Shown: piece after piece, positions 1-64,000 of the stretch
How positions within the stretch are numbered: the stretch's first letter is position 1
Layout of the letters: each line of letters starts with the position of its first letter
Assembly (NCBI RefSeq): GCF_001025175.1
Contig: NZ_AP012324.1
Span: 1,240,001-1,304,000 of the forward strand
Source of the DNA: Bifidobacterium breve DSM 20213 = JCM 1192
Lineage (GTDB): Bacteria; Actinomycetota; Actinomycetes; Actinomycetales; Bifidobacteriaceae
DNA: 64,000 nucleotides
Reading direction: 5' to 3'
Program-made: the position numbers and the translations under genes
The notes under the pieces: generated by a model
Databases searched by the model: none
The model's input: the letters and a program-made list of their open reading frames with translations, nothing else
What the model was told of the DNA's origin: nothing

Positions 1-1208
1 GGACCGGGCTTGCCGACCGATCCGACCTCGTTGTCATCCTCCCAGTTGACCAGCATCGGAGCGGCGGTTTCGGTCATGCCGTATCCCTGAATGAATGTGA
101 TGTCGTCCATGCCATTGAAGAAATGAGCCAGATCCACGTTCAGCGGAGCACCACCGCAGGCCAGCCATTTGAGATTCGGGCCAAGGGCGGAACGAATCGA
201 CTTGCCGACTGTGGCCATAAAGAAGGAATGCGCCATACGGTCGATGAACGAATGGCCATGCCCCGACTGCTCGTCCTTGCTCCACTTGACGAAGTGCTTG
301 ACGGACAGGGCAAAAATATGGCCTTGAACGCCCGCGCCGGCTTTCTGCGAGGCGGCGTTGTATACCTTCTCGAACACACGGGGCACACCAAGCAGGTAGG
401 TGGGTTTGAAGCTGCGAATGTCGGCGAGCAGATGCTTGGCATCGGGAATGTATCCGACCACACCGCAGCCGCCGATGCATACATATTGGATGTACCGCGC
501 GAAGCAGTGCGCAAGCGGCAGGAAGAGCAGCAGGCGATTGTCGTCATAGAGCATGCCACGCAGAATCTCATAGCCGTTAAGCACAATATGCGTGTAGTTG
601 CGATTCGAGAGCATGGCCCCCTTGGGCTTGCCGGTGGAACCGGAGGTGTAGACCACAGTCAGCAAATCGTCGGCCTTGATGCGCGCAATGGCAGCGTCCA
701 AGATCTCGTCGGATACGTTTTGTCCGAAATCGGCAACCGCATCGAGCCCATCGGCCTTGAAGTTGAACACATATTTCAGGCCCGGATGTGCAGCGCGAAT
801 CTGCTCCAACGTTTGCGCATGCTGGAAACCACCGGCAAAGGCTATGACCGGATCGACCTCTTCCACAATGCCGGCAGTCTGCTTGGCGGAATCAGTCTCA
901 TACACCGGAACCACAACCGCTCCGATAGCCGCACAGGCAAAATCAGCCACGCCCCACTCGTAACAGGTGGGCGAGTAGATAAGCACCATGCTCCCGGCCT
1001 TCACGCCGAGGCCGAGCAGTCCCTTGGCCACCTCGCGGACACGGCTGAGCATTTCCGTTGCAGTGGCGCCACGCCATTGATGGGTATCGTCATCCTGCCA
1101 TTCGGCAATGGTGTCATCCGGCGTGCGGGCTGCACGCTTGACCAGCAGAGAGAACACCGTGTCCTCGTCGGTGGTGACATACCTAGGTTCTTCAACATGT
1201 TCACGCAT
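1..1208 (-). CDS. Long-chain acyl-CoA synthetase (AMP-binding), partial
   Basis: This gene activates fatty acids to acyl-CoA through an acyl-adenylate. The ATG at 1208 opens a frame reading MREHVEEPRYVTTDEDTVFS, and a stop lies shortly upstream. The AMP-binding P-loop YTSGSTGKPKGAM is encoded near 601-655. Earlier parts such as LGVKAGSMVLIYSPTCYEW and VVVPVYETDS match the N-terminal half of FadD-type ligases. The C-terminal part lies beyond base 1. The upstream Shine-Dalgarno is weak. In bifidobacteria, which lack beta-oxidation, such enzymes are usually thought to serve lipid remodelling or uptake; that role is inference. Confidence 0.85.
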   Translation of the reverse strand, partial: MREHVEEPRYVTTDEDTVFSLLVKRAARTPDDTIAEWQDDDTHQWRGATATEMLSRVREVAKGLLGLGVKAGSMVLIYSPTCYEWGVADFACAAIGAVVVPVYETDSAKQTAGIVEEVDPVIAFAGGFQHAQTLEQIRAAHPGLKYVFNFKADGLDAVADFGQNVSDEILDAAIARIKADDLLTVVYTSGSTGKPKGAMLSNRNYTHIVLNGYEILRGMLYDDNRLLLFLPLAHCFARYIQYVCIGGCGVVGYIPDAKHLLADIRSFKPTYLLGVPRVFEKVYNAASQKAGAGVQGHIFALSVKHFVKWSKDEQSGHGHSFIDRMAHSFFMATVGKSIRSALGPNLKWLACGGAPLNVDLAHFFNGMDDITFIQGYGMTETAAPMLVNWEDDNEVGSVGKPG

Positions 1209-1283
1209 ACGCTCTACTATAGGCGCGACCTGTCCTATGACTACGCCGTCCGCATGAAGTCATGTCAGCTTTGAGCCGAAACG

Positions 1284-1772
1284 CTACCCCAAATCGGCAA
1301 AGACACACATCCATCTGGAACCGATATACCGGAACTTGAGATTCACCCGCAAATCTTCCTGGCCAATGGTCATGAATACCACCATCTCCATCGTGTCCGC
1401 GCCGGTGATCACGCCATCAATCAAAGTCGGCACTGTGGGCAGATAGCAGAATTTGGTTTTGATTTCCGGATGAGTCACCATATGGGAATCCAGCAAGTAC
1501 TGCATGGTTCTCAGACGTTCTAGACAAGGGTTGGTCAGCGCTCGGCGCAAATGATCCACGCTGAGCTTGCCTCGGATGGCATCGGCGCAATTGCAGGCGA
1601 TTCGACATGCAGCCATCGCCATCGTATGGCATTCCCGCGCACTCATGCTGCTGGCGAAGGTAGGTTGTATGTGGTACTTGACCGGACGATCCGATAACTC
1701 TACGACGATGAATCCGTCATACCCCGGCAAAGGCCCGCATCGACGCATATCAAAAAAGCCCGTATATTCCAT
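1284..1772 (-). CDS. Rv3235-like actinobacterial hypothetical protein
   Basis: A 162-residue soluble protein with no signal peptide or membrane segment. The C-terminal two thirds resemble the Rv3235 family: a helix with IRGKLSVDHLRRAL, where family members have a GRRPxxQL segment, then a final strand block VNLKFRYIGSRWMCVFADLG, where members end in a WxC(T)xL-like motif. The function of the family is unknown. The ATG at 1772 follows a purine-rich GAGGGGGATT. It lies between the acyl-CoA ligase and guaB3, transcribed the same way as both. The family assignment is by pattern only. Confidence 0.55.
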   Translation of the reverse strand: MEYTGFFDMRRCGPLPGYDGFIVVELSDRPVKYHIQPTFASSMSARECHTMAMAACRIACNCADAIRGKLSVDHLRRALTNPCLERLRTMQYLLDSHMVTHPEIKTKFCYLPTVPTLIDGVITGADTMEMVVFMTIGQEDLRVNLKFRYIGSRWMCVFADLG

Positions 1773-1839
1773 GGAATCCCCCTCGATCCCCCTCGAGGCC
1801 CACCACCATCGGCAGGCGCAGGATTACACAACATCATGA

Positions 1840-1875
1840 AAAGGCGTGTCAAGTCAAGTAACTTGACACGCCTTT
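1840..1875 (-). terminator. Terminator after guaB3
   Basis: A perfect 15-bp inverted repeat (1840-1854 with 1861-1875) with a 6-nt loop sits 43 bases after the guaB3 stop. On the minus strand the stem ends in CCTTTTC, a short T-run. Confidence 0.75.
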
Positions 1876-1917
1876 CTCACATGATGGATTAGTTCATGGA
1901 ACGCGAACGTCTTGCGA

Positions 1918-3042
1918 TCAGCGGCTGGAATACGGGTTAACCACCATGCCGCAACGCTGGAAGTTCTTCACATCGACATAGCCGGTGGAAGCCATTGCAC
2001 GCTTCAACGCACCAATGAAGTTCGTCTTGCCATCCGCTTCATGGCTCGGTCCGAACAGGACCTGCTCCAGAGACCCAACCGTGCCGACCGTGGTACGATA
2101 GCCACGCGGTAACGTCTGATGACGAGCCTCCGCACCCCAGTGAGTGCCCTTACCAGGAGCCTCAGTGGCGCGCGCTAACGGAGCGCCAAGCATAACCGCG
2201 TCAGCACCAAGAGCCAGCGCCTTGACGAAGCTGCCGGAGTCGCCCATGCCACCGTCTGCGATGACCTGTACGTAGCGGCCGCCAGATTCGTCCATGTAGT
2301 CACGACGGGCTTCGGCCACGTCTGCAATGGCGGTGGCCATCGGAGCCTGTACGCCGATGGTCTGGCGAGTGGCGGAAACTGCGCCGCCGCCGAAGCCAAC
2401 AAGTACGCCGGCCGCGCCGGTGCGCATCAGGTGCAAGGCTGCAGTGTAGTTGGATGCTCCGCCGACGATGACGGGCACATCAAGGTCATAGATGAACTTC
2501 TTCAGGTTCAACGGTTCCTGACCGGAAGACACATGCTCAGCAGACACCACAGTGCCGCGAATCACAAACAAATCTACGCCTGCATCAACCACGGTGGAGT
2601 AGAACTGCTGGGTGCGCTGCGGAGAAAGCGCGCCGGCAACGGTAACGCCAGCGTTACGAATCTCGTGCAGACGTTGGGTGATGAGTTCCGGCTTAACCGG
2701 CTCGGCGTAAATCTGCTGAATGCGAGTGGTGGCTTCTTCGGCCGGCAGACCGGCGATTTCATCCAACAGCGAGGTCGGGTCCTCGTAACGGGTCCACAGC
2801 CCTTCCAAGTCGAGCACGCCAAGCGCGCCCATCTTGCCCATGGCGATGGCGGTGGCCGGGCTGGTCACCGAATCCATGGGAGCGCCAATTACCGGCACGT
2901 CGAACTCGTAGGCATCGATCTGCCAAGAAGTAGAGACATCTTCGGGGTCGCGGGTGCGGCGAGAGGGGACGATGGCCACATCATCGAGTGCATAGCCGAG
3001 ACGGCCCTTTTTGCCCAAACCGATTTCAATTTCCTGAGACAT
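1918..3042 (-). CDS. guaB3: GuaB3 family IMP dehydrogenase-related protein
   Basis: A TIM-barrel protein of the IMPDH/GMP reductase superfamily, about 374 residues, without the CBS pair found in ordinary GuaB. Visible landmarks are APMDSVTSP (substrate pocket), [28 protein letters not shown] and [12 protein letters not shown]. The loop that carries the catalytic Cys in IMPDH (GSICTT) reads GGGAVSATR here and has no Cys, as is usual for actinobacterial GuaB3 proteins, so the reaction is uncertain. I take the ATG at 3042 (MSQEIEIG); a second ATG 9 bases upstream is possible. It is divergent from icd across about 130 bases and ends at a strong terminator. Confidence 0.85.
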
Positions 3043-3170
3043 GGCTTCCACACTATTGCTCGGGCGGGACGCTCATGTCTCACTTTCCCACAGACCGGAC
3101 GATTGTTTCGCGCCGTTACAAACATGCGCTAAGACTAAAACCATCTTCACATCATCTATCAGGAGGAAGC

Positions 3171-4391
3171 ATGGCCAAAATCAAGGTCGAAGGCACCGTT
3201 GTCGAACTCGACGGCGACGAGATGACCCGCGTGATCTGGAAGGACATCAAGGATCGTCTGATTCTGCCGTACCTCGACGTGAACCTCGACTACTACGATC
3301 TGGGTATCGAGCACCGTGACGAAACCGATGATCAGGTGACCATCGATGCCGCCCACGCCATTCAGAAGCATCATGTCGGCGTCAAGTGCGCGACCATCAC
3401 CCCCGATGAGGCACGAGTCAAGGAATTCGGCCTCAAAAAGATGTGGAAGTCCCCCAACGGCACCATCCGCAACATTCTGGGCGGCACCATCTTCCGCGAG
3501 CCGATTGTGATGAGCAACGTGCCGCGTCTGGTGCCCGGCTGGACCAAGCCGATCGTCGTGGCCCGTCACGCCTTCGGCGACCAGTACAAGGCCACCGATT
3601 TCAAGGTACCGGGCGCCGGCCAGCTTACCGTGACCTTCACCCCGGACGATGGCAGCGAACCGATTCAGCACGTGGTGCACAACTACGGCGAAGACGGCGG
3701 CGTGGCCCAGGTACAGTACAACGTTAACGATTCCATTCGCGGCTTTGCCCGCGCCTGCTTCAACTACGGTCTGATGCGCCACTACCCCGTGTACCTGTCC
3801 ACCAAAAACACGATTTTGAAGGCCTACGACGGCCAGTTCAAGGACACCTTCGCCGAAGTGTTCGAGACCGAGTACAAGGACAAGTACGAGGCCGCCGGTT
3901 TGACCTATGAGCACCGTCTGATTGACGATATGGTGGCCAGCTCCCTGAAGTGGCATGGCGGCTACATCTGGGCCTGCAAGAACTACGATGGCGATGTGCA
4001 GTCCGATTCCGTGGCACAGGGCTTCGGATCGCTGGGCCTCATGACTTCCGTGCTGATGACCCCGGACGGCCAGACCGTCGAGGCCGAGGCCGCCCACGGT
4101 ACCGTGACTCGCCATTACCGCCGTTGGCTCAAGGGCGAGAAGACCTCCACCAACCCGATTGCCTCCATCTTCGCTTGGACCGGCGGTCTCAAGCACCGTG
4201 CCGACCTGGACAACACTCCCGAGGTCCGTCATTTCGCCGAAACGCTGGAAAAGGTCATCGTCGACACCGTTGAAGGCGGTCAGATGACCAAGGATCTGGC
4301 CATGCTCATCGGCCCGGACGAGCCGTGGCTCGATACCGAAGGCTTCATGAACGCGCTGGACGAGAACCTGCAGAAGGCTCTGGCCAAGTAA
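3171..4391 (+). CDS. icd: NADP-dependent isocitrate dehydrogenase
   Basis: This enzyme oxidises isocitrate to 2-oxoglutarate with NADP+. In bifidobacteria, with an incomplete citrate cycle, it chiefly supplies glutamate precursor and NADPH (general knowledge). The 406-residue length fits the eukaryotic-like homodimeric class. Motifs seen: [13 protein letters not shown] at the N-terminus, [21 protein letters not shown], and [12 protein letters not shown] near the C-terminus. The start is fixed by AGGAGG at 3161-3166, upstream of the ATG. The gene is single and ends in a textbook terminator. Confidence 0.97.
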
Positions 4392-4426
4392 GTCGAGCGG
4401 TTTTTCGACACATCAACCCTGATTGT

Positions 4427-4470
4427 TCCCGGATATGTGGTGATTCCTCCACATATCCGGGACTTTTTTC
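4427..4470 (+). terminator. Rho-independent terminator of icd
   Basis: A 14-bp stem (4427-4440 with 4449-4462), 8-nt loop and a run of six T at 4464-4469, 36 bases after the icd stop. Confidence 0.9.
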
Positions 4471-4531
4471 TACTCCGCCCTACTAGAATCGTGAACCAGT
4501 GCTACTCGCCCCAAGGAGGTTTTGCCCGCTT

Positions 4532-6217
4532 ATGGTGTTCACACGCCGCCCAGCCGCCGTTCTTACCGCCATCGTTGCCGCTTGCGCGATGGCAATATCG
4601 CTGACCGCGTGCACCACCGACGCGAATTCGCAGGACACGGCGGACGATCAGACCACGGTCACTTCGTCCGCCCCGGGAGTCGTGGCCATGTTCACTCCTT
4701 CCGACGGCATCACGCTGAACCAGCAGACCCCGTTGAACAAGTGGGCAAAGCTGACGCCGAATCTCACCAAGGCACTGACCTCCGCCGGATTCAAGAAGGG
4801 CGATATTTCCCACACGACTTCCGATTCCCTGGACAAGCAGAGCCGCGCCATCCAGGACTATGTAGTCAATCATCTTTCCGGCAGCAACACCACCGATGAT
4901 GCCGGCATCGTCATCTCCCCCGACAACATCACCCTGCTGGTGGCACCGGTAGTCGAGGCCGATGCCTCCACCCGCCAGTACGGGGACTATGTCAGCCAGG
5001 AGCTCAGCACCGCCGACACCGCTGAAGGCAGCGATTCCACGGATTTGTCTGACTCGTCCAATTCGTCAGACTCGTCGGATTCATCTACGGGTTCTGATTC
5101 CACCGATGATTCGTCATCCGACGCATCCAAAACGGCCGGTGATTCCAAGAACGCGGCCCAAGCTGAAGCGGTGGATCGACTGGTGTCGTCGCTGAAACTG
5201 GCTAAAGAGTCCGGCATGCATGTGGTGCTCATGGGCAACAGCATCAAAGGCTACAAACCAGACGCCTTCGTCAGGTTCTCGGATGCGCAAGCCATCGGCA
5301 AGCTGCAGGCCGAAAAAATCGTATCCAAGCTTGAACTCAGCAAGGCCAGTAAAGACAATCCCAAGTACATCGAAGTGCTGATGCCGTATACCGCTGTGGA
5401 TGAGTCAGGCGAGGCCAGCGACTCCACCTTTGTCCAAGAAGCGTTCCGCGGCATCTGGCAGGTGCTGGGCGCCTACTACCAAAAAGGCGTTGTGGAAAGT
5501 CCTTCAGGTACATTGAACGGCAACTCCACCGAGGATGATTGGCAATCCGTGGCCTACGACGCGTCCAAGGAAGGATCCACCGCAAAGGTACTCGACGCGC
5601 GCTTGGCCAAAGCCGACGAACATGCCTCTCCCACCCGCATTGACGGCATCATCGCCATGAATGACTACATCGCCTCGGAAGTCGTCACGGAACTGGACGA
5701 TCTTGGATATACCGGATCCGCTGCTGATATCAATCCTCAAATCACTATTTCCGGCATAGTCGGCAACATCACCGGCAAGAAGGATCTGAGCCGCAGCGAT
5801 GTTCCTGACCCCATCAAGTCTCCCGAGAAAGACGATTCGGCCGATTCCACCGATTCCGCAGATACCCAGGACGACTCCACCGCCACGGATAAAACCGATA
5901 AGACCAAGGACTCGCAATGGCCTCTGGTTACCGGATATGGTGCCTACGTCTCGAATATCCCGTCTATCGTGAACGGCAAACAATGGATGACCGGCATAGA
6001 GGATCGCCAGACCTTGGCCGAGAACATTGCTGAGGCATGCGCACTGCTCAACAAGGGCCAAACATTGACTTCCATGTCTTCCGTGCGGAATACCGAAGTG
6101 GGCGGCAAGAAAAAGGTTCCCACCATCAGCGGGCCGCTTTTGGCCGTCAGCGCCAGCAATCTCAAGGTCACATTGATCGATCCGGGATATATCTCTTTGG
6201 CCGATGCCGGCTTGTAA
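4532..6217 (+). CDS. Lipoprotein with periplasmic sugar-binding-like domain
   Basis: A secreted lipoprotein of 561 residues. The signal peptide starts MVFTRRPAAVL and ends in the lipobox LTAC. The body resembles type 1 periplasmic binding proteins of the ribose/xylose class: alternating segments such as DAGIVISPDNITLLVAPVV, GMHVVLMGNSIKG and IDGIIAMNDYIASEVV. Two low-complexity Ser/Asp-rich stretches interrupt it (about residues 165-210 and 430-465). The ATG at 4532 is chosen because AAGGAGG lies at 4513-4519; a GTG at 4499 is poorer. No permease or ATPase lies beside it, so it may be a sensor or an orphan binding protein. Ligand unknown. Confidence 0.75.
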   Translation: MVFTRRPAAVLTAIVAACAMAISLTACTTDANSQDTADDQTTVTSSAPGVVAMFTPSDGITLNQQTPLNKWAKLTPNLTKALTSAGFKKGDISHTTSDSLDKQSRAIQDYVVNHLSGSNTTDDAGIVISPDNITLLVAPVVEADASTRQYGDYVSQELSTADTAEGSDSTDLSDSSNSSDSSDSSTGSDSTDDSSSDASKTAGDSKNAAQAEAVDRLVSSLKLAKESGMHVVLMGNSIKGYKPDAFVRFSDAQAIGKLQAEKIVSKLELSKASKDNPKYIEVLMPYTAVDESGEASDSTFVQEAFRGIWQVLGAYYQKGVVESPSGTLNGNSTEDDWQSVAYDASKEGSTAKVLDARLAKADEHASPTRIDGIIAMNDYIASEVVTELDDLGYTGSAADINPQITISGIVGNITGKKDLSRSDVPDPIKSPEKDDSADSTDSADTQDDSTATDKTDKTKDSQWPLVTGYGAYVSNIPSIVNGKQWMTGIEDRQTLAENIAEACALLNKGQTLTSMSSVRNTEVGGKKKVPTISGPLLAVSASNLKVTLIDPGYISLADAGL

Positions 6218-6229
6218 ACCGAGCCTGAA

Positions 6230-6853
6230 TCATAACGGTTTCAACACGATCTTCTGATTCCCCGCATACCGCTGTGGATCCAGATAATCATCTTCCCCGC
6301 GCTTGAGGCCCCAGTGCAGGCACTGCCCTGTGCAATGGTCCGACGCACCACCAACCGTACCGATGAACTGCCCCTGCGTAACCGCTGCGCCAACCGTCAG
6401 CGTCGTGGTCGCCGGCTCGAACGTCGAGATCACACCATTGCTATGGCGCATGCTGACCACGTCCTTCTCCGCCACTTTCCCAGCAAAACGTATTATTCCC
6501 GCCTGGGGTGCCACAATCACGGTTCCGGCCTGTGCCGTGAGATCTATCCCGCGATGTCCGGACAACCACCGCTTGGCCGGTTTCTCGAACTCCCGTTCAA
6601 TCCGCGGGTCAAGCACCGGCCATCCGCAAAGGGCCTCGCATTGCCGATCCGACTGCGGTTGTGTCGCATAGGCATGCTTCGCATCCCCATTCGGCATCGC
6701 AATTCCAAGACCTAGCGGCAGTAACAGCCCAAGAATGAGAGCTACTGCACACATGGCACGTTTCTGTTCCTGTGCCTTTCGATGCTCTCTGCGACGCCAT
6801 ATAGACGCTTTTCTGGCCGCCTCACGGCGTTTGTTTGCATGATATGCACGCAT
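6230..6853 (-). CDS. M23-like (LytM) envelope protein, probably inactive
   Basis: A 207-residue protein with a basic N-terminus, one membrane anchor (AVALILGLLLPLGLGIAM) and a C-terminal LytM/M23 fold: GHRGIDLTAQAGTVIVAP, then VSMRHSNGVISTFEP and GQCLHWGLKRGEDDYLDP. M23 enzymes bind zinc through HxxxD and HxH. The HxxxD-like HRGID is present, but the HxH position reads CLH, so one ligand is replaced by Cys. Loss of hydrolase activity is therefore likely, leaving a role as regulator or wall binder. The ATG at 6853 follows AGGGGAATGGGGAACTC; an in-frame upstream start would add 48 unlikely residues. It is convergent with the preceding lipoprotein gene. Confidence 0.75.
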   Translation of the reverse strand: MRAYHANKRREAARKASIWRRREHRKAQEQKRAMCAVALILGLLLPLGLGIAMPNGDAKHAYATQPQSDRQCEALCGWPVLDPRIEREFEKPAKRWLSGHRGIDLTAQAGTVIVAPQAGIIRFAGKVAEKDVVSMRHSNGVISTFEPATTTLTVGAAVTQGQFIGTVGGASDHCTGQCLHWGLKRGEDDYLDPQRYAGNQKIVLKPL

Positions 6854-7060
6854 GAGTTCCCCATTCCCCTGTTCAGGCCGGTTTCCGCTCCGGTTCTTCC
6901 ACAGTGAAGCGGTGACAGAGGAATGTCCAGCTGAATCGGGATATGTGGTTCCAGCTTGCCAGTTATCCACAACGGCGTGTTGCTTACAATTCGGCAAGAT
7001 GATTCAAATATTGACTACCGAGCCGCAAATCACTTGATTGAACATAGTCCAAATACAACG

Positions 7061-7085
7061 AAACCCCTTGATTTCCAAGGGGTTT
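7061..7085 (-). terminator. Terminator after tRNA-Asn 1
   Basis: AAACCCCTT (7061-7069) pairs with AAGGGGTTT (7077-7085) across a 7-nt loop, 7 bases beyond the tRNA 3' end on the minus strand. Confidence 0.7.
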
Positions 7086-7092
7086 CAGGTAG

Positions 7093-7165
<73 letters not shown>

Positions 7166-7201
7166 ATATTTAGTTTTCCCGGCCAGTCTCCTGACCAGGT
7201 G

Positions 7202-7239
7202 AGCTCCTGTGACTGAGCTTGAACCAGTGACCGTCCGAT
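7202..7239 (-). repeat. Displaced tRNA-Asn 3' end (attachment-site remnant)
   Basis: 38 bases match the 3' part of tRNA-Asn, from just after the anticodon loop to past the discriminator, with a few changes relative to 7092-7129. Its T-stem pair is A-T, like tRNA 1 and unlike tRNA 2. This is what remains when an element integrates into a tRNA gene and pushes the original 3' end to its far border. There is no 5' half, so it is not a functional tRNA. Confidence 0.7.
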
Positions 7240-7469
7240 ATACGGTTCTGGCTTGCAGCCGTAGGGCTTCTTGCAACAGGAGTAGAGAGTACACCTGCTT
7301 TGCTTGTCCTTCAAATCGGCGTGTCTCGACAATTCTTCTCGGTGCACCCGGTTTTCCGAAGAGCTTCAGCCGTCGGCGAGAACATTGGCTAGGCTCCATG
7401 CAATCGCAAATAGCATTTTCTGGGGAGTGACGAAGACGTCACTTCCTTTTTCTATGCGAAGGAGCTGCC

Positions 7470-7712
7470 ATGAAGTACTGGAACTCGAACAGGAAAAGCT
7501 GCGAGCATGTCGAGCCACGCGAGGATTGGAAGGAATCCATCGAACTGTGGATCGACTGGATGGAAGCCATAGGCCGTACGGAAGAGACCTTGAGAACCCG
7601 ATGGTACCAGATCGTCCATTTCTCCAAAATCGTGAACAAGAGCATCACGGACGTGACCGAAGACGACCTCATATTTTATCTTGCCGGCATGGGCAGCTCG
7701 GCGGACACCCAA
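7470..7712 (+). pseudogene. Tyrosine integrase N-terminal fragment
   Basis: About 80 residues from the ATG at 7470 (MKYWNSNRKSCEHVEPREDW) look like the SAM-like core-binding domain of phage-type integrases: WIDWMEAIGRTEETLRTRWY and then ITDVTEDDLIFYLAG. GAAGGAGCTGCC precedes the ATG. From about 7712 the frame continues only by antisense reading of the HipA remnant and stops at 7787. The whole catalytic domain (R..HxxR..Y) is missing. Its place beside the tRNA remnant suggests it was the integrase of the island. Confidence 0.6.
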
Positions 7713-8310
7713 GGCCAGAAGGTCGTGGTCAAAACGTCGTACATGGGAGAAAGCCTGATGCCATCAGGAGAGAACATCAGGGAATAGTTCTTCGCATGCG
7801 CGTCAGCGTTCCCGACGGACACGTTCAAAGCGAGCTGGGCTATCCATGAATAGCAGAGCCCGTCGGCCGGATCGCATACGCCGGCAGAAAAATCGTCCTT
7901 TTCCTGTGCCGCCGGTGATGGTTCGGGCATTGCGGCGAGCTTGTCGAAGGTGTTGAGGAATACGCCGATCTCCCGGTCGCTGCTGATGGGATCCATGCCC
8001 TGGCCTTCGTCAGGGCGCACATGAAGTCGAGGTGATTGTCCACGAACGCGCCGAAACGTTCGAAATCACCGCCCTTGATGCCGGTCTCGCCCTTCTCGTA
8101 CAGGCTCGTATATTCGTCGCCCATGCGGTCGGCGAAGTCCCTTACCCTCATATCGATATCCCATTCGATGGGAGGGCATCCGAACGCCAGTTCAACGTAT
8201 CGGGATTCCACCGACATGCCCTGATCGGTTTTCAGATCCTTCCAGAAGCGGTCCACGGATTCCTTGCCGCCATCGTAGCGTCGGCCTGCGGTGTCGAACG
8301 GTTCGCCCAC
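7676..8310 (-). pseudogene. HipA kinase remnants and fused unknown segment
   Basis: Two overlapping minus-strand frames make one decayed gene. The upstream part (from 8310: MGEPFDTAGRRYDGGKESVD, later GDEYTSLYEKGETGIKGGDF) belongs to no family I recognise. Near 8015 it appears to continue in another frame (PISSDREIGVFLNTFDKL). It then runs into a HipA catalytic core, VSVGNADAHAKNYSLM followed by RLSPMYDVLTTTFWP, where HipA kinases carry NxDxHxKN and the DFG-like D. The N-terminal HipA lobe and the end are lost, so it is not functional. Confidence 0.6.
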
Positions 8311-8362
8311 CTATGCCTGCAAGTCGGCGAGCACGTCGGCGGCGTTCTCCCGTTCGCACACG

Positions 8363-9145
8363 TCACCTCAGTAAGCCGGAGCCTCCATCGAGGCCGTCGA
8401 GGGGAACACCGGGCACGATGCCCATCCCGTTCACGGCATCATTCGTCTTTTCCACGATCCCAGACGATTGGGCCAGAGTCAGCCCGCCGGGCACATGGCC
8501 GACGGCGTTCTGTGAGAGCCAATCGGAGAGCCGGGAGTAGTCGCCCGTCTCGTAGTAGCGCAGGAGCATGGAGACGAACTGCGCCTTGTCTTCGGGAGGG
8601 ATCGAGAAGACGCCGATGCCGTCGTGTATGAGCTGGTGGTTGGCAACCATCAACGCGGTGCGCTTGTTGCCGTCCGAAAACCATTGTCCCCGCGTGACCG
8701 CGCCGAACAGCAGCATCGCAGTGTCCTCCCCTTCCGACTCCTCCAGGATGCCGCGAACCCTTTCCCGTGAGGATTCGACGGCGGGAATCTCCGGCACCCA
8801 TCCCGTGCCGCCGATCCTCACGCCGTATTCACGCAAGCGGCCGGCGTCGCGCACGAGGCCTTCGCCGATGATGCGGTTGTATTCGCGGATGTACTGCCAA
8901 TCGACCGGATAGTCGATGTTCTCGAGCAGGAATCTCCACGCGCGCTTGATGTTGTTCACCGTGACTATATCGTCCACGCTCATACCCTCGGGCGCGCGCC
9001 CGTCGAAGATTTCCTGCGTGTCGGGGAAGGTGACGCCATCAACCTCGATCTTGGCGGTGCGCCAGATCGAATCGACCAGCAGCCGCTTCGCCAGTTCCAC
9101 GGCCGTGCGCCTATCCGTCGTCGTATCGTTCCTCACCGGTTCCAT
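8363..9145 (-). CDS. Fic/Doc-family protein with altered catalytic motif
   Basis: A 260-residue Fic-domain protein. Fic enzymes transfer AMP or related groups from nucleotides to target proteins using HxFx(D/E)GN(G/K)R. Here the motif reads QWFSDGNKRT (about residues 156-165): the anion-binding loop is intact but the catalytic His is Gln. Other parts fit the fold: MSVDDIVTVNNIKRAW, IREYNRIIGEGLVRDAG and FVSMLLRYYETGDYSRLSDW. AAGGAG five bases before the ATG at 9145 fixes the start. It may be inactive in AMP transfer or use a different chemistry. The HipA remnant follows in the same orientation, a pairing echoed at 60.7-62.9 kb. Confidence 0.8.
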   Translation of the reverse strand: MEPVRNDTTTDRRTAVELAKRLLVDSIWRTAKIEVDGVTFPDTQEIFDGRAPEGMSVDDIVTVNNIKRAWRFLLENIDYPVDWQYIREYNRIIGEGLVRDAGRLREYGVRIGGTGWVPEIPAVESSRERVRGILEESEGEDTAMLLFGAVTRGQWFSDGNKRTALMVANHQLIHDGIGVFSIPPEDKAQFVSMLLRYYETGDYSRLSDWLSQNAVGHVPGGLTLAQSSGIVEKTNDAVNGMGIVPGVPLDGLDGGSGLLR

Positions 9146-9262
9146 CAAAGCTCCTTATCCGTTTCCGATAATTCTATCGAAGTGGCCGTGCCGGCAAAGG
9201 ACGCATATCTCTCATAGACGCCATGCGCCGCCGTGCCGGGCGCGCGGGCGGAGAATCATCGT

Positions 9263-10581
9263 ATGATACCGAATATCGTCAGGGGTTCGGACCCGGCCGG
9301 CCTGGTGCGCTACCTGTTCGGCAAGGGACGGCGCAATGAACACACCGACCAGCATCTCGTGTGCGCGAGCGGCGACATGTTTCCCTCGTTTGACATGGAT
9401 GGCAGGCCGGCGGCGTCGTATGCGGAGATAGGCCGCAGGTTCGACCGACGCTACCGCGTCAGGGAACGCAAGGACGATCCGTTCCCGCCCGACATGCGAG
9501 GCAAGAACAACCCCGAACGAGAGCATGGCAGGAAGCGCGTGTGGCACTGCTCGCTCGCCATCAAGGCCGGCCAGGGCATACTGACCGATCAGGAATGGGA
9601 GGCCGTCATCCGCGATTATCTGACGCGCATGAACATCATCGACGGCGACGACGATCAGGGCGTCACATGGCTCGCGGTCCGCCACGGACTGTCCGCCAAC
9701 GGCAACGACCACGTGCACATCATGGTGCAGCTCGCCGCCGACGACGGATGGATCAACCCGTACCACGACCGGATCAACGCGCAGAGATCATGCAGGCGGA
9801 TGGAGAAGACGCGCCCCGAACTGGTCGGGCTCGCACGCTCCGATACCGGCACGCGCGTCAGCTGGCAGTACGGGCAATGGCGGCAATGGGCCGAATGGAA
9901 GGCGCGGAACGAGTACGGCGACGAGCGGGATGGGAGGCGTTGGACGGCAAAGCGAGGAGCCGGCTCGTCACGGCGGTCGCCGCCTCCACGATGCCGCGCC
10001 AGTATGTCGGCCGGATCGTGGAGGCGTGCGCCAAGGCGTCGCGCAGCGAGGACGAGTTCATACGCCGCGTGCGCAGGGAAGGCTTCTCCATCGACCCCAG
10101 GCTGCGCAAGGGAACCGCCAAAGACTCGTTCACCGACCCCGGCCAGGTGGTCGGCTACCGGATCACGTGGCATAGCACGGATGGGTGGATGGAACGGTTC
10201 AACGCCTTCGAGCTCGGCGACGACATGCGATTGAAACGACTGCGCGACGACTGGGCGGACGATGCCAGAAGCCGCAGCCTCGCCGTCCAGGAATGGCGCG
10301 CCGCGATGGAGAACCGCCCGCCCTTCCTCGATGACGGACGAGAAAGACACCCCGAGAATCTATCCACGCACGACATGGAACGCCTCGTATCCGAAGCGTT
10401 CGCCATCGCCGCCAACCTCAACAGCGCGGCGGACGACGACGAATACCGGGCAGCGATGCGCGAGGGCCTGCACACGTTCGACATGCTGCGCGAACGCTAC
10501 GGGCTTACGCAGGACGGCCTGTGGATAACGGCCACGGAGATGAACGAAAGCCCTATGCCAGCGCACGTAGGAAAAATTTGA
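9263..10581 (+). pseudogene. MobA-like relaxase, frameshifted
   Basis: A mobilisation relaxase nicks the origin of transfer and leads the strand into a recipient. From the ATG at 9263 (MIPNIVRGSDPAGLVRYLFG) the protein carries the HUH-type motif NDHVHIMVQL near residue 155. Around 9925-9930 the coding signal moves from phase 2 to phase 1 (one base lost or two gained). The second frame continues with GWEALDGKARSRLVTAVAAS through GYRITWHSTDGWMERFNAFE to the stop at 10581. Joined, the product would be about 439 residues. Either a real mutation or a one-base sequence error would explain it. No T4CP is nearby, so at best it was mobilised in trans. Confidence 0.75.
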
Positions 10582-10738
10582 CAGCAGCCTCGAATCCCTA
10601 CCTCCGTCGCATGTCGGTGCAAACTCAGAAGGAATGTCCTCCCGAGAGTACACATCCGCTCTCATTCATTGAGGTATCGCGCGTAACGAGTTTTCATTGT
10701 AAATGCCACGGTATGGTGACGGATTTTGGAGGACGATA

Positions 10739-11833
10739 ATGACAATACAATATACAGCGCAGCCGGCTGATCCGGCGTCGAGTGCGGTGCTGACGCGCGG
10801 GCTGGTGAAGCGGTATGGGGATTTTCTCGCGGTGAACGGGTTGAATCTGAACGTGCCGGCGCATGGCGTGTATGGTTTGCTGGGGCCGAATGGTGCGGGC
10901 AAGTCCACGACGATGAAGCTGTTGCTTGGGTTGGCCTCGGCCACGAGCGGCGATATGTGGATGTTGGGGGAGAAGGTGGGTGGCCGGCACAGGTTGCAGG
11001 CGGGCCGGGTCGGTTCGATGATCGAGGGGCCGAGCTTCTACCCGGGGTTGAGCGGTCTGGATAATTGCCGTATGGTGGCCGATTACCTGAATCTGCCGGG
11101 TTCGGCCGCGCCCGCGATTTTGCGGCAGGTCGGTCTGGCCGGCCATGAGGGCAAGAAGGCGAGGGACTACTCGCTGGGGATGAAGCAGCGGCTGGGCATC
11201 GCGATGGCGTTGATCTCGCAGCCGGAGCTCCTGTTGCTGGACGAGCCGACGAACGGGCTGGACGCGGAGGCCGTGGTCGAGGTGCGCGAGATGATCATGG
11301 GTCTGAGCCGCGAACGGGGCATCACGGTGATCATCAGCTCGCATATCCTTTCCGAGATCGAGAAGATGGCGCCGGTCGTGGGCGTCATCGCGGCCGGCCG
11401 CCTGTTGTATCAGGGTTCGCTCGACAGTCTGCGCGAGGAGGGGCACATCGATTTGCGTGTCTCCGACCCGAAGCTCGCGGCGGCGATGCTGGGCTCGGAC
11501 CGGATCGACTACCGGTGGCTGCCGGGCAGGGATGGCGGCGTGCTGCGCCTGCCGGAACTGCCGGACCAGCGGATCGGCACCCTGATCACGCAGCTCGTCG
11601 GCCAGGGCGTCGCGGTCTATCGCGTCGCCTCCGAGCGCAAGACGCTGGAGCAGGCGTTCCTCGAACTGATCGAAAGCCCGCAGAGCCGCGAGCCCACGCC
11701 TCATCAGGCGCAAAATGCCATGGATTCCGACGCCGCACGCGCATCCGCGCACGCATCCCCGCGTCGTCCGTTGCCGATCCGGCAGGCTGCGGGTCGGGCG
11801 GCGTTCGCGGCGGCGGACGGAGGCGCACGATGA
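10739..11833 (+). CDS. BcrA/NukF-like ABC exporter ATP-binding protein
   Basis: The ATPase of a peptide-antibiotic type ABC exporter, 364 residues. Walker A GPNGAGKST is at about 49-57, the signature YSLGMKQRLGIAMAL at about 145-159, Walker B LLLLDEPTNGLD at about 167-178 and the H-loop IISSHILSE after it. GVYGLLGPNGAGKSTTMKLL is typical of bacitracin and lantibiotic immunity transporters. The C-terminal tail beyond residue 290 is Ala/Arg-rich. The ATG at 10739 follows GGAGG at 10728. It overlaps the next permease gene by four bases and is the first gene of a six-gene run ending in a two-component system. Substrate unknown; resistance to antimicrobial peptides is inference from family and context. 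Confidence 0.85.
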   Translation: MTIQYTAQPADPASSAVLTRGLVKRYGDFLAVNGLNLNVPAHGVYGLLGPNGAGKSTTMKLLLGLASATSGDMWMLGEKVGGRHRLQAGRVGSMIEGPSFYPGLSGLDNCRMVADYLNLPGSAAPAILRQVGLAGHEGKKARDYSLGMKQRLGIAMALISQPELLLLDEPTNGLDAEAVVEVREMIMGLSRERGITVIISSHILSEIEKMAPVVGVIAAGRLLYQGSLDSLREEGHIDLRVSDPKLAAAMLGSDRIDYRWLPGRDGGVLRLPELPDQRIGTLITQLVGQGVAVYRVASERKTLEQAFLELIESPQSREPTPHQAQNAMDSDAARASAHASPRRPLPIRQAAGRAAFAAADGGAR

Positions 11834-12669
11834 GCGGCGCGGCAGTGTTCGCGGCGACGGGCCGCCGTCCGCCGCGCCCCCGCGCGAAGACCGGCAGCCC
11901 GTTCACGCTGGCGCGTCTGGAGTTGTTGAAGGTGCGGGGCTCGTCGTTCTGGTGGATGCTGCTGGGCATGATGCTGCTGGTTTCGGCGTGGGCGGGCATG
12001 GCGTTCATGAAACGCGCCGGCAGTCCCGTCCCGGCGTTGAGGTCGGCCGCGTTGGCCGATGGCGAGGTCTATCAGGTCGTGAGCCTGCTGGCCCCGATTC
12101 TGGCGGCCCTGTTGACCAGCCGCATCGCCGTGCTGGAGACCTCGGAGCGCATGAACCTCACATGGCTGTCGTTCGGCCAGTCGGACGCGGCCCGGTTCGT
12201 GGGCAAGCTCATCGTCGCCGGCACCGGCGTGGGGCTTTGCTTCCTGATCCCGTTGCTGTGGGTGCCGATCGCGGCGAAGGCCCTTGGCTTCACGGTGGCC
12301 GGCTCGTTCGCCGCGCTGGTGTGGGTGCCGGCCCTGACCGGCTTCCTGTCCGCGACGGCCACGAGCGCGGTCCAGCTGATGTTCTCGATGATGATCGACA
12401 AGCAGGCCATCGGCCTGGGTCTGGGCGTCATCGCCGGCGTGCTGGGCTCCGGCCTGGGTGCGATGAACAGACCCGCGCTTGGCTGGCTGTTCCCGGCCGG
12501 CCTGAGTTCGGCCGCGAGCCCGTTCGTCAGATCCGTGGATGCGGGCGGCAACGCCACGATGCTGCTCGCCGCGCGCCCGTGGATGGCCGTGGCCTCCGCG
12601 GCCATGGCGTTCCTCGGCTGGACGCTGGTCAGCATGGTCGTGGTCAAGGTGAAGGAGTCAAGACGATGA
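11830..12669 (+). CDS. ABC-2 type permease subunit 1
   Basis: A 279-residue membrane protein starting MSGAAVFAATG at an ATG inside an ATGA overlap with the ATPase. About six hydrophobic segments are visible, including FWWMLLGMMLLVSAWAG, VVSLLAPILAALLTS, VGLCFLIPLLWVPIAA and LGLGVIAGVLGSGLGAM. The layout (cytosolic start, six helices, large loop after helix 1) matches BcrB/NukE-like permeases. It probably forms the transport channel with the next gene product. A further four-base overlap with the next gene shows translational coupling. Confidence 0.8.
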   Translation: MSGAAVFAATGRRPPRPRAKTGSPFTLARLELLKVRGSSFWWMLLGMMLLVSAWAGMAFMKRAGSPVPALRSAALADGEVYQVVSLLAPILAALLTSRIAVLETSERMNLTWLSFGQSDAARFVGKLIVAGTGVGLCFLIPLLWVPIAAKALGFTVAGSFAALVWVPALTGFLSATATSAVQLMFSMMIDKQAIGLGLGVIAGVLGSGLGAMNRPALGWLFPAGLSSAASPFVRSVDAGGNATMLLAARPWMAVASAAMAFLGWTLVSMVVVKVKESRR

Positions 12670-13529
12670 CACACGCAAACGCAGTGAACCCGGCAACCAA
12701 TCCGGCAATCAACCCGGCCGCCAATCCAGCTGCCGGCCCGAGCCATGCCGCGATGCCCCGCGCGCATGCGGCGGGACGCCGCAGGCCGTCCGTGTGGGCG
12801 GCGTTCCGCTGGGAGACGCGCAAGGCCGGCAACCTGTGGTACTGGATCGTGACCGTCTTGTTCGACGCGATCGGCATGTTCAACGGGTGGAGCCAGTACA
12901 CCGGCTACCAGGCGGAGTTCGCCAGGCAGGGCGTGACCTGGGCCGCGATCTGGGGTCAGGCGATCCTCCTGCCGAGCATGGTGTTCATGCCGGTGCTTGT
13001 GGCCGCGTTCGCCGCGCAGGTCGAAGCCAACGAGCATCGAGGCCGCAACTGGCAGCGGCTGAACGCCGCCGGCACCGTGAACGCGGCGATCGCCGGCAAG
13101 ATGCTGCACGGGCTCGCGGCTTCGGCGCTGACCGTTCTCGTGTTCGAGGCAGAGTTCATCCTCGTCGGACGCTTCGCCGCCGGATTCGACCTCGCGCAGC
13201 TCGGCCCGTTCCTGCTGCGCGGTATCCCGCTGACCCTGTCGGTATGGGCGATCATGACGCTCACGCAGGCCGTGAGCGCGAAGGCCGAATCGTTCGCGGG
13301 CACGATGAGCGTGATGATGGTCCTGACCATCGGCGGATGCGCGCTGAGCCTGGCCGCCCCGGCCATCGCCGGGCCGTATCCGCTCGCCCTGATCACCAGC
13401 GCCTCCGCCGCCCGCGACCTCGCGAACATCGCCAGCCCGGCATCCATGCTCGCCTCCACGACCGCCGCCGCCATCTGGACCGCCATCAGCGCCCTGATCT
13501 TCCACCGGCTCGCCAAACAAGCCGTCTGA
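12666..13529 (+). CDS. ABC-2 type permease subunit 2
   Basis: A 287-residue membrane protein with six predicted helices (LWYWIVTVLFDAIGMF, LLPSMVFMPVLVAAFAA, SALTVLVFEAEFILVG and others). Its first 25 residues are a short NPA repeat (NPATNPAINPAANPAAGP) not seen in typical family members, perhaps a slippage product. The ATG at 12666 overlaps the previous stop. Together with 10739 and 11830 it would make a complete exporter with two different permeases, as in lantibiotic immunity LanFEG systems. Confidence 0.8.
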   Translation: MTHANAVNPATNPAINPAANPAAGPSHAAMPRAHAAGRRRPSVWAAFRWETRKAGNLWYWIVTVLFDAIGMFNGWSQYTGYQAEFARQGVTWAAIWGQAILLPSMVFMPVLVAAFAAQVEANEHRGRNWQRLNAAGTVNAAIAGKMLHGLAASALTVLVFEAEFILVGRFAAGFDLAQLGPFLLRGIPLTLSVWAIMTLTQAVSAKAESFAGTMSVMMVLTIGGCALSLAAPAIAGPYPLALITSASAARDLANIASPASMLASTTAAAIWTAISALIFHRLAKQAV

Positions 13530-13540
13530 GCAACCGTCCA

Positions 13541-13567
13541 CGGGCTCCCCTCACCTGCGGGAGCCCG
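13541..13567 (+). other. Intergenic hairpin inside the exporter operon
   Basis: A 9-bp GC stem (13541-13549 with 13559-13567) 11 bases after the second permease stop. There is no T-run, so an RNA-stability or attenuation element is more likely than a full terminator. Confidence 0.45.
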
Positions 13568-13595
13568 CCACCCAACACCATGGAAAGGCTTCATC

Positions 13596-14084
13596 ATGCA
13601 CACCACCAGCCAACACAACGAACGACACGACGAACAACACAACGCGCCACACAACAGCGAACAGTCCATACGCCTGCCGCGCCGCGTCATCGCCGTGCTG
13701 ATCGCCGCCCTCGCCGCGATCATCCTCACCGGCTGCTCGACCGGCATCGGCGTGGCCGGAGACAGGAACCTCCAAGGCATACGCACCCAAGACGGCGACT
13801 CCTACACGGGCGGCTACAAGGCCGACTACAGCAAGTTCACCGGCGAGGAGGCCGTATTCGGCGGCACCGGCAAGAAGGCCAGCATCCACCTGAACGGCAC
13901 CATCACAGGCACATCCGGCACCGGCAGAATCCTCGTGACCAACGGCAGCGACACGAAACGACCCGTGCCCGCCACGAACGGCAAAATCGACCAGACCTAC
14001 AACGTCACAGGCACCAGCTTCTACATCTACGTCACCGGCGACCAATTCACCGGCACCGTGAACCTCACATCCAAGGAGCAATGA
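13596..14084 (+). CDS. Small lipoprotein of the exporter cassette
   Basis: A 162-residue lipoprotein. A His/Asn-rich 30-residue cytoplasmic start is followed by a helix (VIAVLIAALAAIILTGC) ending in the lipobox LTGC. The mature part is rich in Gly/Thr/Ser with short beta segments (ASIHLNGTITGTSGTGRILV, YNVTGTSFYIYVTGDQFTG), suggesting a compact beta-sandwich. I recognise no family. A lipoprotein coded with a LanFEG-like exporter suggests a NisI/SpaI-type immunity role, which is inference only. It overlaps the next gene by four bases (ATGA), with AAGGAG at 14073 serving that gene. Confidence 0.7.
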   Translation: MHTTSQHNERHDEQHNAPHNSEQSIRLPRRVIAVLIAALAAIILTGCSTGIGVAGDRNLQGIRTQDGDSYTGGYKADYSKFTGEEAVFGGTGKKASIHLNGTITGTSGTGRILVTNGSDTKRPVPATNGKIDQTYNVTGTSFYIYVTGDQFTGTVNLTSKEQ

Positions 14085-14437
14085 CCATGGCAAACACATC
14101 CCAATACCCAAACCAGCAACCGGCATATACGCCGGCACCGCCGGACGGCGGGCGGACATGGGGCGGCTGCGCCAGCCTCGCATTGGCCGTCCTTCCCCTT
14201 CTGTGCACGCTCGTGCCCCAGCTGCTCGGCATCCACCTCTACACGACGGGCTGGGTCAGGAACATCCTCGTCATCATCGACTTCGTATGCCTCATCGCTT
14301 CGCTCGTCATCGCGATCGTCACCTATCCCGAACAGGCGGGAGGACACAGAATCGTCAGTACAATCGCGATACTCTTATCCGCAGGCCTGACTGCCGCCGG
14401 CGGCATGCTCATCTTCCTCATGTTCATCAACCAGTAG
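14081..14437 (+). CDS. Small three-helix membrane protein
   Basis: 118 residues. The first 25 are polar and Pro/Gln-rich (NQQPAYTPAPPDGG), followed by three hydrophobic helices (LALAVLPLLCTLVPQL, ILVIIDFVCLIASLVIAIV, ISTIAILLSAGLTAAGG-like region to the end). No known motif. The ATG at 14081 overlaps the lipoprotein stop and follows AAGGAG. It may be an accessory subunit or immunity protein of the exporter. The next gene begins 123 bases downstream, so the kinase/regulator pair may have its own promoter. Confidence 0.65.
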   Translation: MTMANTSQYPNQQPAYTPAPPDGGRTWGGCASLALAVLPLLCTLVPQLLGIHLYTTGWVRNILVIIDFVCLIASLVIAIVTYPEQAGGHRIVSTIAILLSAGLTAAGGMLIFLMFINQ

Positions 14438-14560
14438 GAATCCGACTGACAACGGAAAACTTCTTTGGAAGTTCATCTAACCGCATACACGCCATACAGC
14501 ACAGGCCACATGCAATACGTTTCAACACGGATGGGGCAGCACCCAGGGAAGGAGAATCGC

Positions 14561-15850
14561 ATGACCGCAAAAACCGGAAACGACAAGCGCCACGCGGTTA
14601 CCGGCCTGATCGGCCACGTGGCCGCGTTCTGGCGGTCCAGCCCGGTCGCGCGCATGGTCGCGCCGATACTGTGCCTATGCTACGACGTGATGATGCTCAC
14701 CAGAATCGTATTCACCCATGGCGGGGGCGATTCGGCAGCCATGAAACTGTTGGAGCATCAATGGGGAATCCCCGTACTCGCCATCCTATGTGCCTTATCT
14801 GTTGTGGCGCTGTTGTTCCGTATCAGAATGCCGTTCGCTATTTTGTGTGCCATATGCGGATTGTATCTATGCGCTTGCTTGATTCAAGCGGAGCCATATC
14901 TGATGTTGCCTCTCTTGTTTGCCGTCTACACGTCTACAGCCTTGGCCGCGACCGCTGAACGTGCCATTGCGGGAATGGTTTTGTCGGGATTGTCAATCGT
15001 TTGCGGCCTCTGGATTGCGACCTTCCCCGCCTTGCAGACTGATATACTTCTGCCCGAGTCCCTCCTTGCGTCGATGACCGCTATTTTAGCTCTTTGGTCG
15101 CGCAACATCAGTCAGCGGCGGAAGGGAGCGGCCTTGGTGGAAGCTCAACAGCAACGAAGCCTGGAATTGGAACAGGAACGCGATGAAGAACGTCGGCGGG
15201 CGGACGTCGCAGCCGAACTGCATGACAGCGTGGGCCATAATCTCACCGCTATCATTGCACTTACTGAAGGCTTGGAGGGATTGACACAGGAGCCGGTGGA
15301 AGGCGCTATAAAGAGTATCAATAACTTAGCTCGGCAAAGTCTAGGTGATACACGCGAGGCGGTACGGAAACTTTCATCTCCGGTGACGTTACGGAAAACA
15401 AAAACAGGAACGGTGGAACTGTGCAGCTGGAATGATATAAACCCGATTCTTCAACATGCTCGTGATATTGGAATCGCCGCCATTCTGACCGAGACAGGAA
15501 GGCGTCCAGACGATCTAGCCCAAGCTGATTTATGCTTCCGAGTGAGTCGTGAGGCTGTCACAAACACAATGCGCCATGGGAAAAATATAACGCGAATTGT
15601 GGTTTCATGGGATCATCTGGATAATGGGGAACTCCATATAACAGTGCGTGATGATGGTAAGCCAACGCTGAACAAAGATAACCGCGCTAAGGGGACCGGT
15701 TTCGGGCTTGCTGGCCTAGTGACTGAAGTTACGCGGGTCGGCGGGCACCTTCACTATGGCTCATCATCAGGGCAGGGGTGGACTGTTTCAGCCATTATTC
15801 CACAGCAAAAACGTCCATATATTCCTGTGCAGGAGGGAAACGATGATTAA
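14561..15850 (+). CDS. NarL-type sensor histidine kinase
   Basis: A 429-residue membrane kinase. The N-terminal half has five or six helices and almost no extracellular domain, as in intramembrane-sensing kinases tied to peptide-antibiotic exporters. A coiled linker (about 184-215) leads to the HisKA_3 box AAELHDSVGHNLTAIIAL with phospho-acceptor His221. The HATPase part shows SREAVTNTMRHGK (N-box), VRDDGKP and GTGFGLAGL (G boxes). The ATG at 14561 follows AAGGAG. It overlaps the regulator gene by eight bases. The base composition changes from very GC-rich to mixed at about 14,780, within the membrane part. Confidence 0.88.
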   Translation: MTAKTGNDKRHAVTGLIGHVAAFWRSSPVARMVAPILCLCYDVMMLTRIVFTHGGGDSAAMKLLEHQWGIPVLAILCALSVVALLFRIRMPFAILCAICGLYLCACLIQAEPYLMLPLLFAVYTSTALAATAERAIAGMVLSGLSIVCGLWIATFPALQTDILLPESLLASMTAILALWSRNISQRRKGAALVEAQQQRSLELEQERDEERRRADVAAELHDSVGHNLTAIIALTEGLEGLTQEPVEGAIKSINNLARQSLGDTREAVRKLSSPVTLRKTKTGTVELCSWNDINPILQHARDIGIAAILTETGRRPDDLAQADLCFRVSREAVTNTMRHGKNITRIVVSWDHLDNGELHITVRDDGKPTLNKDNRAKGTGFGLAGLVTEVTRVGGHLHYGSSSGQGWTVSAIIPQQKRPYIPVQEGNDD

Positions 15851-16526
15851 CGTAATGATCGTGGACGATCAGCAGCCGACCAGAATGGGTTTTTCGCTCA
15901 TGGTCATGAAAGATCCTGCGCTTCGCATGACGTTGCAGGCGGGGAATGGACAGGATGCCCTTGATATTCTTGCGGCACTGCAATTACATGGGCAGAGCCT
16001 CCCTGACGTCATTCTTATGGATGTTCGCATGCCTGTTATGGATGGGCTCGATGCCACGGCAAGAATCAAACAGTTATATCCTTCAATACGTATCCTGATT
16101 TTAACCACATACGATCAGGATAGCTATGCGTTTGGGGGATTGAGCGTCGGAGCTTCGGGATTCTTGCTTAAGGACGTTAAGACTAAGGACCTGTGTCGGG
16201 CCATTCACTCGGTGTACGATGGAGACGCCATACTCACACCACGGATTACAAAGGAAGTGATTCGCCGAGGGGTTCCCAACGTCAGCATCAATGCTGACAC
16301 TCTGGCCATCAGAAGTAAATTCGATTCATTGGGCCCTCGCGAATTCGAAGTCTCAGCACTGGTCAGCGAAGGAATGACTAACGCTGAAATTGCTCAGCGT
16401 CTCGGAATGCAACTGGAGGCAGTCAAAAAGGCGGTTAGTAGGTCTCTTGCCAAGCTCGATGTCAAAGAACGTGTTGGTATCGCGGTGCTCTGGTATAAGG
16501 CCGGAATGCCGAATCTGCAGAAGTGA
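15843..16526 (+). CDS. LuxR/NarL-family response regulator
   Basis: A 227-residue regulator. The receiver domain has the acidic pair VDD at 7-9, phospho-acceptor Asp60 in VILMDVRMPVMDG, a TT switch (ILTTYD) and the Lys of FLLKDV. The LuxR-type helix-turn-helix is at about 160-215 (LGPREFEVSALVSEGMTNAE, then AVSRSLAKLDVKERV). AGGAGG lies just before the ATG at 15843. It pairs with the overlapping kinase and most plausibly controls the exporter genes upstream. Confidence 0.9.
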   Translation: MINVMIVDDQQPTRMGFSLMVMKDPALRMTLQAGNGQDALDILAALQLHGQSLPDVILMDVRMPVMDGLDATARIKQLYPSIRILILTTYDQDSYAFGGLSVGASGFLLKDVKTKDLCRAIHSVYDGDAILTPRITKEVIRRGVPNVSINADTLAIRSKFDSLGPREFEVSALVSEGMTNAEIAQRLGMQLEAVKKAVSRSLAKLDVKERVGIAVLWYKAGMPNLQK

Positions 16527-16710
16527 CAGATTCCGTAGAATAATGTAGGGTTTCTGAATCGTGAAGGGCTCGTAGCGGGCGAACCCGTGACGGTCCATAA
16601 CTGTCCTCGTTTGAATGGCGATCGGCGCGCATCGTGGTACCGCCGACCGGTATTTTCTCACGTGAATATAGTGCCGCTTGTCTCACCTGACAGATGCGGC
16701 CTAGCATTCA

Positions 16711-16972
<262 letters not shown>

Positions 16973-17083
16973 ATAAGTTGTTTTGTGCTTAAGATTTCTC
17001 TCGCGCACAAGTCACATAGTCTACACGTACCTGAGGAAAATACAACTTACATGCGTGTCATGCATGTCGCGCATGATTCGTTA

Positions 17084-18127
17084 TCACATCGAGACCTTGG
17101 TCAGGGTCATGGCGGAGTCGATTGGGAAGTCGGGGGCGCTGGGTGCCACGCCGGCTTCGACCAGGTTCACGCCGAGCATGGCGACCATGGCACCGTTGTC
17201 GGTGCAGAGCTTGATCTGAGGGATGCGGACGTCGACACCGTAATTCTCGCCGAATTCGAGTAGTTTGGCGCGCAGCTGCGAGTTGGCGGAGAAGCCGCCG
17301 CCCACGATCAGCGTGTTGGAATCATACTGCCGGCAGCCGCGCATGGCCTTGCGAGCCAGCACAGTGGCCACGGAATCGGCTAGGGAGGCGCACACGTCAT
17401 CCACTGGAATCTCATGGCCGGCGGCCTGTTCGCTTTCCACCCAGCGGGCGACAGCGGTTTTGACGCCGGAAAAGCTGAAATCGTATGGGTGTGCAGCACC
17501 GGCCTTGCCCTGGGTCAAGCCCATCGGGACCTTAATGGCATGCGGGTCGCCGTTCTGGCCGTGACGGTCGATGTGCGGGCCGCCCGGATAGGGGAAGCCG
17601 AGCAGACGGGCAACTTTGTCGAAGCACTCCCCTGCCGCGTCGTCCAGCGTGGTGCCCACCACGTCGATCTTGCGCGGCAGGTCCTCCACGTGCAGCAACG
17701 AGGTGTGGCCGCCGGAAACGATCAGAGCCAGCGTGTCTTTGGGGAACGGGCCGAACTGCAGCTGGGTGACGGCAATGTGGCCGATCACGTGGTTAATGCC
17801 GTAGATCGGCTTGTTCGCCGCCCACGCTAGCGCCTTGGCGCCGGAGACGCCCACGGCTAGGCAGCCGGCCAGTCCGGGGCCGGCGGACACGGCGATAGCG
17901 TCCACGTCAGCCAACGTCATATTCGCGTCGGCGAGCGCCTTGGACACGCACGGAACGAAGGCCTCGGCGTGCGCGCGGGAGGCGATTTCGGGAATCACGC
18001 CGCCGTACCGCGCGTGTTCCTCCATGGAGGAGGCCACCACATTGGAGAGCAGTTCGCGGCCGCGTACGATGGCGGCTGCGGTTTCGTCGCAGGTGGATTC
18101 AATGCCCAGTACAACCGGTTCGCTCAT
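17084..18127 (-). CDS. tsaD: tRNA t6A37 threonylcarbamoyltransferase TsaD
   Basis: TsaD transfers the threonylcarbamoyl group from TC-AMP to A37 of ANN-decoding tRNAs, working with TsaB and TsaE. At 347 residues it is the usual length. The N-terminal ASKHA phosphate loop reads GIESTCDETAAAIV, metal-binding INHVIGHIAV gives the HxxxH, and VSGGHTSL and GGFSANSQLR follow. It is the last gene of the tsaE-tsaB-rimI-tsaD run, overlapping rimI by four bases. Confidence 0.97.
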   Translation of the reverse strand: MSEPVVLGIESTCDETAAAIVRGRELLSNVVASSMEEHARYGGVIPEIASRAHAEAFVPCVSKALADANMTLADVDAIAVSAGPGLAGCLAVGVSGAKALAWAANKPIYGINHVIGHIAVTQLQFGPFPKDTLALIVSGGHTSLLHVEDLPRKIDVVGTTLDDAAGECFDKVARLLGFPYPGGPHIDRHGQNGDPHAIKVPMGLTQGKAGAAHPYDFSFSGVKTAVARWVESEQAAGHEIPVDDVCASLADSVATVLARKAMRGCRQYDSNTLIVGGGFSANSQLRAKLLEFGENYGVDVRIPQIKLCTDNGAMVAMLGVNLVEAGVAPSAPDFPIDSAMTLTKVSM

Positions 18128-18723
18128 CGTGCTTCTCCGTTCGTAGTAGTGTTCTCGTTCAATGTGTTCGTATCGTTCGACGCATGTTCCGTGCCCGCGC
18201 CACTCGCACCCGATGTCGTTCGTGTTGATACCGTCTGCGCCGGTGCAAAGCCCACGATCCTCGGCTTCAGGTCCAGGCTCATGGTGTACGCGTCAATGCC
18301 TTCGGGCTGATAGTACCGTTTGCGCAATCCCATACGTTCGAAACCGAAGCGTTGGTACAAAGCCAGCGCGGGCTCGTTGTCCACGCGCACTTCGAGCAGC
18401 ATGCGCGCGGCGCCCTGCCGTTTCGCCTTGTCAATCAGCGTCTTGAGCAACGCGGCGGCGATGCCTTGCCGTTGGTGCGCCTTGCCCACACCAATGGTCA
18501 TGAGTTCCGCGTCCTCGCCGTCGTACCAGAAGCCGGCGTAGCCGCGAACAACAGTCTGTTCCGTCTCGCCAAACACGTCGAGCAGATATGTGCGGGTGGG
18601 TGCATCCAGTTCCTCGCGCACCATGTTCTCGTTCCACGCGCCACGGCCGAATAGTTCGCCTTCCAACTGTGCGATGGAGTGAACCGCAAGATCACGACTT
18701 ACGGCAGTGATGTCAACAATCAT
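18124..18723 (-). CDS. rimI: Ribosomal-protein-alanine N-acetyltransferase RimI
   Basis: A GNAT acetyltransferase that acetylates the N-terminus of ribosomal protein S18. The acetyl-CoA loop is visible as VGKAHQRQGIAAALL, followed by LEVRVDNEPALALYQRFGF and RKRYYQPEGIDAYTMSL. The core ends near residue 160; a 40-residue polar Thr/Asn-rich tail follows. The ATG at 18723 is preferred (AGACAGG upstream); a GTG at 18741 overlapping the tsaB stop is the alternative. It lies inside the t6A operon, as in many actinobacteria. Confidence 0.88.
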   Translation of the reverse strand: MIVDITAVSRDLAVHSIAQLEGELFGRGAWNENMVREELDAPTRTYLLDVFGETEQTVVRGYAGFWYDGEDAELMTIGVGKAHQRQGIAAALLKTLIDKAKRQGAARMLLEVRVDNEPALALYQRFGFERMGLRKRYYQPEGIDAYTMSLDLKPRIVGFAPAQTVSTRTTSGASGAGTEHASNDTNTLNENTTTNGEAR

Positions 18724-18737
18724 CGAATCAACCTGTC

Positions 18738-19619
18738 TCACGCCTTATCGGCGCCGGCATGGCCGAGCACGTGCTTCAGCGGGTTCGGCACTTCGGCGTC
18801 CGGCCGGCGCAGGTACAACGGTTCGACCGGCACGTCCCTGTCGCCACGCAGTTCGCGGCTCAGTGCGGTGGCCGCAAAGGCGGCAAGCCCGGCTTTCCCG
18901 GCATCCAATATAGATCCGTCCGCCACTGAGCCCAGCGCGCGCAATCCCTGCCAGACGGACGCGTATTTAGCCGCGCCGTGGCCGGCCACATCTACCACGT
19001 AGCTGACGCCGTCACGTTCGCCGTATTCCGCGAGCGCCGCGTTCACCCGTTCGACGATATGCTCCGGATAGTCGATGTCCATCTCGATCCAGCGTCGTTC
19101 CGCGGCCTCCTCGTCCGGCCGGCTGATGCTGCCGTGGTTGAGCGAGAAGTACAGCTGCTTGCGGCGCGCATCGTTGACGCACAGCGTAACATGGCGGTCG
19201 AGCTCGTGCTCCTTGGCCTCGGCGTCCGAGTCGTCACCATCCGACTGATGCGAGCCCAAGCGCGGCACGTCCGCCAGAAAATCGATGCCGTCGAACAATT
19301 CATCGCCATCCAATACGAAGCTCATCATCTCGCCTTGCGGGTCGAGCACGTTCTGTCCGACGAGCTTGGCCCCGGTGGCGAAGGCCAGTGCCTTGGCGGC
19401 CACGATGCCAGCGCGCAGGCCGGTGAACGGCGCCGGGCCGATGCCCACGACGATCTCCTCGATATCGGTGGGGGTCAGGCCGGCTTCTTCGACCGCACGC
19501 GCGATATTGACCTGCAGCTTCTCCACATGGGTGCGCGAATCGGTCTCCACAATGGGCTCTCGACCTACAATGCCGACCGTCGAACCGAATGAGGTGTCAA
19601 TCACCAGCGTGCAACCCAT
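18738..19619 (-). CDS. tsaB: t6A complex protein TsaB
   Basis: TsaB is the TsaD paralogue that scaffolds the t6A transferase. It is 293 residues long with VIDTSFGSTVGIV at the start, then VGIGPAPFTGLRAGIVAAKA, the family signature G(P/A)xFTGLR. It lacks the HxxxH of TsaD, as expected. An acidic insertion (GDDSDAEAKE, about residue 130) and a long C-terminal region with VEPLYLRRPDAEVPNPLKH complete it. AGGAGG lies before the ATG. It is 56 bases downstream of tsaE. Confidence 0.93.
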   Translation of the reverse strand: MGCTLVIDTSFGSTVGIVGREPIVETDSRTHVEKLQVNIARAVEEAGLTPTDIEEIVVGIGPAPFTGLRAGIVAAKALAFATGAKLVGQNVLDPQGEMMSFVLDGDELFDGIDFLADVPRLGSHQSDGDDSDAEAKEHELDRHVTLCVNDARRKQLYFSLNHGSISRPDEEAAERRWIEMDIDYPEHIVERVNAALAEYGERDGVSYVVDVAGHGAAKYASVWQGLRALGSVADGSILDAGKAGLAAFAATALSRELRGDRDVPVEPLYLRRPDAEVPNPLKHVLGHAGADKA

Positions 19620-19675
19620 GAATCCTCCTAGTCATAAACCTCTAGAGAGTGTACATCGAGGAGTCTATGGGCGGA

Positions 19676-20242
19676 TTATCGTAAGTCGAACGACTCCCAT
19701 CGCGCGCCCACCGGTACGAACGTGACCGTACGAACACCATCGCTGGTCAGTTCGCCATTCATGTCATCCGACACGACGGCAGCTTGGTCGAGCGGACGGT
19801 CGATATGAACTTCCAATCGTTCCGGAGCCAGTGCGGTGGCCATCTGCTCGCCCCACTCCATGAGCACCACCGTGTTCTCGCCAGGGTCTTCAAGCTCCTC
19901 ATCAAGACCCAGAGACTCAAGCTCGTCAAGCAACCGAGCGACGACATCCTGACCGGGGGCATAAGCCGAACCACCCAAACGATAGGCATCCACATGCACC
20001 AGATGTGCGGGAGTTCCGTCCGCGAATCGTCCATCAAGCTCGCGGGCGATGGTAAACGTCGGCGAGACAATAGGCTCGGTAATGCCGAGTCCAGCGCCGA
20101 ATCCTTGCGCAAATGTGGTTTTGCCTGCGCCAAGAGGTCCGGAAAGCAACAACACGTCGCCGCCGTGCACCAATCCGGCGATACGCCTGCCAAGATCTTG
20201 CATGGCTTCGCTAGTGGAAGCCTCAATCACGTGTTCGATCAT
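19676..20242 (-). CDS. tsaE: t6A complex ATPase TsaE
   Basis: TsaE is the small P-loop ATPase that resets the TsaB-TsaD complex. It has Walker A SGPLGAGKTTFAQGFGAGLG, the switch region VSPTFTIARE, and VHVDAYRLGG. At 188 residues it is somewhat longer than the usual 150; an acidic insert (about 95-125) and a C-terminal extension account for this. The ATG at 20242 is chosen over the TTG just before it. It starts 8 bases after holA, so it is in the same transcript. Confidence 0.93.
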   Translation of the reverse strand: MIEHVIEASTSEAMQDLGRRIAGLVHGGDVLLLSGPLGAGKTTFAQGFGAGLGITEPIVSPTFTIARELDGRFADGTPAHLVHVDAYRLGGSAYAPGQDVVARLLDELESLGLDEELEDPGENTVVLMEWGEQMATALAPERLEVHIDRPLDQAAVVSDDMNGELTSDGVRTVTFVPVGARWESFDLR

Positions 20243-20250
20243 CAACTGCC

Positions 20251-21222
20251 CTACCGCCCTTTATGACTGATGTCTTCGATGCAACGCTCCAGCGCATACA
20301 TCGGGTCGCCACCGTTTGTCTTACTCTGCTCATCGGCCCAGGCGAGCATGCGGATGCAGTGCGCAAGACCGGGAGAAGTCCACCCGCCGAGTTGGCGCAT
20401 CGCATTTTTGAGCACCCAGGGATTGGTTTTCGCCTCGGCCTGCGAAATCGTGCCGGCACGTACGGCCGATGCCTTGGCGATGGTTCTGAGCTTCATAGCC
20501 AATGCACCAATCAATGCAATGGGGTCGGTTCCTTGTTCCACTGCCGCACGCATCATAACGATGGCTTCAGCGGTACGACCTTCAACGGCTTTGTCCGCCA
20601 CGGCAAAGCCAGTGACCTGCGGGTTGGCGGTGAGATACTGATTGGCACGGTCGAGTCCAATGGGATTGTCCTCAAAATCAAAACACAATTGCTCGCACAT
20701 GGCCGCAAGCTCGCCGGTTTTGCCGCCAAGCACGGACACAAGCTGTTGGGCCGCCATCGGCTCCACCCTGCGCCCGCGTTTCTCGAATTCGCCGAGCACG
20801 AAATTCAACTGCGCATCCGGCTTCTTCAAGTCGGGCACGTCCACCTTGCGAGCGCCGGCCTTGGTCAGCTGATCGATGATCTTGCGCCCCTTGACGCCGC
20901 CTTCATGCTGACAAATGACGATGCTGGAGCCGTTCGGGTCTTTGGCCGCCTGTTTGGTGTAGGAGACCAGGGTTTCGGCGAACTTTTCATCGGCGTTTTG
21001 CAGATTGATGATTTTCACTACGGCGGTGTCGGAAAGCAGTGAAGGACTGACAGCCTCATCGAAGGCGTATTGGTCGGCCGAGGTGGCGTCGAGTTCGATG
21101 AGTTCGGCATCAGGGCGGGCCTGCAATGCCTGTGAGCACAGTTCCTTGGTTCGCATGCCGTTAAGGTACGAGTCGCCTCCGGGCACCACGGTCACCGGTG
21201 CATTCGCTACTGTTTTCGCCAT
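20251..21222 (-). CDS. holA: DNA polymerase III delta subunit
   Basis: HolA opens the beta clamp within the clamp loader. It is 323 residues. The N-terminal AAA+-like domain shows VTVVPGGDSYLNGM, where Walker A is degenerate as is normal for delta, and KIINLQNADEKFAE. Later blocks AAQQLVSVLGGKTGELAAMCEQL-like and PIALIGALAMKLRTI are family features. The start at 21222 (MAKTVANAP) follows GATGGGGGC. It sits between comEC (78 bases upstream) and tsaE. Confidence 0.92.
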   Translation of the reverse strand: MAKTVANAPVTVVPGGDSYLNGMRTKELCSQALQARPDAELIELDATSADQYAFDEAVSPSLLSDTAVVKIINLQNADEKFAETLVSYTKQAAKDPNGSSIVICQHEGGVKGRKIIDQLTKAGARKVDVPDLKKPDAQLNFVLGEFEKRGRRVEPMAAQQLVSVLGGKTGELAAMCEQLCFDFEDNPIGLDRANQYLTANPQVTGFAVADKAVEGRTAEAIVMMRAAVEQGTDPIALIGALAMKLRTIAKASAVRAGTISQAEAKTNPWVLKNAMRQLGGWTSPGLAHCIRMLAWADEQSKTNGGDPMYALERCIEDISHKGR

Positions 21223-21300
21223 GCCCCCATCTCGCCACACAGGTTGGACAATGTATGCCAATACGGTCTATTCCTCGACCTCATACGCGGGCATCTTCTT

Positions 21301-23007
21301 TCACGAAGAATCACCGGACAAGAGCCGCCGAGATTCCTCGATCCACAAAGTCAGGCGCACCCGCCATACCGAACCGAAGCGCATACCGGGAAGACCGGCT
21401 TCCGGCTGCCGTACACGCTTCACTTGACGAGTAACCAGCACCAACAAGGCTCCTATGCCCAGCTCCGCCAGCAGTATCAGCGCAGCGCCGACCACGCCAT
21501 CTTTCCACGGCAGTGTGGCTATCTCGTTGCTTCCCAGCCACATCGCCACACGTTCCATCACCAATGTGCCCCATGACGACACCCATGCGAACACGCCCGC
21601 CAACCACGGCATGCACCATGCGAGAGCCAACGACATCAAGCCGGTGATGGTGGACAGCCCCACGAATGGCGCTACCAGTAGGTTCGCCGGTACGGACAAT
21701 AACGGCAATTCCGGTTCCATCAGCACCTGAATTGGCAGAGTGAACAGCTGTGCAGCGATGGTCATCGCCATCATCTCCGCAAGACTATGCGGCAATACAT
21801 GCCCCAGTACGCGACTCAACCGCCCGGCAAACAGCACTATGCCCAGCACTGCCGCCGAAGACAGTGCAAAGCCGTAACTGGTCGACATACCCGGACTCAC
21901 CACCAACACCCCAACCACCGTCCAGCACAGGGCGCTCAACGCTTGGGATCGCCGACCCATCGCATGCGATGCGGCACCCATCATGCCCATGATGAGTGCA
22001 CGGGTGACCGAATCACCGGGGAACATCGCCGCAGCCAACAGCACGTACATGCTTGCGATCATCACTGCGGTCAGCCGCCGGTCCATCAGCAGCCACCTGC
22101 CAAGCCGACGGACCAGTCCCGCCAGCAGTACAAAATGGCCGCCGGATACGGCCATCAGGTGCATGATTCCCGATTTGCGGAACCGGTCTTCAAGTATGTT
22201 CGCATACGTGGCGTGAATCGGCATGGATTGCGAATCCGTGCCGACATAATCCTGCCCAAGTACACCCATCGTCAATCCCGGCACCAGCACACGACCCTGA
22301 TCGGGCAATTGCTCGGTAACCATGAAAAACTCCTGCTGCATGCGGGATATCAACGCATAATGTAGCGGCGGATCTCTCACCTGCGCCAACGGCTGGCTGC
22401 CATCAACCAGCAGCCATAATGGCATGCGGCCATACCTCGCCTGCTGCAAAGTGCCCGCCAGACGGTACGCCGCGCCCCTATGCATGCGCGCGCAATACGG
22501 GTCATCGGCATACACGCGCGCTTTGGCGACCGAGCCCCTATCCGTTCCCTCAATCACGATGACGCTGAATCGCACATCCACCTGACAGTCATAGCCGCGC
22601 TGGTCCGAAGCGACTACAGGTGCCGTCACTGTAGCCGTAATCGCACTCTGCACGCTGGATTGCCGAGCTTGGGTCATTGCCGGATCGTGCCAGGCGATGG
22701 TGTCTGCCGCAATCGTCGTCATGCTGCCGACGCACGCCGCCGCAATACAGACAGCCAGTACACCGGGCCAGCGCATGCGTAGGTGATGGGCCAGCAATAC
22801 TACCAATATCAACACCAGACACGCCATGCCGCCCGGGAGCAAACGCTCCCAACCGATGCCATCCGAGGGCAACGCATCAGCCTCGCGCTCCGACCACCAG
22901 GCAAACGCGCTATGCGAGCCCAGACTCGCCGCCCACATGGTCAAGGCGACCGGTAGCATGCGCCAATCGTGGCTCCCCTGCTCCCGCAACGCCCAATCCT
23001 TGCTCAT
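21301..23007 (-). CDS. comEC: ComEC/Rec2 competence channel without hydrolase domain
   Basis: ComEC carries transforming DNA across the membrane. This 568-residue protein has the N-terminal membrane/OB part (to about 240) and the Competence domain, with HLMAVSGGHFVLLAGLVRRL at about 290 and a run of helices to about 530. It ends soon after the last helix. The C-terminal metallo-beta-lactamase domain (about 200 residues with HxHxDH) seen in Bacillus ComEC is absent, with no matching ORF downstream. Its ATG overlaps the comEA stop by four bases. Confidence 0.9.
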   Translation of the reverse strand: MSKDWALREQGSHDWRMLPVALTMWAASLGSHSAFAWWSEREADALPSDGIGWERLLPGGMACLVLILVVLLAHHLRMRWPGVLAVCIAAACVGSMTTIAADTIAWHDPAMTQARQSSVQSAITATVTAPVVASDQRGYDCQVDVRFSVIVIEGTDRGSVAKARVYADDPYCARMHRGAAYRLAGTLQQARYGRMPLWLLVDGSQPLAQVRDPPLHYALISRMQQEFFMVTEQLPDQGRVLVPGLTMGVLGQDYVGTDSQSMPIHATYANILEDRFRKSGIMHLMAVSGGHFVLLAGLVRRLGRWLLMDRRLTAVMIASMYVLLAAAMFPGDSVTRALIMGMMGAASHAMGRRSQALSALCWTVVGVLVVSPGMSTSYGFALSSAAVLGIVLFAGRLSRVLGHVLPHSLAEMMAMTIAAQLFTLPIQVLMEPELPLLSVPANLLVAPFVGLSTITGLMSLALAWCMPWLAGVFAWVSSWGTLVMERVAMWLGSNEIATLPWKDGVVGAALILLAELGIGALLVLVTRQVKRVRQPEAGLPGMRFGSVWRVRLTLWIEESRRLLSGDSS

Positions 23008-23696
23008 CTGACTGTCACCTGCCCTCGTATCTTCTCCAAGGTTTTCGAGCCAATGCCCTTGACGCCGAGCAGTTGATCAACCGAGGCGTATCGGCCGATT
23101 GTCTTGCGATAATCGATGATGCGCTGAGCGGTCACCGGGCCAACACCCGTAATGGTTTGCAATTCCGCCAGACCGGCGGTGTTGATGTCAACAAGCCCAT
23201 CATCAACGGTTACGGCACTGTTCTCATCCGTCTGTGTTTCCGGGAGTTGCTCAGGATCCGGCTCGACATCGGTCATCTCGTCCGAATCGGAGGAAGACTG
23301 CGGCCTCTGCTGCGTTGCATTGGCATTGTTAGGGGTTTCGACGGCAACATTCGATAGCGCGGCCAAATGCATTGATTGTTGAATCAACAGGGTCAGACTG
23401 ATGCCCAGCGCGGCAACCAATAACAGCACGACGGCCAGGGCCTGATGGACATTGAACGTCAGCCGCGGCTTGTCCCGTAAACGATGGACTGCACCATCGG
23501 CAGCATCCGTAGAACGTACGCCTATCAAATCGGATAGTGATTGTCGGCCGTTTTTGGATCGAGCGGACGAGCGGCTCGAGACAGCCGCTGCCGGAGGAAT
23601 ATCAATAGATTTTGCGCGACTCGACTGAGGTGGTGGCTTGGGAGGCTCAGCCGCCGCTCGGCCGCTGGCCCCAAAGCTTGACCGAGGAACAGGCAT
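23004..23696 (-). CDS. comEA: ComEA-like DNA-binding competence protein
   Basis: About 230 residues: a polar, Ser/Arg-rich cytoplasmic start, one membrane anchor (ALAVVLLLVAALGISLTLLI), an acidic linker, and the C-terminal double helix-hairpin-helix VDINTAGLAELQTITGVGPV then GVKGIGSKTLEKIRGQ. It binds incoming double-stranded DNA for ComEC. I choose the ATG at 23696 (MPVPRSSFG), which has GGAAGAAG upstream. The longer frame opens at 23771 inside the leuS terminator, where its first codons would be stem bases. Confidence 0.88.
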   Translation of the reverse strand: MPVPRSSFGASGRAAAEPPKPPPQSSRAKSIDIPPAAAVSSRSSARSKNGRQSLSDLIGVRSTDAADGAVHRLRDKPRLTFNVHQALAVVLLLVAALGISLTLLIQQSMHLAALSNVAVETPNNANATQQRPQSSSDSDEMTDVEPDPEQLPETQTDENSAVTVDDGLVDINTAGLAELQTITGVGPVTAQRIIDYRKTIGRYASVDQLLGVKGIGSKTLEKIRGQVTVR

Positions 23697-23762
23697 GGCT
23701 TCTTCCGCCCTGCACAGGTCTCGCAGTCGGCGGTTGGCATCGATGGTCTTGCGGTTACGAAA

Positions 23763-23800
23763 AACGCCCATGAATCCACGCTGATGGATTCATGGGCGTT
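23763..23800 (-). terminator. Rho-independent terminator of leuS
   Basis: A perfect 16-bp inverted repeat (23763-23778 with 23785-23800), 6-nt loop, followed on the minus strand by GCGTTTTTCG. It is 57 bases after the leuS stop and overlaps the most upstream possible comEA start. Confidence 0.9.
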
Positions 23801-23856
23801 TGTCTAGCTGAAATGGGGTATGTGGTTCTAGCTTATGAAGTTATCCACAATGAGCG

Positions 23857-26820
23857 TCACTCAGCGGGAACGATGGAGACGATCTTGGGGGCCTTGACAA
23901 TCACCTTACGCGGCTCCTTGCCGCCAAGACGGTCGGCGACGGCGGCACGCGCCTGCTTCTCGAGATCGGCCGGGTCGATGTCGACCGGCACTTCGAGCTT
24001 GGCGCGTACCTTGCCCTTGATCTGCACCACGGCGGTCACGGTGTCGTGACCCACGTAGCGCTCATCAGCCACCGGCCACGGCTCGGCGGACAGGGAATCG
24101 GCGTGGCCGAGCTTGTTCCACATTTCCTCGCAGATGTGCGGGGCGATCGGAGCAAGCATCAGGATCAGCGGCTCGACGGCGGCACGCGGCACGGCCTTCA
24201 AGCCGGTCAGGTGGTTGTTGAGCACAATCAGCTTGGCGATGGCGGTGTTCGGGCGCATGCCCTCCATTTCCGCGGTCACTTCGGCGATTGTGTTGTTGAG
24301 TAGCTTCAGGGTCTTCTCGTCCGGGGTTTCCTCGGACACGTGCACCTCACCGGTGGTCTCGTTCACCACGTTGCGCCACAGACGCTGCAGGAAGCGCATG
24401 CCGCCGACCACGTTGCGCGTGTTCCACGGGCGGGACTCGTCCAGCGGGCCCATGCTCATCTCGTACAGGCGGAAGGTGTCGGCGCCATAGTTCTCGTACA
24501 TGTAGTCCGGGGTCACGATGTTCTTCAGGGATTTGCCCATCTTACCGAACTCGCGGTTGGCGTGTTCGCCGTTCCATGTGAACGTCGGTTCTCCGGAAGC
24601 GTCCGGCTCGCCTTCCACGACCTCGTCGGCCGGCACATACTGGCCACGGTCATCGGTGTAGGCGTAGGCCTGAATCATGCCCTGGTTGAACAGCTTGTGG
24701 AACGGTTCGGCCGAATCCACGTAACCGAGGTCGAAGAGCACCTTGTGCCAGAAGCGGGAGTAGAGCAAGTGGAGCACAGCGTGCTCGACGCCGCCGATGT
24801 ACAGATCCACGCCGCCTTCGTCACCCGAATACTTGTTGTGGTTCGGACCCATCCAGTAGTCGAACTCGTCCTTCTCCACCATGTGCTTGGTGTCGGTCGG
24901 GTCGATGTAGCGCATGTAGTACCAGCAGGAGCCGGCCCAGTTCGGCATGGTGTTGGTGTCGCGGTAGTAGGTCTTGACGCCATCGCCCAAGTCAAGTTCG
25001 ACCTTGACCCAGTCCTCGTTGCGGCTCAGCGGAGCCTCCGGGTCGGATTCGGCGTCCATCGGATCGAAGGTGCGCGGCTCATAGTCAGGCACGTCGGGCA
25101 GGTTGATCGGCAGCGCGGAATCCGGCAGCAGATGCGGGGTGCCGTCCTCGCCGTAGACGATCGGGAAAGGCTCACCCCAGTAGCGCTGGCGGGAGAACAG
25201 CCAGTCACGCAGACGATAGCTCACCGTGCCCTTGCCGATGCCGGCAGACTCGAGCCAGGCGTTGACCTTGGCGATGGCGTCGTCCACGCGCAGGCCGTCG
25301 AGGGAGAGAGCGTCGCCCTTGGCCGCGGTGGCTTCGACGAAAGAATTGATCACGATGCCGTCATGGGAGACGAACGGCGCTTTGCCCTCATAGTTGGCTA
25401 GGTCGTCGCCGGATTCAGGCAGAGGCTTGACGGTGTAGATGACCGGCAGTCCGAACTTCACGGCGAAGTCGTAATCGCGCTGGTCGCCGCCAGGCACGGC
25501 CATGATGGCACCGGTGCCGTAGTCCATCAGGACGTAATCAGCGGTGAACAGCGGAAGCTTAGCACCAGTAATCGGATTGGTGGCGTACAGGCCCGTGAAC
25601 AGACCGGTCTTCTCGCCGGCCTCGTCAACGCGGTCCTTGGCGGTCTTGGCCTCAGCAGCCAAACGATAGGCCTTCACTGCCTCGACCGGGTTGGCATAGC
25701 CGCCCTTCCAATCCTCGGGCACATCAGCCGGCCATTCGGCAGGTACGTTCTCCAGCAGGTGGTGTTCCGGGGAAACGACGGCGAACGTGGTGCCGAACAG
25801 CGTGTCGGGACGGGTGGTGTAGATTTCCATGTCCTTGCTGCCATCGGCGGTGGCCACGGTGAAGTGCACGGAAGCGCCGTGGGATTCGCCGATCCAGTTG
25901 CGCTGCATGAGCTTGACCTTCTCAGGCCAATTGATGCCATCGAGATCCTCGATCAGGCGGTGGCCGTACTTGGTGATGCGCATGGACCACTGGCGCAGCT
26001 CACGCTGGAAAACCGGGAAGTTGCCTCGCTCGGACTTGCCTTCGGCGGTGACCTCCTCGTTGGCCAGCACGGTGCCCAGACCCGGGCACCAGTTGACCGG
26101 GGACTTGGAGATATAGGCCAGGCGGAAGTCGTTCAAAATGTCCTGCTGTTCGGCCTGGTCGAGGTCGGCCCACTTCTTGCCGTCGGACTCGTGACCTGGA
26201 ATGGCCTTCTCGCCGGATTCAAACTTGGCAACGAGTTCGGCGATGGGGCGTGCGGAGCCCTTGGAACCAGAGGGGTTGGTGGCGTCCTCGTCATACCAGG
26301 AATCGTAGATGCGCGAGAAGATCCATTGGGTCCAGCGCACATAACCGGGGTCGATGGTGGCGAAGGTACGGCGGTTGTCGAAGCTCAGGCCCATGCGGTG
26401 CAGCTGGCGGCTCATGTTGGCGATGTTCGCCTCTGTGGTCACGCGCGGGTGCTGGCCGGTCTGGACGGCGTACTGCTCGGCAGGCAGACCGAAAGCGTCA
26501 TAGCCCATGGCGTGCAGGACGTTCTCGCCCTTCATGCGGTGGTAACGGCTCACCACATCGGAGGCCAGATAGCCCAGCGGATGACCTACGTGCAGGCCCT
26601 TGCCGGACGGGTATGGGAACATGTCCATGGCAAAGTAGGCGGTGCGGCCTTCGGCGTTGCGACCTTTACCGTCCTTCAGATCGCCATTGACGTTGGCGGC
26701 CCAGAAGGTGCCTTTCTCATCCCAGATCTTCTGCCATCTGTTCTCGATATCCTGCGCCAGCGCGGCGTTGTAGCGGAAGTTGGGCTCTTCGGTTTGCGTG
26801 CTCTTCTCGTTGTCACTCAT
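23857..26820 (-). CDS. leuS: Leucyl-tRNA synthetase
   Basis: A class I synthetase of 987 residues, the long actinobacterial form. The HIGH motif is in MFPYPSGKGLHVGHPLGYLA. The editing domain CP1 shows TTRPDTLFGTTFAVVSPEH and YGTGAIMAVPGGDQRDYDFA. The KMSKS loop reads KMGKSLKN, followed by YGADTFRLYEMSMGPLDESR, as in other actinobacterial LeuRS. The anticodon-binding and C-terminal domains are complete to KVIVKAPKIVSIVPAE. It is a single transcription unit with its own terminator. Confidence 0.98.
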   Translation of the reverse strand: MSDNEKSTQTEEPNFRYNAALAQDIENRWQKIWDEKGTFWAANVNGDLKDGKGRNAEGRTAYFAMDMFPYPSGKGLHVGHPLGYLASDVVSRYHRMKGENVLHAMGYDAFGLPAEQYAVQTGQHPRVTTEANIANMSRQLHRMGLSFDNRRTFATIDPGYVRWTQWIFSRIYDSWYDEDATNPSGSKGSARPIAELVAKFESGEKAIPGHESDGKKWADLDQAEQQDILNDFRLAYISKSPVNWCPGLGTVLANEEVTAEGKSERGNFPVFQRELRQWSMRITKYGHRLIEDLDGINWPEKVKLMQRNWIGESHGASVHFTVATADGSKDMEIYTTRPDTLFGTTFAVVSPEHHLLENVPAEWPADVPEDWKGGYANPVEAVKAYRLAAEAKTAKDRVDEAGEKTGLFTGLYATNPITGAKLPLFTADYVLMDYGTGAIMAVPGGDQRDYDFAVKFGLPVIYTVKPLPESGDDLANYEGKAPFVSHDGIVINSFVEATAAKGDALSLDGLRVDDAIAKVNAWLESAGIGKGTVSYRLRDWLFSRQRYWGEPFPIVYGEDGTPHLLPDSALPINLPDVPDYEPRTFDPMDAESDPEAPLSRNEDWVKVELDLGDGVKTYYRDTNTMPNWAGSCWYYMRYIDPTDTKHMVEKDEFDYWMGPNHNKYSGDEGGVDLYIGGVEHAVLHLLYSRFWHKVLFDLGYVDSAEPFHKLFNQGMIQAYAYTDDRGQYVPADEVVEGEPDASGEPTFTWNGEHANREFGKMGKSLKNIVTPDYMYENYGADTFRLYEMSMGPLDESRPWNTRNVVGGMRFLQRLWRNVVNETTGEVHVSEETPDEKTLKLLNNTIAEVTAEMEGMRPNTAIAKLIVLNNHLTGLKAVPRAAVEPLILMLAPIAPHICEEMWNKLGHADSLSAEPWPVADERYVGHDTVTAVVQIKGKVRAKLEVPVDIDPADLEKQARAAVADRLGGKEPRKVIVKAPKIVSIVPAE

Positions 26821-26862
26821 AAATCAGCAAGGTAGCCGCGCAACTGGACACGTCGTCAATCG

Positions 26863-27744
26863 TTATTCAGCATCCGAGACGATGGCCTGCGGGTCGACTT
26901 CCCGTGTGACCGTAAGCCGAGTTTGCCGCTTCAATTCAGCCCGCGCGGACTCCCAGCTGCCATCTGCGATCATGTCCTTGAGCGCTTCCGAGATTTTCTG
27001 CGCCAACTGTGGAGTCCCTTGGCTTACGGCGATACCGTATTCGACCGAGCCCTCATCCTGCAGCACGGTCATATATTGCGGGCCATTGGCCTGTCGCAGA
27101 CCGGACAGCACCGCCATGTCGGAGGCGATGGCATCTGCTGATCCGACCTGCACCGCGGTGACGCATTGCGCGTAGCTGTCCCGTTCCTGGAATTGGGCCT
27201 TGGGATGGTTCGCGCGGAACAGGTCGGCGGTATCATCGCCTTTCACTATGCACACCATGCGGTCGGTGATGTCACCGATGCCGTCACCCGCCTGCGCAAA
27301 ATCAGCTCGGTCGTCAGTCCTGATCAACAGACCCACACCAGTGCGCAAGTAGGGTCCGGCAAAATCCGCTTCTGCCTTGGAACCATCGGTAATCGCCCAG
27401 GATGCGACGACCATATCCACTTGCCCGTTGTTCAGCATCGACGCCCGGTTTGCGGGCCGTACCTGCTTGAACACGATTTGCTTGTTCGCATAGCCGAGTT
27501 TGGCCGCCACATATTTGGCGACGCTAATGTCAAATCCCTCATAGGTGCCGTCATGCCACGCGCCTATTGCCGGCTCATCCGCAGCAACGCCAATTGCAAG
27601 CGTTGGTCCTTCCGGCGAACCGTTGACCGTGGTCACCTGAATCTGACCACATCCAGACAGCATCAGCGCGAAGCCCAAAGCAGCAGCAATCCCCGCAACC
27701 AGACGGGTGCGGATGCGGCGGCGCAAACGGAACCAGTTGGTCAT
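26863..27744 (-). CDS. Amino-acid ABC transporter substrate-binding lipoprotein
   Basis: A 293-residue GluB-like binding protein. The signal peptide ends in the lipobox LSGC. The SBP family 3 fold shows GTYEGFDISVAKYVAAKLGY, RPANRASMLNNGQVDMVVAS and YLRTGVGLLI, which place the Arg and Asp contacts of amino-acid binders. GSADAIASDMAVLSGL and a C-terminal helix complete the second lobe. The permease and ATPase are not nearby. It starts 12 bases downstream of the CorA gene stop, suggesting cotranscription. Confidence 0.9.
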   Translation of the reverse strand: MTNWFRLRRRIRTRLVAGIAAALGFALMLSGCGQIQVTTVNGSPEGPTLAIGVAADEPAIGAWHDGTYEGFDISVAKYVAAKLGYANKQIVFKQVRPANRASMLNNGQVDMVVASWAITDGSKAEADFAGPYLRTGVGLLIRTDDRADFAQAGDGIGDITDRMVCIVKGDDTADLFRANHPKAQFQERDSYAQCVTAVQVGSADAIASDMAVLSGLRQANGPQYMTVLQDEGSVEYGIAVSQGTPQLAQKISEALKDMIADGSWESARAELKRQTRLTVTREVDPQAIVSDAE

Positions 27745-27756
27745 GGATGAACCGGC

Positions 27757-28707
27757 TTATTTGAACATGCGCGAACGGGTGAGGAACCAAGTGACCAGAA
27801 TCGAGAGCGCCACCGAAATGACGACAATCGTGATGAATCCCCACGGCTTATCGCTGAACGGCATGCCGAGCATGCCTCCTTGGAAGTTCATGCCGTACAT
27901 CGAGAAAATCAGGGTCGGAATGGACAACGTGATGGAGATGATGGTGAAGATGCGCATCACATTGTTCAGGTTATTGGACACGATCGAGGCGAATGCATCG
28001 GTCATGTTCGCAAGAACGCCGCTGTAGATGTTGGCCATCTCGATAGCCTGTTTGTTTTCGGTGATGACGTCGTCAAGCAGATCCTCATCGTCCGGATACT
28101 GCTTGATTCGGCTTAACGTGGTGAGCTTCTCCATCACGATTTCATTCGATTTCAGTGACGTGGTGAAGTACACCAAGGTCTTGCTCAGCTCCATGAGCAT
28201 CACGATTTCACGGTTCTGCATGGAGTGGCGAAGCTTCAATTCGAGCTTGTCGCTTTCGCGGTCGATGATACGCAGGTAACGCAGGTACATGGTGGCGTTG
28301 CGGTACAGAATCTGCAGGATGAACCGCGAGCGCATAAAGGTGTTGAAGCCGCGGATGGTGCCTTCCATGAACGGATGAAGCACGGGGGTGTCCTGCATGC
28401 AGACGGTGATGATGAGATTCTCGGTCACGATAATCGACAACGGGATGGTCTCATACCAGTCACGGCCACCGCGTTCTTCCACGGTGGGAATATCGACGAT
28501 GATCATCGTGTATTCGTCTTCGACATCCACACGTGAACGTTCCTCGTCATCCAGGGGGGCGCGCAGGTCAGCCAGATCGATGCCGGTTTGCGAGGCGACG
28601 GTGGCAAGTTCCACATCAGTGGGTTCACTGAGACACAGCCAAGAGCCGTTCTCCGGTTTCTCGATCTGCTCCACTTGGCCATTGATTGAGCTGAAGATTC
28701 TCAGCAT
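27757..28707 (-). CDS. corA: CorA-type divalent cation transporter
   Basis: A 316-residue CorA-family channel for Mg2+ or Co2+. The N-terminal cytoplasmic funnel (about 1-245) is followed by two C-terminal helices. The selectivity signature YGMNF is present at the end of TM1 (SIPTLIFSMYGMNFQGGM), and the second helix is GFITIVVISVALSILVTWFL. The protein ends with the usual basic tail. It lies directly upstream of the binding lipoprotein gene. Confidence 0.92.
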   Translation of the reverse strand: MLRIFSSINGQVEQIEKPENGSWLCLSEPTDVELATVASQTGIDLADLRAPLDDEERSRVDVEDEYTMIIVDIPTVEERGGRDWYETIPLSIIVTENLIITVCMQDTPVLHPFMEGTIRGFNTFMRSRFILQILYRNATMYLRYLRIIDRESDKLELKLRHSMQNREIVMLMELSKTLVYFTTSLKSNEIVMEKLTTLSRIKQYPDDEDLLDDVITENKQAIEMANIYSGVLANMTDAFASIVSNNLNNVMRIFTIISITLSIPTLIFSMYGMNFQGGMLGMPFSDKPWGFITIVVISVALSILVTWFLTRSRMFK

Positions 28708-28886
28708 GTCGTCTCACCCGCCTTTCGCGCTTTCCTACTGTTCTATCGCTGTACGGTTCCAAACCGAGAATAGTCTAAACCTACCGTTTGAATTTGCGGC
28801 GAACGCGTTCATACTGTGTTCCATGTCCCCACGCCAACAGCCGATATGCGGTTGTGCCATGCGGATATGGCGACTAACGTATCCGC

Positions 28887-29732
28887 TCACCACACAATCG
28901 GCTGCCAGCCTGGCATGTGCGGTCCGCGCAGGTCGGCGGGCCCGTTCTCCCAGTCTGCGCAATCGGCAATGGCGGGCGCCTTGTTGTATTCTTCCAGCTC
29001 CCACAGTGGCTGCTCCGTCGATTGGCCATTGACGCTGTGACGCACTTTCAGTCGGCACCAACAGGCGTTGCGCATGGCACCAAGCGCGTTCATACCGTCA
29101 GGATCCAGATCAAGCAGATTGGCAATGGTGGCGGTAATCCATGAGCCATGGGTGACCAGCATAAGCGTGGTGGGCGTGTCATCCGCATAAGCCGAATCAC
29201 AGACCAATGCGCGCACTGCGTCGGCTCCGCGCTTGCCGACTTCGGCGCGACTTTCCACCCCGTGTTTGGTTTCCCCGCCAGTGTGGTGCTTCCAGGAGGC
29301 GTAGTCCTCAGCGGCCACGGCTTTGATCTCAGCGCGGGTCAGGCCTTCCCATTCACCAAAGCTGCGTTCGCGAAGACGGCGATCGCAGACCACCGGCAAT
29401 CCCAGCACATCTGCAAAGGCGTGAGCGGTCTGTTGCGCGCGAAACAGATCGCTGGTCAATACCACCATGCGCCGGCCGGCTGCCGGAGCTTCCTCATATT
29501 GATGAATATCGGTACGTTCCGCGGCATCCGGTCCGGGCTGAGCGATGGCTTCGGGATGAGAGGCCAGACGGTTTACCTTGGCCCAGTAATAGCGTGAGGC
29601 GAGCGCGAATCCGGTTTGGTCGACCTGCCATTGGCCTACGATGTCGAGCGGCACATCGATTTGGCCTTGCAAACGATGTTCGAGATTGTATTGGGTGCGG
29701 CCGTGGCGCAGCATCATCACTTCATCAATCAT
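28887..29732 (-). CDS. Histidine phosphatase (phosphoglycerate mutase-like)
   Basis: A 281-residue branch-1 histidine phosphatase. The phospho-acceptor motif reads MMLRHGRTQYNLEHRLQGQ. The second core Arg/Glu region is LRERSFGEWEGLTRAEI, and the late His is in MLVTHGSWITATI. About 40 residues between core blocks are acidic and loop-like (PGPDAAERTDIHQYEEAPA). Substrate not predictable. The ATG at 29732 follows GAGGTGAC. It is divergent from the methyltransferase gene, 68 bases apart. Confidence 0.85.
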   Translation of the reverse strand: MIDEVMMLRHGRTQYNLEHRLQGQIDVPLDIVGQWQVDQTGFALASRYYWAKVNRLASHPEAIAQPGPDAAERTDIHQYEEAPAAGRRMVVLTSDLFRAQQTAHAFADVLGLPVVCDRRLRERSFGEWEGLTRAEIKAVAAEDYASWKHHTGGETKHGVESRAEVGKRGADAVRALVCDSAYADDTPTTLMLVTHGSWITATIANLLDLDPDGMNALGAMRNACWCRLKVRHSVNGQSTEQPLWELEEYNKAPAIADCADWENGPADLRGPHMPGWQPIVW

Positions 29733-29800
29733 TGGCCTGTCACCTCGTTTGTTGCGGATGTCTGACGTATTCATCTCACCATGACCCCTAGAATGGCCGC

Positions 29801-31072
29801 ATGGAGATTTCTGAGTCGACCTGGGCGTTTATCGCCAAGCATCGCTGTGAGGATGTGCGCGATGTGGCTTTGCATGCCAAACGTGGCGATGGCATTGATC
29901 TGTCGTTTGCCTTGGAGCAAATAGCTGGCTGGCAACGCGCTTCGGTGAAATTGCCTGATTGGGCGGCTTGCGATGGCCTGATTTTCCCTCCGCAAGTGCC
30001 TATGGAACAGTGTTCTTCACAGTTCACTGCCCAGTACAAGGCTCGGCTCGCCCAACATTTGCTGGAAAACCAGCTCGCTGATGCTGATGCATCCGACTCG
30101 ACTTCTCTGGTTGACCTTACCGGTGGGTTCGGCGTTGATTTCTCGTATATGGCTCGGGTGTTCGACCATGCCACCTATGTGGAGCGGCAATCCAATCTTT
30201 GCGATATCGCCCGTCATAATTTTCCGCTGCTTGCGCTTGCTCACGCCGAGGTCATCAATGACGATTCCACGGCGGTGTTGAGGCATCTTGCCCCGGTTTC
30301 CATGATTTTTCTAGATCCGGCGCGCCGTGACGATCACGGCTCACGCACGTATGCGATTGCCGACTGCACGCCTGATGTACTGGCCTTGCAGGACTTGTTG
30401 CTTGTCAAGGCTCCCCTCGTCATGGTCAAGCTCTCCCCCATGCTTGATTGGCATAAGACCGTCAATGATTTTGCGGGCGCGGTGCACGAGGTGCATATCA
30501 TCTCCACCGGCAACGAATGCAAGGAACTGCTGCTCGTGATGGAGCGCGAACGCTGCGCGGCGCCTCGCGTGGTATGCGTCAACGATGAGCAAATATTGGA
30601 ATATGAGGCGAACCATGGTAGTACCGAGGATGCCGACGGTATTGCGCATGCCAGCAGTGATGGCGAAGAGCCATTGGCCGGCACTCGCACAGGTGCTATC
30701 GGAGCCGACCGTTGGCAGTATCTTTATGAGCCCAATGCCTCCATCATGAAGGCCGGTTGTTTCGCTGTGATCAGCCAACGATTCGACGTTCACCCGATTG
30801 GACCGAACAGTCATCTCTTCGTATCAGCAAAACCCGTTGATGGATTCCCCGGACGATCGTTCGCCATCGAATCAATCGCCACGATGAACAAACGGGAGCT
30901 GAAGCAGGCTTTGGCCGGACTTACGCATGCGAATATCGCCGTGCGCAACTTCCCGCTTTCCGTGACGCAATTGCGCAACAAACTCAAACTCAAGGACGGC
31001 GGCCACACCTATCTGTTTGCCACCACGGATGCGCAAGGCCGGCACCTCGTCCTACGCACCCAGAAACAATAA
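29801..31072 (+). CDS. Class I methyltransferase with THUMP-like C-terminus
   Basis: A 423-residue SAM-dependent methyltransferase-like protein. An N-terminal helical domain (about 1-95) is followed by the SAM motif LVDLTGGFGVDFSYMA and the catalytic-type MIFLDPARRD (DPxR), then VKLSPMLDWHKTV. The C-terminal THUMP-like part includes AVISQRFDVHPIGPNSHLFV and ALAGLTHANIAVRNFPLS. Such proteins probably act on RNA, but the target is unknown. The Shine-Dalgarno is weak. Confidence 0.8.
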   Translation: MEISESTWAFIAKHRCEDVRDVALHAKRGDGIDLSFALEQIAGWQRASVKLPDWAACDGLIFPPQVPMEQCSSQFTAQYKARLAQHLLENQLADADASDSTSLVDLTGGFGVDFSYMARVFDHATYVERQSNLCDIARHNFPLLALAHAEVINDDSTAVLRHLAPVSMIFLDPARRDDHGSRTYAIADCTPDVLALQDLLLVKAPLVMVKLSPMLDWHKTVNDFAGAVHEVHIISTGNECKELLLVMERERCAAPRVVCVNDEQILEYEANHGSTEDADGIAHASSDGEEPLAGTRTGAIGADRWQYLYEPNASIMKAGCFAVISQRFDVHPIGPNSHLFVSAKPVDGFPGRSFAIESIATMNKRELKQALAGLTHANIAVRNFPLSVTQLRNKLKLKDGGHTYLFATTDAQGRHLVLRTQKQ

Positions 31073-31094
31073 AGCTCCCTCTGATGAGGGAGCT
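31073..31094. terminator. Bidirectional hairpin between convergent genes
   Basis: AGCTCCCTC (31073-31081) pairs with GAGGGAGCT (31086-31094) across TGAT, starting at the methyltransferase stop. A smaller CTCGC-GAA-GCGAG hairpin follows. On the minus strand the stem is followed by TTTATT. Confidence 0.65.
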
Positions 31095-31153
31095 AGCTCG
31101 CGAAGCGAGACTGAGAGAGAACAGGTGTAGTCTGCCCCAGCGGAAGGAACCAA

Positions 31154-31558
31154 TCAGTCCTTGGCGATGGTCTTGCCGGCGGTCGGACCGGAAGCCAGGT
31201 TCTGAATTTCGGTGACTTCGAGCACCGGAATCACGGCCGGCTTCTTGGTGCCCTTTTCTTCGGCGACCTTGACCTGCTCGTTGTAGATATCGTCGTCAAC
31301 GTGCAGCACCACGTTGCCACGGAAGCGGTAGCCCTGCTTCTTCTCGAGGTTGGCGAAGGCGATGACCAGCGGGGAGCCGTTCTTGAGGTTCTCGTAGTGC
31401 TGGCCGGCGGTGCGCTCGTGGTAGGCAATGTGGGTGTCGTCCAGCACGAACAGGGACATCTTCGGGCCGAGATCTAGTTCGCCGTCCTTGGAGATGGTGG
31501 TGATCCAACCGAGGTTGTTCTTGATGAATTCCTGGATTTCCGGAGTGATAACTGCCAT
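31154..31558 (-). CDS. Pyridoxamine 5'-phosphate oxidase-family protein
   Basis: A 134-residue split-barrel FMN-binding protein. It begins MAVITPEIQEFIKNNLGWIT and contains LGPKMSLFVLDDTHIAYHE and YENLKNGSPLVIAFANLEKK, matching small PNPOx-like flavoproteins. The true PNPOx substrate residues are not evident; a general flavin reductase or detoxification role is more likely. The ATG at 31558 follows AAAGGATTC and is preferred to an upstream in-frame ATG. Confidence 0.85.
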   Translation of the reverse strand: MAVITPEIQEFIKNNLGWITTISKDGELDLGPKMSLFVLDDTHIAYHERTAGQHYENLKNGSPLVIAFANLEKKQGYRFRGNVVLHVDDDIYNEQVKVAEEKGTKKPAVIPVLEVTEIQNLASGPTAGKTIAKD

Positions 31559-31792
31559 GTCGAATCCTTTCATGGGTATGAGTACGACGTGTTGTTCCAC
31601 TCTTAAGGATAGTGGTTTTCTTCGCTGCCGGCACGGATGTTCGCTGTGAGCAACCTCACCTTCGCACTGCTTTCATTCGCCGTTCACCGCCGGAGCGCAA
31701 GGCTCGCAGAATCCTCTTTTCTGACTGGTAGTTCCCGTAATCTGAGAGTCGAGAGAGCCACAAGTTTTCCGTTTTTCTAAGGTGAGTGTGTG

Positions 31793-32728
31793 ATGGGTTT
31801 GGTCGAGCGCTGCAACCGGCTGCGTAGTCGTTGGTCACGTAGTTTTCCGCCGAATCTCGCCCGTCTGATGTTGCTGGCCTGCGCTGCGCTGTGGGGAGGC
31901 AGCTATCTGCTCGCCAAATTCGCCATGACGGCGATCCCGGCGCAATGGCTGATGGCCCTTCGCATGTTCGGCGCCTGCATGTGCATGCTGGCTTTATTCC
32001 ACAAGCACATCGTGCCATACCTGACGCCAAAGATCATCGTGCCGGCGCTGGTGGTCGGGCTGACCTATTGGGGCACGATGATCACGCAGACCATTGGATT
32101 GCAGACCATAGAACCGGGTCGCAGCGCTTTTCTGACGGCTGCCTATTGCGTCATTACCCCATTCGCCACATGGATTATCTCCAAAACCAAGCCGAGAGCC
32201 ATCAATCTGGTCGCCGGCGTGATCTGCCTGACCGGCGTTGGTTTCGTGTCGTTGAAGCCGGGAGGCTCGCTCTCCTTGAGTTCCGGCGACTGGCTTACCA
32301 TCGCCACGGCGGTTATTTTCTCCTTCAACCTGACCTGTCTGGGCGTCTATACCAAGCGTTTTGATCCGATTGCCGTCACCTTCGTGCAATTTAGCGTGGC
32401 CGGAATCCTGTTCTTTATCGGCGCGTTGGCCACCGAACCCGCGCCTGATGCAGGATGGCTGGCACCTCCGGTGGTGGCCAGCGTGTTGTATCTGTTCCTT
32501 GGTGCCACGATGAGCGCGCAAATCATGCAAAATATCGGCCTGGCCCACGTGCCGGCATCGCAAGCGTCAATCATCATGTGCACGGAGAGCCTGTTTGCCG
32601 TATCGTTCTCCGCACTGTTCTGGGGCGAGCGCATCCTATGGAGTTCGTTGGTCGGTTTTGCGCTGATTTTCGCCGCCGTGCTGATGTCGGTCATCAAACC
32701 GACCAAATATTCGCTGCATCGTAACTAA
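31793..32728 (+). CDS. EamA-family drug/metabolite transporter
   Basis: A 311-residue membrane protein with ten hydrophobic segments arranged as two EamA repeats. Repeat 1 starts LACAALWGGSYLLAKFAM and includes IEPGRSAFLTAAYCVITPFA; repeat 2 includes HVPASQASIIMCTESLFAVS and GERILWSSLVGFALIFAAV. Both carry the Pro/Gly pattern of DMT exporters. Substrate unknown. The ATG at 31793 follows AAGGTGAG. Single gene. Confidence 0.88.
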   Translation: MGLVERCNRLRSRWSRSFPPNLARLMLLACAALWGGSYLLAKFAMTAIPAQWLMALRMFGACMCMLALFHKHIVPYLTPKIIVPALVVGLTYWGTMITQTIGLQTIEPGRSAFLTAAYCVITPFATWIISKTKPRAINLVAGVICLTGVGFVSLKPGGSLSLSSGDWLTIATAVIFSFNLTCLGVYTKRFDPIAVTFVQFSVAGILFFIGALATEPAPDAGWLAPPVVASVLYLFLGATMSAQIMQNIGLAHVPASQASIIMCTESLFAVSFSALFWGERILWSSLVGFALIFAAVLMSVIKPTKYSLHRN

Positions 32729-32802
32729 TTGCCCAATGCCGTCACTATCATGGTGACGTTTGCGGCGTGTTGTGTCGCCGTCATCATGAGGAGGAAATCA
32801 GC

Positions 32803-33501
32803 ATGAATCTGCTTGAGTCCATGCAGAAACGCCATGCCGTGCGCGATTACAACGACGAACCGCTCACCGCGGAACAGGTAAATACCCTTGATGAGGCCAT
32901 TGCCGCCGCCAACGCCAAGCAAGGACTCGATATTCAACTCATCCATGATGTCGATGACGCATTCGGGGGCTGCCCGACCCACTATGGCCGGTTCAAGAAT
33001 GTCCACAATCTTATTGCGCTGATTGGTACTGACTCGCCTAGCAATGAGGCCATACTGGACGAGAAGGTCGGGCATGCCGGGCAATTGCTGGCATTGACTG
33101 CCGTCTCTCTTGGACTCGACACCTCATGGGTGGTACTGCATGAGACCGCTGATCATGACGGCGCGTGGACGCTCGCCGAAGGGGAACGTATGCCCGCCGC
33201 CATTGCGCTCGGGCATGGCAACCGCCCCGGCCGGCCGCATCGCAGCAAACCGGCTAAGGAACTGGGAGCCGTAGAAACCGGCGATTACGCGAATGCACCC
33301 GACTGGTTCAAGCGGGGCGTTGAGGCTTCGATGCTCGCGCCCAGCGCGTTGGGCAAGCAGCCGTTCCGTTTCACGCTGCTCGCGGACGGCCGCACGGTAA
33401 GGGCCGAAGCATTGGAAGGCGTACAGCCGGAAATCGGACTGGGTATCGCCAAGCTGCATTTCGAATTGGCGGCCGGCACCGATAGCTTCGTGTGGGCATA
33501 G
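32803..33501 (+). CDS. Nitroreductase-family flavoprotein
   Basis: A 232-residue FMN-dependent nitroreductase-like protein. The N-terminal signature MQKRHAVRDYNDEPLT supplies the FMN-phosphate contacts (RHAxRxY). GHAGQLLALTAVSLGLDTSWV and IALGHGNRPGRPHRSKPAKE are typical. The C-terminal third (about 165-232) is an additional segment with MLAPSALGKQPFRFTLL, the second-barrel feature of the putative nitroreductase TM1586-like group. GAGGAGG precedes the ATG at 32803. Confidence 0.85.
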   Translation: MNLLESMQKRHAVRDYNDEPLTAEQVNTLDEAIAAANAKQGLDIQLIHDVDDAFGGCPTHYGRFKNVHNLIALIGTDSPSNEAILDEKVGHAGQLLALTAVSLGLDTSWVVLHETADHDGAWTLAEGERMPAAIALGHGNRPGRPHRSKPAKELGAVETGDYANAPDWFKRGVEASMLAPSALGKQPFRFTLLADGRTVRAEALEGVQPEIGLGIAKLHFELAAGTDSFVWA

Positions 33502-33672
33502 TCGTTCAATCGTGTTGTGCCGGTTGAGCCTATGACGAAACCGGCCATATAGCGCCACAATACGCAACGCGTATAGGCTCTATGTGAAGGTTTTGCAGGG
33601 CACTTGTAAGCATTTCGTCACTTTCAGAGGGCCTTCAGCAACCTTCAAGCACAGACATCTACCGTCGTATGC

Positions 33673-34872
33673 GTGAAGAAGTTTTTCGAAGGTCTTTCCA
33701 TTTCCTCGATCGTGGCCGGAGCCCTTGCTGCCGTCACCTCATTCCTGTTGGCGTCGAAGATCGGCATCGCAGGTTCGGTGATTGGCGCCGCGGCCAGCTA
33801 CATCGTGTCCGCAGTCGCCACCAACATCTACCAAAACGTGTTGCAGGCTTCTGGGGAAAAGCTTCAGAGCGTCGGTTCCACGGATGATGACGCCGCCGAG
33901 CACGGCGAATCGGATGCCGGTAGCAATGATTCCTCACCCACATCTGAAACGAAACTTCCTGCAGCCTCCGGCGATGCGGCGGATGCCCAACAGAGCGACG
34001 ATATCGATCGACCCGCGCGGGTTGAAGCGGCAGCCAGCGAAAATCCCGAAAACACCATGGTTGCTGCAGCCGCGGCAGGTGAAACTACTACCAGCCTCGG
34101 CACCGCTTCCACACCCGCTACACGTGAAGCGACCACCGGCCTCGGCACCGCCTCTGCACCAGCTGCAGGCCGTCGCACACCTCGCGAGGTTGTTTCTCGC
34201 CCGACTGCACAGCGTTCGCGCCACACGTATTCCGTCAAGGAACTGCGCGCATCACGCCGCAATCCCAAGCGCACAGCTGTTATCGTAACCGCGGTATCCG
34301 GCCTGTTGGCCGTTGCCGTAACAGCCGGCATCGTGCTGCTCATCACCCAAGGCAACGGCACGGACAGCGTGGTGCGCGACTGGATCTCCCCCACAGTCAC
34401 CACGCCTTCGCCCGAGCAAACCGAGTCCCCATCGACTCCCCAGCACACGCCAACGGACAACACCAATACACCGAAGAGCAACGGCACCACGACCGAGAAC
34501 GACTCCGCTCCCTCAGGGTCGTCCAACTCCGATAGTTCGTCTGGTTCCACCGATTCGTCCGGCTCCACCGGTACTGGCTCCGGCAACACGAATACCGAAT
34601 CCGGCACCAACAGCGGCACGGAGACCAACGGCAACACCAATTCAGGAACCGGCGGAAACTCCGGCTCGAACTCGACCGGCTCAGATGCCTCCCACGGATC
34701 GGGGTCTTCAACGAATTCGGGCACTACCGGTTCCAGCTCAACGGGTTCCGGCAACAGTTCGACAGGCTCCAACAGCTCATCCGGCAACAGCACCGGCAGT
34801 TCCAAGTCCAAATCCTCCAGCTCGAGCACAAGCAGCAGCGCCGGCACTGATATCAACGCCATCGGCGAATGA
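33673..34872 (+). CDS. Membrane protein with long Ser/Thr/Asn/Gly stalk
   Basis: A 399-residue protein of unknown function. The first 60 residues hold two close hydrophobic segments (SSIVAGALAAVTSFLLASKI, IGAAASYIVSAVATNIY). A cytoplasmic acidic/Ala-rich part follows, then a basic stretch (ASRRNPKRT) and a third helix (AVIVTAVSGLLAVAVTAGIVLL, about 195-216). The last 170 residues are low-complexity Ser/Thr/Asn/Gly/Pro and would lie outside, like a wall-spanning stalk. The start is GTG at 33673 with no clear Shine-Dalgarno. There is no sortase motif. Confidence 0.7.
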   Translation: MKKFFEGLSISSIVAGALAAVTSFLLASKIGIAGSVIGAAASYIVSAVATNIYQNVLQASGEKLQSVGSTDDDAAEHGESDAGSNDSSPTSETKLPAASGDAADAQQSDDIDRPARVEAAASENPENTMVAAAAAGETTTSLGTASTPATREATTGLGTASAPAAGRRTPREVVSRPTAQRSRHTYSVKELRASRRNPKRTAVIVTAVSGLLAVAVTAGIVLLITQGNGTDSVVRDWISPTVTTPSPEQTESPSTPQHTPTDNTNTPKSNGTTTENDSAPSGSSNSDSSSGSTDSSGSTGTGSGNTNTESGTNSGTETNGNTNSGTGGNSGSNSTGSDASHGSGSSTNSGTTGSSSTGSGNSSTGSNSSSGNSTGSSKSKSSSSSTSSSAGTDINAIGE

Positions 34873-34894
34873 CGTGGGGCAATGCGAAACTTGG

Positions 34895-35150
34895 ACGTAT
34901 GACTACAGTTATCATGCGCACCTCCGAAGGTGACATGCGCATGATGCTTCTTCTTTGGGATGTGACATCAGGAAACAGATCACTGAAGATTGTTGAAATT
35001 CCAGTCAAAACCACTCCAAGAGCCCTGAACAATCCCGATTTTCCCGAAAGATAGAATCCCCGCGGCCGAAGGATAGCACCTTATTCAAAATCTCCGGCAT
35101 AAGTAATCATGCTTTCTTCTAATGGTTTTCAAGAAATAGAGAAAGACAAA
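34895..35150 (+). repeat. Long direct repeat, copy 1
   Basis: About 250 bases nearly identical to 63741-64000 in the same orientation. Homology begins close to the ATG at 34899, covers the 51-codon frame with five base differences, and continues through a non-coding part that is more diverged (about ten differences in 95 bases). Between 35055 and 35282 I see no convincing gene. Confidence 0.9.
34899..35054 (+). CDS. Possible 51-residue protein in direct repeat, copy 1
   Basis: The frame starts MTTVIMRTSEGDMRMMLLLW and ends in a basic/Pro-rich tail (KTTPRALNNPDFPER). Compared with copy 2, two of the five base changes are silent third-position changes (Thr, Val), one is Met to Ile, and two adjacent ones change Phe to Ser. 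No Shine-Dalgarno is visible, so translation is uncertain; a structured RNA is the alternative. Confidence 0.35.
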   Translation: MTTVIMRTSEGDMRMMLLLWDVTSGNRSLKIVEIPVKTTPRALNNPDFPER

Positions 35151-35282
35151 ATGACCGATGGCCAATGGAGACAGGAAAAGACGGGAATGGGGATGCGTCG
35201 TCGCCTGCAAGGACGCGGACGGAAGCATCGTCTCCTGGTGCACTCAGAACCACGCTCTTCACATCCTTTCGCGTGTCTTCAA

Positions 35283-35296
35283 CTAAAGCGGTTTAG
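35283..35296. promoter_or_regulatory. LacI-type operator upstream of GH125
   Basis: CTAAAGCGGTTTAG, an imperfect palindrome shared with sites at 45479, 45519 and 52229, 52 bases before the GH125 start codon. Probably bound by the LacI regulator at 39713-40798. Confidence 0.75.
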
Positions 35297-35347
35297 AATA
35301 ATGCTGTTCCCTTGATATGTATACCCCTCAAACAAAGAAGTTGAATT

Positions 35348-36646
35348 ATGACGACCACCGCGATACCGAAGTCGGTCTCGGATTTCATGCAGCACATCAC
35401 GGACCTGTGCGGCACCGAACACGCCGCCTGGGCCGAGAACTTCAACGCCTGCTTTGCCAACACCCTGACCACCACGGTCAAACGGCATGACGACGGCACC
35501 ACATTCCTGCTCACCGGCGATATCCCGGCCATGTGGCTGCGTGATTCGACCGCACAATTGCGCCCATATCTGGCCCTTGCCGCCGAAGACGGCGACATTG
35601 CGAGCCTGATCGCCGGTCTGGTGCGGCAGCAGTTCCGCTACATCACCATCGACCCGTATGCGAACGCCTTCAACGAGGAGCCGAACGGCGCTTCCTGGGA
35701 CAAGGATGATCAGTCCGACTTCTCCAGTCCCTGGCTTTGGGAGCGCAAGTACGAGGTGGACTCGCTGTGCTACCCCATTCAGCTGGCTTGGATGCTGTAT
35801 GCGAACACCGGCAACACCGATCATTTCAATGACGAATTCATTGCCGGCGTCAAGAAGATTCTTGACGTCTTCGAGACCGAACAGCATCACGAGAACTCCC
35901 CGTATTTCTTCATCCGCGACACGGACATTCCCACCGAATCGTTGAGCAACGATGGCAAGGGGTTGCCGGTGGCGTACACTGGCATGACCTGGTCCGGCTT
36001 CCGCCCCAGCGACGACGCCTGCACCTACCACTATTTGGTGCCCTCGAACATGTTCGCCGCCGTGGTGATGGGCTATCTGGAACGCATCTTCGGCGGTGAG
36101 ATTCTGGATGATGCCGATATCGCCGCACGCGCCGGCGAGCTGCGCCGCACCATCACCGAAGGCATCGAAAACCACGCCAAGACGACGAACCGCAATGGAG
36201 AGACGATTTACGCGTTCGAGACCGACGGCCTGGGTCACGTCAATGTCATGGACGACAGCAATGTGCCCTCCTTGATGGCGGCCCCTTACTTGGGATACTG
36301 TGCACCGGACGATCCGACCTATCTGGCGACCCGACGCACGCTGCTCAGCGACGAAAACCCGTACTATTACGAGGGCGAGTATCTCAAGGGCATCGGCTCA
36401 CCGCACACCCCGCCGCACTATGTGTGGCCCATCGCCCTGTCTATCGAGGCGATGACCAGTGACAACAAGGACTTCAAGGCGCATATCCTCGACCGTCTTG
36501 TAACCACCGACGCCGGTACACATCTCATGCACGAAGGCATCGACGTGGACGATCCGACCAAGTACACGCGCGAATGGTTCAGCTGGTCGAATATGATGTT
36601 CTGCGAACTGGTCATGGACTATTTCGACATTCACGTGAAGCACTAA
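35348..36646 (+). CDS. GH125 exo-alpha-1,6-mannosidase
   Basis: A 432-residue cytoplasmic glycoside hydrolase of family 125, which removes alpha-1,6-linked mannose from the N-glycan core by an inverting mechanism. Family blocks seen: TGDIPAMWLRDSTAQLRPYL near 58-77, RQQFRYITIDPYANAFNEEP, ERKYEVDSLCYPIQLAWMLY, GMTWSGFRPSDDACTYHYLV and YEGEYLKGIGSPHTPPHYVW. No signal peptide, so it acts after import. A LacI operator lies 52 bases upstream. The mannose isomerase gene follows 66 bases later on the same strand. Confidence 0.93.
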   Translation: MTTTAIPKSVSDFMQHITDLCGTEHAAWAENFNACFANTLTTTVKRHDDGTTFLLTGDIPAMWLRDSTAQLRPYLALAAEDGDIASLIAGLVRQQFRYITIDPYANAFNEEPNGASWDKDDQSDFSSPWLWERKYEVDSLCYPIQLAWMLYANTGNTDHFNDEFIAGVKKILDVFETEQHHENSPYFFIRDTDIPTESLSNDGKGLPVAYTGMTWSGFRPSDDACTYHYLVPSNMFAAVVMGYLERIFGGEILDDADIAARAGELRRTITEGIENHAKTTNRNGETIYAFETDGLGHVNVMDDSNVPSLMAAPYLGYCAPDDPTYLATRRTLLSDENPYYYEGEYLKGIGSPHTPPHYVWPIALSIEAMTSDNKDFKAHILDRLVTTDAGTHLMHEGIDVDDPTKYTREWFSWSNMMFCELVMDYFDIHVKH

Positions 36647-36712
36647 GACGTGTCCGCCGCATGCTCATCGCGCACCCACCGCATGTTCTCATTAAGGAAA
36701 GGAACAATCATT

Positions 36713-37948
36713 ATGACCAATAACCCACGTTATACGCTCGGCACCGAAGCCAACCGCATTTTCATGGCTTCCGAAACCTACGAGCTGCTGAAGTTCGGCA
36801 AAGGCTTCCCAGCGCCGGATGGCGGTTCCGGCTGGCTGAACGCCGACGGCACCCTCGACCCCTCACACGGCGTCGAAACGTGGATCACCAGCCGTATGGC
36901 CCATGTGTACTCGATTGGCGCCATGCTCGGATACCCGGGTGCGGGCGAGCTGGCCGACGCGGCGCTCAGGGGATTGACCGGCATTCTGCACGATGACGAG
37001 CACGGCGGCTGGTATCCGCAGGTGTTCGCGGACGGCACCCATGCTCCGGGCAAGGTCTGCTATGCGCATGCCTTCGTGATACTCGCCGCATCCTCTGCCC
37101 TGCTGGCCGGACGTCCGGGTGCCAAGGAACTGCTTGACGAGGCGCTTGCCACGTATGACAAGCATTTCTGGGATGACGAAATCGGTTTGGCCGTCGATAC
37201 CTGGAACACGGCATTCACCGCACTCGACCCCTATCGGGGCCTGAACGCCAACATGCACACCACCGAGGCGTTCCTGGCCGTGGCCGACGCCACCGGGAAC
37301 AACACCTATCGCGTCCGCGCCGGCCGCATCATCGACCACGTCATCGAATGGGCGGCACACAACCGGTGGCGCATCCCCGAGCATTTCAAATCCGACTGGT
37401 CGTTGGACCTCGAATGCAACGCCGACAAGAAGGACGACCAGTTCAAACCGTATGGCGCCACGCCGGGCCATGGCATCGAATGGGCGCGCCTCATCGTGCA
37501 GTGGGCGCTGAGCTCCTTCGCCAACCGAGACGGCGCGCGGCCCTACATCGACGCCGCCGAGCACCTGTTTGCGCGGGCGGTGGACGATGCGTGGAATGCG
37601 GACGGCGCGGAGGGGCTCGTCTATACGACCGACTGGAACGGCACACCGGTGGTCACCGACCGCATGCATTGGACGGCCGCCGAATCGTTGAACACCGCCG
37701 CCACGCTGCACGCTGCCACCGGCGAGGAACGATACGCCGACTGGTACGCCACATTCGCCCGCTACGTCGACGAGCACGTCATCGACCACGAAGGCGGATC
37801 ATGGTTCCACCAGCTTGACGGCGACAATCGCGTGATCGGCACGGTCTGGCCGGGCAAGTCCGATCTCTACCATGCGTTCCAGTCCACGTTGATTCCGTTC
37901 CTTGACCCGGCTGTGTCCATTGCGACGGCCGTGAAGAACGCAGAATAA
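36713..37948 (+). CDS. AGE-family mannose isomerase (N-acylglucosamine 2-epimerase-like)
   Basis: A 411-residue alpha6/alpha6-barrel protein of the AGE superfamily. In the B. longum N-glycan pathway the member encoded here converts free mannose to fructose (established for this locus type). Landmarks: SRMAHVYSIGAMLGYPGAGE, KVCYAHAFVILAASSALLAG with the conserved His, NANMHTTEAFLAVADATG, GATPGHGIEWARLIVQW and WPGKSDLYHAFQSTLIP. The ATG at 36713 follows AAGGAAAGG. An IS3 element has inserted 12 bases after its stop. Confidence 0.9.
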   Translation: MTNNPRYTLGTEANRIFMASETYELLKFGKGFPAPDGGSGWLNADGTLDPSHGVETWITSRMAHVYSIGAMLGYPGAGELADAALRGLTGILHDDEHGGWYPQVFADGTHAPGKVCYAHAFVILAASSALLAGRPGAKELLDEALATYDKHFWDDEIGLAVDTWNTAFTALDPYRGLNANMHTTEAFLAVADATGNNTYRVRAGRIIDHVIEWAAHNRWRIPEHFKSDWSLDLECNADKKDDQFKPYGATPGHGIEWARLIVQWALSSFANRDGARPYIDAAEHLFARAVDDAWNADGAEGLVYTTDWNGTPVVTDRMHWTAAESLNTAATLHAATGEERYADWYATFARYVDEHVIDHEGGSWFHQLDGDNRVIGTVWPGKSDLYHAFQSTLIPFLDPAVSIATAVKNAE

Positions 37949-37993
37949 TCGGCGATAAGTGATAAGGGGCTGCGGACATTTTCTTGGAGATAA

Positions 37994-38833
37994 TCACGCA
38001 GCCATTCCTTGGCTTTGACGGTATTGTACCGGGCTCATCCAACCAAGCGACTGTTTGATGCGCTCGTGGTTGTACCAGCGTATGTACTCATCGACCAAGG
38101 CGAGCACCTCGTTGCGGGTGTGTTCCTCCCACTTCTCGGGGTAGACCGCCTCGGTCTTCATCCTGCCGAAGAATCCCTCCGCGGCCGCGTTGTCCGGCGA
38201 ACAGCCCTTCGCGCTCATGGAGCGCGTCAGCCCGAAGCGTTCCATGAGCCCGAGCCATCCGGGCCACCGGTAATGGCATCCACGGTCGGAATGCACCAGG
38301 GGACGCGCGTTCCCTGGCAGCGTCGAGGCCGCTTTCTCCAGCATCCGGTTGGCCAGCTCCGCGTTGGGGCTGAAGCCGGCGGTGTATGCGACGATCTTGC
38401 CATCGAAGCAGTCGATCATCGGCGAGAGGTACACCTTCCCGTCCCTGGCCTTGATCTCGCTGATGTCCGTCAGCCACTTCTCGTTCGGACGCTCGGCCGT
38501 GAAGTCCCGGTCGACGAGATTGGCGGGAGCCGGCGTCGTCTCGCCCTCGTAGGAACTATACCTGCGTCGCTTGGGCGCGTGCGCCACGAGCCCTTCCTCC
38601 GCCATGATCCTGCGGACCACCTTCTCCGATACGCCGGTCTTGAGCACCGCCTTGATCCTGCGGTACCCGTACCTGCCCTTGGAATCGGCGAACGCCCCGG
38701 CCACCTCTGCCCTGAGTCCGGCGTACTTGTCAACGCCGAGCCGGGCGTGGTGGTAGTGGTAGCTGCTGGGCGCGATGGCGAGCAAGCATGTCATCGAGCC
38801 GGGCGAATACGCCGGCCTCAACCGGTCGATCAA
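37994..38833 (-). CDS. IS3 transposase OrfB (DDE domain)
   Basis: 279 residues. An HTH_21-like segment ([20 protein letters not shown]) precedes the integrase core: [20 protein letters not shown] with the first Asp, [20 protein letters not shown] with the second, and [20 protein letters not shown] with the Glu. All three DDE residues are present, so the copy is probably active. It overlaps orfA by about 100 bases and is likely made as an OrfAB fusion by programmed frameshifting. Confidence 0.92.
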
Positions 38834-39350
38834 CAGGGTCTTCTCCCTGTTCGACAGGCGCCGCAGGTCGGCGCCGGGGTCTTTTTCTGCGAGCCTCCAC
38901 CACCTCCCGCATCAACGCGTTCTCCAGCTCCGGTTCCTCGACCCTGCGGCGCAAAGCCTCCGCGTCATCATCATCGGCTGCGGACGGCCAGCGACGGGAG
39001 TCCGCGGGCTTATTGCCCTGCGCGGAGTTCCTGTTTTTGGGCTGCAACGCGGCCATGCCGCCCTTGCGGTACGCCCTGACCCAGCCATGCACCGCGCCGA
39101 CGCTCACGCCGAGCTGTTTGGCGGCCTGCTTCTGCTGCATGCCGCCCAGCACCAGCTCGACTGCCCTTCGCCTGGTCTCCAGTGGGATGATGGGTTTGGC
39201 CATATGGCCAGCATACCGGGAATCCATCGCCAGCCAACGCTCCAGACACTGCCTGGTCGGATAACCCAGATGCTCCACCACCTGGGCCGTCGTCATCGGC
39301 GTGGTGAAATACAACTCCACCGCACGCTCTCGTTCCTCAAGACCGGACAT
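38730..39350 (-). CDS. IS3 transposase OrfA
   Basis: About 206 residues from the ATG at 39350 ([17 protein letters not shown]). It contains two helix-turn-helix units, [20 protein letters not shown] and [20 protein letters not shown], followed by a charged linker and a leucine-zipper-like [19 protein letters not shown] used in IS3 OrfA. The last part overlaps orfB in another frame. Confidence 0.88.
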
Positions 39351-39454
39351 ACGAAAATCTTTCCGTTCGGTCTCCAAGAAAACGTCCGCAGCCCCTTATC
39401 CATCATCTCGGATAGTCGAATATGATGCAACACCTCGCCTGTGAAACTCATCTT

Positions 39455-39622
39455 TCAGCTGGGCAACGATGATATTGCGGCGTGACTCGGTGCACAACAT
39501 AGAGCAATCTCGACCTCATGCAATCGCAGTACACGACCTTCCATCGCATCCAACCTAATTGGGGTCGGAATAATTGTCAGACCATGCTGTCCTGGAATAT
39601 CGTAAATTTCGTTTCCGGGCAT
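39455..39622 (-). pseudogene. Possible GH20 hexosaminidase N-terminal stub
   Basis: A 55-codon frame begins at an ATG with AAGGTG seven bases upstream, so it looks like a true gene start. LTIIPTPIRLDAMEGRVLRL resembles the opening strand of GH20 beta-N-acetylhexosaminidases (IPxPxxxxxxxG). It ends at a stop 55 bases from the IS3 border, and nothing of the catalytic domain remains. A plausible history is IS-linked deletion of a hexosaminidase gene of the N-glycan locus. The segment is short, so the family call is tentative. Confidence 0.35.
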
Positions 39623-39672
39623 GCGAACGCACCTTAATGATTACGCTGATTGACGGATTGGACAAGTCAAAC

Positions 39673-39703
39673 GTCCTTCGTCCCACTCAACAGGACGAAG
39701 GAC
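39673..39703 (-). terminator. Hairpin after the lacI-type regulator gene
   Basis: GTCCTTCGTCC (39673-39683) pairs with GGACGAAGGAC (39693-39703), 10 bases past the regulator stop on the minus strand. The T-run is weak (GTTTG). Confidence 0.65.
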
Positions 39704-39712
39704 ATAGCCGGC

Positions 39713-40798
39713 TCACGCCAAACTGGTGCTGTCACGTACAATCAATTTCGGGGTAAGTATCTTACGATTTCCGCTCACCGGCTCCCCAGCAAGCACCTTG
39801 AGCAGCAGGTTAGCCACTTTAGTGCCATATACGCCAGCATCACGATGCACGGATGTAATCGAGGGGTAAACCGCCTCGCATACAAAACTGTCTTCGAAAC
39901 TCACGATTGCGGGAATACTATATGGATATAGACGTTTATCTCCATCACTACCTTTACGATCGCGGTTCAAACAGTCCGCAGCAAGCGCATGTAGACTGGC
40001 GGCCGCAAGAATTTCATTCTCGTAGATGAACGCTGTGGGCGCAGCAAGCTCCCCCAACAATCGCAATGTCTCGCCCACCGCCGCATTCGGATCAAAATTC
40101 GTGAACGACACGGATGAGAATTCAAGGTTGTTAATCTCGGCAAATTTCCGAAATGACATTTCTCGATCACGAGAATAATCCAACATCGGATCGCCGGATA
40201 TATATGCGATTCGCCTATATCCCCGTGACAACAGATGATCAAGAATCGTTCCCATGGTCTTCGAATCATCAATCGACAAAGACGGTACCAGATTGCTTGG
40301 GTCGGGACCGCCAGCGAGTACAGCAGGCAAGCCTAATTCAGCAAGCAATTTCGGTCTAGGATCATCAGCCTTGAGATCCACCAGAATTACGCCATCCACC
40401 CGTTTCCGAGACGCCCAATCACGGTATACATCCAGCTCCTCTTTAGTGGAAGAGCAAGGACGATACAGCAAGCCATACCGTTGGCGACTTAATGACTCAT
40501 GAGCGCCTGCCATGAAATGCAGCATGAACGTCTCTTCTTTAAGCCCCTGCACAGAACGAGATGGAGCGAATCCCACAGTCATGGTTTTCGAGGAGCCCAA
40601 TGCCTGCGCTGCATATATCGGACGCCACCCCATTTTCGCCGCAGCCTCCTTGACCCTGCGCTTGGTCTCAGCGGATACTCCGGGACGATCATTGATTGCA
40701 AAGGAAACAGCAGTCTGGGAAATTCCCAACTCATCGGCTATATCTTTGAGACTGACCCGCTGCATACTGGAAGTTGCTCCACTAGAGGTGGATTTCAT
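39713..40798 (-). CDS. LacI-family regulator of the N-glycan locus
   Basis: 361 residues. The N-terminal LacI helix-turn-helix is VSLKDIADELGISQTAVSFA followed by the hinge region RPIYAAQALGSSKTMTVGFA. The sugar-binding core shows RVDGVILVDLKADDPRPKLL, GYRRIAYISGDPMLDYSRDR and VSFEDSFVCEAVYPSITSVH. GGAGG before the ATG at 40798 sets the start. It is the last gene of the transporter-GH5_18 operon and very probably binds the CTAAAnCGnTTTAG palindromes in front of GH125, the transporter and the GH38 pair. The inducer is probably a mannose-containing saccharide; that is inference. Confidence 0.9.
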   Translation of the reverse strand: MKSTSSGATSSMQRVSLKDIADELGISQTAVSFAINDRPGVSAETKRRVKEAAAKMGWRPIYAAQALGSSKTMTVGFAPSRSVQGLKEETFMLHFMAGAHESLSRQRYGLLYRPCSSTKEELDVYRDWASRKRVDGVILVDLKADDPRPKLLAELGLPAVLAGGPDPSNLVPSLSIDDSKTMGTILDHLLSRGYRRIAYISGDPMLDYSRDREMSFRKFAEINNLEFSSVSFTNFDPNAAVGETLRLLGELAAPTAFIYENEILAAASLHALAADCLNRDRKGSDGDKRLYPYSIPAIVSFEDSFVCEAVYPSITSVHRDAGVYGTKVANLLLKVLAGEPVSGNRKILTPKLIVRDSTSLA

Positions 40799-40975
40799 GA
40801 CATTCCTCCATTCTGTGAAGCTTGACATCGAACATCGGACATCCGGTATGGCTTATTCGTATAATTCTGTCACATCAATGAACTGATAACATACATTTCA
40901 TCATATTGCGACAGCGAAATGGACGCCAACTGTTGGCACACTCATCCGGCCAACAAAAATGAACCAACGACCGAT

Positions 40976-42253
40976 TTAGTCTACAGACTCGAATGCAGGG
41001 TCGGAGACAGCGGAATAGAAACGCGCTGCATGAGGAGACGTATCCCAATGCAATTCGGTAATTCCCCGTCGTCTGAGTTCACCGTTATCGGCTGCAACAG
41101 TCGACGTGACAACAGTCGGTCGCTTGCCTGCGATTTCCAGCTTCATCCACAGGTCACAGACCGACCCTCCCGGCCCCAGCGTGCTACGGTTAATCGGGTT
41201 ACCGGTTCCATTCACGTCCACTACAATAGCCACCGATTTCGCCTCGGCAGGCCTTGCATCACGGTATTGTGTCGCGAGCTCACCATATACGCGGCCAATC
41301 GGCTTGACTTTACCGTTCTCATCGAACAAACCCAATGAATATTCAAGGGACGGAAAATCGGCCAAATATGATGGCACATCATGCGAGCACCACCAAGTGA
41401 TGCCCCACAGATTCGGGCAATCAAGAGCTTTGGTAACCACACGGCGACAGAACTCCGGTGTGTCTTCAGCGGACAATACATTCTCCGGTGCACCAATCTC
41501 CTGCAGCCAAACTGGACGGTTGACCGGCCCGAAGGCTTTGGCGAGTTCAGCCAAGTACAATGCGTACGCGTAGCATTCTTCACTCCGCGCCCCATATCCT
41601 TGTCCAACACCATTGAATACCCACGAGTGAATGGTGGTCAAATCACCTTTTGTGGCAGACTGTACCGGTGTGAACGGATGCCCGTCCAGGAACCAAACGC
41701 CATCGTTGACGCTGTACAAAGAAAGCACGCCATCCCGTTTGGCAGCCGATAGCAACTCATCGAGCCACGTATCAATCTGCTCGGATGAGGCAGACATCTT
41801 GGCCGGATGAGGCCGGTCGGACAACTGGTTGACTTCATTGCCGAGCGTCAATCCCTTGAAGGCATCCTCTTCGGACAGTTCATCGGTCATAATCGAGACC
41901 AACTCACGTTCCGATTCCACAGCACTCGGATCAGTGAACATATTCCCTTTATGCCATGTGACGAGCCAACTGGGAATGAAGTCAAAGCTCGACAAATGCC
42001 CCTGGAACACATCCACATAGGCATCGAGCCCATGCTCACCGGCTATATGTACCATGCGGCGCACGTCAGCCACACCCTTACGATTAATCCATGTCCGGTT
42101 CGGCTGCAGGTACGGCCACACAGGAAAGATGCGCACGTGATCCATACCTAAATCCTTGATCTGCCGTAGATCGTTGTCGATACTGGTCCAGTCGGGATCA
42201 AGCCACGAATGAAACCATCCATGGGACGGAGTGTAATCTACTCCAAACTTCAT
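40976..42253 (-). CDS. GH5_18 beta-mannosidase
   Basis: A 425-residue TIM-barrel hydrolase. GH5 subfamily 18 in B. longum splits Man-beta-1,4-GlcNAc, the last bond of the trimmed N-glycan. The acid/base Glu is in TLGNEV (Glu140) and the nucleophile Glu in WLQEIGAPENV (Glu252). VRIFPVWPYLQPNRTWI and WGITWWCSHDVPSYLADFPS line the site. No signal peptide. It starts 15 bases after the second permease gene stop, so the imported disaccharide meets this enzyme inside the cell. Confidence 0.9.
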   Translation of the reverse strand: MKFGVDYTPSHGWFHSWLDPDWTSIDNDLRQIKDLGMDHVRIFPVWPYLQPNRTWINRKGVADVRRMVHIAGEHGLDAYVDVFQGHLSSFDFIPSWLVTWHKGNMFTDPSAVESERELVSIMTDELSEEDAFKGLTLGNEVNQLSDRPHPAKMSASSEQIDTWLDELLSAAKRDGVLSLYSVNDGVWFLDGHPFTPVQSATKGDLTTIHSWVFNGVGQGYGARSEECYAYALYLAELAKAFGPVNRPVWLQEIGAPENVLSAEDTPEFCRRVVTKALDCPNLWGITWWCSHDVPSYLADFPSLEYSLGLFDENGKVKPIGRVYGELATQYRDARPAEAKSVAIVVDVNGTGNPINRSTLGPGGSVCDLWMKLEIAGKRPTVVTSTVAADNGELRRRGITELHWDTSPHAARFYSAVSDPAFESVD

Positions 42254-42268
42254 AAGAATACCTTTCGG

Positions 42269-43096
42269 TCAGCCCTTGATGCCGCCCTCTTCTACACCAC
42301 GGAAGAAGTAGCGTTGGAAAATTAGGAAGAATACGATAATGGGAACAAGTGCGATAACCGTGCCGGCCGCAATCAAACGGGGATCAGAAACAAACTGGTT
42401 CTTGAGCCTGTTAAGGCCTACAGTCAACGTATAAACCGAATCATCACCAAGGATGATCAATGGCCACAGGAAATCGTTCCATGCACCGACGAACGCAAAA
42501 ATAATGACGACGGTCATAGTGCCTTTCACCTGAGGCAGACATACATTAAAGAAACGCTGCCAGATGCTGGCACCATCGACTTTGGCGGCTTCCTCCAACT
42601 CAACTGGAATACCAGAGAACGCATTCATCATAAGCAGCACATTCATAGCACTGCAAAGGCCAGGAAGAGCTGCACCCAAAAGGGTATTCTGCAAACCTAC
42701 GGTCTTGACAATGAGGAACTGGGAAATCAATAGGGTCTCTCCAGGAATCAACATTGCGCTGAAAATCAGCAGTACGACGATCGTCTTGCCCTTGAACTTC
42801 AGGCGAGCCAGTGAATAGCCAGCGAGTGTGGCTCCGATGACATTGCCACACACCGAAATGGCGGCGACAATCAAAGAATTCTTGAAATAGGACAACACCG
42901 GAATCGTGTTGAACGCCTGGATAAAGTTGTCGATAGTCGGATCCTTGGGCACCAGATACGGAGGGATGGCATAGATATCATCACCTTTCCCCTTAAACGC
43001 TAGAGTCAGTTGCCATAGCAGAGGCCCGATCAGAATGAGAAAGAACAGGGTCAACAGCACATATTGCACGACCTTGTTGAACTTTTTACCTCTCAT
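42269..43096 (-). CDS. Sugar ABC transporter permease (MalG-like)
   Basis: A 275-residue inner-membrane permease with six helices, from VVQYVLLTLFFLILIGPLLW to IIVFFLIFQRYFFRGVEEGG. The ATPase-contact EAA loop is EEAAKVDGASIWQRFFNVCLP. The ATG at 43096 overlaps the previous permease gene by 11 bases. The ATPase is not encoded here; bifidobacterial sugar importers commonly share one MsiK-like ATPase encoded elsewhere. Confidence 0.92.
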   Translation of the reverse strand: MRGKKFNKVVQYVLLTLFFLILIGPLLWQLTLAFKGKGDDIYAIPPYLVPKDPTIDNFIQAFNTIPVLSYFKNSLIVAAISVCGNVIGATLAGYSLARLKFKGKTIVVLLIFSAMLIPGETLLISQFLIVKTVGLQNTLLGAALPGLCSAMNVLLMMNAFSGIPVELEEAAKVDGASIWQRFFNVCLPQVKGTMTVVIIFAFVGAWNDFLWPLIILGDDSVYTLTVGLNRLKNQFVSDPRLIAAGTVIALVPIIVFFLIFQRYFFRGVEEGGIKG

Positions 43097-44075
43097 CGCT
43101 ATCGACCTTTCGCTGCACGAAGAACTCAACAGCCACCAGACTGCCGACGATTATGAATACCAACATGCTGACCGCGCCGGCATAACCGTACTTGGCATTC
43201 AAACCAGTGCCATAGTTCTTAATCAGCATCGTCATGGTCACGTCCTTACCGCCGACGCCGCCAGTGCCTCCTGTCAAGACATAAATCTCATTGAACACTC
43301 GGAACGCGGCAGCGGAAGACAGCAACATGATCAACACCATGGTGGAGCGCACTCCCGGAACGGTGACATGCAGGAAACGACGAACCACGCCAGCTCCATC
43401 CAATTCGGCAGCCTCATACAGACTGGGATCGATATTGGCCAATGCAGACAAGTAGATAATCATGTAATAGCCGAGACCTGTCCAGACCGTGATAAGCATG
43501 GCGCTAAATAACAGCAGCCAACGATCCGTGAGGAACGGGACAGCGGCTTTGATGAAGCCGGCACCTTGTAGCAAAGCATTCACCAAGCCTTTCTGACTCA
43601 GAAGGTTGGTCCAGACCAGGCCGACGATGACGGTGGACACTACGACCGGCAAGTAGAAGGATGCACGGAAAAAGGCAAGAATCTTGGAATTCCCGGAAAC
43701 CAGTGCTGCAAGAATCAATGGCAGTATCACCATGCATGGAACCACGCACACCACATACAGAGAGGAATTCAGCAAGCCTATATGCACAGACTCATCCGAA
43801 AACATCTTCTGGTATTGTTCCAGCCCGACAAAATGACCGGGATTGGAGAAAGTAGCATCGGTGAACGACAGACGGACCGTATTGATAAAGGGGGCAATGA
43901 CAAACGTCAACGCGATGAGCAACGCAGGAACCACAAACAGCCAGCCCGCTATGCCATTGCCTTCTTTGATACGATGAGCGTCATCCACCTCCCATGCCGT
44001 TTCATGGGAAGCGCCGCCACGGCGGCCGGCCTTGCCGGCCGCCAGCGACTTCTTGCCGGTAATCGACAAAGTCAT
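43086..44075 (-). CDS. Sugar ABC transporter permease (MalF-like)
   Basis: A 329-residue permease with a 45-residue cytoplasmic start and six helices (LFVVPALLIALTFVIAPFIN and others). The EAA loop is YEAAELDGAGVVRRFLHVTVP. It pairs with the MalG-like permease downstream and the binding protein upstream, overlapping the latter by one base (TAATG). Confidence 0.92.
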   Translation of the reverse strand: MTLSITGKKSLAAGKAGRRGGASHETAWEVDDAHRIKEGNGIAGWLFVVPALLIALTFVIAPFINTVRLSFTDATFSNPGHFVGLEQYQKMFSDESVHIGLLNSSLYVVCVVPCMVILPLILAALVSGNSKILAFFRASFYLPVVVSTVIVGLVWTNLLSQKGLVNALLQGAGFIKAAVPFLTDRWLLLFSAMLITVWTGLGYYMIIYLSALANIDPSLYEAAELDGAGVVRRFLHVTVPGVRSTMVLIMLLSSAAAFRVFNEIYVLTGGTGGVGGKDVTMTMLIKNYGTGLNAKYGYAGAVSMLVFIIVGSLVAVEFFVQRKVDSDER

Positions 44076-45343
44076 TACTTCAAATCCTCATTGGCAACCT
44101 TGACTGCGGCATCAAGAGCTTCCTGCGCAGTCTGCTCTCCTTGGATGGCACGGGCAATCTGCTCACGAAGAACAGTCTTGGCATTCTCGGAGAACGGCCC
44201 AGGAGCAATGAACCAGTTATCGTCTTTCACCGCCTTGGAGGCAAGGGCAACCGCCTGATCCTGCAAGGAATCACCAGTTGGGCTGAATGCTTCGTCGTCG
44301 ATAGCACCCGCAACAGACGGGAAAGTGTGGGACTTAGTGCAGAATTCGGTCTGATTCTCCTTATTGGTAACGAACTTAGCGAATTTCATGGCCATTCCCT
44401 TGTTCTTAGTGGTCTTACTGACCACCAGCGTTTCCATGGCAACATTCATCTTGCCGCCTTCACCAAGCAATCGCTCGGTAACGCCAAGATTCTTATACAG
44501 CTCCGGGGCATTAGCCTCAAAATCTGCAACCGAATAGGCGGAACCCGCCAGAGATGCCACGCTGCCCTGCTTAAATGCGTCGCCCTCACCAGTCCAAGTA
44601 TTATTCAGCGCTTCGGCGGACAGTGCTTTCTGGTTGTACATATCGATAAAGTGCTGAACAAGTTCAACACCCTTTTTGTCGTTAAAAGTGAACTCGGTTT
44701 GGTCATCATTCATCAATTGCACGCCATACTGTCCAAAAGACTCCAATGTGGGCACAGAAGCCACCATGCTCACGGAACCGTTGCAGTTCTCGCCCATGGT
44801 CTTGGCCGAATCGAACCATTCATCCATGTCAGTAGGCAGATCAGCAACTCCACACCGCTCAAGAACGGCTTTGTTGTAGTACTGAACACCAGAATTGAGA
44901 TACCAAGGATAGGCATAAGCGCCTTCCTCGATATTATCGCCCTCAAAAGTCACATTACCCCACGATGAAGCAGTGAACTGGGATTCTGCATCTGGATCCT
45001 CCCGCGACAGGTTCAGAGTCACTCCAGCTTTGGCCAGGCTATAGGCACCAGTCGGGCTCATATCCACAACGTCAGGCAGCGTTCCAGCGGCTGCGTCAGC
45101 ATTGATTTTATCGGTATAGCCGTCGGCAGGCTGATCAATCCACTTGACCGTGACGCCTGGATTCTCTTTCTGGAAAGCGGCAATAAGATCGTTGAAGTAC
45201 GGGGTATATGTATCATTTTTCAGATTCCAAGTCTGAAAAGAAATTTCATTGCTATTGGAGGAAGTCGAATTACCGCAAGCAGCCACTGCGAACAGCATAG
45301 AACCTGCTCCAACGACAGCAATAGTCTTTCTCATGGAAAACAT
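44075..45343 (-). CDS. Sugar-binding lipoprotein of the N-glycan transporter
   Basis: A 422-residue family 1 extracellular solute-binding lipoprotein. The signal peptide MFSMRKTIAVVGAGSMLF ends in the lipobox AVAAC. Two-lobed SBP features include AAFQKENPGVTVKWIDQPAD, LPDVVDMSPTGAYSLAK and GMAMKFAKFVTNKENQTEFC. AAGGAAACGG precedes the ATG at 45343. Two LacI operators lie 136-189 bases upstream. Given the linked enzymes, the ligand is probably an N-glycan-derived mannosyl oligosaccharide; its exact size cannot be read from sequence. Confidence 0.9.
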   Translation of the reverse strand: MFSMRKTIAVVGAGSMLFAVAACGNSTSSNSNEISFQTWNLKNDTYTPYFNDLIAAFQKENPGVTVKWIDQPADGYTDKINADAAAGTLPDVVDMSPTGAYSLAKAGVTLNLSREDPDAESQFTASSWGNVTFEGDNIEEGAYAYPWYLNSGVQYYNKAVLERCGVADLPTDMDEWFDSAKTMGENCNGSVSMVASVPTLESFGQYGVQLMNDDQTEFTFNDKKGVELVQHFIDMYNQKALSAEALNNTWTGEGDAFKQGSVASLAGSAYSVADFEANAPELYKNLGVTERLLGEGGKMNVAMETLVVSKTTKNKGMAMKFAKFVTNKENQTEFCTKSHTFPSVAGAIDDEAFSPTGDSLQDQAVALASKAVKDDNWFIAPGPFSENAKTVLREQIARAIQGEQTAQEALDAAVKVANEDLK

Positions 45344-45478
45344 ACCGTTTCCTTCTTTCTTTTCGTAGAAAACCCTTCGCCCTTTTGCGAACGAGAGGCC
45401 CTTGCACGCCATGCCTCAACAAATCAACATGAAGCTAGTCTGTTGAGAGTCACAATTATTGAGGTCTCATCGCTGAGA

Positions 45479-45492
45479 CTAAACCGTTTTAG
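45479..45492. promoter_or_regulatory. LacI-type operator A upstream of transporter operon
   Basis: CTAAACCGTTTTAG, an imperfect copy of the locus palindrome, centred about 142 bases from the binding-protein start. Confidence 0.75.
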
Positions 45493-45518
45493 TTTCCAGC
45501 CAACCGCATATCTGTTAA

Positions 45519-45532
45519 CTAAATCGGTTTAG
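45519..45532. promoter_or_regulatory. LacI-type operator B upstream of transporter operon
   Basis: CTAAATCGGTTTAG. Its centre is 40 bases from operator A, close to four helical turns, which would let two dimers bind the same face. The remaining stretch to 45637 shows no gene. Confidence 0.75.
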
Positions 45533-45637
45533 TGAAACTATAACACAATCGAAACATGCACGCAACGAATTCATCCGCGCGTGTCGCATTGATATCTGCC
45601 CAACGGGATCACCCCCCTCTTCTCATACAACAATGGG

Positions 45638-45695
45638 CCACGCCCAACCGTATGGCAGAGCCGGACTGCTCCGGTTCCGTTACGGTTGGGCGCGA
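45638..45695 (-). terminator. Compound hairpin after the GH38 pair
   Basis: CGCCCAACCGTA (45641-45652) pairs with TACGGTTGGGCG (45681-45692), with a smaller GC hairpin inside the loop, 38 bases past the GH38 stop. There is no long T-run, but the stem is strong. Confidence 0.55.
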
Positions 45696-45729
45696 CCCAA
45701 AATATCGAGCCTAGGCCCAATATCCCTTA

Positions 45730-48700
45730 TCAGCGAATACGCAGCGTGGCGAGCTGGAACGGCGCCAACGAGACGACCGCACCGTCGGCAGGCATCGGCT
45801 CGTCGCCGGCGAGCGCGCGCGGCAATTCGGTGTCCAGTTCCGGCTCCTCCATGAGATTCACCTCCTGCACGCTGGCCTTGGCATCGGCGAGAGCGGCGTC
45901 AAGGCGTAGTGCGGCCGCGGCATTGCCACCGGCGGCCTCGTACAGGCGCACAATCAGATCGTCGGAACCGTCATCGGCGAGCTTGACCCAGTCCAATACG
46001 ATGGCGCCGGTGACGTCGGCGAGCGAGACCAGCGGGGCCAAGTCAGGCAACTCCCCTATTACAGGGCTGTTGAGTCGCGCCGCCTCGTCCAGCACTGCGT
46101 TCATATCGGCGTCAGCGACCAGAGACCATGCGAAGGAGTGCGTGCCTTGGTCGGTGTGTGGATCGGGGTACAGCGGTGCGGACAGCAGCGACAGTCGCAC
46201 CATGGTGCCGCGGCCGGCGCCGTGCGCCGCGTCGGCGTGGGTGGGGCTGACATCGGAGCCGTAGGTGGAGGCGTTGACCACAGCGGCGGCATAGTCGGCA
46301 TCGGCGATACGTACGAAGCGGTGTGTGCAGCTTTCGAATTTGGCATCATCGCTGCGCGTGTTCTTATTGATCGGGCGTTCGACCAGGCCGTACTGGCATT
46401 CATATTGCGCGTTCACCGCTTGCACGGTGACCGGCATATCCACTTTGAGGAACTGTTCGACGGCATGCCAGTCCACATCGGCGGTGAAGTCCAGTGTAGC
46501 GGAGCCCGGCCTTAAGGCAATGCCCGTACGAATTTCAACGCCCTTCGCGCGAGTGACAGCATGCACGACGGCCCCACCGTTGGCGGTTTCATCCACGCTT
46601 GTAATCGATGCCTCGCTGAGCGCGTTGGCGGTGAGGAACGCATCGCGTTGAATATCCCAGGCGTCCCAGTGGAAGGGTTCGTCTTTGAGCATTTCGTAGC
46701 GGCCCAGTCGGGTGCCGGCTGGCACCAGTTCACGATTGGCTCGCTGATCGACGATTGACGAAACGGTGCCGTCGGCTTCAATGCGCACGTGCAGTTGGCC
46801 GTTGTCGAGCACAATCGCATCGCCGTCATGGGTAACGGCGACCCGAGCCATGGATGCGGTTCCCGCTTCGGCTCGGCTCGAAGCCGGGCGTACCACCCAC
46901 GCCTCACAGGCTTGGCGGGAATATGGGGCGATTACGGCGTCGGTTATGGTTGCGTCATCGGGTTCCACGGCTGCGATCGCGCGCCCGGCTTCAAGGGCGA
47001 TCTCGTTCAGCCGAGCGACGTCACGCGCGTATTCGACCCGCGCCTGACGGTGTACCCATGCGATGGCCGAACCGGGCAGAATGTCGTGGAACTGGTTCAG
47101 GAGCAGCGTTTTCCAAATACGGTCCAGCTCTTCGCGCGGATAGACATAGTCCGGGTTCTTGATGCGGGCCGCGGCGCACAGGTATTCAGCGACGCGCAGC
47201 ATCGACTCCTCCTGGCGGCAGCCACGCTTCATGTCCTGCTGGGCGGTGAGGGTGGCACGGTGCAGTTCAAGGTACAGTTCGCCCTTGAACACCGGGGTCT
47301 CTCCTTGCGCATCGTCGACGATATCCTTACGCACGCGGTCGAACAGTTGGTCGGGAGTACCGAATTCGATCTTCGGCACGCCGGCGAGATCATGGTCGCG
47401 GCGGATGCGCGCGGTCATCTCACGGGTGGGACCGCCACCGCCATCGCCGAAGCCGTACAGCAGAATCGCGTTACGGGAGAGGTCCTTGTCCAGGAAGTTG
47501 CGCTGCGAATACATCAGCTCATGCATGCTCATCCACGAGCAGTAGGTATCCGAGGGCGGGAAGTGCGTGAGAATACGCGTGCCATCGATGCCCTCCCACA
47601 TGAACGAATGGTGCGGGAACTTGGTGGTGTCGTTCCACGAGATCTTCTGCGTGAGGAACCAGTCGAATCCTGCACGACGGGCGATCTGCGGCCAAGAGCC
47701 GGTGTAGCCGAAACTGTCCGGTAGCCAGATGCCACGCGGCGTGACGCCGAGATGCTCCTTGAAATATCGGCGGCCGAACGTGATCTGCCGCACCAATGAT
47801 TCGCCGGAAGGAATCATGTTGTCAGATTCCACCCACATGCCGCCGACCGGGATGAACCGGCCTTCTTCGATGCGCCGCTTCATTCGTGCGAACAGGTCGG
47901 GATGTTCCTCTTCCAGCCATGCGTACTGTTGGGCGGAACTCATCGCATACGTGAAGTCCGGGTCTTCGTCCATTAAAGCCAGCACGTTGGATACGGTACG
48001 GGCCACTTTGCGGCGGGTCTCGCGCACCGGCCATAGCCATGCGGAGTCGATATGCGCATGGCCGATGGCAATGTGGTTGATTGCGCTGGATGCAGCCGGT
48101 TCGGCGAGCACGCCGGCGAGCGCCGCACGGGCTGCCGGCACGGTTTCCAAGTCGCGTTCATCGTAGATGTTCAAGGAGCGTTGCAGCGCTTTGGCGAGCT
48201 GCCAGTAGCGCGGGTCGTCGTCTTTGAGTTCGCGAATCAGGGAAGATACGGTTTCCAAGTCCATGTCATAGGCGAACACGTCTTCGTTGAAGATGGTGAT
48301 ATCCATGCGACTCAGTGTGTATGGGAAGTCACAGGTGCCGGTGGCCTCTTCGCCGAGTTCGGTGGGTGAGAACGGGGTGGGGCCTTCGACGAATGGGTTG
48401 GAGGCGGCTTCGATATAGACGGTGAAGTCGCCATGTTCATCGAGTTCTACGGTGCTGCTGCCGTCCGCGTAGACGAGTGGAATCCAGTGGTTGCGTGGGT
48501 TCGCGGATTTGATGGCGGTGCCGTCGGCACGATAGACAAGTCCCTCGGATTGGAATCCGGGGCCGCGGTGATCGAGCCAGCCGAAGTCTACCATGAGTTC
48601 GACTTTTCGTCCTTTGACCGCCGCCATGTCGATGTGGCCGTTCACCTCGAACCATGTGGTGCCCCATGTGGTGCCCCAGACGCCGGGAACGCGGAAAGGT

Positions 48701-48879
48701 TCGAAGGGCACTTGGCCGTTGCGCACTTTGGCTAGAAATTCGCTGGAGGGCACCGGTTCACCAGGATTGTGGAACGAACGCAAGGTGCATGCGGCAAGTG
48801 TGGTGTGGATATGCGGTTTGACGCGCTGCTGCATGACGCGGTCGCAGCGCTCCAACTGCTGATTGGGCAGAAGAAACAT
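45730..48879 (-). CDS. GH38 alpha-mannosidase (downstream paralogue)
   Basis: A 1049-residue retaining alpha-mannosidase, with no signal peptide. The zinc site and catalytic core are clear: IAIGHAHIDSAWLWPVRETR supplies the metal-binding His and Asp, and GIWLPDSFGYTGSWPQIARR the nucleophile Asp. FPHHSFMWEGIDGTRILTHF and LLNQFHDILPGSAIAWVHRQ are further GH38 blocks. The C-terminal beta-sandwich region runs to the end. The ATG at 48879 with AAGGAG upstream is preferred; the longer open frame is non-coding. It lies 130 bases after its paralogue and would trim alpha-1,2/1,3/1,6 mannose of imported glycans. Confidence 0.92.
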   Translation of the reverse strand: MFLLPNQQLERCDRVMQQRVKPHIHTTLAACTLRSFHNPGEPVPSSEFLAKVRNGQVPFEPFRVPGVWGTTWGTTWFEVNGHIDMAAVKGRKVELMVDFGWLDHRGPGFQSEGLVYRADGTAIKSANPRNHWIPLVYADGSSTVELDEHGDFTVYIEAASNPFVEGPTPFSPTELGEEATGTCDFPYTLSRMDITIFNEDVFAYDMDLETVSSLIRELKDDDPRYWQLAKALQRSLNIYDERDLETVPAARAALAGVLAEPAASSAINHIAIGHAHIDSAWLWPVRETRRKVARTVSNVLALMDEDPDFTYAMSSAQQYAWLEEEHPDLFARMKRRIEEGRFIPVGGMWVESDNMIPSGESLVRQITFGRRYFKEHLGVTPRGIWLPDSFGYTGSWPQIARRAGFDWFLTQKISWNDTTKFPHHSFMWEGIDGTRILTHFPPSDTYCSWMSMHELMYSQRNFLDKDLSRNAILLYGFGDGGGGPTREMTARIRRDHDLAGVPKIEFGTPDQLFDRVRKDIVDDAQGETPVFKGELYLELHRATLTAQQDMKRGCRQEESMLRVAEYLCAAARIKNPDYVYPREELDRIWKTLLLNQFHDILPGSAIAWVHRQARVEYARDVARLNEIALEAGRAIAAVEPDDATITDAVIAPYSRQACEAWVVRPASSRAEAGTASMARVAVTHDGDAIVLDNGQLHVRIEADGTVSSIVDQRANRELVPAGTRLGRYEMLKDEPFHWDAWDIQRDAFLTANALSEASITSVDETANGGAVVHAVTRAKGVEIRTGIALRPGSATLDFTADVDWHAVEQFLKVDMPVTVQAVNAQYECQYGLVERPINKNTRSDDAKFESCTHRFVRIADADYAAAVVNASTYGSDVSPTHADAAHGAGRGTMVRLSLLSAPLYPDPHTDQGTHSFAWSLVADADMNAVLDEAARLNSPVIGELPDLAPLVSLADVTGAIVLDWVKLADDGSDDLIVRLYEAAGGNAAAALRLDAALADAKASVQEVNLMEEPELDTELPRALAGDEPMPADGAVVSLAPFQLATLRIR

Positions 48880-48963
48880 GGAGGGTTCTCCTTTGCTGTG
48901 TCTGGTGGGAATGATGGAAATGATGGGTGTGGTGGTAATTTGGAAAACCGTAATACGACATGT

Positions 48964-48994
48964 TTCTGCCTCCTCATGGTTCGAGGAGGCAGAA
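48964..48994 (-). other. Hairpin between the two GH38 genes
   Basis: A 12-bp stem (48964-48975 with 48983-48994), 7-nt loop, 15 bases after the upstream GH38 stop. Without a T-run it may stabilise or partly attenuate the transcript rather than end it. Confidence 0.5.
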
Positions 48995-49009
48995 GCATCA
49001 GATGGGAAT

Positions 49010-52000
49010 TCAGCGCGTGATGCGCAGGGTGGCGAGCTGGAACGGGCCAAAGTGCAGCGTGGCACCTTCGGCGTTCTGCCTACCGTCTTGCAGCGCGACT
49101 GGAAGGTCGGCGGCCAAATCGTCGCCTTCCAGCACATTGGTCTCATGCACCGAAGCGCCTGCAAGCGCCGGGCAGACGTGCAGCATGGCATCGGCCTGGC
49201 CGCCGGCCGCCTCATAGGCACGTACGATCAGGTCGCCGGAACCATCATCGGCCAGCTTCATCCAGTCCAGCACCACGGTACCATTGACGGACTCGATCGA
49301 GGCGAGCGGCGTGATATCGGGCACATCATGGAGTACCGGTGCGTTGAGCACACCGGCGGCGTCAAGCGCACGGTCCACCGTGGCGTCGGCCACCACGGAC
49401 CAGTCGAACTCGTGCGAGCCGATATCGGTGCGCGGGTCGGGGAAGGTCGGTGCGGAGAGCAATGACAGTCGGAACATAGTGCCCGAGTCACGACCTTCGG
49501 CAACGTTCCCGGCGATCGGTGAGGCATCGGACCCGTATACCGATCCGTTGATGACGGCCACGGCGTAACCGGCATCACCGATAATGGCGAAACGGTTCGT
49601 GCTGCTCTCATACTTGGCTTCGTCGGATGCGGTGTTTTTGACAATTGGGCGGCGGACCAGACCATACTGGCAGTCGTAGGTCGCCTGATCGGCCACAATG
49701 CCCAGAGGCAGATCGACCTTGAGGAAGCGCTCGCGTTCGTGCCAATCGATATCGGCATGGAAGTCGAGCGTGTGCGAGCCGGGGCGTAGCGTGATGGTGG
49801 TGGTAATGACGGTGTCACCGTCGGCGGTATGCATGTGGACCTGTGCCGCACCGTTTTCGGTATTCACCGACTCGATTGATCCGGTCACGGCATTCGCCAT
49901 GAGCAGGGATTCGCGTTCGATCTCCCACGCATCCCAAACGGCGGGCTCGTCCTTCAACAGCTCGTATCGGCCCAGTCGGGTGCCGGCCGGGACCAGTTCA
50001 TGGTTATGCTCCTCATCAAACAGCGAAGAAATCGTACCGTCGGCCTCGATGGTGACGGACAGTACGCCGTTGGCCAGAAGTACACGGCCGTTGTCCAGCG
50101 TCTGAGTCAGCACGGAAAGCGCGTCGGTCGGTTCGTTGATGCGGTTGGCACGCCAAGACGCGCCGTCATTGCGGAACTGGCTGATGCGGGCCTCGGCGAG
50201 CAAGTCGGCCTGCGGGTTGGCCTTGCGCAGCACGGCGCACATGTCTTGGGCAATTTCAGCGAGACGCTTCAGGTCACGGCGATAGTCCTCGCGGGCTTCG
50301 CGGTGCACCCATGCGATGGATGACCCCGGCAGCACGTCATGGAACTGGTTAAGCATCAGGGTCTTCCAGATACGGTCCAGTTCTTCGCGCGGATAGTCAT
50401 AGTTCGGGTCGGCCAACGTGGCGGCCGCGCCCAGGTATTCGACCGTGCGCAACAGCGATTCCTCTTGGCGGCAGCCGCGTTTCATGTCCTGTTGCGAGGT
50501 CAAGGTGCCACGGTGCAGTTCGAGGTACAGCTCGCCCTTCCAGACGGGCATTTCCGGGCCGGCGTTCTTTGCAAGCTGCCGATGCGCCTTGTCGAAGAAG
50601 TCGTTCGGCTCTTCGATGCTCACCTTGGAGACGCCTTCGAGGTTCTCGTAGCGGTGCAGGTGCTCCATCATGTTGCGCGTGGGGCCGCCACCGCCATCAC
50701 CGAAACCGAAGAGCAGAAGCGAGCGGTCGGCGAGATCCTTGTCTTGGAAGTTCTTCTCGGCGTAGTCGAGTTCCTGAACCTTGCACCAAGCAGCATAAGT
50801 ATCCGCCGGCGGGAAGTGGGTGAAGATGCGCGAGCCGTCGATGCCTTCCCACATGAACGAGTGGTGCGGGAACTTGGTGGTATCGTTCCACGAGATCTTC
50901 TGCGTGAGGAACCATTCGTACCCGGCCCGGCGGGCGATCTGCGGCCATGCGCCGGTGTAGCCGAAGCTGTCCGGCAGCCATACGCCCTTGGGCTCCACAC
51001 CGAGATGTTCCTTGAAGTATTTGCGGCCATATGCAATCTGGCGAATCAGCGATTCGCCGGCGGGCAGCATGCCATCGGCTTCCACCCACATGCCGCCGAC
51101 CGGGATGAACCGACCTCCTTCGATGCGCTGTTTCATGCGATTGAAGATGTCCGGATGATCCTCTTCCAGCCAGACGTACTGCTGGGCGGAGCTCATCGCG
51201 TATTTGAAGTCGGGGTCGGCGTCCATCAGAGCCAATGCGTTGGATACGGTGCGGGCCACCTTGCGGCGTGTCTCGCGCACCGGCCACAGCCATGCGGAGT
51301 CGATATGTGCGTGGCCGATGGCGCTGACGTTCATGGCCGAGGCGTTGGCCGGCTTGGCCAGTACGCCGGCGAGTGCTGCGCGCGCGGCTTCCACGGATTC
51401 GGGGTTGCGCTCGTCGTAGGCGTTGAGCGAACGCTGCAACGCCTTCGCGAGCTGCCAGTAGCGCGGCGACTGCTTGTCGGCGAGTTCCATCAGGGAGCTG
51501 ACCACGTCAAGATCCACGGAGTAGTTCTCGTAGCGTTCATCGAATTCGGTCAGATCGGCGGACTTGAATACGTACGGCTCATCCGGCTTGCCGGTGGCAT
51601 GGTCGCCCAGTTCAGTCTCAACGAACGGAGGTACACCGAGCAGGAGCGGGTTGCTGGCGGCTTCGAGGTACAGGGTGAAGCTGCCGTCTTCGGCGACCGA
51701 CACTTGCGCGTTGCCTTCAGCATCCATGAACGGCACCCAATAGTTGAGCGGGTGTACAGCTTTGATGGCGGTGCCGTCGGCACGGTAGACGAGGCCCTCG
51801 ATATGGCCGCCGCAGGAGTGCGGGTACCAGCCAAGGTCGAGGATGAGCTCCAGCGGTTTGCCTTTCGGGTAGCCGGCCGGCACAGTACCGGTCAGGCGGA
51901 ACCAGACCGTGCCCCATGTGGTGCCCCATTCGCTGCCGAGCGTAAACGGCTTGAAGTCGATGTCCCCTCGATTGAGCTTCGCGAAGAACTCGTCAGTGGG

Positions 52001-52129
52001 CATTGGCTCTCCGGGAATGTCAAAGGACTCCACCGCAAGCTGTGCGATCGATGGGTGGATATGAGGGTCCACGCGCTGACGCACTATGCGCTTGCACCGC
52101 TCCAGTTGCTGTTCAGGTTTCAGGAACAT
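49010..52129 (-). CDS. GH38 alpha-mannosidase (upstream paralogue)
   Basis: A 1039-residue alpha-mannosidase closely related to the next gene. Core motifs are SAIGHAHIDSAWLWPVRETR (metal His and Asp), GVWLPDSFGYTGAWPQIARR (nucleophile Asp) and MLNQFHDVLPGSSIAWVHRE. The N-terminal part differs most between the two, as does the central loop after KISWNDTTKFPHHSFM. Two copies probably split linkage preferences. The start at 52129 follows GGGGAGTG. The perfect LacI palindrome lies 100 bases upstream. Confidence 0.93.
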   Translation of the reverse strand: MFLKPEQQLERCKRIVRQRVDPHIHPSIAQLAVESFDIPGEPMPTDEFFAKLNRGDIDFKPFTLGSEWGTTWGTVWFRLTGTVPAGYPKGKPLELILDLGWYPHSCGGHIEGLVYRADGTAIKAVHPLNYWVPFMDAEGNAQVSVAEDGSFTLYLEAASNPLLLGVPPFVETELGDHATGKPDEPYVFKSADLTEFDERYENYSVDLDVVSSLMELADKQSPRYWQLAKALQRSLNAYDERNPESVEAARAALAGVLAKPANASAMNVSAIGHAHIDSAWLWPVRETRRKVARTVSNALALMDADPDFKYAMSSAQQYVWLEEDHPDIFNRMKQRIEGGRFIPVGGMWVEADGMLPAGESLIRQIAYGRKYFKEHLGVEPKGVWLPDSFGYTGAWPQIARRAGYEWFLTQKISWNDTTKFPHHSFMWEGIDGSRIFTHFPPADTYAAWCKVQELDYAEKNFQDKDLADRSLLLFGFGDGGGGPTRNMMEHLHRYENLEGVSKVSIEEPNDFFDKAHRQLAKNAGPEMPVWKGELYLELHRGTLTSQQDMKRGCRQEESLLRTVEYLGAAATLADPNYDYPREELDRIWKTLMLNQFHDVLPGSSIAWVHREAREDYRRDLKRLAEIAQDMCAVLRKANPQADLLAEARISQFRNDGASWRANRINEPTDALSVLTQTLDNGRVLLANGVLSVTIEADGTISSLFDEEHNHELVPAGTRLGRYELLKDEPAVWDAWEIERESLLMANAVTGSIESVNTENGAAQVHMHTADGDTVITTTITLRPGSHTLDFHADIDWHERERFLKVDLPLGIVADQATYDCQYGLVRRPIVKNTASDEAKYESSTNRFAIIGDAGYAVAVINGSVYGSDASPIAGNVAEGRDSGTMFRLSLLSAPTFPDPRTDIGSHEFDWSVVADATVDRALDAAGVLNAPVLHDVPDITPLASIESVNGTVVLDWMKLADDGSGDLIVRAYEAAGGQADAMLHVCPALAGASVHETNVLEGDDLAADLPVALQDGRQNAEGATLHFGPFQLATLRITR

Positions 52130-52228
52130 CTGCTGTTCACTCCCCTTATCTCTGCCGCTTGTGCGGCCACATCATTGTGCTGCCCGTTCATGGGAAACAT
52201 ATCGACATGCGCCATCGCCCGCAGAAGA

Positions 52229-52242
52229 CTAAAGCGCTTTAG
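52229..52242. promoter_or_regulatory. LacI-type operator upstream of GH38 pair
   Basis: CTAAAGCGCTTTAG, a perfect 14-base palindrome and the best copy of the locus operator. It lies between the GH38 start and the dtd stop. Confidence 0.8.
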
Positions 52243-52289
52243 TAACATATTGGAAGGAACAGGATATGATGTCAAATCATTATCGCAAT

Positions 52290-52778
52290 TCAGCGTGTTC
52301 CGTCAGGCATGTCATGCTCGGTATCGATGATGATGGTCACCGGCCCGTCATTGACCAGTCCGACCCGCATATGCGCGCCGAAACGACCTTCCTTCACCGG
52401 CACTCCCCCGGAGCGCAACGCCTCGTTGAACTTGATCCACATGAGATCGGCATGCTCGGGCTTGCCGGCCTTGATGAAGCTCGGGCGATTGCCCTTGTGC
52501 ACGTCGGCGAACAGCGTGAACTGCGAGATGGAGAGAATCTCGCCGCCGATGTCCTGAATCGAACGGTTCATCTTGCCCTGCGCATCCTCGAACACCCTGA
52601 GATTCAGAATCTTATGAGCCAACCAGGCGATCTGCTTGTCGCCGTCCTCATCGGTGACGCCCACCAGAATCAGGAATCCCGGGGCAATCTGCTGCGGCTC
52701 GAACGTGGGATCCAGCGCGCCCAATTCATTGACCACGCCCACGGACGCTTCGGATACTCGTTGCAATACGACTTTCAT
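52290..52778 (-). CDS. dtd: D-aminoacyl-tRNA deacylase
   Basis: A 162-residue DTD that frees tRNA from mis-charged D-amino acids. It starts MKVVLQRVSEASVGV. The active-site SQFTLFADVHKGNRPSF motif and the late cross-subunit Gly-cisPro region (FGAHMRVGLVNDGPVTIIID) are visible. Length fits the family. It reads toward the GH38 operon on the same strand but has its own hairpin-flanked context and is unrelated in function. Confidence 0.96.
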   Translation of the reverse strand: MKVVLQRVSEASVGVVNELGALDPTFEPQQIAPGFLILVGVTDEDGDKQIAWLAHKILNLRVFEDAQGKMNRSIQDIGGEILSISQFTLFADVHKGNRPSFIKAGKPEHADLMWIKFNEALRSGGVPVKEGRFGAHMRVGLVNDGPVTIIIDTEHDMPDGTR

Positions 52779-52801
52779 GGTTCCCTACAGTACAACGTGT
52801 A

Positions 52802-52841
52802 CAGTCACCAGCCGATAACGTACGCAACCGACTGGTGACTG
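52802..52841. other. Inverted repeat between VWA gene and dtd
   Basis: CAGTCACCAG (52802-52811) pairs with CTGGTGACTG (52832-52841) across 20 bases, between the VWA gene end and the dtd start. Terminator-like or a binding site; undecided. Confidence 0.45.
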
Positions 52842-52867
52842 GCAATACCTGCACTGCAGTTCATCGT

Positions 52868-53555
52868 TTACCACTTCATTCGACGACGAGACCGATAGTC
52901 ATCACGAACACCACCAAGAAAGTCCGGCGCGTTGAGGTCATCAAAGGTCAGCACCTCCGCACGCGGCGGTCGCGGCACAGGCAACGGCCTCAAACGAGGC
53001 TTTGATTCCCTGTCCAACGGCATGAAAATCAGTAGCGCATCGCGGTGAGATACCAAAATCACCAGCCGTCTGTTCGGCGTCGATGTTCGCGCCCAGAAAC
53101 ACAAACTCCCAATGATAGCGTTCACGCTCATGGGTAATCATCTGCTTGATCTGATGCAACGAATATCGACGACTCGCATTCTCATACCCGTCAGTAATGA
53201 TGACAAACAGCACATGTTGAGCACGGTACGCTGCCGCAGTATGTCGTTGCGTCACGATCATGCGGCCAATGGCCAGCCCAATCGCATCCAACAACGCAGT
53301 GCTACCGCGCACCCAGTAATCCCGGCTCGTCAAATCGTTCACTTCGCGGATGTTGAGGTGCTTATGCAAGGTTTCGATTCGATGATCGAACAGTAGGGTC
53401 GTTACCCTGCACTCGCCGGCAATTGTTCGCTGCTTGGACAGCATGCTGTTGAAGCCACCGATGGTGTCTGATTCCAGACCTCCCATCGATCCGCTTCTGT
53501 CGACGACGAACACCAGTTCCGTACGGCCGTTATTGCCATTGTCGTTCTTGCCCAT
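52868..53555 (-). CDS. VWA-domain protein, probably frameshifted near its end
   Basis: A single von Willebrand A domain: VFVVDRSGSMGGLE carries the MIDAS DxSxS, with VRGSTALLDAIGLAIGRM and FVIITDGYENASRR for the other metal residues. The first frame stops at 52941 after ACGGADL. An alternative frame crossing that point continues VLTFDDLNAPDFLGGVRDDY to a stop at 52868, which looks like a natural C-terminus. A one-base shift near 52950 would restore a product of about 228 residues. The N-terminal 204 residues hold the whole VWA fold, so the protein may still work. It follows the HTH gene in the same direction. Confidence 0.75.
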
Positions 53556-53698
53556 GATGGATCCTTTCGCTCATTCGCCAGCCGGATTGCCGGCGATATC
53601 AATGAGCTTCGCATCATGGGACCAGTCCTAGGTCGCTTGACAAGCGACAATACACCACGTATCGGCAGCAAGTCAGGAGACAAGCGTACCGCTCCGCA

Positions 53699-54127
53699 TC
53701 ATCGCCCAAGCAACGGCTGCTCGTATCGGAACAACATCTCGTTAATAGTGAATACATCAAACATCTCGTGGACGATGAAGAATTCCACGATCACATCGAA
53801 TTTCACGCTGTGCGACAGCGCATACCCGGCGCACGCCAATATATCTTGCGTCTCGTCAATATTCAGCCGTAAGGCAATGGCCAGCGCCAGAACCGTTTTC
53901 TTGCTGGGCATATAGCCATCGCCACAGCGAATTTTAGAGAACAGTTTGCGATTGATATTCGCTCGTTTATATACGTCCACGTCGGAATATCCTTTGGCGT
54001 CGATAAGCCTCAAGAGAATGATGTTAAAAGGTTCATCCAGATCGGAGAGCACCGCATCATCCACGTGCCCGGCGGATTTCGGCGATGGAGCTGCCGACGG
54101 TGCCGAGTAGACAGGCGTTTCATCCAT
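53699..54127 (-). CDS. HTH-domain protein paired with the VWA gene
   Basis: 142 residues. A disordered Pro/Ser/Ala start precedes a helix-turn-helix of XRE type (VDVYKRANINRKLFSKIRCG, then SKKTVLALAIALRLNIDETQ). A helical C-terminal part, FDVIVEFFIVHEMFDVFTIN, follows. This kind of protein is often coded next to VWA proteins; the joint role is unknown to me. It lies 143 bases upstream of the VWA gene. The IS-like element begins 31 bases upstream of its start and may have taken its promoter. Confidence 0.7.
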   Translation of the reverse strand: MDETPVYSAPSAAPSPKSAGHVDDAVLSDLDEPFNIILLRLIDAKGYSDVDVYKRANINRKLFSKIRCGDGYMPSKKTVLALAIALRLNIDETQDILACAGYALSHSVKFDVIVEFFIVHEMFDVFTINEMLFRYEQPLLGR

Positions 54128-54222
54128 ATCGCCCCAGGAAATCCGGCATGTCCAAGATGAATTGGCTACAATGTATTAGACAGTCCGATGGGGGACGATT
54201 GACGTGGGATTGGAGGCCGGCG

Positions 54223-54516
54223 ATGGCCGGCCCGAGGCATCCCCGCCACTACGAGGAGTCGTTCAAACGGCAGATCGTGCAGTTGTATGAGAACGGCAAG
54301 CCCTCCCGGGAGATCAGGGCCGAGTACGACATCTCGCATTCCACGCCGCACCGTTGGGTCCAGGGCATCCGCGACAGCGGCTCCACCCGGGCCACGGACA
54401 ACCGCACGCCCGGGCGGAACGAGCCGGTCGGGCCGGGGAGGCGCAACAGGCAGTTGGAGATGGAGGTGGACGTTTCAGAACGAGCGGCGCCGGCATTCGC
54501 ACGAAAGCAGGCGTGA
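54223..54516 (+). CDS. IS3-like OrfA, copy A
   Basis: About 97 residues. MAGPRHPRHYEESFKRQIVQ opens the IS3 helix-turn-helix, with GKPSREIRAEYDISHSTPHR as the recognition part, then RWVQGIRDSGS. The C-terminal zipper normally present is poorly preserved. The stop overlaps a GTG that opens orfB. Confidence 0.75.
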   Translation: MAGPRHPRHYEESFKRQIVQLYENGKPSREIRAEYDISHSTPHRWVQGIRDSGSTRATDNRTPGRNEPVGPGRRNRQLEMEVDVSERAAPAFARKQA

Positions 54517-55345
54517 TACGGGCCAACGCCGCCCGTTATCCGATATCGGCGCGATGCGGGATGCCGGGCGTTCCCCGCTCCGCCTGCTACTGGATGATCG
54601 AACATCCCGAAGCCGAGCGGGTGGGCCCGATCGCCGGCGGCGTGCGCGCGGTCCGGCGCGACGGCCATGAGCGCTGCGGCGCCGGGAAGATCAAGGCCGC
54701 GCTGGAGCGGAGGGGCGTCACCGCGTCCGGGAGACGCGTCGGCAACATCATGCGCGAACGGGGCATGCGGGCGCGTATGCGCGCAGACGGTCCGAACCGC
54801 ACAGGACGCGGGCCGACGAGGCCGGGCTCGCGAACATCCTCGGCCGCGGGTTCGACGGCTACGAGCCGCGCACCCGCCTGGCCGGTGGCCTGACGTACGT
54901 GCGCGTCGGCGGCGAGTGGGCGTACGTGTGCCTGCTGGCCGGCCTGGCGAACAGGGGCATTACCGGCCACAGCGCCGGCACGGGCCGCACCGCCGACCTG
55001 GTCATGGCCGCGTTCGCCACGCTCGGCTTCCCCCTGACCGAGGTGGAGGTGTTCCACACGGACCGGGGCGGCGGGTTCGACGACGCGAGAATCGACGGGC
55101 CGCTCGACGTGTTCGACATCGGAGGATCGCCGTCAGGGAAGGGCGACCCGTACGACAACGCCGTGGTCGAATCCACCAACAGGCTCCTGAAGAAGGGGCT
55201 CATATACCGGAACCACCACACCGGCCTGGAACAACCACGCTCCGACCTCAACGACTATGTGTGGTGGTCCGACGACCAAAGACTCCACTCCACCCCCGGA
55301 TACCGGAGCCCCAACGAATTCACACAACAAGGACTCGTCCTCTAA
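54513..55345 (+). pseudogene. IS3-like transposase OrfB, frameshifted, copy A
   Basis: The HTH_21 part (IRANAARYPISARCGMPGVP to GRRVGNIMRERGMR) and the DDE part lie in different frames; a one-base loss near 54775 separates them. In the DDE part, GGLTYVRVGGEWAYVCLLAG has Gly where IS3 transposases carry the first catalytic Asp (DxTY). FHTDRGGGFDDARID keeps the second Asp and DPYDNAVVESTNRLLKKG the Glu. Frameshift and lost Asp make it inactive on its own. Confidence 0.8.
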
Positions 55346-55642
55346 AGAATTGCCCAACACACCGTTGCCAATCCAGATGCCGAACGTCCCGACGGGACGG
55401 CGGCCGTGTCATCAAAGCGACCGCACGAACTCTCCGCCCGGAAGCGGACGGCGCTGATTTTGGAGGACCCATCGGCCGTGGCATTCCCGGGCCCGGAACA
55501 TGCCATGGGGTTTGCGGACCCCGGGCGACGCCGCATGGCCTTCCCGTTCCCGCGCCACGGGCGGCGGCATGGTTCATGGCGCCGACGGTGAGTCCGTCCG
55601 CACGCGGAGCGCTTCCATGCCTCGCTGACGGATGGTGGCGAT

Positions 55643-55652
55643 CCCCCCCCCC
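55643..55652 (+). repeat. C10 homopolymer upstream of the efflux gene
   Basis: Ten consecutive C, 60 bases before the efflux-pump start. The rest of 55376-55640 is GC-rich with no recognisable gene. Confidence 0.8.
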
Positions 55653-55679
55653 ACGGAGAGGAGTATTGTTTCATTTGTA

Positions 55680-55694
55680 GATAACATTGTTACA
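55680..55694. promoter_or_regulatory. Putative TetR-family operator before efflux gene
   Basis: TAACATTGTTA (55682-55692) is an 11-base perfect palindrome within a TGTAGATAACATTGTTACAC context, 20 bases before the efflux ATG. Position suits repression by the TetR regulator at 58255; no second copy is seen before that gene. Confidence 0.5.
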
Positions 55695-55712
55695 CGGTAG
55701 GAGAACATTGAT

Positions 55713-57281
55713 ATGCAATCTGAACGTTCGTTGATTCCCACCCCCATGCCGGTCCGGAGACACGCACGGTCCGGGAACAGGGGGCTGGTCCTCACCGCCC
55801 TGTGTCTGGCGGTACTGCTGGTCGTGATGGACAACACCATCGTCAACGTCGCGATTCCCACGATGAGCGATGCGTTGAACGCCTCGTCCACGGACCTGCA
55901 ATGGGTGGTGGACGCCTACACGCTGTCCTTTGCGGCGCTGCTCCTGCCCGCCGGCAAACTCAGCGACCGATGGGGAAGAAGACGGATGCTGCTCGTCGGA
56001 TTGGCGGGATTCGCCGTGGTCTCCGCAGCCACGGCCTTCTCTTGGGCCCTGTGGCAGCTGGTGACGCTGCGCGTGGTGTTGGGGGTCTGCGCCGCGCTGA
56101 TCTATCCGGCGACGCTGTCGTCAATCATCGTCATCTTCGAAGGCTCCAGGTACCGTAGCCTGGCCGTTGGCCTGTGGGCGGCGACATCAGGGGTCGGCAT
56201 CGCCCTGGGCCCTATCATCGGCGGCGTCCTGCTGGAGCACTATGCGTGGAATTCCATTTTCTGGGTGTGCTCCGTCATCGGCGTGGTGGCGCTGGCCTGC
56301 ATCGCGGTGGCGGTGCCCGAGGTACGGGCGTACCGTTCCGAGAGGTTCGATTTCCCCGGCACCGTGTTATCGGTGGCCGGCGTGGGCCTGCTGGTGTGGG
56401 GGATCATCGAACGCCCGACTTACGGCTGGCTCTCCTGGCAGGTCATAGGCGGCATCTGCGCGGCCCTGATCATACTTGCGGTGTTCGCGGCGGTCGAGGG
56501 GCATACGCACGCCCCGCTCATCGATGTCGGCCTGTTCCGAAGGGCCACGTTCACGAGCAGCACCTGCGCGATCTGCGTCGCGTTCTTCTGCCTGTTCGGC
56601 TTCATCTTCATCACCACCCAATGGTTCCAGGCATTGCGTGGATACACCGCATTGCAGACGGCGGTCGCGACGCTGCCCTTCGCGGTGGTCATGGCGGCGG
56701 TCGCCCCGTTCGCCACGCAATTGGCGAAACGTTTCGGATACCGGTCGGTCGTCTCGACGGGACTGCTGTTCCTGTCGGCGAGCATGTTCGTGGTCACGCG
56801 TGTCGACGCCCATTGCAGCTACTGGTTCGTGGTCGTACCCACCATGGCCCTGATGGCGGCCGGCATCGCCCTGATCCAAGGGCCCGCCACGGACGCCCTG
56901 ATGAGCACCGTTCCGGAAAGCTCGACCGGCGCCGCATCGGCCGTCAACGACACGATCCGTGAGATCGGCGGCACGCTGGGCGTCGCCGTCATGGGGTCCG
57001 CGATCTCCTCCGTCTACCCCGACGAGCTCTCGGACTCGTTGTCCGGACTGCAGATCCCGTCTTCCATCGCGAAAGCCGCGGAGGATTCGGTGATGGCCGC
57101 GAAATCGATCCTTCCGCACCTGCCGGCAGGCATCCGACAGACCGTGGAGCAGTCCGTCTCGACCAGTTTCATGAGCGCCACGCATGCGGCATGCTGGATC
57201 GCCTGCGCCCTCGCATTGGCGTTCGCGCTGCTCTGCTGGATCACACTTCCCAAACACGATTCAGGCAATCTCCCCCAATAG
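55713..57281 (+). CDS. DHA2-family MFS multidrug efflux pump
   Basis: A 522-residue transporter with about 14 helices, the EmrB/QacA class that exports lipophilic compounds by proton antiport. Motif A in loop 2-3 is GKLSDRWGRRRMLL; motif C region GVGIALGPIIGGVL lies in helix 5; the DHA2 N-terminus VVMDNTIVNVAIPTM with its Asp in helix 1 is intact. AGGAGAACATTG precedes the ATG at 55713. It is cargo of the composite element, with a TetR gene 1 kb downstream and a likely operator upstream. Substrate unknown. Confidence 0.92.
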   Translation: MQSERSLIPTPMPVRRHARSGNRGLVLTALCLAVLLVVMDNTIVNVAIPTMSDALNASSTDLQWVVDAYTLSFAALLLPAGKLSDRWGRRRMLLVGLAGFAVVSAATAFSWALWQLVTLRVVLGVCAALIYPATLSSIIVIFEGSRYRSLAVGLWAATSGVGIALGPIIGGVLLEHYAWNSIFWVCSVIGVVALACIAVAVPEVRAYRSERFDFPGTVLSVAGVGLLVWGIIERPTYGWLSWQVIGGICAALIILAVFAAVEGHTHAPLIDVGLFRRATFTSSTCAICVAFFCLFGFIFITTQWFQALRGYTALQTAVATLPFAVVMAAVAPFATQLAKRFGYRSVVSTGLLFLSASMFVVTRVDAHCSYWFVVVPTMALMAAGIALIQGPATDALMSTVPESSTGAASAVNDTIREIGGTLGVAVMGSAISSVYPDELSDSLSGLQIPSSIAKAAEDSVMAAKSILPHLPAGIRQTVEQSVSTSFMSATHAACWIACALALAFALLCWITLPKHDSGNLPQ

Positions 57282-57296
57282 AAAGGAACATCCATC

Positions 57297-58001
57297 ATGA
57301 AAGACGACGGACGGATCCCACGGATCAAGGACACGGATATGACGGACCGTCTCCTGACGGCCGGCGCGATAGCGGAGGACACACGCAACCCCATCGGTGA
57401 CATCGCGGCATGCTTCCCCTTCCGCCCAGGCGTGCGGTTGTCCGTGGCCCGGGTGGAGCCGCTGTCGCGGATGCCCTGGACCCAGCGCCGCGGGGTCGAC
57501 CGCGCTATGTCGTACTCGGCCCTGATCTCCCGGGAGGGCTTGCCGTTCTCATACAACTGCACGATCTGCCGTTTGAACGACTCCTCGTAGTGGCGGGGAT
57601 GCCTCGGGCCGGCCATCGCCGGCCTCCAATCCCACGTCAATCGTCCCTCATCGGACTGTCTAATACATTGTAGCCAATCCACGCTGGTCGAGGTGATGGA
57701 CCCTGACGCCATGCCATCCGAACGCATCGGACACCGACCGGACGGGCTTCGGGCGGATCCCGGAACGGATGCGGGCCACGGGCCGTCCGATGGCGTCACG
57801 GTACATGACACTTGGATCGGCGTACGGGGCGCCACCATTCCCGACTGCTTGGACACGCTGCTCGACGGGACGGAGCCCGTCCAACCGGACGGGCAGGCCA
57901 CGCCCATCCGCATCATCATCCCCTTCGACTCCCCTGCGGAGAAGGAGAATACGATGCGGGAGCTCCGCATTCTGAAGCATGCCCTGCGGCACCACCGGTA
58001 G
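57297..58001 (+). pseudogene. Unknown gene interrupted by an IS fragment
   Basis: A good start (AAAGGAACATCCATC before ATG at 57297) opens MKDDGRIPRIKDTDMTDRLL. After 40 codons the frame enters the IS fragment at 57419. Beyond it, the same phase resumes at about 57684 with LVEVMDPDAMPSERIGHRPD and continues through VTVHDTWIGVRGATIPDCLD to the stop at 58001. The two parts probably were one gene of about 150 codons following the efflux gene by 15 bases. I recognise no family. Confidence 0.5.
57419..57681 (-). mobile_element. IS3-like element, 263-base left-end fragment (copy C)
   Basis: Matches the left end of copies A and B (terminal TGGATTGGCTACAATGTATT in reverse complement at the 57681 side) and keeps the first two thirds of orfA from 57616 downward. 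Its orfA reads EYDIARSTPRRWVQ where A and B read EYDISHSTPHRWVQ, so it is a separate lineage. Confidence 0.85.
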
Positions 58002-58254
58002 CCGACGGCATCATATGCGCGATGCCCCGGCATGGCACGCGGCGGGAGGACGGCACGCCCGCGCCGGCCAGCGTTCCCCGACATGTCTTGGCTCGGTGGC
58101 AATCTCAATGCGGTGGGACCAGCCATCACACCCATCGAGGCGCGGTCCAAGAGCGTGGCTGGACCTTCGACCCCACCCATCATGGGACGGTGCAGGGACC
58201 TACGGGCCGGATGGCGTTTTTCATCCGTAACGGCGGGATGATGCGGAGAAGCAT

Positions 58255-58890
58255 ATGAGGACTATTCGGAAAACGACAAAAAGCCAGCGGACGCCCACCA
58301 CCGAGATCAGGGGCCTCATACTCGACGCCTCGAAACGAATCATCGAAGAGGACGGCTATGACGCCTTCACCATCCGGCTTCTCTCGGAAAAGGCGGATGT
58401 GTCCCCCGCGAGCATCTACCGGCATATCGGCGACAAGCAGGCCGTCATCAACGCTCTCATCGACGACAGTTTCCAGACGTTACGGGAGAAGCTCCTGCGC
58501 GTCACCACCGAGGATCCCCTGCAAAGACTCTACGATGCGGGAGTCGTATACCGCGGGCACGCCAAGGCGTCGCCCGGCATCTACGCCCTGTTGTGGCGAT
58601 GGCATGCGGGCGAGGCTTCGGAGGCATGCCTCGCCGCCATGACCGAGCTGGTGCGCTACGGGCAGGCCGCGGGAAAGATCCGGAGGGATGACCCGCACCT
58701 CATCGCATGGTCCATATGGTCCGCCGTGCACGGATTCGTCCAATTCGAGACACGACCCGAACATGATACGCCCGTCGACGATGACGATGCGGCCTATTCC
58801 TTTCTGCTCCGGCTGCTCATTCGAGGGGTCCGCGCCCCTCAGACGGTCTCCGAGGGAACGGCGACCATCGCGGATACCAGCCGATCGTAG
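58255..58890 (+). CDS. TetR-family repressor
   Basis: 211 residues. The N-terminal TetR helix-turn-helix reads EEDGYDAFTIRLLSEKADVS with PASIYRHIGDKQAVINALID directly after it. The ligand domain (about 75-190) shows the TetR_C pattern ASPGIYALLWRWHAG and WSIWSAVHGFVQFE. GGAGAAG lies before the ATG at 58255. It probably represses the efflux gene 1 kb upstream through the palindrome at 55682. The preceding 250 bases hold no clear gene. Its end overlaps the convergent PPTase gene by 52 bases. Confidence 0.88.
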   Translation: MRTIRKTTKSQRTPTTEIRGLILDASKRIIEEDGYDAFTIRLLSEKADVSPASIYRHIGDKQAVINALIDDSFQTLREKLLRVTTEDPLQRLYDAGVVYRGHAKASPGIYALLWRWHAGEASEACLAAMTELVRYGQAAGKIRRDDPHLIAWSIWSAVHGFVQFETRPEHDTPVDDDDAAYSFLLRLLIRGVRAPQTVSEGTATIADTSRS

Positions 58891-59419
58891 AATCGCCATT
58901 GGCCGCGCAACGCCACATCCCGTCTCACAGCGGCGAACGTTCCATCCGCCTTCAGGCTCACGGATACCTTACGGAAGTCCCCCGTCCCGTCCAATGCGTA
59001 CAACGCCTTCGAGGCGGCCTCCTTCGCGCAGAAGGCCGCCCTACGTTCCACCGAGGAGGCCATACGCAATGATGCGAGCTCTTCGGAAGAGAACACGAAC
59101 CGCATGATCCCGTCGGACAATCCGTCCGAATCGTCCACGTCCACTCCCACGGCACGGATTCTTTCCGCCGACGCCACGGCGGCGACGCACAGCGACGGAC
59201 AATGCGACAGCGATCCCACGATGCCGGATGGCCAGAGCGGTTCACCATCCGAACCTTTGAGTATGGGCCCGTCATGGCCGATACGTCGTAAGGCCTCGTG
59301 GGCCAAAAGACGCGTCTCCGTGAATTCCCTTCTTCGTTTGGCCGTGGCGTTCCCGACCAAGGCCCGCTCACCGTCGAACAATCGCACGCGGCGCGTCCCC
59401 TCCCCCGAGATCAGCACCT
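58839..59419 (-). pseudogene. Sfp/EntD-type phosphopantetheinyl transferase, N-terminus cut by IS
   Basis: An EntD-like PPTase adds 4'-phosphopantetheine to carrier proteins of peptide or polyketide synthases. Visible are RREFTETRLLAHEALRRIG, the Pro/His block GIVGSLSHCPSLCVAAVAS, the metal site AVGVDVDDSD and the KEA motif FCAKEAASKALYALDGTGDF. IS copy B begins at 59420 and replaces the first 25-30 codons, so no start remains unless the IS supplies one. No synthase or carrier protein is in the window. Confidence 0.8.
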
Positions 59420-59449
59420 TGGATTGGCAACGGTGTGTTGGGCAATTCT

Positions 59450-60282
59450 TTAGAGGACGAGTCCTTGTTGTGTGAATTCGTTGGGGCTCCGGTATCCGGG
59501 GGTGGAGTGGAGTCTTTGGTCGTCGGACCACCACACATAGTCGTTGAGGTCGGAGCGTGGTTGTTCCAGGCCGGTGTGGTGGTTCCGGTATATGAGCCCC
59601 TTCTTCAGGAGCCTGTTGGTGGATTCGACCACGGCGTTGTCGTACGGGTCGCCCTTCCCTGACGGCGATCCTCCGATGTCGAACACGTCGAGCGGCCCGT
59701 CGATTCTCGCGTCGTCGAACCCGCCGCCCCGGTCCGTGTGGAACACCTCCACCTCGGTCAGGGGGAAGCCGAGCGTGGCGAACGCGGCCATGACCAGGTC
59801 GGCGGTGCGGCCCGTGCCGGCGCTGTGGCCGGTAATGCCCCTGTTCGCCAGGCCGGCCAGCAGGCACACGTACGCCCACTCGCCGCCGACGCGCACGTAC
59901 GTCAGGCCACCGGCCAGGCGGGTGCGCGGCTCGTAGCCGTCGAACCCGCGGCCGAGGATGTTCGCGAGCCCGGCCTCGTCGGCCCGCGTCCTGTGCGGTT
60001 CGGACCGTCTGCGCGCATACGCGCCCGCATGCCCCGTTCGCGCATGATGTTGCCGACGCGTCTCCCGGACGCGGTGACGCCCCTCCGCTCCAGCGCGGCC
60101 TTGATCTTCCCGGCGCCGCAGCGCTCATGGCCGTCGCGCCGGACCGCGCGCACGCCGCCGGCGATCGGGCCCACCCGCTCGGCTTCGGGATGTTCGATCA
60201 TCCAGTAGCAGGCGGAGCGGGGAACGCCCGGCATCCCGCATCGCGCCGATATCGGATAACGGGCGGCGTTGGCCCGTATCAC
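59450..60282 (-). pseudogene. IS3-like transposase OrfB, frameshifted, copy B
   Basis: The two open frames give the same proteins as copy A, with the same break between the HTH and DDE parts and the same Gly in place of the first catalytic Asp. Not functional alone. Confidence 0.8.
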
Positions 60283-60572
60283 GCCTGCTTTCGTGCGAAT
60301 GCCGGCGCCGCTCGTTCTGAAACGTCCACCTCCATCTCCAACTGCCTGTTGCGCCTCCCCGGCCCGACCGGCTCGTTCCGCCCGGGCGTGCGGTTGTCCG
60401 TGGCCCGGGTGGAGCCGCTGTCGCGGATGCCCTGGACCCAACGGTGCGGCGTGGAATGCGAGATGTCGTACTCGGCCCTGATCTCGCGCGCCGGCTCGCC
60501 GTTCTCATACAACTGCACGATCTGCCGTTTGAACGACTCCTCGTAGTGGCGGGGATGCCTCGGGCCGGCCAT
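60279..60572 (-). CDS. IS3-like OrfA, copy B
   Basis: About 97 residues, equal to copy A apart from two substitutions in the turn region (GEPAREIRAEYDISHSTPHR). An intact helix-turn-helix protein without a working partner. Confidence 0.75.
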   Translation of the reverse strand: MAGPRHPRHYEESFKRQIVQLYENGEPAREIRAEYDISHSTPHRWVQGIRDSGSTRATDNRTPGRNEPVGPGRRNRQLEMEVDVSERAAPAFARKQA

Positions 60573-60672
60573 CGCCGGCCTCCAATCCCACGTCAATCGT
60601 CCCCCATCGGACTGTCTAATACATTGTAGCCAATCCACGCACACGAAAGAAGCATGCGAGTGTTCCTGCGAC

Positions 60673-61515
60673 CTATCTCAGATGGCGAAGCCGCTCGATC
60701 AGATCGACGAGCGTCTGTTCCTCCTGTTCCACGCAGTCTAGGAAAATGGAGCAGAACGAATCCGGCTTGCCGTCCACCTGCCATGCCTCCAGGCCTCGCG
60801 CGTATGACCGACCCGCATCGTATTTGATGGCCACGGGACGGTATCCGTTCCGCAGCAGCACGAAGTTGAGCAGCTGGCGGCCGGTCCGCCCGTTGCCGTC
60901 CATGAATGGATGGATGTTCTCGAACATCGCGTGGAAACCGGCGGCCCTGAGCAGCGGATGCGCTGCGCAGCCATCCAACCCGTCGATCAAGGATCGCAGG
61001 TCGTCGCGGATCTCCAGCGGGTCCGCGGTCTTGACTCGGGTGGCGGTGATCCGCGCCAAATAGCCATAAGGACGGAACGTGCCGCGGGCGAACGGCTGGA
61101 GATCCAATGCGGTCACCTCGTGTAGACGACGGATCAGCTCCTCGTTCAGCTTCCGCCCCTCCTTGGCATATTCGCGCACGTAGGCCATGCCGTCAGCGAC
61201 CCCTCGCGCTGCGAACACGTATCTGGCCGGCGAGTCCGATGGGACGAACTCGCCCTCCAACACCAGCGACGTGTCCTCCAGGGTCAGCGTGGATCCCTCG
61301 ATGGCGTTCGAATTGTAGGTGTAGCGCACCAGCCAGTCGCGGTCGTAATCCGCCAACGCCATGTCCTCGACACCGTCCAACGGCTCCAGCGAGCGGGCCC
61401 GGTCCTTCAGCGCGTCGATCCTCCGCAGGCGTTCGGAAATCTCCCGTCCCCCTTCAAGGGCGTTCAGCTCGTCGGGAAGGGCCTGGATGTGCCGCGACAG
61501 CTCGGGATTGGCCAT
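60673..61515 (-). CDS. Fic-family AMP transferase with autoinhibitory helix
   Basis: 280 residues. The catalytic motif is complete: NIHPFMDGNGRTGRQLLNF, with His and the GNGR loop. The N-terminal inhibitory motif (S/T)xxxE(G/N) is present as SNAIEGSTLT near residue 80, so this is a class II enzyme held off by its own helix. The linker shows GTFRPYGYLARITATRV, the usual beta-hairpin that docks targets. GAGGAG precedes the ATG at 61515. It follows the HipA-like kinase gene by 60 bases on the same strand, suggesting an operon. Confidence 0.92.
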   Translation of the reverse strand: MANPELSRHIQALPDELNALEGGREISERLRRIDALKDRARSLEPLDGVEDMALADYDRDWLVRYTYNSNAIEGSTLTLEDTSLVLEGEFVPSDSPARYVFAARGVADGMAYVREYAKEGRKLNEELIRRLHEVTALDLQPFARGTFRPYGYLARITATRVKTADPLEIRDDLRSLIDGLDGCAAHPLLRAAGFHAMFENIHPFMDGNGRTGRQLLNFVLLRNGYRPVAIKYDAGRSYARGLEAWQVDGKPDSFCSIFLDCVEQEEQTLVDLIERLRHLR

Positions 61516-61575
61516 CATGCTCCTCTTTTCGTGTTCCGGTTGCAAAGTCCATTATTCCAGTAGTGATTCGTTGCG

Positions 61576-62889
61576 CTAGCGGTTCAGATGACGGCTCAAC
61601 GCATCCGGTCCGGTTCCGACGCTTCTGGCATCCCCGTCCCGTTGTCCAAGGTTCTTCCGCAACGTCTCGCCGAACCTGCCCATCAAATCCGTTTTATTGC
61701 GAATCGGGCCAGAAACACGAAGGACCTCACCTTCCCTGATCCTGCGGAGCATCCCGATACGCTTTACCAACTGTACCCGGATGGCATCGAGGCGTTCGGG
61801 CGCGAACATGCGCATGCGCGACAGTTCGTGCGCCGCCTCGTCGGGCCAGTCCGACAGGGCGTCCAGGTCGAACCGGCTCCAATCCTCCACCAGTCTGAGC
61901 TGCCGCAAAGCCGAGGGCTCGCCGGTCGCGGTGTAGAACGGCTTGGCGAACCAGTCCCGGCCGTCCACATCGAGCTCGCCGCTCCACAGGCTCGCTCCCG
62001 TGTCGTAGATCGGGGCCGGACGGACCTCAAGGGTCTCGATGTCGCGGATCAGACCGAAGTTGTTGTAATGCCTATCTGTATTGCGCATGAGGTAGTCGAC
62101 CACGAGCCAATCGTCCGTGGCGTCACGAACCGCCCGTTCGTCTGCGCCGAAGCCGACGGCGGCGCGGATCCACTGGTCATGCGAGTTGAGGCCGTTGACG
62201 GCCTTGACGGATTGGAGCACCTGCCAGGCGGAGACCAGCTCCTCATGATTGGAGAGCATGTCCGCGCATGTGGACACCAGACGGTTGCCGTTGCGTGCCA
62301 GGGAATACCGGACGGCCGGAACGCCCAATCGCATGCAGAGCCTCGAGGCGATGACCTCGTTCATGGGCTCCTGGCCAGTACGGCCCGACTTGACGAGCAG
62401 TCTCCTGCCGGTGGCCCTGTCGATCGTCCAGCGTTTGGGAAGATCGCCGCCAGTGGACACGTCGGGGACGTTGAGGCTGATGTCACGGGACGACGAGTAC
62501 GAGGTGAGCAGGATCTCGCCCAGCGCCTCGTCGAAGGGATTGTCGAAGAAGTTGACGTCCTTCCATTCGGCCGGGTCGTCCTCGCGTCTGACCCAGTACT
62601 GGTCCGACAGGCTCAAACCGTAGGTCCTGTCGAGCAGTTCGTCGGTCGATGCCGCGCCAAGCGATTCGAGCACGCGGCAGATGCCGTCGCGGGTGGAGGG
62701 GATGGCGCGGGACCTCCACCATTCGTCGATCCTCTTGGCATACAGCGCGCTCTTGCCGTGCGTGGTGAACTCCAGGGGCAGACGATCATGGTCAAGGACC
62801 TCGCCAGAGGAGCACGCGCGACCGGACTCGGGATCGTATTCGAACGCAAGGACCGGATGGTCCCCGCACATGATCAGCTTGCGTGGCAT
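61576..62889 (-). CDS. HipA-like kinase domain protein
   Basis: A 437-residue protein with a HipA-type kinase fold. The catalytic loop is VVDYLMRNTDRHYNNFGLIR (NTDRHxxNFG) and the metal Asp is in PAPIYDTGASLW. The phosphate-binding region RRLLVKSGRTGQEPMNEVIA and LGVPAVRYSLARNGNRLVST also match. The N-terminal 130 residues are not like E. coli HipA, so it belongs to a divergent group. No HipB-type HTH partner is beside it; instead the Fic gene follows. It may be a toxin or a regulatory kinase. Confidence 0.85.
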   Translation of the reverse strand: MPRKLIMCGDHPVLAFEYDPESGRACSSGEVLDHDRLPLEFTTHGKSALYAKRIDEWWRSRAIPSTRDGICRVLESLGAASTDELLDRTYGLSLSDQYWVRREDDPAEWKDVNFFDNPFDEALGEILLTSYSSSRDISLNVPDVSTGGDLPKRWTIDRATGRRLLVKSGRTGQEPMNEVIASRLCMRLGVPAVRYSLARNGNRLVSTCADMLSNHEELVSAWQVLQSVKAVNGLNSHDQWIRAAVGFGADERAVRDATDDWLVVDYLMRNTDRHYNNFGLIRDIETLEVRPAPIYDTGASLWSGELDVDGRDWFAKPFYTATGEPSALRQLRLVEDWSRFDLDALSDWPDEAAHELSRMRMFAPERLDAIRVQLVKRIGMLRRIREGEVLRVSGPIRNKTDLMGRFGETLRKNLGQRDGDARSVGTGPDALSRHLNR

Positions 62890-63068
62890 GATTCCGCTCC
62901 CTCAAAACTTGGTCTTTAAAGATTCTACAGGCACGAATTACGCGCGAGACGGCGTCCCGTTTCATGACGCGGTGCATGGATATGGACCACTTCCGCAAAT
63001 CGCAAGCCTCGGCGATGATGCCGACAACTGATACGGTAGTCATATTGGTTTCCCAAAGGTAAAGAGGC

Positions 63069-63173
63069 ATGACCATGGGATTGTTCGACTTCGCTAAGAA
63101 CTCTTTGGGTGACGTGCCGTCCGGCTTCGGCGGTCGGGGCGATATCGCCAACCATCTTTTCAACGACCGATGA
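63069..63173 (+). CDS. Possible 34-residue small protein or gene stub
   Basis: The frame reads MTMGLFDFAKNSLGDVPSGF and ends NHLFNDR, after GGTAAAGAGGC. MGLFDFAKN is a common opening of larger envelope-associated proteins, so this may be the truncated start of such a gene. Real expression is uncertain. Confidence 0.3.
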   Translation: MTMGLFDFAKNSLGDVPSGFGGRGDIANHLFNDR

Positions 63174-63224
63174 AAAGGCTCCGGTTGAAGGCTATGGCAT
63201 GATGACACGAGCGCGGGGACATTT

Positions 63225-63629
63225 ATGACCGAAGGATACTCACATAAAGCGGCACACATCGTTGAGCATATCATTCTCGCAATCGCGCTGATCTGGGCTG
63301 GAGGCTGCACTCTCATATGGATGCAAACGGATATGTCGCATCGCATCGTGAACGCGAAATCCGCTGACGGCACCTGTGAAGTGACCATCAGCGAACTCGG
63401 CTCGCCCATATTCTTCGGCCCAAGCAGCATCACGGTCAAAGTCTCTTGGGACACCGATCCCGGTGTTATCGGTTCCGAGAACGTCACGGAAATCAAAACG
63501 GATCTGCACAACGACGGCAAATCATTAGGCTCGGGCAACTTCACCGTCACCTGGCACGGCAACATCCCGACCGTCACCACCCATGGCGAGGAACAGCCGG
63601 ACCAAAGCTACACATTCAACTGGAAATAA
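63225..63629 (+). CDS. Membrane-anchored hypothetical protein
   Basis: 134 residues. One N-terminal helix (HIILAIALIWAGGCTLIWM) is followed by an extracytoplasmic beta-rich domain: TCEVTISELGSPIFFGPSSI, DTDPGVIGSENVTEIKTDLH and SGNFTVTWHGNIPTVTTHGE. The helix contains GGC but not a convincing lipobox. A GGGGA lies upstream of the ATG. Function unknown; the domain resembles small beta-sandwich proteins found singly in Gram-positives. Confidence 0.6.
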   Translation: MTEGYSHKAAHIVEHIILAIALIWAGGCTLIWMQTDMSHRIVNAKSADGTCEVTISELGSPIFFGPSSITVKVSWDTDPGVIGSENVTEIKTDLHNDGKSLGSGNFTVTWHGNIPTVTTHGEEQPDQSYTFNWK

Positions 63630-63740
63630 CCGCTCCGAACATCATGTCTCTCCCGAGAGTAGTCCTCACAACCGGGCAGGTCCCACAAGGGGCATAGCTC
63701 ATGCACCCACCGTCCGGTCTCAAGCCCATGAGACACTTAA

Positions 63741-64000
63741 GACCATGACTACCGTAATCATGCGCACCTCCGAAGGTGACATGCGCATGATACTTCTTCT
63801 TTGGGATGTGACATCAGGAAACAGATCACTGAAGATTGTTGAAATTCCAGTCAAAACCACTCCAAGAGCCCTGAACAATCCCGATTCCCCCGAAAGATAG
63901 AATCCCCGCGGCCGAAGGATAGCACCTTATTCAAAATCACCGGCGTAGGCAATTACTCTTTCTTCTAATGGTTTTTCAAGAAGCAGAGAAAGACAAAACA
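63741..64000 (+). repeat. Long direct repeat, copy 2 (runs off window)
   Basis: Second copy of the repeat at 34895-35150, same orientation, matching to the last base of the window. The left border again sits at the ATG of the small frame. Confidence 0.9.
63745..63900 (+). CDS. Possible 51-residue protein in direct repeat, copy 2
   Basis: MTTVIMRTSEGDMRMILLLW to NNPDSPER. Same length and stop as copy 1. No Shine-Dalgarno is visible. Conservation of the frame is the only support. Confidence 0.35.
   Translation: MTTVIMRTSEGDMRMILLLWDVTSGNRSLKIVEIPVKTTPRALNNPDSPER

Follow-up and report, generated by a model that had tools for sequence, protein, structure and literature searches.

The cassette at positions 10739-16526 in the chromosome of Bifidobacterium breve DSM 20213 raises the question of what a transporter, a lipoprotein and a sensing pair of lantibiotic-immunity type can do in a bacterium with no lantibiotic genes beside them. 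The window analysed here, a stretch of 64,000 nucleotides, was at first annotated from its letters alone, and the cassette was taken for an uncharacterised, candidate peptide-antibiotic immunity system, carried as island cargo without biosynthesis genes. This function was seen correctly and is strongly supported by the present analysis. The cassette is not uncharacterised, since it matches pscEFGHIKR, for which an immunity function was tested in 2024 (PMC11305057). It is very probably that half of the pseudocin 196 cluster (lacticin-481 group) which serves immunity and regulation, without pscAMT, and would confer orphan lantibiotic immunity. Such “immune mimicry” is the best reading of the locus.

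All seven open reading frames lie closely packed on the forward strand, each at the place given in the initial annotation. The first, pscE (10739..11833), encodes a LanF-type ABC ATPase, assigned by profile match, motif and alignment, with Walker A, Walker B and signature motifs intact. Profile matches identify pscF (11830..12669) and pscG (12666..13529) as ABC-2 permeases 1 and 2, LanE-like and LanG-like, respectively. They are followed by pscH (13596..14084), encoding a lipoprotein with a predicted beta-sandwich domain (lipobox, structure model and published assay), and by pscI (14081..14437), whose product has the three hydrophobic membrane segments that the initial annotation had described, belongs to no named family and had no detectable effect in the published assay. 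The two-component genes pscK (14561..15850) and pscR (15843..16526) complete the set. The four-base overlaps claimed through the first five genes are present at junctions 1/2, 2/3 and 4/5, but junction 3/4 has a 66-nt gap with a G+C-rich hairpin (13540..13568, forward strand; folding energy MFE -26 kcal/mol, z -2.4). The overlap of pscK and pscR (junction 6/7) is 8 nt.

One ATPase and two different ABC-2 permeases, of 279 and 287 aa, in a single operon constitute a transporter of the LanFEG/CprABC type. Both permeases match ABC2_membrane_4, PscG just below the cut-off, and PscF has in addition a weak match to MutG (E 0.005). The top NCBIfam model for PscE is the lantibiotic-protection ATPase TIGR03740, at 222.9 bits and thus below the cut-off of 309.75, which was probably set for a narrower subfamily. 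In ATPases of the LanFEG/CprABC type a glutamate replaces the Q-loop glutamine, and this E-loop glutamate is invariant in all 33 aligned ATPases, PscE included. PscK had been described as an intramembrane-type kinase; it is instead a HisKA_3 histidine kinase with several membrane segments, not a two-helix sensor of the BceS type, and PscR is a NarL/LuxR-type response regulator (both by profile match). BceAB-type systems combine a single 10-helix permease, bearing a large extracellular loop, with a two-helix kinase, and detoxification of this type was rejected on account of the two permeases and the multi-segment kinase. Anti-phage defence was likewise rejected, as PADLOC recognises no more than a general ATPase domain.

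The identity of the cassette follows from comparison with the pseudocin 196 cluster of B. pseudocatenulatum MM0196, which has the gene order pscE-F-G-H-I-K-R-A-M-T and flanking IS elements (PMC11305057). Gene names in that paper follow the order, so that its pscE is the ATPase gene here, and the window has the same order from E to R. The annealing parts (16-21 nt) of the published psc PCR primers (PMC11305057) were searched in the window. All eight EFGHIKR primers match exactly, once each and in the right order and strand, at 10732-10748, 13569-13587, 13587-13602, 14069-14087, 14085-14100, 14439-14454, 14541-14558 and 16645-16665, and none of the four pscAMT primers matches in the window. One primer ends just before 14561, which supports the ATG at this position as the start of pscK. 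Since a related locus with 73-89% identity (G087) matches none of the primers, the match of the window means near identity to MM0196, as judged from about 140 primer bases and the gene order. The window therefore holds the immunity-plus-sensor half, with no precursor, synthetase or exporter gene, and unlike the MM0196 cluster it stands within a decayed tRNA-Asn island. The genes themselves were thus already described in 2024 as part of the pseudocin 196 cluster (PMC11305057); the stand-alone occurrence, the recent interspecies transfer, the putative operator and the PscH family beyond bifidobacteria are added here. No description of a stand-alone copy with its apparent control switch was found in the literature searched, nor was any literature on pseudocin or PscH besides the original paper and its correction.

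Biosynthesis genes were found neither in the cassette nor elsewhere in the genome. Protein searches of the complete 2.27-Mb genome gave no match to LanC, LanM or a lacticin-481-like LanA, so that the absence of LanA, LanM and LanC holds genome-wide at the sensitivity of these searches, where the initial annotation had remarked on the lack of a LanA or LanB/C-like gene, and a producer cluster elsewhere in the genome was rejected. DUF4135 also gave no match, in a search without a positive control, and the LanC and LanM searches, both of which detected the producer relative G112, were therefore relied on. The second permease is present in 33 of 189 Bifidobacteriaceae genomes, and the inspected loci carry the ATPase-permease-permease-kinase-regulator core, which in G086 is reduced to a pseudogene fragment; a plasmid search with the same permease gave no match. 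One genome, G150, has two copies of the core (L048 and L054), one with and one without pscH/pscI, and forms a natural pair for comparison of specificity.

The core without pscH is thus widespread in non-producers, and the HisKA_3/NarL class of the sensing pair is that of envelope-stress systems, both of which would suit general envelope-stress or detergent-peptide efflux (LnrLMN or LiaFSR-like) with a natural substrate other than a lantibiotic. This explanation is nevertheless unlikely, since the cassette corresponds gene for gene to a cluster whose lantibiotic immunity has been tested, and since the NCBIfam model closest to PscE is the lantibiotic-protection one. Moreover, a homologous core is found inside a real lanA-M-T cluster. 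LanM occurs in only one of the 33 core-bearing genomes, the small Bifidobacteriaceae genome G112, where a complete lacticin-481-type cluster (lanA-M-T-F-E-G-K-R; L077:3006-12300) encodes a 51-aa precursor with the lacticin-481-like end HTLTHECHMNTWQFLLTCC, followed by LanM, LanT and F-E-G-K-R. The F, E, G, K and R proteins of this cluster are 47, 26, 35, 32 and 49% identical to those of the window, respectively, and stand in the same order under the same putative operator. The G112 cluster differs from the window in being a complete producer, with precursor and LanM, and in having no pscH or pscI.

The putative operator is the palindrome TGTCCTCCCGAGAGTACA at 10635..10652, upstream of pscE, which follows the consensus TGTCCNCNNNNGNGGACA. 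With at most two mismatches in its 12 fixed positions, this pattern precedes the first transporter gene (lanF) in all 32 intact orphan loci, the window and 31 others. Under simple base frequencies, the probability of a chance match with two mismatches in a stretch of 200 nt is about 0.7%. When no more than one mismatch is allowed, the upstream stretches yield 25 matches against four elsewhere in 620 kb, and one of these four is located about 110 nt upstream of lanA in G112. The sequences that bear the site are related rather than independent, yet several diverged groups keep it while the surroundings differ. The same pattern occurs 21 times at one mismatch in the host's own genome, so that it cannot by itself delimit a regulon. 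Downstream of the palindrome is a promoter-like pair of hexamers, aligned by eye (-35 TTGAGG, -10 TTTCAT, 17-nt spacer; 10671..10699, forward strand), which may be the operon promoter. A TTG hexamer follows the palindrome, usually at a distance of 15 nt (18 nt before pscE), and a -10-like hexamer comes 17 nt after it; this arrangement recurs in most relatives. From its conservation and position, the palindrome is likely to be the operator of PscR. In G112 the site stands before lanA and not before lanF, with F-E-G-K-R coming after lanA-M-T, and in the orphans it stands before the transporter genes; this placement is expected if the regulator drives the entire cluster in producers but only the immunity genes in non-producers.

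Direct evidence for immunity comes from the pseudocin study, in which H and I are listed as proteins of unknown function (PMC11305057). In the heterologous host L. cremoris NZ9000, EFG alone or H alone gave no protection, EFG together with H, and EFGHI, protected partially, and PscI had no significant effect, whether by itself or combined with EFG (PMC11305057). Protection by EFG plus H in Lactococcus is the only experimental element of the present account (PMC11305057); presentation of the peptide to PscEFG is the role that the authors propose for PscH (PMC11305057). The initial annotation compared the cassette with LanFEG plus LanI and a sensing pair; a LanFEG-type transporter, a lipoprotein and such a pair are indeed present, but in that study PscH, unlike NisI, acted only with the transporter. 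A lipoprotein beside LanFEG with a sensing pair could suggest LanI-type immunity, with PscH alone shielding the cell and the transporter secondary, as NisI protects on its own in the otherwise similar NisFEG-NisI-NisRK system for nisin. This is highly improbable, as PscH on its own did not protect (PMC11305057), no sequence relation between NisI and PscH was found, a sequence search of solved structures in the PDB gave no match, and neither NisI nor SpaI was among the 50 best fold matches to a query model built on two sequences. That AlphaFold model is a beta-sandwich with pLDDT of about 90 over residues 70-160, and a fold search with it retrieves only generic domains (of pre-peptidase C-terminal and collagen-binding-like type), with TM of about 0.6 by target length and none at E <0.001.

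The lipoprotein had been called unrecognised, and it does have a lipobox (LTGC) and no family in Pfam or NCBIfam, but it is already known as PscH. Its gene is found in the window, G053, G087 and G150, with a frameshifted copy in G138/G139, a distribution that needs at least two gains or losses on the tree of the ATPase and second permease. PscH relatives (about 30-36% identity) stand directly after LanFEG in two further loci, a plasmid of Subdoligranulum (Bacillota; L083) and an IMG/VR contig (L094), and the known spread of PscH beyond bifidobacteria consists of these two loci. Residues invariant in the family include the lipid-bearing cysteine of the lipobox, the motif D.Y.G.Y.A.Y..F and FGGT. 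The Subdoligranulum variabile plasmid carries two tandem LanFEG sets (L083:2635-8345) flanked by two-component genes on either side, and the PscH-like lipoprotein follows the second set. Two further PscH matches, from a search of genome contigs, were rejected as chance matches to signal peptides.

The surroundings of the cassette are a decayed island with a broken relaxase, a truncated integrase and copies of tRNA-Asn. On its left side are an intact tRNA-Asn (7092-7165), a partial tRNA-Asn copy on the reverse strand that forms the left repeat (7196..7246) and, on the forward strand, a truncated N-terminal piece of a tyrosine integrase (7470..7787; weak match). A relaxase gene (PF03432, profile match; 9233..10581, forward strand) is split by a frameshift near 9925, so that the mobilisable element is probably immobile, and the right end is a reverse-strand tRNA-Asn (16899..16972) beside tsaD. 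The island also holds a HipA fragment and a Fic-like gene. This decay of integrase and relaxase, together with pseudogene relatives such as the frameshifted pscH of G138/G139 and the fragmentary core of G086, might indicate that the cassette is itself an inert relic, left from a lost lantibiotic cluster and no longer active. However, all seven frames are intact despite the surrounding decay and recur at 97-100% protein identity in another species, and many species that lack LanM retain the operator and core. In that other species (G053) the copy occupies the same tRNA-Asn/tsaD site. Positions 10547..16720 (forward strand) align there at 99.26% identity over 6175 bp, whereas the chromosomal flanks are only about 73% identical, which points to recent horizontal transfer. 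The limits of the transferred unit lie near the operon, as would fit selection for the cassette itself, and the inert relic is quite unlikely. To the left of the G053 cassette (L046:15844-19900) are an IS element and polyketide-synthase-like, acyltransferase-like and phosphopantetheinyl-transferase-like genes, which amount to a small natural-product cluster in a bifidobacterium. Two segments of the window, 54158-55375 and 59419-60639, are 91% identical to this IS element.

Stand-alone LanFEG systems have been described before, namely lcrSR-lctFEG of Streptococcus mutans, which acts on lacticin 481 and nukacin, and CprABCK-R of Clostridioides difficile (PMC5786555), so that the kind is known and orphan immunity in the window is a further member. 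The lcrSR-lctFEG system of S. mutans UA159 differs from it in phylum and gene order, and the available portion of the account makes no mention of PscH/PscI-type genes (PMC5786555). CprABCK-R resembles the window in combining an ATPase, two different permeases and a two-component system without biosynthesis genes, and an adjoining lipoprotein gene, CD1348, has no shown role (PMC5786555). Unlike the multi-segment PscK, the kinase CprK is a two-helix protein with an extracellular loop.

A mechanism for orphan immunity can be proposed from these components. PscK would sense a lantibiotic at the membrane or the resulting envelope damage, and PscR may then bind the palindrome before pscE and raise transcription of the operon. 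At the surface, PscH could capture the peptide or present it to PscEFG, which would remove the lantibiotic from the membrane and expel it. As the host has the same self-protection and sensor genes as the pseudocin 196 producer without the producing genes, it probably resists a neighbour's weapon, and the cassette would provide inducible resistance to a lantibiotic of other gut bacteria.

It is quite possible, as a tentative proposal, that stand-alone psc-type cassettes provide bifidobacteria with a widespread layer of resistance, exchanged horizontally and induced by peptides, in which one conserved PscR palindrome controls biosynthesis where the bacterium is a producer and defence where it is not. 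By the same proposal, PscH would be the founding member of a lipoprotein family that spans phyla, its members passing the lantibiotic to LanFEG and functioning only together with it. Pseudocin inhibits B. adolescentis NCFB 2229 and B. longum NCIMB 8809, but not B. breve UCC2003, B. bifidum NCIMB 8810 or B. longum CCUG 52486 (PMC11305057). A B. breve host with the cassette would fit the insensitivity of UCC2003 to pseudocin 196, although UCC2003 is another strain. Stand-alone immunity halves offer a direct and testable cause of the differing sensitivity of bifidobacteria. Should the operator prove correct, the sensor might also be used in these organisms as a switch that responds to lantibiotics. 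PscH, a protein unnamed in Pfam and NCBIfam, gains a family and a role.
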